Below are positions 1 to 35,118 of a stretch of DNA of 35,118 bases, one piece after another. Location of the stretch: contig JAVHLY010000018.1 in assembly GCA_031081585.1 (NCBI GenBank), forward strand, positions 24,090 through 59,207. The letters run 5' to 3'. Each line of letters starts with the position of its first letter. Position 1 is the stretch's first letter. Origin of the DNA: Armatimonadota bacterium (GTDB lineage: Bacteria > Sysuimicrobiota > Sysuimicrobiia > Sysuimicrobiales > Humicultoraceae). Under the pieces are notes generated by a model that saw nothing but the letters and a program-made list of their open reading frames with translations, ran no database searches and was not told where the DNA came from. The position numbers were made by a program, and so were the translations under genes.

Positions 1-647
1 CGCCGCCCCGCCGGCGCGCCGGGACGCGTCCGCAGCCCCACGACCTCCCAGGCCGGGACCGGCCGCTCCTTGCCCTTCAACGCCAGCGGCCCCAGCGGCT
101 CGGTACGGGCGCCCATGAGGATGGCCCCCGGACGGCCGTACTGCTGGAGCCGGGCCGCCACGTTCACGGCGTCCGCCGCCAGGTGGAACTCGCCGAGCCC
201 GCCGCCGCGCGGGTCGGCCACCACCTCGCCGGTGTTGATGCCGATGCGCATGGCCAGGGTCGGGGCGCCCTCGGCGGCCAGTTGCTCGTTCAGCCGCGCC
301 AGCGCTCCGCGCATGGCCAGGGCCGCCCGCACCGCCCGCAGCGCATCGTCCTCGTGCACCTCGGGCAGCCCGAAGATGGCCAGCGCGGCATCGCCCACGT
401 ACTTCTCCACCGTCCCACCGAAGCGCCTCGCCTCCGCGGCCACCATGCCGTAGAAGCGGGAGACGACCGCGCGCAGGTCCTCGGGGTCGAGGGCGTCGGC
501 CAGTCCGGTGAACCCGGCCAGGTCGGCGAAGAGGACCGTCACCAGGCGGCGCTCCTCGCCGGCCTCGGCGCCAGGCAGGAGCGTGCCGCACTGCCCGCAG
601 AATCGCATCCCTGCCGGGTTCTCAAAGGCGCAGGTCGGGCAGCGCAT
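1..647 (-). CDS. class III adenylate/guanylate cyclase with N-terminal zinc ribbon (partial)
   Basis: Reading the minus strand from an ATG at 645-647 gives an open frame that leaves the window at position 1, so the C-terminus is missing. The first 25 residues hold two CxxC pairs (MRCPTC and FCGQC), a short zinc ribbon. A class III cyclase catalytic domain follows: VTVLFADLAGFT carries the first metal-binding aspartate, VEKYVGDAALAIFG the second, and later come MRIGINTGEV and DAVNVAARLQ. The family makes cAMP or cGMP from ATP or GTP; the substrate cannot be told from sequence alone. Zinc ribbon plus cyclase is often followed by an AAA/TPR region, which may lie beyond the edge. The gene is divergent from the tiny frame at 751. 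Confidence 0.9.
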   Translation of the reverse strand, partial: MRCPTCAFENPAGMRFCGQCGTLLPGAEAGEERRLVTVLFADLAGFTGLADALDPEDLRAVVSRFYGMVAAEARRFGGTVEKYVGDAALAIFGLPEVHEDDALRAVRAALAMRGALARLNEQLAAEGAPTLAMRIGINTGEVVADPRGGGLGEFHLAADAVNVAARLQQYGRPGAILMGARTEPLGPLALKGKERPVPAWEVVGLRTRPGAPAGR

Positions 648-671
648 GGGTGTTTCCCTGCTTTACACGCC

Positions 672-690
672 GGGAGGGCATTCCCCTCCC
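672..690. promoter_or_regulatory. perfect 7-bp hairpin in divergent intergenic region
   Basis: GGGAGGG (672-678), a CATTC loop and CCCTCCC (684-690) form a perfect stem. It sits about 25 bp upstream of the cyclase start and about 60 bp upstream of the small plus-strand frame. It could be a leader hairpin of the cyclase mRNA or a protein-binding palindrome. No T-tract follows on either strand, so a terminator is unlikely. Confidence 0.4.
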
Positions 691-750
691 CTCTGCGCTG
701 CCCTGCGACGGCGACGGCCCCGAGGTCAGGGCACGGGAGGTCGGCGTGAG

Positions 751-816
751 ATGGCTCAGGTGGCGCGCTGGACCCTGCTGCTCGCGCTCGTCATCTTGAT
801 CGTGCTGATCGGGTGA
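751..816 (+). CDS. possible 21-aa single-span membrane microprotein
   Basis: An ATG at 751 opens a 21-residue frame whose residues 8-21 are almost wholly Leu, Ile and Val (WTLLLALVILIVLIG), enough for one transmembrane helix after a short MAQVAR head. GGGAGGT lies about 9 nt upstream, a well-spaced ribosome-binding site. It stands alone between the divergent cyclase and the convergent quinone oxidoreductase. I recognise no family. Frames this short arise by chance in G+C-rich DNA, but the ribosome site and uniform hydrophobicity make it worth listing. Confidence 0.4.
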   Translation: MAQVARWTLLLALVILIVLIG

Positions 817-880
817 ACGGCGGACCCGGGCGCCTGGTGCGCCGGTCCGAGTCCGCAGACCCCCGACTCGGCCCCGCCGG

Positions 881-1855
881 TCAGCCCCGCGGCAGCAGCA
901 GCACCTTCCCCTTCGTCTGGCGCCCTTCCAGGTAGCGGTGCGCCTCGGCCGCCGCCTCGAGCGGCCAGACCCGGTCGATGCGCACCCGCACCTCGCCCCG
1001 GACGATCCACTCGAAGAGCTCCCGGCTGCGCCACAGCAGCTCCTCCCGGGTGGCGATGTAGTGGCCCAGGCTGGGGCGGGTGAGGAAGAGCGACCCCTTG
1101 GCGTTGAGGATCTGCGGGTCGATGGCCGGCGCCGGTCCGCTGGCCTGGCCGAAGAGGACCAGGTAACCGCGCGGCCGCAGGCAGTCGAGGCTGCGCAGGA
1201 AGGTGGCCTGCCCCACCGAGTCGTAGACCACGTGCACCCCCGCGCCGCCCGTGCGCTCCCGCACCGCCGCCACGAAGTCCTCCTCCGTGTAGCGGATGAC
1301 CGCGTGCGCGCCCGCCTCTCGGGCCACCTGAGCTTTCTCCTCGGTGGAGACCGTCCCGAAGACGGTGGCCCCGCGCCGCACCGCCGCCTGCACCAGGAGC
1401 GCCCCGGTGCCGCCCGCGGCGGCGTGCACCAGCGCCGTTTCGCCCTCCCGCAGAGGGTAGGTGCTGGTGGTCAGGTAGTGGGCGGTCAGGCCCTGGAGCA
1501 GGGCGGCGGCCGCGGTGCGCAGCTCCACCTCCGGCGGCACGGGGACGAGGCGCCAGGCCGGCACCACGGCGTACTCGGCATAGGCGCCCAGCGTCATGGC
1601 GTAGGCCACCCGGTCCCCCACGCGCACCTCCTCCACGCCGGGCCCCACCGCGTCCACCACGCCGGCGCCTTCCGAGCCCACGGTGAACGGCGCCTGAGCC
1701 CGGTAGACGCCGCTGCGGTAGTAGATGTCGAGGAAGTTCACGCCGACGGCCTCGAGGCGCACGCGGGCCTGGCCTTCGCCCGGCTCAGGGACCGGCACGT
1801 CCTCCACGCGCAGCGCCTCCACCGACCCCGGTTCGTGCACCCGCACCGCCTTCAC
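881..1855 (-). CDS. NADPH:quinone oxidoreductase, zeta-crystallin-like (MDR superfamily)
   Basis: The 324-aa product has the usual length and layout of zinc-free quinone oxidoreductases of the medium-chain dehydrogenase/reductase superfamily. A GroES-like N-terminal half carries [14 protein letters not shown] and [12 protein letters not shown]. The nucleotide-binding motif [13 protein letters not shown] is near residues 144-156, followed by VYDSVG and the C-terminal KGKVLL block. Such enzymes transfer hydride from NADPH to quinones or alpha,beta-unsaturated carbonyls in the cytoplasm. I place the start at GTG 1855, giving [10 protein letters not shown] and a GGAGG site about 6 nt upstream. 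The frame stays open upstream only as an antisense shadow. The start overlaps the stop of the SpoIIE-type gene by 4 bp, so translation is probably coupled. Confidence 0.92.
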
Positions 1856-4800
1856 GTCCCCACCTCCTGTCGCCCGACCTGCCAGCGCAGCTCCACGACC
1901 GTGCCACGCGGCCCGGCCCGGGTCACCACCTCGTCCGCCAGGCCGCGCATGATCAGCGCCCCGCGCCCCCGTCCCCGCTCCACGGGAGCGCGCCACTGCC
2001 CCTGGTCCGCGACGAGCACGGTCAGCGCCTCCCCCTGCCACTCCCCGCGCACGGTCACCACGCCCGGCTGCCCGCTGTAGGCGTGCTCCACGACGTTGAG
2101 CACGGCCTCGCCCACCGCCAGGACGATGGGCGTGGCCAGGTGCGGCGCGCCGACGCGCTCGGCGAAGGTGCGCACCGCCCGGCGGATGCGCCGCAGGTTC
2201 TCCGGCACGGCCGGCAGGGTGAGGACCAGCGGCGCCTCCGGGGGGAGCGCGTCCAGGACCAGCAGGGCGAGGTCGTCCTGCTGCGGCCCGCCAGCCAGCA
2301 CCTGGTCCACCAGACGGGTCACCGCCAGGCCGGGCTCGACGGCGCGGGCCTCCGCCATCGCCTCCAGCAGCCGCCGCTCCCCTTCCACGATGTCGCGGGT
2401 GGCCTCGACCAGCCCGTCGGTGTAGGCGACGAGCCGGCACCCCGGCGGGAAGGGCACGCGCTCCTCGGTGCAGGCCAGCCCCGTGAAGATGCCGAGCGGC
2501 GGGCCCGAGGAGTGGAGCAGCCTGGCCTCCCCGTTCGTCTGGAGCACCGCCGGCGGGTGACCGCCGCCGCTGTAGACGAGCTCCCCACGGTAGATGTCCA
2601 CCAGGGCCAGCCACATGGAGAGGTGCAGCCCGCCGGGGATCTGGTAGAGGAGGTCGTTCACCACCCGCAGGATCTCGGCGGGGGAGCGCCCCTCCAGGGC
2701 GTAGGCGCGAGCGACGTGGCGCACCTGCCCCATGGTGGCCGCCGCCGGCGGGCCGTGCCCGGCCACGTCCCCGATGCCCACCAGCAGCCGGTCGTCGGGA
2801 AGGAGGAAGGCATCGTACCAGTCGCCGCCGATGCGCGCCTCCGGGTCGGCCGGCCGGTAGACCGCCGCCACGGCGGTGAAGGGCGGCTGGGGCAGGTCGG
2901 CCGGCAGCAGGGCCCGCTGCAGGGTCTCCGCCAGCTGGCCGGCCAGGCGGCGCGTCTCCTCGAAGAGCTGGCGGCGCGAGAGGACGACGGCGAGCTGGTC
3001 GGCCACCGGCTGGGCCAATCGCACGTGCTCGGCGGTGTAGGCGCCTGGCTCGGCGTGCCCGAAGTTGAGGGTGCCGATCACCCGCCCCTCGGTCGCCAGC
3101 GGCAGGACCAGGTAGGCGCGGATCCCGGCCCGGGCGAGCAGCGCGTCCTCGGCGAACTCCGCCTCCCGCCAGGTGTCATGCCGGATGAAGGGGCGCCCGT
3201 GGTCGATCACCCAGCCGCGCACGGTCCCGGCCCGCGGCCCCTCGAAGCGCTCGGGCGGGGCGGTGAGCGGCGGGCCGCTGAAGTACGGCATGCGCAGCCA
3301 GTCCCGTTCCGGGACGTAGAGGGAGACCGTCACCCGCACGAAGGGGACGAGCACGCGCAGGGCCGCGGCGAACTCGTCGAAGACCGGGCCGAGGTCGGTG
3401 GAAGCAGCGGCCAGCGCGATGATGCGGTTGAGGGCCTGGAGGCGGTGTGCCTCCTCCTCGGCACGCGCCCGGGCCCGCCGCTCCGCCTCGATGAGCCGGG
3501 CGTTGGTGATGGCCGCGCCGGCGCGGTCGGCGATGAGCAAGGAGAGGCGGAGGTCCTCCTCGTCCCAGCGCTGTCCGACCCGTCCACCCACCACCAGCAG
3601 GCCGAGCGGACGGCCGCCGCTGTAGATCGGGACCGCCATCACCACCGGGTCGTCGTCGGCCCCCTCGGGCGCATCGAGCAGGGCGCGGAGCGCGTCGCCG
3701 CGCAGGTCGCCGCGCGTCAGCACCACCGGCCGGCCCTGCTCCAGGATGCGGCGGGCCCGCAGGTGCTCGCTCAGGCGCTCTTCCCCGAACCCGCACCGCA
3801 GGGCGTCGCCCCGCTCGGCCTGGGGGTGGTAGATGGTGTCGAAGCGCAGGACCTCCTGGCCGGCGTGCACCAGGCCGATGGCGCACCACTGGCCCAGGGT
3901 CTCGGCGCAGCGGGTGGCCACGCGGTCGAGGAGGGCCGGGAGCGCCTGCTGGCGGGCGAACTCCACCATCAGGTCGGAGATGAACTGGGTGTGGCGGTCG
4001 CGGCGCCGCCGTTGCTCGGCCAGGCGACGGCGGTGCACGGCGGCGGCCAGGCGGTCGGCGACGGCCCCGGCGGCGCGCACCGCCTCGCCGTCGAAGGCCC
4101 GGGCGCTGCGGGCCGCCAGCACCAGCGCGCCCAGGGCCTCGTCGCCGAAGCGCATCGGCGCGACCAGCAGCGCGGCGCGGTCGATGGCCAGCGCCTCACC
4201 CAGCCCCACCGGCCCGCTCCCGCGGCCCAGGACCGCCGGCCCCGCCGCCCGCGTCAGCGCCTCCACGACCGCCGCATCCGTGGTGAGCGCCTGCCACGTG
4301 CGGGGGAAGAGCCCGAACCCGATCTGTGCGCCCGGCGTCAGGCGGGCCCCCTCACCCCGCAGCACCGCGGCCGTCTCGCCCAGCGCCGGGACGAGACGGC
4401 GCAACACGCCCTCCAGCGCCACCGCCTCCTCGGGCTGGCGCATCAGCAGGTCGGTGACCTCGACCAGCAGGGCCTCGTCCTGCTCCCGTCGCCGGGCGTG
4501 GAGGAGGTCGCGGTGCAGCCGGTGCTGCACGGCGCGGTACTGGCTGCCGGCCACGGCCACGAGCAGGAGGGTGAGGACGTAGAGCGTCTGCGGCAGCAGG
4601 TCGGCCCGCAGCTTCGCCACCACCTGCCCGGCCGGCGCCTCCAGGAAGGCGAGGGCCAGCAGCGCACTGCCCAGGGCGGCGACCACCCCCGGCATCAGCC
4701 CCGTCAGGTGCGCCACCACCAGGACGCCGGGGACGTAGAGCAAGAGGAACTCGCGGCGGTAGCCGAGCTGGAGCAGCCCGATGACGAGCGTGCACAGCGC

Positions 4801-4899
4801 CGCCAGCAAGCCGCCCGCGGCGATGCCCAGCAGGGCGCGCAGGACGGGCAGGAGCGCCGCCGCGCCCGCCGTTAGCGCCCGGCGGCGTCCGCGCCCCAT
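1852..4899 (-). CDS. membrane-anchored GAF / PP2C (SpoIIE/RsbU-like) phosphatase fused to a HATPase domain
   Basis: This 1015-aa signalling protein begins with four or more hydrophobic segments (about residues 15-125) resembling the KdpD-type DUF4118 membrane module. A long helical and GAF-like region follows (about 140-640). The PP2C phosphatase core carries IGGDWYDAF near residue 688 and GIGDVAGHG shortly after, both metal-binding. The last 120 residues hold a GHKL ATPase of the RsbW type ([16 protein letters not shown], then [14 protein letters not shown]). Phosphatase and kinase activities of a partner-switching pathway are therefore joined in one chain. The start overlaps the upstream STAS gene by 28 bp, so that protein is the obvious substrate. 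The controlled sigma factor is not in view. Confidence 0.9.
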
Positions 4900-5246
4900 G
4901 CGCGAGCGGCGTTCACCGCGTCGGCCTCGCCCCGGAAGATGGGGAAGACCTCGTCCAATCCGGTGATCGTGAACATGCGCTCGATCTGGGGCTGGGTGTA
5001 GATCAGGCCGAGGTTCCCTCCGGCCTCCCGCACCTGCTTCAGGGTCGCGGTGAGGACGGAGAGCGCGGTGCTGTCCAGGTAGGTGGTCTCCAGCAGGTTG
5101 ACGATGAGTCGCGTGTGCCCCTCGGCCAGCAGGCCGTCGAGCGCCGCCTTGAGCTTGGGCGAGGTGTAGAGGTCGAGCTCGCCCGCCACGTCGAGGAGTG
5201 GCACGCCGTCCACCTTGCGGACCTGCACCTGGATGTCCACCGGCAC
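4872..5246 (-). CDS. STAS-domain anti-sigma factor antagonist (RsbV/SpoIIAA-like)
   Basis: The 124-aa protein is a single STAS domain. VDGVPLLDVAGELDLYTSP forms the first strands and helix, and TTYLDSTALSVL carries the expected phosphorylation site, Asp58-Ser59. In the known pathway the serine is phosphorylated by an RsbW-type kinase and dephosphorylated by a SpoIIE/RsbU-type phosphatase, which sets whether the antagonist binds the anti-sigma factor. Both enzymatic domains are encoded by the next gene, which overlaps this one. GTG at 5246 is the first start in frame. The promoter presumably lies in the gene-free 485 bp upstream. Confidence 0.93.
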   Translation of the reverse strand: MPVDIQVQVRKVDGVPLLDVAGELDLYTSPKLKAALDGLLAEGHTRLIVNLLETTYLDSTALSVLTATLKQVREAGGNLGLIYTQPQIERMFTITGLDEVFPIFRGEADAVNAARAWGADAAGR

Positions 5247-5731
5247 ACTCCCCCTTCAGCCTCCGTCAGCCTTCCGCGTCCCTCTCCGGACCCGACCGCC
5301 GAGTCCCCCCAACCTCCCCCCGCACTACGTCTAAACCGGCGACGAAGTGGGCAGGAGGCAGGTGGCGGGGGCGACGGGCCTCCTCGACCTGGAACCGGTC
5401 CGATCGGCGCGGCCGCCTCCCACGTGAAGTGACCTGCTGCCGAGGGCTGGCCGCCTCTCCCCCGCCGTCTTCCTCCCCCTCTCGGACGCCGCCCCGCGCC
5501 TCCGGCCGGGGCGGCGATCACTCCCGCCCGCGCCACAGACACGTCCGCGTCCGACTTTCCTCCGGCGACTCTCCACCATGATGGACTACCGTGCCCGGCT
5601 TCTCAAGGTGCGAGAGGCGCACGCCCCCTGCCCGTCGGGACATCTTCCGCATCCGGGGCGGCGCACGGTCAGTGGGCGGTGCGGTCCTCCAGGGGGCGGG
5701 AGGGGAGCATGCTATACTGACCTCACTGGGG
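5247..5731. other. gene-free divergent intergenic region
   Basis: This 485-bp stretch separates the leftward STAS operon from the rightward 5732 gene. I see no convincing coding region in it: open frames on both strands are Arg/Pro/Ser-rich shadows without ribosome sites. The only recognisable signal is the extended -10 element at 5710-5718. Promoters for both directions are expected here. Confidence 0.6.
5710..5718 (+). promoter_or_regulatory. extended -10 promoter element for the 5732 gene
   Basis: TGC-TATACT (5710-5718) is a TGn extended -10 hexamer with five of six consensus bases, and no clear -35 lies 17 bp upstream. Transcription would begin near 5725, giving a leader of only about 6-8 nt before ATG 5732. 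The message would then be nearly leaderless. Confidence 0.5.
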
Positions 5732-6532
5732 ATGGCGCGTGCCCGGACCTTGACCGAAATCGAGATCCGTCTGTTCGACCGGCCGCGGAAGCTGCCGTTT
5801 CGCGGGCGGTCCCTCAAGACCCTGTCGTCCATCCTCCGCCGCGAGGCCCGGCGTCCGGGCTCCTGGCTGGAGAAGGCCGCCGAGGTGGTGGAGACCCTCG
5901 CGGCCGAGGGGTGGCGGTACCGGGCCTTCACCGGCAAGAACCTGATCCTGGCCCACCTGAAGCCCATCAGCAGCGAGGAGATGCGGGCCTACCTCTCCCG
6001 GCGCTTCGGGGAGGAGGTGCTGGCGCACATCGCGGTCTATGAGCCCACGGGCGACGGCCCGCCGCCGCTCCCCAAGGCCGACGACGAGCTGACGCGGGAA
6101 CTGCGCCGCCTCATCGGCGCCGAGAACCACCAGGAGGACCTCTACCTGGGCCACCCGCCGGAGGAGCTCAGCGAGCTGCTCCTGGACATGTCCTTCCTGG
6201 CCCAGGAGGCGCTCGACGACGTCGAGGTCTCCTCCGCGCTGGAGCGCCTGCGGGAGGAGCACGAGCAGGACGCCCTCTACCGCGACCTGCACGCCCGCTA
6301 CCAGGCGCTCAGCGGGCGTACCAGCATGGGAGACCCTGCGGCCGAGGAGGCCTACTGGGACCTCTTCTCCCACATGTCCCGCCGGCTCGCCCGGCTCATC
6401 CCGGCGCTGCGCGGCTTCCTGGAGCGGCGCGGCTTCAGCGACCTCTGCGAGCACGAGGCCACCGCCTTCCTCACCGCCGCCCTCTCCCAGGCCCTCTCCT
6501 ACATCGACGCGCACGACGACGAAGACCAGTGA
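5732..6532 (+). CDS. conserved-looking hypothetical protein, 266 aa
   Basis: I do not recognise a family. The protein is soluble, charged and mostly helical. Its N-terminal part has a mixed-fold look (LTEIEIRLFDRPRKLPFRG, then YRAFTGKNLILAHLKPIS); residues 110-266 look all-helical with many Glu/Arg residues and an acidic tail (AHDDEDQ). I chose ATG 5732 because TATACT lies just upstream and the composition changes to normal protein there. The frame is open further upstream but that part looks non-coding. Its stop overlaps the next gene's GTG by 4 bp, so it is probably translated together with the metallopeptidase. Confidence 0.75.
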   Translation: MARARTLTEIEIRLFDRPRKLPFRGRSLKTLSSILRREARRPGSWLEKAAEVVETLAAEGWRYRAFTGKNLILAHLKPISSEEMRAYLSRRFGEEVLAHIAVYEPTGDGPPPLPKADDELTRELRRLIGAENHQEDLYLGHPPEELSELLLDMSFLAQEALDDVEVSSALERLREEHEQDALYRDLHARYQALSGRTSMGDPAAEEAYWDLFSHMSRRLARLIPALRGFLERRGFSDLCEHEATAFLTAALSQALSYIDAHDDEDQ

Positions 6533-7983
6533 GCTTGACCATCGAGGAGTTCCAGACCCGGCTGGAGGGTCTGGAGGTCGAGCTCAACCGCGAGACCTGC
6601 CGGCAGTACGCGGGGTGGCCCTACGACGAAGCCCGCATGGAGGCGCTGAGCCGCCAGATCGAGGCCCTCGCCCGCGACGCCCTGGCCGCGCTTCCCCCCG
6701 AGGCCTTCCCCCGCCCGCTCCACTTCGCCGCCCTGCGCGCCGCGGCCGCCTCCACCTATACCCGGCTGGACAACGAGATCTACCGGCTGCGCAGCGAGGC
6801 GGTGCAGGTGGCGGAGGGGGACGAGGTCGTCACCCTCAGCACCTGGCGGCGCTTCAACCACCGCCACGCCCGCGACCGGGCCCGCCGGCGCCGCGTCTTC
6901 GACGGCCTGCTGGAGCAGGCCCGGGTCCTCACCCCGCTCCTGGCGGAGCGCATGGCGCTGAGCCGACGCGTCTTCGCGCCGCTGGGGCTGACGCCGCTGG
7001 ACGTCTACCTGGAGGAGGAGGGCGTGGACGCGGCCACCCTGCGCGGGCTGGTCGAGCGCACCGCCCGCGCCGCCTACCCGGCCTTCCGCGCCGAGCTCGA
7101 CGCCTTCGCCGCGGAGCTGCTGGGGGGCCCGGCGGAGTACTACGACGACTTCTACGTCTTCGGGCACGTCATCTACGCGCCCGTGGACCCCGCCGTGGCC
7201 GCGCTCGACGTCCCGGCGCTGGTCGGGGAGGTCTGCCGGCGCCTGGGCTTCGACCTGGCGCGCATCACCGTGGACGCCGAGCCGCGCCCCGGCAAGCACG
7301 CCTCCCCGGTCTGCTTCGGAGTGCACATCCCCCACGAGGTCTACGTCCTCTACCAGCGCACCAGCCCGACCAGCGACTACACGGGCTACGCCCACGAGAT
7401 GGGCCACGCGCTGCACTTCGCCTCCGTCGATCCGGCGCGCAGCTACACCGACCGCTACCTCATCCCCGCCGGCGTGGCGGAGCTCTTCAGCACGCTCCTG
7501 GAGACGCTGGCGGTCCACCCACGCTTCCTGGTGGAAGAGGCGGACCTGCCCCCTGCCGTGGCGGACGACCTGGCCCGCCGCGAGCGGTTCCTGCAGCTCT
7601 ATTTCCTGACCTTCTACGGCGCCAACGCCCTCTTCAAGCTGCGCTACTGGACGGAGCAGCCCGACATGGACGGCGCCGACGCCCTCTACGCCGCGCTGTA
7701 CCGCGAGCTGGTCGGCCTGCCCATGCCCGGGCGCTACTGGCAGACCCACCACGTCGTGGCCCTCTACGACGTCTACGCCCCCTCCTACCTGATCGCCCGC
7801 GTGCGCACCGAGGAGCTGTGGGCGGAGCTCGTGGCGCGCTTCGGGCCGACCTGGTGGCGCGAGGCCGCAGCCGGCGCGTTCCTGCGTGAGGCGCTGATGG
7901 GCCCCGGCCGGGCGGTGCGGCTGGACGCGTTCTCCCGCCTCGACCCCACCCCGTACCTGCGGTCGCTGGAACTGGCGGCGTGA
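6529..7983 (+). CDS. M3-like zinc metallopeptidase (oligoendopeptidase type)
   Basis: The 484-aa protein carries the gluzincin motif HEMGH at residues 289-293 within YTGYAHEMGHALHFAS. A glutamate in GVAELFSTLLE about 25 residues later (E318) is the expected third zinc ligand, which is the M3/PepF spacing. The N-terminal half is helical, as in oligoendopeptidases, and YQTSP-like residues just before HExxH also fit. It is shorter than typical PepF (about 560-600 aa), so it may be a divergent branch. No signal peptide is seen, so it probably acts on peptides in the cytoplasm. It starts at GTG 6529 inside the stop of the 266-aa gene. Confidence 0.85.
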   Translation: MSLTIEEFQTRLEGLEVELNRETCRQYAGWPYDEARMEALSRQIEALARDALAALPPEAFPRPLHFAALRAAAASTYTRLDNEIYRLRSEAVQVAEGDEVVTLSTWRRFNHRHARDRARRRRVFDGLLEQARVLTPLLAERMALSRRVFAPLGLTPLDVYLEEEGVDAATLRGLVERTARAAYPAFRAELDAFAAELLGGPAEYYDDFYVFGHVIYAPVDPAVAALDVPALVGEVCRRLGFDLARITVDAEPRPGKHASPVCFGVHIPHEVYVLYQRTSPTSDYTGYAHEMGHALHFASVDPARSYTDRYLIPAGVAELFSTLLETLAVHPRFLVEEADLPPAVADDLARRERFLQLYFLTFYGANALFKLRYWTEQPDMDGADALYAALYRELVGLPMPGRYWQTHHVVALYDVYAPSYLIARVRTEELWAELVARFGPTWWREAAAGAFLREALMGPGRAVRLDAFSRLDPTPYLRSLELAA

Positions 7984-8089
7984 CGCGCCGCGGCGGGCCG
8001 GCCGGACGGTCACCGCGGGCCTCCTCCCCGTCCCGGGCGCTGCCGTAGAATGTTTAGGAACCGTTTCCCCGGGTAGGAAGTTGTTAGAG

Positions 8090-8473
8090 ATGCGTACCGC
8101 TGCCGAGTCCCATCCCTGGGGCACCCTCTTCACCATCCAGGGGGAGGTCGATCACCTGGAGGGACGGCGCCTCTTCGAGGACCTCTACCGCTGCCTGAAC
8201 GGGCCGCTGGTCATCGACGCCTCGGGCATCGAGTACATCGACACGGGCGGCATCGCGGCGATCATGGAGATCCTCAAGCACGTGCGCAACCGTCAGGGGC
8301 TGGTGGTGATCGCCGGAGCCACCTCGCACGTGGGCGAGATCTTCGAGATCGCCGGCTTCGGCCGCCTGCGCCCCTGGCTGGTGCTGGCTCCGACGGTGGA
8401 GGAGGGCATCCGGATGGCCCAAGAGTGGCGCCGCACCGCCCCCTCCGCCTCCCAGACCGCCTCGAGTTCCTGA
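8090..8473 (+). CDS. STAS-domain protein with threonine at the phosphorylation position
   Basis: This 127-aa STAS protein contains LVIDASGIEYIDTGGIAAIMEIL, in which the usual DSSG phosphosite reads Asp51-Thr52-Gly-Gly. I start it at ATG 8090 because TAGGAAG is spaced 9 nt upstream; a TTG at 8081 would sit on top of that site. It stands alone, convergent with the permease at 8492, so its kinase and phosphatase partners are not obvious. The 1015-aa protein of this window is one possibility. The C-terminal 15 residues are a Ser/Thr/Ala-rich tail. Confidence 0.88.
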   Translation: MRTAAESHPWGTLFTIQGEVDHLEGRRLFEDLYRCLNGPLVIDASGIEYIDTGGIAAIMEILKHVRNRQGLVVIAGATSHVGEIFEIAGFGRLRPWLVLAPTVEEGIRMAQEWRRTAPSASQTASSS

Positions 8474-8491
8474 CCCTCGGGGACCGCCCGC

Positions 8492-9601
8492 CTACCCCTC
8501 TGCTCCGCCTCCCCCACCGGCGCGGGCCCGGTCGGCCCGGCGGACGTCCCGCCGTACCGCGTTCAGGATCTCGCCCACGATGACCTGCAGGGCCGCCGCC
8601 ACCGGCACCGAGAGGAGCGCCCCCATGATCCCCAGCAGGCGCGCCCCCACGATCAGGGCGATGATCGTCAGCAGCGGCGAGAGCCCCACCGCCGCCCGCA
8701 TCACCCGCGGCACGACTAGGTTGCCCTCGACCTGCTGAATGACGGTGTAGAGGGCGATCACCAGCACCACCTTCACCCACGGGCCCTGGAAGAGGGCGAC
8801 CAGCACCGCCGGGACTGCCCCCAGGATGGGGCCGATGATGGGGATCACCTCCGTCAGGCCGGCGATGAGGCCGAGGAGCAGGGCGAAGCGGATGCCGAGG
8901 AGCGCCGTCCCCACGCCGGCGGCCACGCCGATGATGGTCATCAGGATGACCTGCCCGCGCAGCCACCCGCCGAACTTCTGCCCGATGGCGAGCAGGACCG
9001 CCTCCACGCGCTCCCGCTGCTCCGCCGGGAAGAGGGTGAGGAACTGCTCCTTGATGGCGCGGGCCTCCAGCAGCATGTAGAAGGTCATGAAGAGGACGGT
9101 GACGAGCGCGGCCAGGCCACCGAAGACGCGGAAGACCACTCCGGCGGCGGTCCCCAGGTGGCGGCTCAGGCCGGCCAGGCGCTCGGGCAGGCCGGTCAGG
9201 TAGCCGGAGAGGTTCGGCAGCCAGGGGTAGCGGGCCGTGAAGCGGTCGAGGGTCCGGCCGAGGTTGTTCAGGATGTCGGGGAGCTGCTGCAGGAAGGCGG
9301 TGGCCTCCGCCACCAGCGGGGTGAGGATGATGCTCCCCAGGGTGCCGATCACCAGGAAGAGGGCGGCGTAGAGGACGAGGATGGCCACGGGCTGCGAGAG
9401 GCGCAGGTCGCGGCGCCCCACCCGCAGGCGCTGCCGCTCGATGGCGGTGACCATGGGGCTGAACCCGGTAGCGAGGATGGCGGAGATGAGGATGAGGACC
9501 AGGATGTCGGTGAGGAGGAGGAGCAGCCGGGCCAGGCCGATGAGGACCAGGGAGGTCACCACGACCAGGGCCGTGGTGAGGACGACGTCACGCGGGCGCA
9601 T
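8492..9601 (-). CDS. AI-2E family transporter (UPF0118 permease)
   Basis: The 369-aa membrane protein has hydrophobic segments at the N-terminus (two spans within residues 8-50), near 70-95, and through most of 150-345. Family hallmarks are present: a soluble loop with LPDILNNLGRTLDRF, GLTEVIPIIGPILGAVPA, QQVEGNLVVPRVM, and VGLSPLLTIIALIVGARLLG followed by GALLSVPVAA. Members include the AI-2 exporter TqsA and sodium/proton antiporters, so the substrate is not predictable. The C-terminus is basic and glycine-rich. It is transcribed convergently to the STAS gene and away from the tRNA. Confidence 0.92.
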   Translation of the reverse strand: MRPRDVVLTTALVVVTSLVLIGLARLLLLLTDILVLILISAILATGFSPMVTAIERQRLRVGRRDLRLSQPVAILVLYAALFLVIGTLGSIILTPLVAEATAFLQQLPDILNNLGRTLDRFTARYPWLPNLSGYLTGLPERLAGLSRHLGTAAGVVFRVFGGLAALVTVLFMTFYMLLEARAIKEQFLTLFPAEQRERVEAVLLAIGQKFGGWLRGQVILMTIIGVAAGVGTALLGIRFALLLGLIAGLTEVIPIIGPILGAVPAVLVALFQGPWVKVVLVIALYTVIQQVEGNLVVPRVMRAAVGLSPLLTIIALIVGARLLGIMGALLSVPVAAALQVIVGEILNAVRRDVRRADRARAGGGGGAEG

Positions 9602-9722
9602 CGCTCCTAGGGGTTCGGCCCGGGAGGAAGGGGTTCCTGGACGGAAGGCCGCCGGCGCACCGCGCGGCGCCGGAGCACGCCGGGGCCGAGGACGGCGCGG
9701 GGTGTGGTGCCCGACCGTCGCG

Positions 9723-9752
9723 TTGACATCCCTCTGGGCGGACGGCTACGAT
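9723..9752 (+). promoter_or_regulatory. sigma-70-type promoter of tRNA-Asn
   Basis: TTGACA (9723-9728), an 18-bp spacer and TACGAT (9747-9752) give a perfect -35 and a good -10. The expected start lies near 9759, about 23 nt before the mature tRNA. Confidence 0.8.
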
Positions 9753-9781
9753 GAGGCAGGGTCAGTCGACGGCAAGCGCGT

Positions 9782-9857
9782 TCCGCGGTAGCTCAACTGG
9801 TAGAGCGTCCGGCTGTTAACCGGAGGGTTGCAGGTTCGAGTCCTGCCCGCGGAGCCA
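9782..9857 (+). tRNA. tRNA-Asn (anticodon GTT)
   Basis: A complete 76-nt cloverleaf is visible. The acceptor stem pairs TCCGCGG (9782-9788) with CCGCGGA (9847-9853). The anticodon stem pairs TCCGG with CCGGA around loop CTGTTAA, with GTT at 9815-9817. The T-arm is GCAGG-TTCGAGT-CCTGC. The discriminator is G9854 and CCA is encoded (9855-9857). This tRNA is the insertion site of the adjacent element; it remains intact. Confidence 0.97.
9816..9857. other. probable attL core within the tRNA-Asn 3' half
   Basis: The last 14 codons of the integrase, including its stop (the complement of TTA 9816-9818 in the anticodon loop), lie inside the tRNA on the opposite strand. In free-phage form the integrase 3' end would therefore carry the tRNA 3' half as attP. 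The exact crossover dinucleotide and attR cannot be seen here. Confidence 0.55.
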
Positions 9858-11357
9858 TTTGTTCCAGTCTTCGAACCGCTGGGGGTTGGGTAACCCGTAC
9901 CAGACCTCCACGGTTCGACGATCATGGACCAGCACCTTCTTCACCAGCCGGTGGAGGAGGTACTTCTTTTGAGGGGCCGGCCCCTCGGCCATGACCCGCT
10001 CGAAGTTCTCGACGAGGGCGACCAGCATCTCCCGGTCGACGGCCGGCAGCTCCAGCCTTTCCCGCCGCGCCTCGAGGTCGCGCTTCTCGCCCTCCAGCTC
10101 CTCCAGGCGGGCGCGGAGGTCGCGGACCTTCTCGTTGCAGAGTTCGGGCGTCAAGGTCCCCGCCTCGAAGGCCTCGAAGTAGCGGTCCATCGCCGCCTGT
10201 GTCTTGGCGGCCTGCGCCTCGACCTTCCCGATCTCCTTCTCCAGGATCGGCTTCTCGGTCCCGAGCCGCTTGTTCGCCTCCGCCCAGACGCGTGCCATGA
10301 ACTGCTCGTCGCGGAACATCGCCTTGATGTCCTCGGTGACCGCCGCCTCCAGGAGCTCGGCCCGCACGTACTCCTGCTCGCAGTCGTGGTCGTTGAAGCG
10401 CTTCGAGCAGACGTAGTACGGGACGTGGACGCCCTTCTTGTAGCCCCCGCCGCCGAACATGTGGCTCTTGCAGCGGGCGCACTTGATGATGCCCGTGAGG
10501 AGCCGCTCGTCGCCGTTGTGCCATTGGCGGCCCTTGAGGTCCTCGTGCCGCTCCTGGAGCACCTCGTTCGCCTTCTGGAAGAGTACCTCCGACACGAGCG
10601 GGTCGTGCTGCCCCTCGTAGAGGACCTCGCGCCAGCGGATCTTCCCCACGTAGACCGGGTTCTTGAGCATGTAGAGGACGACGCGCCGGCCCCACTTCCG
10701 GCCGTTGCGGTTCCGGTGTCCGGCCTCGTTGAGCTCGTTGCAGATCGCCGACGCGCCCTCCTTCCCCAGGGCGTACATCTTGAACATCTTGCGGACGATA
10801 AGGGCCTCCTCCTCGTGGACGACCAAGCCCTTCTTCTCCGGGTCGAGCTGGTAGCCGTAGGGCACGTTGCCGCCCACGAAGTTCCCGCCCTTCGCCTTCT
10901 TCTCCATCCCGACCTTCGTGCGCTCGACGATGGTCGCGTGCTCGAACTCCGCGAAGACGCCGAGCATCTGGAGCATCATCTTCCCGGCGGCGTTCGACGT
11001 GTCGAAGGGCTCGGTGATGCTCTTGAAGGTGACGCCGTTCTTCGTGAGCTCGTCCACCATCTGGGCGAGCTCGCGGACCTTGCGGGAGAGCCGGTCGACC
11101 CGGAAGACGAGGAGCGTGTTGAAGGCCCGCGCCTCGGCGTCGTAGAGCATCTCCTCGAGTCCGGGCCGGTTCATGTGGGTGCCGGACTCGGTGTCGCGGT
11201 AGACCTTGTGGAGCTGCCACTCGTCGTCCCACTGCGCCTTGCAGAAGGCCTCGAGCCGCTCCTTCTGCGCGCCGAGCGAGTACTTCTGGTGGTCCTCGTC
11301 GGTCGAGATGCGGGTGTAGAACGCGATCCGCGGGGGCTCGCGCTTCTCGTCACGCAT
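9816..11357 (-). CDS. large serine recombinase (phage integrase)
   Basis: The 513-aa protein has the full large-serine-recombinase layout. The N-terminal resolvase domain includes RIAFYTRISTDED with catalytic Ser18, then DTESGTHMNRPGL and FRVDRLSRKVREL with the conserved arginines. The recombinase domain begins around VPYGYQLDPEKKG (about 165). A zinc ribbon follows with C-x2-C in KCARCKSHM and two later cysteines in YYVCSKRFNDHDC. A long coiled coil (about 370-450) precedes the C-terminus. It would integrate and, with a directionality factor, excise the element. The final residues (GQDSNLQPSG) are read antisense through the tRNA. The start ATG at 11357 overlaps the upstream recombinase-like gene by 8 bp. 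Confidence 0.93.
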   Translation of the reverse strand: MRDEKREPPRIAFYTRISTDEDHQKYSLGAQKERLEAFCKAQWDDEWQLHKVYRDTESGTHMNRPGLEEMLYDAEARAFNTLLVFRVDRLSRKVRELAQMVDELTKNGVTFKSITEPFDTSNAAGKMMLQMLGVFAEFEHATIVERTKVGMEKKAKGGNFVGGNVPYGYQLDPEKKGLVVHEEEALIVRKMFKMYALGKEGASAICNELNEAGHRNRNGRKWGRRVVLYMLKNPVYVGKIRWREVLYEGQHDPLVSEVLFQKANEVLQERHEDLKGRQWHNGDERLLTGIIKCARCKSHMFGGGGYKKGVHVPYYVCSKRFNDHDCEQEYVRAELLEAAVTEDIKAMFRDEQFMARVWAEANKRLGTEKPILEKEIGKVEAQAAKTQAAMDRYFEAFEAGTLTPELCNEKVRDLRARLEELEGEKRDLEARRERLELPAVDREMLVALVENFERVMAEGPAPQKKYLLHRLVKKVLVHDRRTVEVWYGLPNPQRFEDWNKWLRGQDSNLQPSG

Positions 11358-11826
11358 GGCGGGCCGCCCCTTTGAACATCTTCCTGACGATGATGGCCTC
11401 CTGCTCGTGGACGGCGAGGCCCTTTGCCGGGTCCAGCCGGTAGCCGTAGGGCACGACGCGTTCCGCTCCTTCCACAGTCAGCAGTTCCACGCCGACGGCG
11501 CGGAGCGCGCCCAGGATGGTCTCCAGGAGCGTCGCGCTCCGGGCCAGGCGGGCGATGTCGCGGACGACCACGCGGCGCAGTCCGCCTCGGCGGGCATCGG
11601 CCAAGAGGCGGCGGAGCGCGGGCCGGTCGGCGTCGAGGCCGGACTTCCCGGGATCGGCGTAGACGGCCACGTTCCCGGCATCCTCCACGAGGCCGAGGGC
11701 CTCTCGGACCTGGGCCTCGCAGGCGGTCCCGGTGGCGTCATCGGCGGCCGTCCGGGCGTAGATCGCCTCCGTCCTGGCCTGCGGCCTTGGCGTCGGCCTC
11801 ATCCGTAACCTATTGGCATTACTCAT
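11350..11826 (-). CDS. truncated serine-recombinase-like protein lacking the catalytic serine
   Basis: The 158-aa product matches a resolvase catalytic domain: EAIYARTAADDATGTACEAQ, then YADPGKSGLDADRPALRRLL, VVVRDIARLARSATLLE and a final PYGYRLDPAKGLAVHEQEA that parallels the start of the integrase recombinase domain. Where active enzymes have R-x-S, this one reads R-T-A (Ala27 from the chosen start), so strand cleavage should be impossible. The arginines are kept. There is no DNA-binding or zinc region. I prefer ATG 11826, which has GGTGGGAG about 10 nt upstream, over GTG 11844. It is translated directly ahead of the integrase with an 8-bp overlap, which suggests an accessory role. Decay of a second integrase is the alternative. 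Confidence 0.82.
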   Translation of the reverse strand: MSNANRLRMRPTPRPQARTEAIYARTAADDATGTACEAQVREALGLVEDAGNVAVYADPGKSGLDADRPALRRLLADARRGGLRRVVVRDIARLARSATLLETILGALRAVGVELLTVEGAERVVPYGYRLDPAKGLAVHEQEAIIVRKMFKGAARHA

Positions 11827-11976
11827 GTTACGCGCGTCTCCCACCTGACACCCCTACCTCGGGTTGCACCCCGAAGCAAGGCAATCCCCAATGTTTCCAG
11901 GGCCTTACGGCCGGCTCCTCTATGGGGAAAGGCCGCTACGGCTGGCGCGGGGGGACGGTCAGAAAGCGCGATTTGG

Positions 11977-12006
11977 GTTGACTTTCAACTACAACTTTGC
12001 TACGCT
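11977..12006 (+). promoter_or_regulatory. repressor promoter with embedded palindromic operator
   Basis: TTGACT (11978-11983), a 17-bp spacer and TACGCT (12001-12006) form a promoter. The -35 is inside the palindrome GTTGA-CTT-TCAAC (11977-11989), a likely autoregulatory operator. The predicted start, about 12013, coincides with the ATG of the repressor. Confidence 0.65.
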
Positions 12007-12013
12007 CCTCCCC

Positions 12014-12424
12014 ATGTCCCAGCAGACCACATTCGGGCAGAGGCTCCGGGAACTGCGGAAGGCCAAGAACCTCACCCAGCGCGACTTGGCCGCGAAAGTA
12101 TCCGCGCGCCTGAAGGCGGAGGACCGCCGGGGCTTCGACTTCACCTACCTGAGCAAGATCGAGAACGACAAGACGCCGCCCCCATCCGTTGCGGCGATCA
12201 TCCAGCTGGCCGAGGTGCTCGAGGCGGACGCGAACGAGCTGATCACCCTGGCGGGAAAGACGCCGCCGAACCTAGGGAAGACCCTGAAGGAGAGCGAGTC
12301 GGCACGCACATTCTTCCGTTCGGCCTTCGACGCAGACTTGACAGAAGAGGATTGGAAGAAACTTTCGCAGGAACTGAAACGCAGGACGAAGGCCCGTGAG
12401 AATCCTCCGAAATCAGGAGATTGA
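12014..12424 (+). CDS. XRE-family HTH transcriptional repressor
   Basis: The 136-aa protein opens with a lambda-repressor-like helix-turn-helix: FGQRLRELRKAKNLTQRDLAAKV, a short insertion, then TYLSKIENDKTPPPS and LAEVLEADANELITLAGK. The C-terminal 55 residues are a short helical tail without a peptidase domain. I start at ATG 12014, since the promoter lies directly upstream and the 50 earlier codons in frame look non-coding; this makes the transcript essentially leaderless. It overlaps the ImmA-type gene by 29 bp. By analogy with ICEBs1 ImmR/ImmA it should repress target promoters until its partner peptidase cleaves it. It may control the cassette, the element's lysogeny, or both. Confidence 0.92.
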   Translation: MSQQTTFGQRLRELRKAKNLTQRDLAAKVSARLKAEDRRGFDFTYLSKIENDKTPPPSVAAIIQLAEVLEADANELITLAGKTPPNLGKTLKESESARTFFRSAFDADLTEEDWKKLSQELKRRTKARENPPKSGD

Positions 12425-13115
12425 AGAGATCGCGGCGTCGCGGCTCGCCGAGCTCGAACAACAGCTCGGCCAACCGCTGTCACCCCCGATCCCCATCGAT
12501 CTCATCGCCGAGAAAGTGCTCGGTCTGGACTTCTTATGGGAGCCCATCGACGAGCTGCCCGGCGAGCAGATCCTCGGCGGGCTCGTCGCCAAGAAACGCT
12601 TGATCGTCCTCAACGAGAACCGCAAGGGCTTCTTCACGGGGAAGCCCGGGGTAGAGCGCTCGACGAAGGGCCACGAGATGGGCCACTGGGACCTGTTCAT
12701 CGACAAGGGCTCGTTGGACCACCCCACGTTGTTCGACGTGGAAGGCGACGGGCCCTTCGCCTACCGAAGCTCTCCGGCGGGCGAGGTCGCCATCATCAAG
12801 GCGCTCCACAGAGACCTCGAAGGCCGTGAGCTCCTGCGGAAGATCCAGTCCCGCGCCGACGAGCCCGATGAGGCGAGAGCCGTCAACCGCTACGCGGCGG
12901 CCCTTTCGATGCCGGCGGACATGATCCGGGAGGACGCGGTGAAGATCGACCGCACCCAGTGGCCGAACCTGTACCGGCTGGCGGAAAAATACGAGGTCAC
13001 GATTTCCGCACTCCGCGTTCGGCTTGAGCAGCTCGGTCTCCTGTACGTGGACGAGCACGGGAAGCTCTACGAGTCGAAGGACGCTGCTTCGGGGCAGATG
13101 ATGCTGGGCTTCTGA
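12396..13115 (+). CDS. ImmA/IrrE-family metallopeptidase
   Basis: The 239-aa protein has the zinc motif HEMGH at residues 93-97 (STKGHEMGHWDLF). The downstream helix EARAVNRYAAALSMPADMI is typical of the family, where an acidic residue completes the site and (F/Y)AAxLLMP-like sequence follows. The C-terminal part (WPNLYRLAEKYEVTISALRVRLEQLGLL) is a helix-turn-helix-like segment also common in the family. In known pairs this peptidase cleaves the cognate XRE repressor upon DNA damage or another signal. It begins inside the repressor gene, so the two are coupled. A run of eight T residues (13116-13123) follows the stop without a good preceding stem. Confidence 0.92.
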   Translation: MRILRNQEIEEIAASRLAELEQQLGQPLSPPIPIDLIAEKVLGLDFLWEPIDELPGEQILGGLVAKKRLIVLNENRKGFFTGKPGVERSTKGHEMGHWDLFIDKGSLDHPTLFDVEGDGPFAYRSSPAGEVAIIKALHRDLEGRELLRKIQSRADEPDEARAVNRYAAALSMPADMIREDAVKIDRTQWPNLYRLAEKYEVTISALRVRLEQLGLLYVDEHGKLYESKDAASGQMMLGF

Positions 13116-13137
13116 TTTTTTTTGCGAAGGATGTTGG

Positions 13138-13150
13138 GTTGGAAGTCAAC
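13138..13150. promoter_or_regulatory. second copy of the palindromic operator, upstream of the 392-aa gene
   Basis: GTTGGAAGTCAAC differs at one base from the reverse complement of the 11977-11989 palindrome (GTTGAAAGTCAAC). It lies 45 bp before the 13195 start and just after the eight-T run, where a promoter for the 392/492-aa pair is expected. I could not place a convincing -10. Confidence 0.6.
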
Positions 13151-13194
13151 GCGAACAAGTCGTGGGAATGCTCCCGCGCAAAGGAGGTGATGTG

Positions 13195-14373
13195 ATGGCG
13201 AACGACTACGCACCGAGGCAGTTTCTGCGGCAGGTCCAGATCGCTCTGCTGCGGGAGTACTTCACCCGGAGGGGCGAGCTGGGCAACGTCGAGTGGGACA
13301 AGCTGAAGGAGGCCGAGATCGAGCCCGTGCACGAGGCGTGGCACGCCTTGCCCGAGCTCAAACGGAAGGAGGTCGAGAGCGACTTCCGCCGCGTCCACGC
13401 GATGGGATCGTCCGATGGCACGCGCGCGATCATCGAGGAGGGGCAGTTCCACCAGCTCGACCTCACGCCGAACCTGGACGCGCTGGACGGGCACCTGAAC
13501 AAGGCGCTGTGGACCTTCATGAACCACAACAACGTGTTCGAGGTCGCCGAGAGGCTGCATCGCGCGGATCACCTCAACGGCAGGTTCTGGCGCAAGCGCA
13601 AGGACATCCCGAAGAAGAAGCCGGACGTCTCTCCGAAGGCGCTGGAGGAGCTGGGCAACGCCATCTCCGCCTATTACTGGGAAAACCAGGGGCGCGGCAG
13701 TCCGTGCCGCGCGGAGGCGTACCTGCGCGTCGGCCGCTACCACTACATCTTCGTCTACCCCAAGGACTACTCGGACACCTTCGTCGGGTACGACGACAAC
13801 GACAAGTTCGAGCGGCGGCCCTGGAACCCGGCGTTCGAGGTCGTCTACATCTACGATCCCCAGGACGGGGCGCTGGAGCTCTACGTCCAGGGCGACAAGA
13901 AGATCGTGCGCGACCTGCAGGAGCTCTTCGGGCGCGTCATCCTCCACGAGGAACTCGGCGAGGAGACGAAGAACTCCACGCCGTACGACCTCAGCGGTCT
14001 CAAGCGCCGCGACTTCTCCTTCCCCACGGACCCGGCCGACCGCGTGAAGGAAGTCAAGGTGACCGCCCTCAAGCTCTCCCTCGTGGGCAAGCCGAAGAAG
14101 CGGATCACCTTCGAGGACGATCCCAAGGAGGGGAAGGACGGCATTTACGACCTCATCCAGACCGCGCTGGACCAGCGCCGCTTGCCGATGGCCATGGTCA
14201 ACGTGAGTTCGGCGGCCATCCGGATGGTCTTCGAGAACGCGGATGGGGACGGGCGGCCCACGAAGACGTTGACGTTCCGCGTGTCGTATCCCAACTCCTG
14301 TAACCTGAAAGACTCGCCCGAGGAGCTCGTGGCGAAGAAGTGCCTCAAGGAGTGGAAGATTGAGCGCTCCTGA
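13195..14373 (+). CDS. unrecognised 392-aa cassette protein
   Basis: I cannot assign a function. The start is ATG 13195, preceded by AAAGGAGGTGA, an almost perfect anti-16S match; an earlier ATG at 13162 lacks this. Two regions seem distinct. Residues 1-135 are helical (QFLRQVQIALLREYF, then KALWTFMNHNNVFEVAERLHRAD). Residues 160-392 are mixed alpha/beta, with a YHYIFVYPKDYSDTFVGYD segment, VVYIYDPQDGALELYVQGD, DFSFPTDPADRVKEVKV and LTFRVSYPNSCNLKDSPEE. No membrane span, signal peptide or nuclease motif is evident. It overlaps the 492-aa gene by 14 bp, follows the repressor/peptidase pair and sits behind a copy of their operator, so a regulated accessory role such as defence or stress response is plausible but inferred. 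Confidence 0.85.
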   Translation: MANDYAPRQFLRQVQIALLREYFTRRGELGNVEWDKLKEAEIEPVHEAWHALPELKRKEVESDFRRVHAMGSSDGTRAIIEEGQFHQLDLTPNLDALDGHLNKALWTFMNHNNVFEVAERLHRADHLNGRFWRKRKDIPKKKPDVSPKALEELGNAISAYYWENQGRGSPCRAEAYLRVGRYHYIFVYPKDYSDTFVGYDDNDKFERRPWNPAFEVVYIYDPQDGALELYVQGDKKIVRDLQELFGRVILHEELGEETKNSTPYDLSGLKRRDFSFPTDPADRVKEVKVTALKLSLVGKPKKRITFEDDPKEGKDGIYDLIQTALDQRRLPMAMVNVSSAAIRMVFENADGDGRPTKTLTFRVSYPNSCNLKDSPEELVAKKCLKEWKIERS

Positions 14374-15838
14374 TCCTTTGGCGGAAGTCTGGACCCGCAC
14401 GGACACGAACGAAGCGCGTTTCTCGTTCGACGAGGTTTCGGCGTGGCCCGAGGGGCAGGAGGCCATTCTCCGCGGGGTGGGGATCATCCGCCGAGGCGAC
14501 AACACCACTACCGTGATCTGCGACGCTTGCCACGAGGGACACGTCGAGGAAGTCGTACTGGTCGAGAGCCCTCCGGGCTCGCCGATCCGCGCTCACATCC
14601 ACTGCCCCGAAGCCGGTCGGGTCACCGTCCCTCTGGAGAGATTGAAGCAATGGGTTGTCGACTTCGATGGGCTCGCGGGGGCGACGGCGAAAGGCCTGGA
14701 CCTCGCCGGGCTGGTCGAAGAAGTCGCGCCTGGACGTCTATGGTCTCTCGGCAAGACGACCATCGGGGGCAGGTCGCGCGATGTCTTCCTCGCCCGGGGG
14801 TCCACATGGATCGATGCGCCCGGCGTCTTCGGCGCGTGCGAGCGACTGAACGCTTCCAGGGGCGCGCTCGTTCTGGTTCCTGGTGAAATCCCGCCGCAGG
14901 ACGCCTGGACCGGCGATCCACCGGACGTGGTGCCGCTCAAACTCGTCGCCCGCCTAGAGGACGCGCGCCTCACGTTTGATCGAGATCACCTCGAGGGTCT
15001 CCTCACCGGCGACCGGCGCAAGGCACCGATCAAGGCGCAGAAGACGTTCCCGACACCGCCAGGGACGCGGTGGGACGAGGTCATGGTCTGGGTGACGGAC
15101 TCCACGATCTCCATCGAGGCCAAGCGCCGGAGCCGGGACTTCTCGTTTCAGACGGCCGGTTTCGAAGAGAAGCGGAAGCGCGGCGTGCAAGACGCCATCT
15201 GGGCCCTCCTCAAGGTCTTCGCCATGCGCGGAGGCAAGATCCCGTTCGACGGAGCGAACCTGGACCACAACACGCGCACCAACCTGAAGCAGTATGTGAG
15301 CGTCCTCCGGCAACGCATCCGCGCCCTGATCCCCGGGATTGACGGCGACCCCGTCCCGCACGTGAAGGACGACGGCTGCTACAGAATGGCCTTCAAGATC
15401 GCCACTCGAGAGGGTGTGACGTTCCCCGTGCCCGGCGGAACGCAGTGGCCGAATGTGAACATCACGTTGACCCGGGACGAGAAGATCCGCATCGCCGTTC
15501 CCACGACCGAGCGATTCGCGGCGTCATCCTACGTCGAGGAAGCCGGTGGTGACGTACACGAGTGGAACGCGGCCGAACGAGAGGCCGAGCGGGAGCGCGA
15601 GTACGACCTGCGGATGCTGGGCTTGGCCGACGAGAACGGGCGACCGGACGCCAGGGGCGCAGCGCTGATCGAGGTTCTTCGCGGCAACGGAACCGCAAGT
15701 CGCCGCGCGGATGACAAAGCAATGGAGGACCTCTGTGGGGTCCTCTCAAAGCTGATGGCGGGGATCGAGGGCTCGCCCTTTGACTTCGCCCCCAGCAGCA
15801 AGAAGTGGATCGCGCGCTTCCAAGCCTCCGCTGAATAG
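14360..15838 (+). CDS. unrecognised 492-aa protein with a zinc-finger-like segment and a winged-helix-like region
   Basis: The TTG start at 14360 has AAGGAG about 8 nt upstream and lies inside the 392-aa gene, so the pair should be made together. Residues 50-90 hold VICDACHEGH and, further on, IHCPEAGRVTVP, a possible zinc site. Residues 125-160 (GRLWSLGKTTIGGRSRDVFLARG) look like a beta-rich core. FPTPPGTRWDEVMVWVTD begins another domain. Residues about 290-360 (LLKVFAMRGGKIPF, LKQYVSVLRQRIRALIP, DDGCYRMAFKI) resemble an OmpR-type winged helix, which would bind DNA or act as an interaction fold. The C-terminal part is charged. I recognise no named family. A sensor/regulator role beside the 392-aa protein is only a guess. 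Confidence 0.82.
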   Translation: MSAPDPLAEVWTRTDTNEARFSFDEVSAWPEGQEAILRGVGIIRRGDNTTTVICDACHEGHVEEVVLVESPPGSPIRAHIHCPEAGRVTVPLERLKQWVVDFDGLAGATAKGLDLAGLVEEVAPGRLWSLGKTTIGGRSRDVFLARGSTWIDAPGVFGACERLNASRGALVLVPGEIPPQDAWTGDPPDVVPLKLVARLEDARLTFDRDHLEGLLTGDRRKAPIKAQKTFPTPPGTRWDEVMVWVTDSTISIEAKRRSRDFSFQTAGFEEKRKRGVQDAIWALLKVFAMRGGKIPFDGANLDHNTRTNLKQYVSVLRQRIRALIPGIDGDPVPHVKDDGCYRMAFKIATREGVTFPVPGGTQWPNVNITLTRDEKIRIAVPTTERFAASSYVEEAGGDVHEWNAAEREAEREREYDLRMLGLADENGRPDARGAALIEVLRGNGTASRRADDKAMEDLCGVLSKLMAGIEGSPFDFAPSSKKWIARFQASAE

Positions 15839-15846
15839 GCGCGTTT

Positions 15847-15864
15847 CCGGTCATTTCTGACCGG
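15847..15864. repeat. 7-bp hairpin carrying the first copy of a 15-nt repeat
   Basis: CCGGTCA (15847-15853), loop TTTC and TGACCGG form a perfect stem nine bases after the 492-aa gene. The 15-mer CGGTCATTTCTGACC (15848-15862) recurs with one change at 15980. A pyrimidine-rich stretch follows but not a T-run, so terminator activity is uncertain. Confidence 0.55.
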
Positions 15865-15897
15865 CCACATCCTTCCTCTTTCACACCTTCCTCCAGC

Positions 15898-15926
15898 CTG
15901 AAGGCGGTCTCGTAACTCCATAGGAT
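15898..15926 (+). promoter_or_regulatory. weak candidate promoter for the 16005 gene
   Basis: CTGAAG (15898-15903), 17 bp, then TAGGAT (15921-15926) are modest matches to -35 and -10. It is the best candidate I see in the gap between the cassette and the rightward replication operon. Confidence 0.3.
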
Positions 15927-15979
15927 TCAGGCGGATACGGCCACGCCCCGCGGGCCGGGGTCCGCCTCAACAGCCCTCA

Positions 15980-15994
15980 CGGTGATTTCTGACC
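15980..15994. repeat. second copy of the 15-nt repeat
   Basis: CGGTGATTTCTGACC matches the 15848 copy at 14 of 15 bases. The G for C change breaks the stem seen in the first copy. The two copies bracket the otherwise gene-free 117 bp between the cassette and the replication genes, suggesting a regulatory pair or a scar left by cassette insertion. Confidence 0.5.
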
Positions 15995-16013
15995 CGGGCG
16001 CTTCATGCGCCCG
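15995..16013 (+). promoter_or_regulatory. hairpin that contains the start codon of the sigma-like gene
   Basis: CGGGCGC (15995-16001), loop TTCAT and GCGCCCG (16007-16013) make a perfect 7-bp stem. The ATG at 16005-16007 sits at the loop/stem edge, and no Shine-Dalgarno sequence precedes it. An in-frame TGA at 15990 rules out an earlier start. Confidence 0.5.
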
Positions 16014-16760
16014 AGAGATGAAGACCGTGAACGGCTCGAACAGGACCTTCAGGCCAGCTCCTACCAGGCGCTCCTTCGGAAACTCCAGAGGGAGCACCTC
16101 TTCTTCCGCGGCTTCCGCACGTGGGCGGATGTGATCGCCTTCATGCGGGACGGCACGTCCACCGATCCGCGCAAGGACGAGGTCCTCCGCCCCATCTTCG
16201 AGGCCCACGCCGAGGACGAGGACCCGCGCTGGCGCGCCGTGCTCCTCGCCATCTTCTGGCCGGGCCTCGAGTCCATCCACTTCCAGAAGCGCGGCTGGGA
16301 CGCTGACCCCGAGGAGCGTTGGCAGAACATCACGTGGACCTTCCTCCAGGTCCTCTGCCGGATCGACGTGAAGCGCCGGCCCGACCGGCTGGTGCAGAAA
16401 GTCTTCAACGACACCGTCCACCATCTCCACGACGAGTACCGGCGCGCATGGAACCGGACGAAGCGCGAGTTCACGGCCGATCCCGAGGAGATCGAGGCGC
16501 TCGCCGGCGGGACGGAGGGCATCGACGTCGCTGGCATCGAGCTCCGCGAGGCGCAGGAGATTGAGATCAACCGGCTGCGCGAGCACCTGGACGCGGGCCG
16601 CATCACCGAGGCGGACTTCCTGCTCCTCGTCGGCACCCGCGTCTACGGCCAGTCCATCGCGGACTACGCGCGCGGGGCCGGTCTTGACTACCAAGTCGCC
16701 AAGAAGCGCCGCCAGCGCGCCGAGGCCGTCATCCGCCGCTTCGAGGAGGAGAAGCGGTGA
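16005..16760 (+). CDS. ECF-sigma-like regulator with C-terminal helix-turn-helix
   Basis: The 251-aa protein looks like a divergent sigma-70-type factor. The central region (RWRAVLLAIFWPGLESI, then ERWQNITWTFLQVLCRIDVKRRPDRLVQKVF and HHLHDEYRRAWNRTKREF) resembles region 2. The C-terminal LRE-H-LDAG-ITEADFLLLVGTRVYGQSIADYARGAGLDYQVAKKRRQRAEAVIRRF resembles region 4, with a helix-turn-helix ending in a basic helix. It is the first gene of the rightward replication operon and could direct transcription of phage genes. A sigma-like DNA-binding regulator without core-polymerase activity is the alternative. ATG 16005 is the only sensible start but lies in a hairpin without a ribosome site. Confidence 0.65.
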   Translation: MRPRDEDRERLEQDLQASSYQALLRKLQREHLFFRGFRTWADVIAFMRDGTSTDPRKDEVLRPIFEAHAEDEDPRWRAVLLAIFWPGLESIHFQKRGWDADPEERWQNITWTFLQVLCRIDVKRRPDRLVQKVFNDTVHHLHDEYRRAWNRTKREFTADPEEIEALAGGTEGIDVAGIELREAQEIEINRLREHLDAGRITEADFLLLVGTRVYGQSIADYARGAGLDYQVAKKRRQRAEAVIRRFEEEKR

Positions 16761-16852
16761 TGCCGGCGACGCCATGTCCCCGCGCGAGGGCCTCCTCCCC
16801 CCTTTGGTCCACGGAGGCGAATGACGCGACGGACGAAGGAGGCGAGGACGCC

Positions 16853-17119
16853 ATGATCAGCAAAGCCGAAGCGAAAGAACTGATCGACGACCTCTTCGAG
16901 GAGGAGGCCCTCGTCATCGGCGGCCTGGTCGCGGTCCACGAGATGGACGACGACCTGGTCTGGAGGCTGGTGAAGAACCTCGACGTGATCCGCGGGAAGG
17001 TCCTGCGCCGCCTCGAGGACAAAGCCCCGGCCGACGGAGACGCTGCGCCGCCCCGGCGGCCCAACCTGAAGCCGCACCCGGCCATCGAGGATTTCCTCCT
17101 CTCGCTGAGGAGGGCGTGA
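16853..17119 (+). CDS. small acidic phage protein, 88 aa
   Basis: ATG 16853 follows GAAGGAGGCGAGG, a strong ribosome site, whereas the longer open frame upstream looks non-coding. The product is helical and acidic at first (AEAKELIDDLFEEEALVIGGLVAVHEMDDDLVWRLVKNL) and Pro/Arg-rich later. I recognise no family. Its stop overlaps the next GTG by 4 bp in a tight early operon. Confidence 0.7.
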   Translation: MISKAEAKELIDDLFEEEALVIGGLVAVHEMDDDLVWRLVKNLDVIRGKVLRRLEDKAPADGDAAPPRRPNLKPHPAIEDFLLSLRRA

Positions 17120-17316
17120 TCGTGCCGACGCCGTCCATCGAGCTCAAGCGCCACTTCCACACGCTCTCCGAGAAGGAGACCGACGAGGTGGTCGATGTCG
17201 TGGCGGACCTGATCGTGAACTTTCTCAAGGCGAAGCACGACGGCGAGCAATTACCGAAGCGCGAGCAGGAACGAACTCATGAACGAAACGCCGCACAGCA
17301 GCCCGAAGCCCATTGA
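17116..17316 (+). CDS. small phage protein, 66 aa
   Basis: GTG 17116 overlaps the preceding stop and has GAGGAGG upstream. The 66-aa product has a helical middle (SEKETDEVVDVVADLIVNFLKAKHD) and a charged Gln/Arg tail. It overlaps the nuclease gene by 38 bp. No function can be assigned; small helical proteins at this place in phage operons are often regulators or host-takeover factors. Confidence 0.6.
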   Translation: MIVPTPSIELKRHFHTLSEKETDEVVDVVADLIVNFLKAKHDGEQLPKREQERTHERNAAQQPEAH

Positions 17317-18136
17317 TCCGGCCGTTGCCCGCGTCGGCGCTCCGGGACCGATCGAGGGTCGGCCGGAGAAGCGGCACCTGAGCTTCACGCAGCTCAACAT
17401 GTTCCTGCGCTGCCCGCGGCAGTACGAGTACCGCTACATCCGCGGGATCAAGGCCCCACCCTCGGGGGCGATGGTCCAGAGCCGCGTTTGGCACCAGACC
17501 GTCGAGCGCAACTACCGCCAGAAGATCGAGTCGGACCGCGACCTGACCCTGGGAGAGATGCAGGAGTTCTTCGCGGCGCAGTTCGACGTCGCGCTGGGGA
17601 GCGAGGAGATCGCGTTCGAGCCGGACGAGAAGCCCGGCAAGCTCAAGGACCAGGGCACGGCCATCGTCGCCGCGCACCACAAGACCATCGCGCCGGCGGT
17701 CCGGCCGCTCCTCGTCGAGGAGCGATTCACCGTGGACCTCGGGGAGGACTTCCCCTTCGACCTCGTTGGCGTGTGGGACCTGGTCGAACGCGACGGGACC
17801 ATCGCCGACAACAAGGCCTACGGCAAGGCCCCGCGCCAAGAGGACCTGGACAAGGACCTGCAATTCACGGCCTACGCGCTGGGCTACCGCACGACGCACG
17901 GCCGCGCCGAGCCCGGGCTCCGCATGGACGCCATCGTCAAGACGCTGAACCCGCGGGCGGTCCAGCTCCACACGCGGCGCACGAACGACGACTGCCGCTG
18001 GCTCCTCGGCCTGATCGAGGAGGTCGGCCAGGCCATCGACTCGGGAATCTTCTACCCCAACCCCAACGGCTGGCACTGCAGTCCCCGCTTCTGCGGGTAC
18101 TGGGGCCTTTGCATGGGAAGCAAGAACGGGAGGTGA
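17279..18136 (+). CDS. PD-(D/E)XK exonuclease of the RecB/Cas4 type with a probable Fe-S cluster
   Basis: The 285-aa protein has the PDDEXK_1 signature. LSFTQLNMFLRCPRQYEYRYI opens the fold. GVWDLVERDGTIADNKAYGK supplies Asp167 and Asp177-x-Lys179, and QFTAYALGY supplies the RecB-family glutamine (Gln195). Cys45 together with Cys267, Cys272 and Cys278 (WHCSPRFCGYWGLC) has the one-plus-three pattern of AddB/Cas4 iron-sulfur nucleases. It should resect DNA ends. The genes that follow, a Sak4-like ATPase and an SSB-like protein, make a recombination module with it; no cas genes are near, so Cas4 in the CRISPR sense is not implied. Confidence 0.9.
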   Translation: MNETPHSSPKPIDPAVARVGAPGPIEGRPEKRHLSFTQLNMFLRCPRQYEYRYIRGIKAPPSGAMVQSRVWHQTVERNYRQKIESDRDLTLGEMQEFFAAQFDVALGSEEIAFEPDEKPGKLKDQGTAIVAAHHKTIAPAVRPLLVEERFTVDLGEDFPFDLVGVWDLVERDGTIADNKAYGKAPRQEDLDKDLQFTAYALGYRTTHGRAEPGLRMDAIVKTLNPRAVQLHTRRTNDDCRWLLGLIEEVGQAIDSGIFYPNPNGWHCSPRFCGYWGLCMGSKNGR

Positions 18137-18140
18137 CGCC

Positions 18141-19193
18141 ATGAAGACGAACGTGACCCTGCCCGACGACCTGCCCGCCGGCGCGCCGGCGCAGGCGGGG
18201 GCGCAGGGAGCAGGACCGCCGGGGGGCCCGGCGGCCGAGACGCCGGAGAAGGCGATCCACGTGGACTTCTCCAAGAAGGGCCAGGACGGATCGCCGTTCC
18301 AGAAGGCGCGGTCGCTGGAGAAGCGCCTGAAGCTCTTCCTCTGGGGCGACTCCGGCGTAGGCAAGACGACGCTCTCGCTCCAGTTCCCCAAGCCCGTGGT
18401 CATCGACCTCGAGGGCGGGGCGGACCTCTATGGCGAGGCCTTCGACTTCGACGTCCTGCGCGCCTCGACGGCGGACGAGGTCATGGAGGCGGTGCAGTGG
18501 CTGCTCACGCACCCGCACGCCTACCGGACGCTCGTCATCGACCCGATCACAGTCTACTGGGACGCGCTCCAGAAGAAGTGGTCGGACGTCTTCCTCCGGC
18601 GCAACAAGGGGTCGAAGGGCTACAAGTTCGAGTTCTACGACCTGCAGCCCCGCGACTGGATGACGGTCAAGGCGGAGTTCAAGGACCTCATCCGCAAGCT
18701 GATCGCGCTGGACATGAACGTCATCGTCACGGCGCGGCAGAAGGTCCAGTACGCCGACGGCGCGTTCATGAAGGCCATCGGCGAGACCTTCGACGGCGAG
18801 AAGTCCCTGCCCTACCTCTTCGACACCATCGTCCGGCTCTACCGGGACGACAAGGGCCGGTTCCTCGGCGAGTGCCTGAAGGATCGCTCCAACAAGCTCC
18901 CGGCCGGCGCGTTCGAGGTGTCCTACGCCCGCTTCGAGGAGCTCTTCGGGAAGAAGGCGCTGGCCCGCAAGGCGCGGCCCACGGCCTTCGCCACCGACGA
19001 GCAGAAGCGGCAGATCCGCGACCACATCGCGCGCTTCGGCCTGTCGCCGGAGCAGGTGACCAAGAGGCTCGCCGCCTACGGCGCGGAGAGCCTCGACGAC
19101 CTCACCGAGGAGAACGCGCGGGTGATCGTCGGCAAGTTCGAGTCGGCCCTGGCCGCGAAGGGCGGGGCCGTGAATTCAGGAAAGGAGGCGTAA
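18141..19193 (+). CDS. Sak4-like RecA-fold annealing ATPase
   Basis: The 350-aa protein has a Pro/Ala/Gly-rich lead, a Walker A motif WGDSGVGKTT at residues 68-77 and a Walker B-like RTLVIDPITVYWD near 129-141. VIVTARQKVQY and the whole layout match the AAA_24/Sak4 family, phage RecA-like proteins that anneal single strands during recombination. About 60 residues at the C-terminus form a small helical domain (RDHIARFGLSPEQVTKRLAAYG). GGGAGGTGA precedes the ATG. It is 4 bp after the nuclease and 3 bp before the DUF669-like gene, which fits a nuclease-annealase-SSB set. Confidence 0.85.
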   Translation: MKTNVTLPDDLPAGAPAQAGAQGAGPPGGPAAETPEKAIHVDFSKKGQDGSPFQKARSLEKRLKLFLWGDSGVGKTTLSLQFPKPVVIDLEGGADLYGEAFDFDVLRASTADEVMEAVQWLLTHPHAYRTLVIDPITVYWDALQKKWSDVFLRRNKGSKGYKFEFYDLQPRDWMTVKAEFKDLIRKLIALDMNVIVTARQKVQYADGAFMKAIGETFDGEKSLPYLFDTIVRLYRDDKGRFLGECLKDRSNKLPAGAFEVSYARFEELFGKKALARKARPTAFATDEQKRQIRDHIARFGLSPEQVTKRLAAYGAESLDDLTEENARVIVGKFESALAAKGGAVNSGKEA

Positions 19194-19196
19194 GCC

Positions 19197-19667
19197 ATGC
19201 CCAAGATCGACTTCAACAACGTGGACGACGTCCAGGACTTCTCCCCGCTGCCGGACGGGAAGTACCTCTGCCGCGTGGCGGAGGTGGAGGAGGCGACGAC
19301 CCAGTACGGCGACGAGATGTGGAAGCTCCGGTTCGTGGTCGAGTCCGGCCCGCACCGGGGGCGGTACATCTTCGACAACATGGTCTTCAGCGACGCGGCC
19401 ATGAAGCGGGTGAAGCTCATCTGCTCCCGCCTCGGCCTCAACGTCACCGGGGAGCTCGACCTGACGCCGGCCGTAATCAAGGGGCGGAGCTGCTACGTGA
19501 CGGTCGAGACCGAGGAGTACGAGGACCAGGAGGGCAACACCAAGAAGCGCAACGTGGTCCCCTTCGCCGGCTACGACCGCGCCGACGCCGCGCCCGCGCC
19601 GGCGGCCCCGAAGGCCGAGAAGACTGGCGGCGCGGAGGACGACAGCGAGGAAGACCTCCCCTTCTGA
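19197..19667 (+). CDS. DUF669-like phage ssDNA-binding protein with SSB-type acidic tail
   Basis: The 156-aa protein has an OB-fold-like N-terminal part (FSPLPDGKYLCRVAEVEEATTQYGDEMWKLRFVVESG, then GRYIFDNMVF), the pattern of DUF669 proteins that accompany phage recombinases. An Ala/Pro linker leads to an acidic end, GGAEDDSEEDLPF, very like the C-terminal tip by which bacterial SSB recruits partners. It therefore probably coats single strands for the Sak4-like ATPase and replication proteins. AAAGGAGGCG precedes the start. Confidence 0.85.
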   Translation: MPKIDFNNVDDVQDFSPLPDGKYLCRVAEVEEATTQYGDEMWKLRFVVESGPHRGRYIFDNMVFSDAAMKRVKLICSRLGLNVTGELDLTPAVIKGRSCYVTVETEEYEDQEGNTKKRNVVPFAGYDRADAAPAPAAPKAEKTGGAEDDSEEDLPF

Positions 19668-19744
19668 GTCGGCGGCGCGCGCCCTGAGGTCCTGTCGATC
19701 CGGGGCGCTACCGGATCGGCTGCTGAAGAACTTGGAAGGGGATC

Positions 19745-21841
19745 ATGCACGACGGCCACGAACAACTGCAGGGGGTCCTATCGACCATCAAGTTCCACCA
19801 GGGGAACTTCCTGATCGGAGTCCTGGACGACGGGACCACCGTGAAGGGCAGCATGCTCTCGCCGCAGGTCGGGCTGGAGTACACGTTCCGCGGGCGGCGG
19901 GAGCACCATCCCCGCTGGGGCGAGCAGTTCGCCTTCACGGACTACCGGGCCTCGTATCCCACCGACCTCGCCGCGATCCAGTGCTACCTGGTGGACAACT
20001 GCAAGTGGATCGGGCCGGAGATCGGGAAGCGCCTCGTCAACACCTACGGCAAGGAGACGCTCGCGGTCTGCAAGGCGGACCCGGACCGGGTCGCGGCCGC
20101 GATCAGCGGGATCACGCCACGCCGCGCCAAGGAGATCGCGGCGATGCTGCGGAACAACGAGGCCAACGAAAACCTCCAGCTCGCCCTCAAGGACCTCCTC
20201 GGCGGCACGAAGGTCAACCGCCGCGCGGTGAACCAGATTCTGGAGAAGTGGGGCCAGGACGCGCTGGCGCGCATCCGCGAGAACCCCTACGCGCTGATCG
20301 AGGCCATCGACGGCATCGGGTTCCTCACCGCCGACGAGGTGGCCCGGAAGATCGGCTACGACTTCTCCGGCCCGCCCCGTATCCGCGCGGGCCTCATCCA
20401 CACGCTCAAGGAGCAGGCGTTCGGCCAGGGCCACACGTGCCTCCCCAAGGCGAAGCTCCTCGCGGAGGCGGAGAAGATCCTCGCCGTCCCGCCCGACCGG
20501 ATCGGTTCTGAACTTGGACCATTGGAGAAGGACGGCCTCGTCATCTCCGCCGACGGATTCGTCTACCTCAAGGGTTACCACGACGACGAGAAGCTGATCG
20601 CGGAGAAGCTGAAGGTCCTCGCCCGCCAGACGCTCCCGCCCGGGCAGCCCGACTTCGAGGGCCTGGCCGACGACCAGAAGGAGGCGCTCTCGAAGGCCGT
20701 ATCGAGCGGCGTCTTCATCCTGACCGGCGCGCCGGGCACGGGGAAGACCTACACGATCAAGCGGATCATCAGCTCGTTCCCGGAGGCTCGCGTGGCGCTC
20801 GCCACCCCCACGGGCAAGGCGGCCAAGCGCGTCTACGAGCAGAGCGGCCGCCTCGCGCTCACCATCCACAAGCTTCTCGAGCCGCAGAAGGAAGGCGACC
20901 GCTTCGTCTTCACGCGTGACGCCGAGAATCCGGTCGAGGCGGACCTCATCGTCCTCGACGAGGTCAGCATGGTGGACACGCCGCTCATGGCGCGGTTCCT
21001 CGAGGCCGTCGCGCCGGGCACGCGCCTCATCCTCGTGGGCGACACGTACCAGCTCCCTTCCGTAGGCCCAGGGAACATCCTCAAGGACCTCATCGCCTCG
21101 GGCGCGATCCCCTCGACCGAGCTCACGATCATCAAGCGCCAGGACGAGGGCCTCATCATCCGCAACTGCCACCGGATCAAGAACGGCGAGGACATCGAGC
21201 TCGGCAACTCCACGGTGCGGGACTTCTTCTTCCTCAAGCGCGAGGACGAGGAGTCGATGCAGGAGACCATCCTGGAGCTCGTCTCGCGCCGCTTCCCGGA
21301 GTCGTACCACGCGGACCCGCTGAAGGAGGTCCAGGTCATCACGCCCCTGCGGGAGAAGACCGCGCTTTCCTGCAAGGCCCTGAACGAGGTCTTCCAGCGC
21401 CGGCTCAACCCCAAGCCGAAGATGGACGGCGTCCGGTTCAAGGTCGGCGACAAGGTAATCCAGACCAAGAACCAGTACGACCTCGACATCATCAACGGCG
21501 ACATCGGGTACGTCCGCGACATCGACGAGCGCGACCGAACGATCACGGTCGCGTTCGAGAACCCCGAGCGCGTGGTTCAGGTCCCGCTCCATCAGAACGA
21601 CCTCGAGCTCGCTTACGCCATCACCTGCCACAAGTTCCAGGGCAGCGAGGCGCGGATCATCGTGGTCCCCATCCACCGCAGCTTCGGGCCTTTGATCATG
21701 CAGAGGCAGTGGCTGTACACGGCCGTCTCCCGTGCCCGGGAAGTCTGCGTGCTCGTGGGCCAGCGGGAGGAGGTCCCCAAGATCATCCAGCGGAATGCCC
21801 CGCAGCGACGGCACACGCGCCTTCAGGAGCTCTTGCGATGA
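19745..21841 (+). CDS. RecD-like SF1B DNA helicase
   Basis: The 698-aa protein resembles RecD2. The N-terminal 300 residues hold OB-like and helix-hairpin-helix segments (YALIEAIDGIGFLTADEVARKIGYD). Motif I is FILTGAPGTGKTYTIKRI (about 325-342), motif Ia ATPTGKAAKRVYE, motif II LIVLDEVSMVD (about 400) and motif III LVGDTYQLPSVGPGN. The C-terminal UvrD-like part ends with AYAITCHKFQGSEARIIVVP and YTAVSRAREVCVLVG. It should unwind DNA 5' to 3' in replication or recombination. The upstream 77 bp show only the ribosome site. Its stop overlaps the next ATG. Confidence 0.92.
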   Translation: MHDGHEQLQGVLSTIKFHQGNFLIGVLDDGTTVKGSMLSPQVGLEYTFRGRREHHPRWGEQFAFTDYRASYPTDLAAIQCYLVDNCKWIGPEIGKRLVNTYGKETLAVCKADPDRVAAAISGITPRRAKEIAAMLRNNEANENLQLALKDLLGGTKVNRRAVNQILEKWGQDALARIRENPYALIEAIDGIGFLTADEVARKIGYDFSGPPRIRAGLIHTLKEQAFGQGHTCLPKAKLLAEAEKILAVPPDRIGSELGPLEKDGLVISADGFVYLKGYHDDEKLIAEKLKVLARQTLPPGQPDFEGLADDQKEALSKAVSSGVFILTGAPGTGKTYTIKRIISSFPEARVALATPTGKAAKRVYEQSGRLALTIHKLLEPQKEGDRFVFTRDAENPVEADLIVLDEVSMVDTPLMARFLEAVAPGTRLILVGDTYQLPSVGPGNILKDLIASGAIPSTELTIIKRQDEGLIIRNCHRIKNGEDIELGNSTVRDFFFLKREDEESMQETILELVSRRFPESYHADPLKEVQVITPLREKTALSCKALNEVFQRRLNPKPKMDGVRFKVGDKVIQTKNQYDLDIINGDIGYVRDIDERDRTITVAFENPERVVQVPLHQNDLELAYAITCHKFQGSEARIIVVPIHRSFGPLIMQRQWLYTAVSRAREVCVLVGQREEVPKIIQRNAPQRRHTRLQELLR

Positions 21842-22287
21842 CGGCGCCCGAAATCGTCGTGGCCATCGACACGCGCGAGCAGAAGCCGTACCGCTTCGCC
21901 CGCTCCGAGGTGAAGACGCTCCCGACCGGGGACTACTCCATCGTCGGCCTCGAGGACCGGATCGCCATCGAGCGCAAGACCAAGGAGGACGCCTACTCCT
22001 CCCTCGGCCAGGGCCGCGCACGATTCGAGCGGGAGCTCCAGCGGCTCTCCCAGTTCGACTACGCCGCCATCGTGATCGAGACGTCCCTGCCGGACTTCCT
22101 TCAAGCGCCGGCCTTCTCGCGGATGAATCCGAAGGCGGCGGCCAGCTCCATCGTGGCCTGGTCGGTCAAGTACCGCGTGTGCTTGTTCTTCGCGGGCGAC
22201 CGGCTGCACGGCAACGCCCTGACCCGGCAGCTCCTCGAGAAATTCTGGCGCTACCAGAACGGAGACGCGGATGCCGGATCAGGATGA
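21838..22287 (+). CDS. ERCC4/XPF-type nuclease
   Basis: The 149-aa protein is essentially one ERCC4 nuclease domain. VVAIDTREQKPYRF gives the first acidic residue (Asp11), TGDYS follows at 30-34, and IAIERKTKEDAYSSLG is the signature E45-R-K with Asp51 nearby. It lacks the helix-hairpin-helix found in full XPF proteins. Such short versions occur in phages and may cut branched DNA. ATG 21838 overlaps the helicase stop in ATGA, and its own end overlaps the primase by 17 bp, so it is part of the replication unit. Confidence 0.88.
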   Translation: MTAPEIVVAIDTREQKPYRFARSEVKTLPTGDYSIVGLEDRIAIERKTKEDAYSSLGQGRARFERELQRLSQFDYAAIVIETSLPDFLQAPAFSRMNPKAAASSIVAWSVKYRVCLFFAGDRLHGNALTRQLLEKFWRYQNGDADAGSG

Positions 22288-25200
22288 CCTCTGGAAGCGC
22301 TACAAGCAGGCGGTCCTGGAGAGGGTCGGGGACTTCTCGGTCCTCTTCGACGGCCTGGCCAAGCAGAAGCCCTCCACGGACGGCTGGGTGACGGCGCTCT
22401 GCCCGTTTCACGAGGACAAGAACCCGTCCTTCGCGTTCAACCGCAACTCGGGCCGGTGGTGCTGCTTCGCGGGCTGCGGCAAGGGGAGCGCCTTCGACTA
22501 CCTCATGCAGACCTCGGGGAAGAGCTTCAAGGACGCGCTCCTCGAGGTCGGCGACCGCGTCGGCGTGCCGCGCCCCTTCGCGGACAAGCCGCCGCGCCCG
22601 CCGATCCGCGAGGCCCTCGTCAAGCAGTGGGTCGGCGACCTCTGGGCCGACGAAGGGGTCTGCCGGTGGCTGCGGGAGAAGCGCGGGCTCTCCGACGCGA
22701 CGCTCAAGAAGTACGAGATCGGCTGGGACCCCAAGCGACAGCGCAACACCATCCCGATCCGCGACGAGCGCGGCAACGTGATGAACGTCCGGCTCTACAA
22801 CGCCAAGAAGGACCCGAAGATCATCAACTACACCGAGGGCCGCTACAAGTACGGCTCGCCCGCGCGCCTCTACGGCATCGACGAACTCGTCAAGTACCAA
22901 GGTAAGCAGGTCATCCTCTGCGAGGGCGAGTGGGACCGCCTGGTCCTCCAGCAGGAAGGCTTCATGGCGGTGACCGGCACGCACGGCGCGTCGGTCTTCC
23001 GGCCGGAGTGGATCGCCCACTTCAAGGACAAGGACGTCGTCGTCCTCTACGACTGCGACCGGGAGGGCCAGGCCGCGGCGAGCAACGTCGTCCTGCGGGC
23101 GCTCAAGACCGCGGGCGCCGCCTCGGTCAAGAACGTCGTCCTTCCGCTCAAGGGGGACAAGGACGACAAGGATGTCACCGACTATTTCCACAAACGCGGC
23201 CTCACGGCGGCCGACCTCCAGAAGCTGATCGACGACACGCCGGCGCACTCCTACGAGGCGGAGGACCGGCCCGAGGAGATCCTGGCGCTGGAGTCCTTCA
23301 CCGAGGTCGAGCGGAAGGACCTCATCGACAAGAAGGTCCGCTGCGAGATCACGGCCTGCGGCGAGACCTCGGAGGCGTTCCACGCCGTCGAGGAGTTCCG
23401 CATCACGTTCTGCCCCCGAATGCAGAAGGGCGGCTGCTTCGAGTGCAAGGGCGTGGTGGAGCCCGCCGTGATCCCCAAGGGCGCGCAGGAGTACATCGGC
23501 TCCTGCATGTCCACGAACGTCCAGCTCAAGGCGATGCTCCGCGAGTACGCCTGCAAGTACGGCCAGAAGCCGACCATCGAGATCCTGCGGCGCACCACGG
23601 TGAAGGAGTTCTTCTGCCATCAGAAGGTGAACCGCATCACCCAGACCCGCGACGAGGAGGGAAACGTCATCCAGGTGATCGACGGCAAGAAGCAGGAACT
23701 CCTGGAGAAGCGGGTCTACTACCTCTCGAGCGAGCACCCCAAGCCCGGCAATTACCTCGCCGTGGGCTGGGTCAAGAGCCACCCCAAGACCCAGCAGGTG
23801 ACGTTCCTCATCGACTCCATGGAGCCGCTCGAGGACGACTTCGAGAGCTTCCGCGTGGAGGAGAACCTCCAGCACCTGCGCGCGTTCCAGTCGCTCTCGT
23901 GGGCGGAGATCCTGGAGGACCTCACCGAGAACGTCACGCGGGTCTACGAGCGCGAGGAGATCCTCGTGGCGATCCTCCTCACCTACTGCTCGCCCCGCTG
24001 GATTCCCTTCAACGCGGAGATCATCCGGGGCTGGCTTGTGACCGTCATCATCGGCGACTCGGGCTCCGGCAAGACGCAGACGCACCAGCGGATCGCGGAG
24101 TTCATCAACATCGGCGACTGCTTCTCCGGCTTGACGGGCTCTCGTACCGGTCTCGCCTACGCCCTGGTCGAGCACAAGCAGAAGGGCTGGCAGGTCAAGG
24201 TCGGCCGCTACCCGGCGAACTCGCGGAAGATCCTCACCGTGGACGAGGCCCAGCACCTGCCGGACTGGGACCTGCGGACCATCTCGAAGGCGATGGAGGA
24301 AGGGTTCCTCCAGATCGACCGCGTGCAGTCCAAAGGCTACGAGAGCCAGACGCGGCTCGTCATGATCGCCAACCCGAAGAAGGACGCGGTGATGGACAGC
24401 TTTTCCTTCGGGTGCGAGTCGCTCACGACGATCCTCCCGCCCACGATCATCCGCCGGACGGACGTCGCCGTCTTCGCCAATTCCGGCGACCTCAAGGACC
24501 TCTCCTTCATCAACCGCAAGCGCGCCGAGGGAAACCGGCGGCGGATCACGCCCGAGATGCTGCGGGCGGTGGTCTACTGGGCGTGGAACCTCCGGCCCGA
24601 GCAGATCATCTTCACGTCCGAGGCCGAGGACTTCTGCCTCCAGCGCGCCCAGGAGCTCTCGGCGGTCTATGGCTACGCCGTGGACGTGCCGCTCATCACG
24701 CTCTCGGACTGCCGCAACAACCTCGCGCGCGTCGCGGCCGCTTTGGCGGCCCTCCTCGTCTCGGCGGACGAGAACTTCGCGCGCCTCGTCATCGAGCCCA
24801 AGCACGTCCGCATGGCGGCGGAGTTCCTCTCGCGGCTCTACTCGCACGAGAACTGCGCCCTGGACGACTACTCGGAGATCGCCCGCCACGGGAGCCAGCT
24901 CCTCGACTACGAAAAGATCGAAAAGGCCTTCCTCGAGAAGTGGGAGCAGCAGCGCTTCGCCCACGACGAGGAGGAGCGGAACCACTTCCCCCGCCTGCTC
25001 TTCGTCCTGCGGACCACCCGCGTCATCCGCCGGGATGACTTGGCGGAGCAGGTCGGCTGTAGCGTCGAGACCGTCAAGCGGTCGATCCGCCTGCTCAAGC
25101 GCTTCAACCTCCTCGACAGCACGAGGGACGGCTACGTGAAGAAGCCGAAGTTCAACAAGTTCCTCCGGCGGTTCCTCAAGGCCCATCCCGAGTTCTTCCG

Positions 25201-25288
25201 CGACGCCGCTGGGGGTGGGGGTCAACCTCAAAATTGCGATAACTCATTGAGGTTCAAGGACTTGTCGGAAAGCGGAGGTGAAGGTTGA
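22271..25288 (+). CDS. DnaG-type primase fused to an MCM-like AAA+ helicase
   Basis: The 1005-aa protein joins two replication activities. At the front is a CHC2 zinc finger (LCPFHEDKNPSF with Cys44 and His47, RWCCFAGCGKGSAFDYLM with Cys64/65 and Cys69). Next is a TOPRIM domain (LCEGEWDRL near 216, VVLYDCDREG near 259-268). After a middle with cysteines near 345-400 comes an AAA+ module: IIGDSGSGKTQ (about 593-603), GSRTGLAYAL, ILTVDEAQHLPDWD (Walker B about 656-659), KAMEEGFLQID, VMIANPK and PPTIIRRTDVAVF. This series parallels MCM motifs. A winged-helix tail (DDLAEQVGCSVETVKRSIRLLKRFNLLD) also matches MCM. The last 25 codons lie within the repeat cluster. Confidence 0.88.
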   Translation: MPDQDDLWKRYKQAVLERVGDFSVLFDGLAKQKPSTDGWVTALCPFHEDKNPSFAFNRNSGRWCCFAGCGKGSAFDYLMQTSGKSFKDALLEVGDRVGVPRPFADKPPRPPIREALVKQWVGDLWADEGVCRWLREKRGLSDATLKKYEIGWDPKRQRNTIPIRDERGNVMNVRLYNAKKDPKIINYTEGRYKYGSPARLYGIDELVKYQGKQVILCEGEWDRLVLQQEGFMAVTGTHGASVFRPEWIAHFKDKDVVVLYDCDREGQAAASNVVLRALKTAGAASVKNVVLPLKGDKDDKDVTDYFHKRGLTAADLQKLIDDTPAHSYEAEDRPEEILALESFTEVERKDLIDKKVRCEITACGETSEAFHAVEEFRITFCPRMQKGGCFECKGVVEPAVIPKGAQEYIGSCMSTNVQLKAMLREYACKYGQKPTIEILRRTTVKEFFCHQKVNRITQTRDEEGNVIQVIDGKKQELLEKRVYYLSSEHPKPGNYLAVGWVKSHPKTQQVTFLIDSMEPLEDDFESFRVEENLQHLRAFQSLSWAEILEDLTENVTRVYEREEILVAILLTYCSPRWIPFNAEIIRGWLVTVIIGDSGSGKTQTHQRIAEFINIGDCFSGLTGSRTGLAYALVEHKQKGWQVKVGRYPANSRKILTVDEAQHLPDWDLRTISKAMEEGFLQIDRVQSKGYESQTRLVMIANPKKDAVMDSFSFGCESLTTILPPTIIRRTDVAVFANSGDLKDLSFINRKRAEGNRRRITPEMLRAVVYWAWNLRPEQIIFTSEAEDFCLQRAQELSAVYGYAVDVPLITLSDCRNNLARVAAALAALLVSADENFARLVIEPKHVRMAAEFLSRLYSHENCALDDYSEIARHGSQLLDYEKIEKAFLEKWEQQRFAHDEEERNHFPRLLFVLRTTRVIRRDDLAEQVGCSVETVKRSIRLLKRFNLLDSTRDGYVKKPKFNKFLRRFLKAHPEFFRDAAGGGGQPQNCDNSLRFKDLSESGGEG

Positions 25289-25444
25289 CCCCGCGCACGA
25301 AAAATTGGGGCCACCCTGGAAGTAAGGCGCGAGCTGACTTCCAGGGTGAACGCGTTGATGCCCTCTCGGGGGTCAACCTCGGAGGGGGCCTTTCGATAAC
25401 TCATTGTGCAGCAAGGGGTTGTTCGCGTTTTGAGGTTGACCCCC
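25217..25444. repeat. symmetrical repeat cluster, candidate replication origin or multi-operator
   Basis: Four copies of GGGGTCAACCT-type sequence lie in alternating orientation: 25217-25233 (plus), 25281-25292 (minus), 25368-25380 (plus) and 25428-25444 (minus). The outermost two are a perfect 17-bp inverted pair, GGGGGTCAACCTCAAAA and its complement. GATAACTCATTG occurs once in each half (25238-25249, 25395-25406). The halves are two modules of 76 and 77 bp with the same plan, separated by a 12-bp-stem hairpin. The cluster directly follows the primase-helicase gene and overlaps its 3' end. Confidence 0.85.
25312..25348. repeat. 12-bp perfect hairpin at the centre of the repeat cluster
   Basis: CACCCTGGAAGT (25312-25323), a 13-nt loop and ACTTCCAGGGTG (25337-25348) pair without mismatch. 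It lies between the two repeat modules and has no T-tract, so a cruciform, initiation or binding structure fits better than a terminator. Confidence 0.8.
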
Positions 25445-25466
25445 TCGGTTCGGGAAGGGGCAATGA

Positions 25467-25910
25467 ATGAAGCTGCGAGACCTGGCCGGGGGAACGACGA
25501 GCGCCGAGAAGTCGGCGGCGGTGCCCGCCCCCGTCCAGGCGTCGTCGCCGACCCCAGACCCGAAGGCGTCGGCCTCGTGGCCCGCGGGGCCGCCCGGAGT
25601 GCGGTGGCTCGTCCTCGAGTCGCGGCTCCTGGACGACGAACAGTTCCTCGTCGTCTTCGAGAAGCAGCACCTGAAGGAGGCGCGGAAGGCGCATCCGGGG
25701 AAGGTCATCTACTTCCCGCCGGAGATCGACGAGCTCTACCGGCACAAGGACGCGCCCGACTACCCGCAGTTCCTCAAGACCATCCACCTGGTCAAGAAGA
25801 AGTTCGGCGGCTGGATCATCCCGTCCGACTCGCCGCTCGCGCGGCGGCTCGAACCGCCGAAGGGAGGTGACACCCATGGAACCACGAAACGTGAAAAGCG
25901 GGCCGGTTGA
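25467..25910 (+). CDS. unrecognised 147-aa phage protein
   Basis: ATG 25467 follows GGGAAGGGG; another ATG four bases earlier is out of frame. The first 45 residues are Ala/Ser/Pro-rich and probably disordered. Residues 46-135 look folded (VRWLVLESRLLDDEQFLVVFEK, KVIYFPPEIDELYR, KTIHLVKKKFGGWIIPSDSP). I recognise no family. It is the first gene after the repeat cluster, so its expression may depend on proteins bound there. Its end overlaps the SpoVG-like gene by 35 bp. Confidence 0.75.
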   Translation: MKLRDLAGGTTSAEKSAAVPAPVQASSPTPDPKASASWPAGPPGVRWLVLESRLLDDEQFLVVFEKQHLKEARKAHPGKVIYFPPEIDELYRHKDAPDYPQFLKTIHLVKKKFGGWIIPSDSPLARRLEPPKGGDTHGTTKREKRAG

Positions 25911-26181
25911 GGTGAGCGAGGTGAAGGTCCGCCTCGTGGACGACGGCGGCGACGGCCTCGTCGGCTGGGCCTCGTGCGTCGTCAACGGCGCGCTCTACCT
26001 GAACAACATCGCCATCCGGCGCGGCCGGAACGGCGAGTTCGTGCTGACCTACCCGAGCAAGCGGAGCCGCTCCGACCAGAAGTACTTCTACTTCAACCCG
26101 ATCACGCGGGAGGCCAAGCGGGCGCTCGACGAGGCCATCCTGGGCAAGCTTCGGTGCGGGGAGGCCCCATGCCGGGCGTGA
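25876..26181 (+). CDS. SpoVG-like DNA/RNA-binding protein
   Basis: The 101-aa product follows the SpoVG pattern: VSEVKVRLVDDGGDGLVGWASCVVNGALYLNNIAIRRGRNGEFVLTYP in the strand-rich core, then KYFYFNPITREAKRALDEAIL. SpoVG proteins are small dimeric nucleic-acid-binding regulators. ATG 25876 has GGGAGGTGA well placed; the GTG at 25867 lies on that site. In the phage it sits between the repeat cluster and the Gam-like and terminase genes, so a role in replication or transcription control is likely but inferred. Confidence 0.82.
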   Translation: MEPRNVKSGPVEVSEVKVRLVDDGGDGLVGWASCVVNGALYLNNIAIRRGRNGEFVLTYPSKRSRSDQKYFYFNPITREAKRALDEAILGKLRCGEAPCRA

Positions 26182-26666
26182 AGAAGACCGACGTGACCGT
26201 CGAGCTCGACCGCCTGTGCCTGGAGGTCGCCGCGCTGGGCCGGAAGATCCGCGGCATCGAGCACGCACGGAACATGCACGTCCGTTTCTACATGCAGAGA
26301 ATCCGCGAGGAGTCCGAGACCTTCGAGCAGGAGCTCGCGCCGCTCAAGGAGAAGCGCGAGCGCCTGCGGCGGGCGATCCTCGACCTCTGGGCGGAGCACC
26401 ACGAGGGCACGAAGACCCTGGAGCTCCCTTGCGGCAAGGTGACCCGCCGGACCGACCGCGAGCTCGTCGTGCGCGACAAGGAGGCGCTCCTCGACGCCTT
26501 GGACCGCGCGGACCGCCTCGACCTCGTGGATCACGTCTTCGACGAGAAGGCCGTGGCTCACCTAATCGCCGAGGGGAAGCTCCCCGGCCTGCCGGGCGGC
26601 GCGGCCCAAGTGGTCGACCACTACAGCATCGCCGTCCAGCTGAAGAAGGGGGATCGCCGTGCGTGA
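26169..26666 (+). CDS. Gam-like host-nuclease inhibitor (Ku-like DNA-end protector)
   Basis: The 165-aa protein starts with helical, coiled-coil-prone sequence (VELDRLCLEVAALGRKIRGIE, then ESETFEQELAPLKEKRERLRRAI). It continues with the Gam signature GTKTLELPCGKVTRRTDRELVVRDKEALLDAL and ends in a small C-terminal region. Phage Mu Gam binds duplex ends and shields them from RecBCD/AddAB-type exonucleases. ATG 26169 overlaps the SpoVG-like stop, and its own stop overlaps the next GTG. It would protect phage ends during replication or packaging. Confidence 0.8.
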   Translation: MPGVKKTDVTVELDRLCLEVAALGRKIRGIEHARNMHVRFYMQRIREESETFEQELAPLKEKRERLRRAILDLWAEHHEGTKTLELPCGKVTRRTDRELVVRDKEALLDALDRADRLDLVDHVFDEKAVAHLIAEGKLPGLPGGAAQVVDHYSIAVQLKKGDRRA

Positions 26667-27195
26667 GGGCTACGCCAGGAAGCGCGAGAAGGCGTTCCGC
26701 CTGCGGCTCCAGCGGAAGACCTTCGCCGAGATCTGCCGCGAAATCGGCGTCTCGGACAAGACGCTCTCGAAGTGGGAACGCGGCTGGATCGACGCCAAGG
26801 GCCGGAAGCATCCGGGTTGGCAGGCGGAGCTCGAGAAGGCCTGGCGGGAGCTCTCCGAGAGCGAGCTCCAGTACGGCCTCATGCTCAAGGAGGAGCGGCT
26901 CAAGACCTACGAGGAGCTCGCGCGCCTCGCGGTCGCCAAGATCAAGGAGATGTTCCCGAACATCCGAGCCAAGACCGCCGCGGACGCCAAGGCGCTCCTC
27001 TCGGAGGTGCGCGAGCTCATGCGCCTCATCGCCGAGGAGAAAGGCGACTACAAGCCCCGGCCGCACACCCTGGTCGCGGTGAAGACGGACATCACGCTCA
27101 ATGAGATTTCGGAGAGGTACAGGAACGCCCATGCGGATCGTGACGAAGGAAACCCCGAGCCCGGACGAACTGAGCCGCTGGCTGGCGACGAGTGA
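26659..27195 (+). CDS. probable small terminase subunit (HTH protein)
   Basis: The 178-aa protein opens with a helix-turn-helix (KRKTFAEICREIGVSDKTLSKWERG, about 18-42) followed by long charged helices (LKEERLKTYEELARLAVAKIKEMF) and a short acidic tail. Position directly before, and overlapping, the large terminase gene makes the DNA-recognition subunit of the packaging motor the best call. I do not see a closer family match. The start is GTG 26659, inside the Gam-like gene. Confidence 0.7.
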   Translation: MREGYARKREKAFRLRLQRKTFAEICREIGVSDKTLSKWERGWIDAKGRKHPGWQAELEKAWRELSESELQYGLMLKEERLKTYEELARLAVAKIKEMFPNIRAKTAADAKALLSEVRELMRLIAEEKGDYKPRPHTLVAVKTDITLNEISERYRNAHADRDEGNPEPGRTEPLAGDE

Positions 27196-28582
27196 AGGCT
27201 TCCTCCAGGGCCTGACCGACGTCGACGAGAAGCCGACGCGCCTGACCGGCTACCAGCTCGACCACCTCCGGGACACGTCGAAGTTCCGCGCCCGGGAGAA
27301 GGCGCGCGGCGTCGGGTTCTCGTTCGTCTGCGCCGCGGAGGCGCTGGCCAAGGCGCACCTCCGGCGCGACTACACTGCCATTTTCGTCTCAATCAACTTG
27401 GAGGAGGCCGTCGAGAAGATCCGCTACGCCAACCAGCTCTACCACTCGCTCCCGCTCAAGTGGCAGAAGAAGAAGGTCGTCGACAACAAGACCTCCATCG
27501 AGTTCGAGGACCCGTCCGGCCGCTACCGCTCGCGGCTGATCTCGCACCCGTGCAAGGACCCGCGCGGGAAGCACAAGGCGGACGTCTTCCTCGACGAGTT
27601 CGCCCACTATGGCCAGAAGCAGCGCGCCATCTACGTCGCCGCCGTGCCCATCGTCTCCCGCGGGGATGGCCAGCTCACCATCGGGTCCACGCCACTCACC
27701 GTGGGCGACCTCTTCCACGAGATCATGAAGGAGGAGCGGCGGAAGTATCCGATGTTCACGCGGCAGTCGGTGCCGTGGTGGGCCTGCCCGGAGTTCTGCA
27801 CGGACGTCGCCCGGGCGAAGGTCGAAGCCCCAGGCCTGGAGACCGCCGAGCGCGTCCACGCCTTCGGCCAGCCCACGCTCGTCGACATCTTCCACACGAT
27901 GGAGCGCGACGACTTCCGGCAGGAGTACGAGCTCTCGTTCAACGACGAGAGCCAGACGTTCTTCCCCTACGACCTCATTTTCGCCTGCTGCGAGGACGAA
28001 CTCGACACCTACGACACCATCGACTCGCTCCTCAAGAACACCGAGGGCGACCTCTTCGCCGGATTCGACGTGGGGCGGACGCGGAACACGTCGGAGCTGA
28101 TCGTCCTGGAGAGGACCGCCAAGCGCGTGACCTACCGCATGGGGAAATCGTTCGACCGCTCCCGCTTCCAGGCGCAGGAGGCATTCCTGCGGGAGCTCCT
28201 CAAGGCGTCGCCGCGCATTCGGCGCCTCTGCATCGACCGGCACGGGATCGGAATGAACCTCGCCGAGAACCTCCGCACCGAGTACCGCTCGCGCGTCGAG
28301 GGTGTCGCGCTCGTCGGCCAGGTCAAGGAGTCGCTGGCCGTGAACTTGAAGATCGCCTTCGAGAGCGAGGCCGTCGCCATTCCCCGCACGCGCGACCTCA
28401 CCGCGCAGATCCACTCGATCAAGAAGACGCCGACCGAGGCGGGCTACGCGCGCTTCGACACGGAAAAGAACGAGCGGCATCACGCGGACAAGTTCTGGGC
28501 CCTGGCCCTGGCGGTCCACGCCGCGGGCCTGGGCGCGGAGCGCCGGCGGGCCAGGGAGAAGGTTTCGGCGAGCATCGTATGA
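27131..28582 (+). CDS. large terminase subunit
   Basis: The 483-aa protein has an ATPase with a variant Walker A, REKARGVGFSF (about 55-65), as in several tailed-phage terminases where K-x-R-x-x-G-F-S replaces the classical loop. The Walker B motif is KADVFLDEFAHYG (149-161) and a coupling motif is LTIGSTPL. The RNase-H-like nuclease carries Asp313 (FAGFDVGRTRNT), Asp369 (RLCIDRHGIG) and Asp453 (RHHADKFWALALAV). All catalytic acids are kept, so the enzyme looks intact. ATG 27131 is preferred; the open frame before it overlaps the small subunit gene. Confidence 0.92.
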   Translation: MRIVTKETPSPDELSRWLATSEGFLQGLTDVDEKPTRLTGYQLDHLRDTSKFRAREKARGVGFSFVCAAEALAKAHLRRDYTAIFVSINLEEAVEKIRYANQLYHSLPLKWQKKKVVDNKTSIEFEDPSGRYRSRLISHPCKDPRGKHKADVFLDEFAHYGQKQRAIYVAAVPIVSRGDGQLTIGSTPLTVGDLFHEIMKEERRKYPMFTRQSVPWWACPEFCTDVARAKVEAPGLETAERVHAFGQPTLVDIFHTMERDDFRQEYELSFNDESQTFFPYDLIFACCEDELDTYDTIDSLLKNTEGDLFAGFDVGRTRNTSELIVLERTAKRVTYRMGKSFDRSRFQAQEAFLRELLKASPRIRRLCIDRHGIGMNLAENLRTEYRSRVEGVALVGQVKESLAVNLKIAFESEAVAIPRTRDLTAQIHSIKKTPTEAGYARFDTEKNERHHADKFWALALAVHAAGLGAERRRAREKVSASIV

Positions 28583-28953
28583 TGAAGGTCGTCTACATCT
28601 GCCATCCATTCAGGGGAGACGTTGCCGCCAACCTGGAGCGCGTCCGCCGCATCTGCGCGGCCGTCAAGCGCGACTACGTTCCGCTCGCACCGCACCTCCT
28701 CCTGCCCGCCTACATCGCCGAGGCCACGGAACGGGAGCTCGCGCTCGAACACGGCCTGGCGCTCCTGCGTGGCGCGGACGAGATGTGGGTCTGCGCCGAC
28801 GACGTGAGCGAGGGCATGGCGGGCGAGATCGCGGAGGCGATGCGGCTGGGCGTTCCCGTCTATCGGATCGACGTGGATGCGCTCCGGTCAGGAGTCGGAC
28901 GGGACCGTTACGCCAGGGTTCTCCACACCCACGCACACACGAGGTCCATGTAG
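28579..28953 (+). CDS. nucleoside 2-deoxyribosyltransferase-like protein (DUF4406/DUF7768 type)
   Basis: The 124-aa product begins KVVYICHPFRGDVAANLERV, followed by YVPLAPHLLLPAYI, RELALEHGLALLRGADEMWVCADD, EGMAGEIAEAMRLGVPVYRID. This is the Rossmann-like nucleoside deoxyribosyltransferase fold found in many phages. The enzymatic role is unproven; nucleotide salvage or hydrolysis is usual. The ATGATG start overlaps the terminase stop. The last 25 residues look like an ill-ordered tail. After this gene the expected portal gene is absent. Confidence 0.8.
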   Translation: MMKVVYICHPFRGDVAANLERVRRICAAVKRDYVPLAPHLLLPAYIAEATERELALEHGLALLRGADEMWVCADDVSEGMAGEIAEAMRLGVPVYRIDVDALRSGVGRDRYARVLHTHAHTRSM

Positions 28954-29251
28954 TAGATGGCAGTTCCGTTTACGAGGCCCTGGGGTTGCGGGAAGCGGCC
29001 GGGCAGAGTTCGGCGAATGGTAGCGGAGGCCTTTGCCCGGGCGGCCTTTGAAACTGGAGGTTTCAGGAACGCGCCCATACGTGGCGTCTTTGACGCGACG
29101 GCTCGGGCTGGCCCAAAGGCCCAACGGGGCGCAGGGTTGCGCCCTGGGGGCCACGGGGCGCGCCACGGCGCGCGCCTTGGGGAACCCTTACCCGCGACGC
29201 CGTTAGAAAAACGGCCCCCCGCCGGCCCCGGCCTGGGCGTTCCCCATCCAG
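28954..29251. other. gene-free, hairpin-rich junction between terminase and baseplate genes
   Basis: About 300 bp without a believable gene. Stems in order: TGAAAC/GTTTCA (29049-29065), GCGTC/GACGC (29084-29096), GGCC/GGCC (29110-29121), GGGCGCA/TGCGCCC (29127-29144), GGCGCGC/GCGCGCC (29157-29176) and GCCGTT/AACGGC (29199-29215). GGCCTTTG also occurs twice (29028, 29043). Portal, capsid and tail-tube genes should lie here in a normal tailed phage. It may be a deletion scar, a structured RNA, or both. Confidence 0.6.
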
Positions 29252-29593
29252 GTGGGCGACACCGGCGGCATTCGGATGCGGTCCCGCGAGGACGACATCC
29301 GAGAGGCCATCGGGATCGTCCTCGGGACGCGCCTGGGCGAACGCGTCATGCGGCCCGAGTTCGGAAGCGGCCTCGCGGACCTGGTCTTCGACCCCAACGA
29401 CGCGAACCTCGCGGGCCGAATCGAGTTCCTCGTGCGAAAGGCCCTGGAGAGGTGGGAGCCGCGCATCGTCCTCAAGGAGGTCCGGGCGCGGCCCGCGGGA
29501 GAACGGATGGAGATCGACGTGCGCTACATCGTTCGGCAGACGAACCGGGAAGACAACGTGGTCGTGCCCTTCTTCTCCGGGGAGCTTCCCTGA
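29252..29593 (+). CDS. gp25-like baseplate wedge protein, probably 5'-truncated
   Basis: The reading is clearly the gpW/gp25 family: IREAIGIVLGTRLGERVMRPEFGSGLADLVFDP, then ALERWEPRIVLKEV and VRYIVRQTNREDNVVVPF. GTG 29252 gives 113 aa. Homology, however, begins further upstream: the same frame reads AWAFPIQV just before it, matching the usual AFPxxV start of the domain, but contains no ATG, GTG or TTG back to the TAG at 29204. Either the natural start was lost at a junction, or translation starts at GTG 29252 without a good ribosome site. The protein would nucleate the baseplate with the two genes that follow. Confidence 0.85.
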   Translation: MGDTGGIRMRSREDDIREAIGIVLGTRLGERVMRPEFGSGLADLVFDPNDANLAGRIEFLVRKALERWEPRIVLKEVRARPAGERMEIDVRYIVRQTNREDNVVVPFFSGELP

Positions 29594-29602
29594 GGTGACC
29601 CC

Positions 29603-31495
29603 ATGGCGGTGAAGGGTCGGCTCATTCCCGTTCCGAACCTCGACGACCGCGACTGGCGCGCGATCAAGGACGAGATCGTCCGCGCCATCCCGGAGCGGGC
29701 GCCCGAGTGGACCGACCACAACCTGTCCGATCCCGGCATCACGCTTGCCGAGGCCTTCGCGCTCCAGATCGAGCAGCTCATCGTGCGCCTGAACCAGGTG
29801 CTCCCCAAGCACATGCGGGAGTACCTGAACATGATCGGCGTGACGCTCACGCCGCCCTCCTCGGCCAAGGCCTTCTGCTTCCTCCGCACCACCGCGAAGC
29901 CCTCCTTCGACATCACGGTCCTCAAGGGCTTCCAGGTTTCGACCTCGGGCGCGGGCGGCGAGAAGCCGGTGGTCTTCTCCACGGACAAGGATCTTGTCAT
30001 CCACGCGGCCAAGCTCAAGAAGTTCATCGCGGACCAGGGCGGAACGCTCGCGGACTTCACGAACGACGCCCGCGATCCCGCGACGGTCTTCTCGCCCCTC
30101 CCTGCGGTCACGGTTGAGGACGCGATCTACCTCGCCTACGACGAGGACAACTACTTCGAGAAGCTGATCGTCGACGTGGCGGCTCCCGCCGCCGGCGTCA
30201 CGGGCGCGTGGGAGTTCTTCGAGGCCCGGCCTGACGGCACCGGCTCCTGGGAGCCGCTCGACGTCGAGGACGGCACGCTCGGTTTTACGCAGTCGGGCAC
30301 GGTCGCGTTCCAGGTCCCTGCCCGATGGGACGCAACCACCGTCGCCGGCGTGCGGGCAACGTGGCTCCGCTATCGCATCACGGCCGTCGACCTGGGAAGC
30401 GTCTTCGCGTCGCTCCGCAAGCTCGACATCGACCAGATCCTGGGGCGCGTCTCCTGCTCGAACGCCGTGGCGGTCCCCGAGGAGATCCTCGGCTCAAGTC
30501 AGGGCACCCCCGACCAGCGGTACTTCCTCTCCAAGGTCCCGGTCCTCGACCTCACCGTCGTGGTGGACGAAGGGGCGGGCTTCCAGGAGTGGACCGAGGT
30601 GGACGACTTCTCCGCGTCGGGGCCTACGGACCGCCACTACATGGTGAACCGGGGAACGGGCGAGATCCTCTTCGGCGACGGCCGCAAGGGAAAGATTCCG
30701 GCCAAGGGAACAGGGAACGTCCGCGCCCGGCCCTACCGCTTCGGCGGCGGGATCAAGGGCAACGTGGGCGCGGGCACGATCATCCAGCTCCGCCAAACGC
30801 ACCCGTTCATCGCTTCGGTCACGAACAAGGAGCCGGCCTCCGGCGGCGGCAACGAGGAGACGATCCAGGAGGCGATGCTGCGCGGGCCGGCGGAGGTCCT
30901 CCGCACCCGGAACCGCGCCGTGGTCGCCGAGGACTTCGAGACGCTCACCCTGGAGAGCTCGACCGGCATCGCCCGGGCGAAGACGCTCCCGCTCTTCGAC
31001 CCGGCCGATCCCGCGACGCCCAAGCCCGGCCTCGTCTCGGTGATCGTGCTGCCCAAGGGCGGCGCGCCGCTCTCGCTCGCGCTCCGCAACCAGGTGCGCG
31101 AATACCTCGACGCGCGCCGCCTCGTCACGACCCAGATTTTCGTGGTCGAGACGGAGTTCATCCCCGTGGACCTCACCGTGACCGTGGTGAAGACCCCGGA
31201 GGCGAACCCCGTGGAGCTCGAAGCGACCCTCCGCGCGGTGATCCAGGAGTACTACGACCCCGAGTTTGGGGGCGACCCGGCGCGGGCCGTAGCCTACGTC
31301 GCGGGAACCTCGAGCGAGCGCGGAAGCGGCTGGGAGTTTGGACGCGACGTCTTCCGCTCCGAGATCTTCGAGCTTCTGGAGCGGGTGGGCGGCGTGGACC
31401 ACGTGGAAAGCATCGCGGTTCCCGCGGCCACGGTGCCCATCGAGGACTTCCAGCTCCCGCGGGTCCAGGACCTGATCGTGAACGTGGCGGCGTGA
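29603..31495 (+). CDS. baseplate assembly protein (gpJ / Afp11-like)
   Basis: The 630-aa protein begins with NLDDRDWRAIKDEIVRAIPE and APEWTDHNLSDPGITLAEAFA (about 34-54), the hallmark of large baseplate proteins in contractile injection systems and some myophages. The central part includes FGDGRKGKIPAKG and RPYRFGGGIKGNVGAGT. The baseplate-J core follows (TRNRAVVAEDFETLTLESSTGIARAKTLP, then LRNQVREYLDARRL and VDLTVTVV). It would link gp25 to the outer baseplate. GAGGTGA precedes ATG 29603. The frame is intact. Confidence 0.9.
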   Translation: MAVKGRLIPVPNLDDRDWRAIKDEIVRAIPERAPEWTDHNLSDPGITLAEAFALQIEQLIVRLNQVLPKHMREYLNMIGVTLTPPSSAKAFCFLRTTAKPSFDITVLKGFQVSTSGAGGEKPVVFSTDKDLVIHAAKLKKFIADQGGTLADFTNDARDPATVFSPLPAVTVEDAIYLAYDEDNYFEKLIVDVAAPAAGVTGAWEFFEARPDGTGSWEPLDVEDGTLGFTQSGTVAFQVPARWDATTVAGVRATWLRYRITAVDLGSVFASLRKLDIDQILGRVSCSNAVAVPEEILGSSQGTPDQRYFLSKVPVLDLTVVVDEGAGFQEWTEVDDFSASGPTDRHYMVNRGTGEILFGDGRKGKIPAKGTGNVRARPYRFGGGIKGNVGAGTIIQLRQTHPFIASVTNKEPASGGGNEETIQEAMLRGPAEVLRTRNRAVVAEDFETLTLESSTGIARAKTLPLFDPADPATPKPGLVSVIVLPKGGAPLSLALRNQVREYLDARRLVTTQIFVVETEFIPVDLTVTVVKTPEANPVELEATLRAVIQEYYDPEFGGDPARAVAYVAGTSSERGSGWEFGRDVFRSEIFELLERVGGVDHVESIAVPAATVPIEDFQLPRVQDLIVNVAA

Positions 31496-31505
31496 GAGAA
31501 AACCG

Positions 31506-32126
31506 ATGCCCGAAACCGTCCAGGACACCCTCTTCCGATCCCTTCCCGGCATCTACCGCCGGGAGGGAAAGGACGGGCTCACGTACCGGCTCCTCGGTCT
31601 CTTCGCGGATGTCCTCGAGGGGATCGAGGATGAGGTCTACGGGCTCCACCGCCAGCTCAACGCCCAGCGGGCCGACGCGCGGTTCCTCCCCTGGCTCGCC
31701 TCGTGGGTCGCGCTCCTCCTCGACGAGACTTGGGAGGAGTCGAAGCGCCGGGAGCTCATCCGCCGGATCGTGCAGCTCTACACCATCCGCGGGACGATTG
31801 AGGGCATCAGGCAGTTCGTGGAGATCTACACCGGCATCAAGCCGGAGATCGTCGAGGAGTTCGGCGCGGGCTGGCGGATCGGCGTCCGCTCGACGGTCGA
31901 GGTGGACACCCGGGTCTACGGCACCTGGGAGGAGAACGCCCACCGCTTCAGCGTGCTCGTGGCGACCTTCGAGGAGTTCGAGGCGATGCCCAAGGACAAG
32001 GTCCGCGAGCGCGTGCTCATCGAGAAGCCGGCGCACACCGAGCTCGTCCACGTGGGCTGGTTCGCGTCCTTCTGGAAGATCGGCGTGCGCTCCACGGTCG
32101 GTGCGGACACGAAGGTAGGAGGCTGA
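31506..32126 (+). CDS. phage tail protein I (TIGR02242/P2 gpI-like, Afp12-like)
   Basis: The 206-aa product matches tail protein I: RSLPGIYRREG, then FADVLEGIEDEVYGL, DARFLPWLASWVALLLDETWEESKRRELIRRIVQLYTIRGTIEGI and FVEIYTGIKPEIVEEF. This wedge protein joins the baseplate to the fibres. A nine-residue pattern is duplicated: WRIGVRSTVEVDTRV after the core and WKIGVRSTVGADTKV at the very end. The second copy forms the C-terminus, next to the fibre gene that begins directly after. Confidence 0.88.
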   Translation: MPETVQDTLFRSLPGIYRREGKDGLTYRLLGLFADVLEGIEDEVYGLHRQLNAQRADARFLPWLASWVALLLDETWEESKRRELIRRIVQLYTIRGTIEGIRQFVEIYTGIKPEIVEEFGAGWRIGVRSTVEVDTRVYGTWEENAHRFSVLVATFEEFEAMPKDKVRERVLIEKPAHTELVHVGWFASFWKIGVRSTVGADTKVGG

Positions 32127-32127
32127 C

Positions 32128-33945
32128 GTGGCCCTGAAGAAACTGCTCTGGCGCAAATACCTGTTCGTGAACCGCGTCGAGGCGGAGACCGAGCAGACCT
32201 ACTGGAACGAGAAGCGCAAGAAGCACCTCGCCCACGAGCATTCGGAAGGCGTCGTCCGCGACCTCGGCGTGACCGAGACCAATCCGCCGTCGCTCACCGT
32301 CCAGGTGGCCGCCGGGCGCGCGCTCGACACCGAGGGGAACGACCCCGAGGCCGAGTCGCCCCAGGACCTCGACTGCGCGGCACTCGTCCCGGCCTCCGGC
32401 GAGGTCACCGTCTACATCACGCTCCGCTACAACACCCTCGAGACCGAGCCCTACTTCGTCGACGAGCTCGGCGCGAGCCAGAACAAGTACGTCCAGGACA
32501 GCTTCGTCCTCGAGGCGACCACTCAGGTCCCGAGCGCGCCCGCAGTCGAGCTCGCGCGCTTCCGGTTGGGGGCGGGGGCCACGGCGATCCGAAACGCCGC
32601 CGATCCTAACAACCCTGGTCTCAACGAAATCGACCTCCGGCAGGTGAAGTACTCCGGCAAGGAGGTCACGGCGTTGCGCGACCTCTCCGACGTGGACCCC
32701 GCGGAGGCGGACGCCTTCAACGGGATGGAGAACCCGAGCGCCTCGAACCCCATCGCCACAGTCTCGAAGGCCGACAGCATCGTGGCTCCGGTCCGAAGCG
32801 AAGTGGTAACGGCGCGCGGCACCAAGCCGTCGCTCGACGAGCGCCTCGACGTGATGCTGAACGACGACGGCTCATTCAAGGGTATCACCAAGATCACGCC
32901 CGCCGCGCCGCTCACCGGCGGCGGCACGGCCGGCGACATCCCCCTCGGGATCAACGACGCGACGCCCGCGGCGCGCGGGGCCATGAGCGCCGCCGACAAG
33001 GCCAAGCTCGACGGCATCGAAGCGGGCGCGACGGCGGACCAGACGGCCCAGGAGATCCTCGACGCCCTGAAGACCGTGGACGGCGCGGGCTCGGGCCTGG
33101 ACGCCGACCTTCTCGACGGCTCGCCGCACCGGGGTCTCGGAGGGGCCGAACATGCCGCCGCCACGCCGACCGAGGCCGGGTTCATGTCGGTCGCGGACAA
33201 GGTGAAGCTGGACACCCTGAGCTTCCTCGACGGCGTGCGGGGCTGCCGGCTGGCCTGGATCGACGAGCAGACGATCCGCGTCGAGCCCGGCCAGATCTCG
33301 GTCGACGCCGAGGTCCGCGCGAATACGGCGGGCCTCAACATCAACCTCACCTTCAACCTGGAGTCGGGGCAGACGGCCACGGACAACACCTGGTACTACG
33401 TCTACGTCAAGCCGGAACCCGATCCGGCCACGAACTTCACCGCCTTTCTCTCCAAGACGATCCCCACAAAGATCGGACGACATCCCACCTTGGCCGCGCT
33501 GTTTGTCGGGAGCGTGCGCCGCCAAGTCGGCAAGTTCCGGTGCTTCACCCGGTCAAAGAACCTGACCGTCTGGCGGGACGCCGCGGGCTCGGGCGCGTTC
33601 TCTGGGCTCGAGAACCAGAATGACATCGTCAACGGCGGCGTGGGCGGCGGCCTGACCGTGAGCGTGGCCAATTTCATGCCGCCGACCGCGTCGGCCATCC
33701 TCGTCATGTACGACGTTGAGTCGCACATCCGCGTGCGGCCCGCGGCTCACGTGGCTCTCGGAGCGTCCGGCATGGGCTTCGAGGGCTTCGGCGCCGTGCA
33801 GGAAGGCCCCTACATCCTCATCCCGGATAACAGCTTCCAGTTGCACTTCCAGCAGCTCGGCGGCGGCTCGGTAGACGCGCATAGGGTCGGCTCCTACGGC
33901 TACTTCGAGGACATTGAGAGCCCGAGCGGGCCGTTCGGTTCGTAG
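32128..33945 (+). CDS. tail fibre / receptor-binding protein
   Basis: The 605-aa protein starts at GTG 32128 after AGGAGG. Its N-terminal 200 residues look like a baseplate-attachment domain (FVNRVEAETEQTYWNEKRKKHLAHEHSEGVVRDLGV). The middle has typical fibre repeats: PLTGGGTAGDIPLGI, ADKAKLDGIEAGATADQTAQEI, GAGSGLDADLLDG and a second ADKVKLDTL. The C-terminal 250 residues are beta-rich and unlike anything I know, which is usual for a receptor-binding tip. It follows tail protein I, as expected. The frame is intact. Confidence 0.88.
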   Translation: MALKKLLWRKYLFVNRVEAETEQTYWNEKRKKHLAHEHSEGVVRDLGVTETNPPSLTVQVAAGRALDTEGNDPEAESPQDLDCAALVPASGEVTVYITLRYNTLETEPYFVDELGASQNKYVQDSFVLEATTQVPSAPAVELARFRLGAGATAIRNAADPNNPGLNEIDLRQVKYSGKEVTALRDLSDVDPAEADAFNGMENPSASNPIATVSKADSIVAPVRSEVVTARGTKPSLDERLDVMLNDDGSFKGITKITPAAPLTGGGTAGDIPLGINDATPAARGAMSAADKAKLDGIEAGATADQTAQEILDALKTVDGAGSGLDADLLDGSPHRGLGGAEHAAATPTEAGFMSVADKVKLDTLSFLDGVRGCRLAWIDEQTIRVEPGQISVDAEVRANTAGLNINLTFNLESGQTATDNTWYYVYVKPEPDPATNFTAFLSKTIPTKIGRHPTLAALFVGSVRRQVGKFRCFTRSKNLTVWRDAAGSGAFSGLENQNDIVNGGVGGGLTVSVANFMPPTASAILVMYDVESHIRVRPAAHVALGASGMGFEGFGAVQEGPYILIPDNSFQLHFQQLGGGSVDAHRVGSYGYFEDIESPSGPFGS

Positions 33946-33957
33946 CGGAGCGCTGAC

Positions 33958-34368
33958 ATGAGCCAGGCGGATCGCTCTTCGAAACTGCAAGCGGACGTGA
34001 CCGGCCTCCAAGTGGAGGCCCGCGACCTCCGCCAGGCTCTGGAGAGGAACACGGAGTCCCTCTCCGAGGTGCGCGAGGGCTTCCAGCGGCTGCGCGGTGA
34101 GCTCAACGGCGTCCTGCCACGCCTCGAGGAGAAGGTCGAGCGGGTGATCGACCACCTGAACGGCCGCGAGGAGACCGACCGGGAGTACTTCGAGAAGGTG
34201 CGGGTCCACGAGACGGAGATCGGGACCTTGTTCGAGCAGGTGGGGAAGAAGGCCGACGCGGAGGCGAATCGAGAGGAGTACGGCCGCCTGTGGCTGGCTC
34301 TTCGCCTCTTCTTCTACGGGACGCTCATCGCGCTCCTGGCGCTGCTCCTCGAACGGGTCATGAGGTGA
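33958..34368 (+). CDS. coiled-coil membrane protein, holin-associated (XhlA-like)
   Basis: The 136-aa protein has an amphipathic coiled coil over residues 8-105 and one C-terminal membrane span (LWLALRLFFYGTLIALLALLL) followed by ERVMR. This is the layout of XhlA/hemolysin-like proteins that help phage endolysins reach the wall. It directly precedes the endolysin gene. The ribosome site is weak. The alternative is a tail-chaperone or spanin-like protein. Confidence 0.7.
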   Translation: MSQADRSSKLQADVTGLQVEARDLRQALERNTESLSEVREGFQRLRGELNGVLPRLEEKVERVIDHLNGREETDREYFEKVRVHETEIGTLFEQVGKKADAEANREEYGRLWLALRLFFYGTLIALLALLLERVMR

Positions 34369-34373
34369 CCGCG

Positions 34374-34958
34374 ATGGCCGACTTCGACCGGGCGATCCTC
34401 AAGGTCCTGCGGCACGAGGGAGTCGAGTTTGGCTCCGACGGCCGGCCCGTGCCCGGCCGGACGGGATACGTGAACCACCCGGACGACCCCGGCGGCGAGA
34501 CCAACTTCGGCGTCACGCGCAGGGTCGCCCTCGGGAACGGCTACGCCGGCCCGATGCGCGACATCCCGTACCCGAAGGTCCTCGACATCTATCGGCGCAG
34601 GTACTGGGACGACCTCAAGGGTGACGAGATCCCGGACCAGGAGATCGCCGAGGAGCTCTTCGACACGGGCGTCAACTGCGGGCTGGCCGTGGCCAAGAAG
34701 TTCCTTCAGCGGACGCTCAACGTCCTGAACGGGAAGGGTACAAAATACCCCGACCTCGTGGTGGACGGCGTGGTCGGCCCCCGGACCATCGACGCCTTGA
34801 GGCGGGCGCTCTCCCTCGCGCCCTGGTATCGGCTCTGCGTCCTGCGCGCGCTCGATTCCCTCCAGTGCGTCCGGTACATCGAGCTCGCCGAGCGCGACTC
34901 GAAGTTCGAGTCCTTCGTACCCGGGTGGCTCAAGGTCCGGGTGGGAGTACGCGATTGA
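34374..34958 (+). CDS. glycoside hydrolase 108 endolysin with peptidoglycan-binding C-terminus
   Basis: The 194-aa protein shows LRHEGVEFG with the likely catalytic glutamate (Glu15), then GYVNHPDDPGGETNFGVTRR, the GH108 signature. IYRRRYWDDLKGDEIPDQEIAEELFDTGVNCG follows. The C-terminal half carries a PG-binding pattern (DLVVDGVVGPRTIDALRRAL). It should cut the glycan chain of murein at lysis. ATG 34374 has GAGGTGA upstream and follows the holin-like gene by 5 bp. No signal peptide is visible, so it needs a holin. Confidence 0.9.
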   Translation: MADFDRAILKVLRHEGVEFGSDGRPVPGRTGYVNHPDDPGGETNFGVTRRVALGNGYAGPMRDIPYPKVLDIYRRRYWDDLKGDEIPDQEIAEELFDTGVNCGLAVAKKFLQRTLNVLNGKGTKYPDLVVDGVVGPRTIDALRRALSLAPWYRLCVLRALDSLQCVRYIELAERDSKFESFVPGWLKVRVGVRD

Positions 34959-34987
34959 GGAATCCGAAAGGAAGGAGGTGATACGCG

Positions 34988-35044
34988 ATGAGTGAAACTA
35001 CCGCGATGGTACTGGTGGCGGGAGTCAATACCAAAGTTCGTTGA
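34988..35044 (+). CDS. possible 18-aa peptide with a perfect ribosome-binding site
   Basis: AAGGAGGTGAT, a full-length Shine-Dalgarno match, sits 5-10 nt before ATG 34988, but the frame closes at TGA 35042 after 18 residues (MSETTAMVLVAGVNTKVR). It could be a leader peptide, a tiny gene, or the start of a gene broken by a frameshift. Confidence 0.35.
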   Translation: MSETTAMVLVAGVNTKVR

Positions 35045-35063
35045 GATTCGGGAAGGCGCCGGC

Positions 35064-35118
35064 ATGATCACGCCGCTGTCACCTCCCTCCCCATGGCTTG
35101 CTGTAGGGCTCGCCGGAG
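35064..35118 (+). CDS. possible start of a small membrane protein, cut by the window edge
   Basis: ATG 35064 follows GGAAGG and opens MITPLSPPSPWLAVGLAG up to the edge without a stop. A hydrophobic start just after an endolysin gene would fit a holin, but 18 residues are too few to decide. Confidence 0.3.
   Translation, partial: MITPLSPPSPWLAVGLAG

Follow-up and report, generated by a model that had tools for sequence, protein, structure and literature searches.

Phased inverted iterons directly downstream of a primase-MCM gene as a probable replication origin of a prophage in an Armatimonadota bacterium

In a prophage of an Armatimonadota bacterium, the 3' end of a primase gene runs into an ordered cluster of alternating repeats (25217-25444 in the 35,118-nucleotide stretch of DNA analysed here, hereafter the window), which raises the question of whether this cluster is the origin of phage DNA replication, an operator for the genes to its right or a signal of yet another kind. 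The window holds a prophage. From the left, host genes are followed by tRNA-Asn (9782-9857) and a minus-strand serine integrase gene (9816-11357); next come genes for a repressor-like HTH protein, an IrrE-like protein, a PD-(D/E)XK (Cas4-like) nuclease, an AAA ATPase, a DUF669 protein, RecD2 and an ERCC4-type nuclease, and then those for the primase-MCM protein, SpoVG-like and Mu-Gam-like proteins, a probable small terminase, TerL, and baseplate and lysis proteins. The contig stops at the end of the window, so the right end of the prophage lies outside the sequence. An attachment site was considered as an explanation of the repeats and rejected, given that the integrase gene lies beside the tRNA, 14 kb from the array.

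The gene that precedes the array (22271..25288, plus strand) encodes one polypeptide that combines a DnaG-type primase (Zn-ribbon and Toprim, residues 40-300), an MCM-type AAA+ helicase (residues ~546-830) and a C-terminal winged helix (residues ~905-965). Pfam matches to Zn_ribbon_DnaG, Toprim and MCM were obtained, and MCM matches were returned also by a PDB profile search and, for the modelled part, by Foldseek. The winged helix, for which HTH/Crp-type matches are seen in most members of the family, has a pLDDT of about 86 in the AlphaFold2 model (whole-model mean, 65), and its recognition helix is predicted at residues ~932-944.

All of the repeat elements claimed in the initial annotation were recovered, base for base. 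The word GGTCAACC occurs at 25220 and 25371 and its inverse GGTTGACC at 25283 and 25434, with a start-to-start spacing of 63 bp that is equal in the two modules. Module 1 is bounded by the outer iteron L1 (GGGGTCAACCT; 25218..25228, plus) and the inner iteron R1 (25282..25292, minus), and module 2 by the inner iteron L2 (25369..25379, plus) and the outer iteron R2 (25433..25443, minus); the outer arms, 25217-25233 and 25428-25444, are perfect inverted copies of each other over 17 bp and are separated by 194 bp. These repeats are far above chance: the four alternating 11-mers score 66/66 in the window vs a maximum of 51 in 200 dinucleotide shuffles of the region. Within the modules lie the B1 and B2 boxes, which in module 1 are found on the minus strand at 25255..25264 (CAAGTCCTTG, +28 from the inner iteron) and 25240..25249 (+43 to +52), and in module 2 on the plus strand at 25397..25406 (TAACTCATTG) and 25412..25421. 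The element GATAACTCATTG, previously described as a box in each half, is indeed present in both (25238 and 25395), but comparison with relatives assigns the two copies to different slots, namely, B2, read inverted, in module 1 and B1 in module 2. It has no other copy in the 2.88-Mb host genome, and a scattered host mobile repeat was rejected on this ground. The central element (25293..25368) consists of an A-run followed by CCACCC...GGGTGA ends that are conserved in relatives, and contains a perfect 12-bp hairpin (25312..25348; arms 25312-25323 and 25337-25348) that is specific to the window phage. As had been noted, the array overlaps the 3' end of the primase gene, beginning within the last 24 codons of this 1005-residue gene, and it stops about 22 bp ahead of the next start codon.

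A protein search identified relatives in bacterial metagenome-assembled genomes of several phyla and in viral contigs, and both modules recur among these related elements, with the four-arm layout located directly 3' of the primase gene in 14 loci including the window. Because L004 is identical to L009 in this region and L008 and L013 are ~97% alike, the independent cases number ~12. Absence of the repeats where the replication genes are kept, which the initial annotation had set against its origin proposal, is the opposite of what is seen, the layout recurring down to 40% protein identity. The arm word varies by phage (GGTCAACCT, GGTCAGGTT, GGTGCAGGTT, GGTGCAAGTT, GTGTATAGTT, GGAACCT, GGCACAGTT and others): the four arms change in concert, being alike inside each phage and unlike between phages. 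A recognisable array was not found after the primase gene in the distant relatives L047/L015, L079, L070 and L071 (primase identity about 40% for L047 and about 50% for L079, with L070 and L071 more distant); since the most distant relatives are without it, the layout defines a subgroup of such initiators. The host's own phylum yielded no further homologues, nor did samples taken from the L004 and L005 phyla; in the L003 and L007 phyla, only distant or degenerate homologues were found, and these have no recognisable array. A description of such an array was not found in the open-access literature, to which the survey was confined. Several loci show individual departures. A fifteenth locus, L048, carries an expanded array of about eight iterons of the GGGTATGGTTC type after the primase gene (L048:1212-1634), in which pairs are spaced at 52, 62 and 63 bp. 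After the ~50% identical primase gene of L079, a centre-like motif with few arms (L079:4419-4600) is possibly a decayed version of the array. In L013 (439-1233), the primase frame is broken after ~264 codons, by a frameshift or an assembly error, and the array is intact.

The geometry of the array is strongly constrained. Thirteen of the 14 loci, read in the core register, have their arms 52-54 or 64 bp apart; in the remaining one, L014, the register is uncertain and the distances are 61/61 on its own word. The two spacing classes differ by one helical turn and, irrespective of register, the two modules of any one phage have spacings that differ either by 0-1 bp or by exactly 10 bp. From one module to the next, the period is 141-143 or 151-153 bp, except in L046, where it is 183-184 bp (+42, about four turns). 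In most modules, 27-28 bp separate the start of the inner arm from a TAAGTCCTTG-like box, with AA/TT steps again 15 bp on (the box is indistinct in L041, in L014 and in one module of L046), and the extra helical turn falls after the boxes, before the outer arm. The 9-nt flanks of the arms match at 57/126 positions for L1-R2 and 51/126 for R1-L2 vs 26/126 and 27/126, the level of chance, within modules, and therefore the whole array is a dyad about its centre.

The same measurements bear on the possibility that the array is a structured RNA or a terminator, in which the primase transcript would fold into a central hairpin with another on each side. This reading would draw on the inverted arms and on the strong central hairpin of the window (z -2.9 as DNA), and it has a precedent in the crenarchaeal plasmid pRN1, where, as with a stem-loop in phage BIP-1, the origin lies 3' of a primase-helicase-winged-helix gene and is a stem-loop with inverted arms, the sequence of which is not conserved (PMC4234260). 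However, in pRN1 the primase is of the archaeo-eukaryotic type and there is one 100-bp stem-loop, whereas the spacing and symmetry seen here argue for protein on duplex DNA: the flanks match across the symmetry and do not pair within modules, which favours protein-bound double-stranded DNA over RNA hairpins, and spacing classes ten bases apart suit B-DNA. The central hairpin, although perfect in the window as claimed, is not a conserved structure and was rejected as such; relatives keep only the CCAC/GGTG ends, and for the centre consensus folding gives 6 pairs (-2.45 kcal/mol). With this weak centre fold and within-module flanks at chance, a conserved strand secondary structure of the pRN1 type was not found, nor was an Rfam match or a terminator-like site. 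Two RNA hairpins were thus rejected on the flank matches and spacing classes, and the broader RNA or terminator reading appears extremely improbable. Despite its A-run, the central element of the GC-rich phages is not AT-rich.

What the array co-varies with can be seen from the closest relative of the window phage, L003, with which it shares ~94% DNA identity over the primase gene and ~90% over the preceding genes. The similarity holds to 24.88 kb and returns for ~500 bp from 25.6 kb, and the only dip in the primase-array region, over about 24.9-25.6 kb, corresponds to a divergent block (24880..25590) that comprises the winged-helix end of the primase gene, the array, in which the arms differ too, and the variable 5' end of the next gene. 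At the protein level, primase identity is 97% for residues 1-860 but falls to 70% for residues 871-970. L003 and L004, with identical arms and spacing, show no C-terminal dip (90% and 94%), whereas L004 and L008 show one (97% and 80%) despite having the same arms, in different spacing classes, so that the cassette is best described as the C-terminal domain plus the array, not the arm sequence alone. Across 12 sequences, with the register of some arms set by hand, a partial Mantel test of arms vs winged helix, with AAA+ controlled, gave r 0.51 (permutation p 0.004), compared with -0.34 for the reverse. Exchange of winged-helix domains has been reported for replication initiators of Gordonia phages, in a passage that leaves the origin aside (PMC10684548). 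A separate stretch that is divergent between the window and L003 starts from ~26.1 kb, and the Gam-like and putative small terminase genes (26100-27100) make up this second block.

These observations bear directly on two further alternatives. Under the first, the array would be a multi-site operator from which a phage regulator or the initiator itself controls transcription of the right-hand genes, an idea to which the short distance to the next start codon lends itself; autoregulation by the initiator would, moreover, be compatible with the array also being an origin. Yet in L004, L008 and L013 the downstream gene is replaced and the array is retained, the arms are essentially confined to a single place in each genome, and they vary together with the winged helix of the primase itself; a sigma-70-like promoter was not found, which is a weak argument given that the scan did not extend to other promoter types. 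The array thus tracks the primase and not the right-hand genes, and the multi-dimer operator offered in the initial annotation is unlikely. Under the second alternative, the array is a packaging site (pac or cos) read by the small terminase, for which the likely TerS gene, with an HTH (26659-27195), lies close by, 1.2 kb downstream of the array and just upstream of TerL, and, like the array, diverges between the window and L003. In most loci, however, a homologue of the window terminase was not found within the ~3-6 kb of downstream flank while the array stays with the primase gene; a nearby TerL homologue was seen only in the window, L003 and L012, in flanks of limited length in which divergent terminases could be missed. 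We consider a packaging site very unlikely. In the window (25467-25490) and at the same place in L003, L004, L008, L010 and L043, the gene next to the array begins with a short N-terminal peptide like M-x-L-x-D-L-A, which persists even where the remaining gene is replaced.

The origin proposal, which had invoked the location beside the initiator gene, is supported by the recurrence of the layout directly after the primase gene even with the downstream gene replaced. In the sequences scanned for arm uniqueness (the window and the 43-50 kb phage sequences G105, G107, G108 and part of G100, not all of them whole phages), no copy of the 11-mer arm lies outside the array except at two lone positions; in G106, where the arm is a shorter 9-mer, specificity is too low for uniqueness to be judged. 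GC skew, which had been suggested as a check, increases on the right-hand side of the array in most loci, although the rise is weak and is not seen in L014 and L041. The single cluster per genome, the linkage to the initiator and the published precedents make an origin by far the likeliest reading. Judging from sequence comparison, the array is very probably the replication origin of the phage, recognised by the winged helix of the upstream primase-MCM protein.

The geometry is new; as an origin, the array would work like those of SaPI, SCCmec and P4. As in SaPI Rep/ori and SCCmec Cch2, an initiator helicase with a C-terminal DNA-binding domain, here predicted, has repeats directly downstream. 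Unlike in those systems, primase and helicase are parts of one polypeptide, the mobile element is a prophage that has phage structural genes, and the iterons are arranged as two phased, inverted modules that contain B boxes and enclose a central element. In the SaPI ori, sets of iterons flank an AT-rich region. The C-terminal domain of SaPI Rep and of SCCmec Cch2 binds a site, the origin or putative origin, immediately 3' of the protein's own gene, and two hexamers are thought to be loaded (PMC7581432). The P4 alpha protein has a similar domain layout, a single polypeptide in which a Toprim-type primase and a helicase are followed by a C-terminal winged helix, and its winged helix binds the origin repeats (as summarised in PMC4234260).

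P4 is also the source of a further rival explanation, namely, that the array resembles crr in being a cis-required region, which the initiator binds and on which replication depends while the strands open elsewhere. The P4 crr, too, is a two-module inverted array immediately 3' of the alpha primase gene, built of type-1 iterons with a first +/- spacing of 52 bp, and it is required in cis while the annotated P4 origin is elsewhere. However, P4, unlike the scanned phages, has iterons at its annotated origin too, in a far-off second cluster (ori1); such a cluster was not seen in the window or in the scanned phage sequences, not all of which are whole phages, and one site is present here. Moreover, the P4 iterons (TGTTCACC) are denser, and the crr modules are direct 120-bp repeats, in contrast to the dyad symmetry of the array described here. 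A crr-like role is accordingly rather improbable. The lambda iterons are inside the O gene, beside an AT-rich region, and the O protein recruits a separate helicase. The likeness to O and ori lambda resides in the four repeated sites beside the sequence encoding the DNA-binding domain of the initiator (PMC7466680, for part of the comparison).

For the origin reading, we infer the following mechanism. The C-terminal winged helix would bind the four ~11-bp iterons, which are helically phased and arranged as an inverted pair of modules, each reading inner iteron, 17 bp, B1, B2 and outer iteron, on either side of a centre of ~76 bp; each module would nucleate one MCM ring, yielding two oppositely oriented rings; the duplex would open inside the modules or in the stretch that separates them; and the Toprim primase, being part of the same polypeptide, would lay the first primers, with forks departing both ways. 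The B boxes and the central element presumably have roles in this process. The complete proposal, a self-contained bacterial MCM origin in which one polypeptide recognises four phased iterons in two inverted modules and loads a double hexamer without a loader, and in which the winged helix and array pass between phages as a single specificity cassette, is tentative, and we hold it to be somewhat less probable than even. Should it be correct, these phages would offer an MCM-type origin in many natural variants that differ in spacing, recognition sequence and DNA-binding domain, so that direct tests could be made of how one protein sets MCM rings in opposite orientation with neither ORC nor Cdc6, and of how origin specificity changes; four phased inverted arms just 3' of a primase-MCM gene would, in addition, provide a rule for finding origins in uncultured phages.

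L008 carries a partial extra outer arm together with the start of the following gene (5400-5480; GTGGGGGGCAGGTTTTAAATTC), probably a small duplication. In the cultured phages BSTP12, Wollypog, Krampus and Youna2, the primases of which are ~25-27% identical, a four-arm array 3' of the primase gene was not found. Clusters of short repeats in two orientations are present in Microbacterium phage Krampus (L051:3650-3755; GGGGATTGTGG) and in Youna2 (L052:2994-3282; CTTTACAAAA), upstream of the distant primase-helicase genes, and are possible origins in cultured phages.
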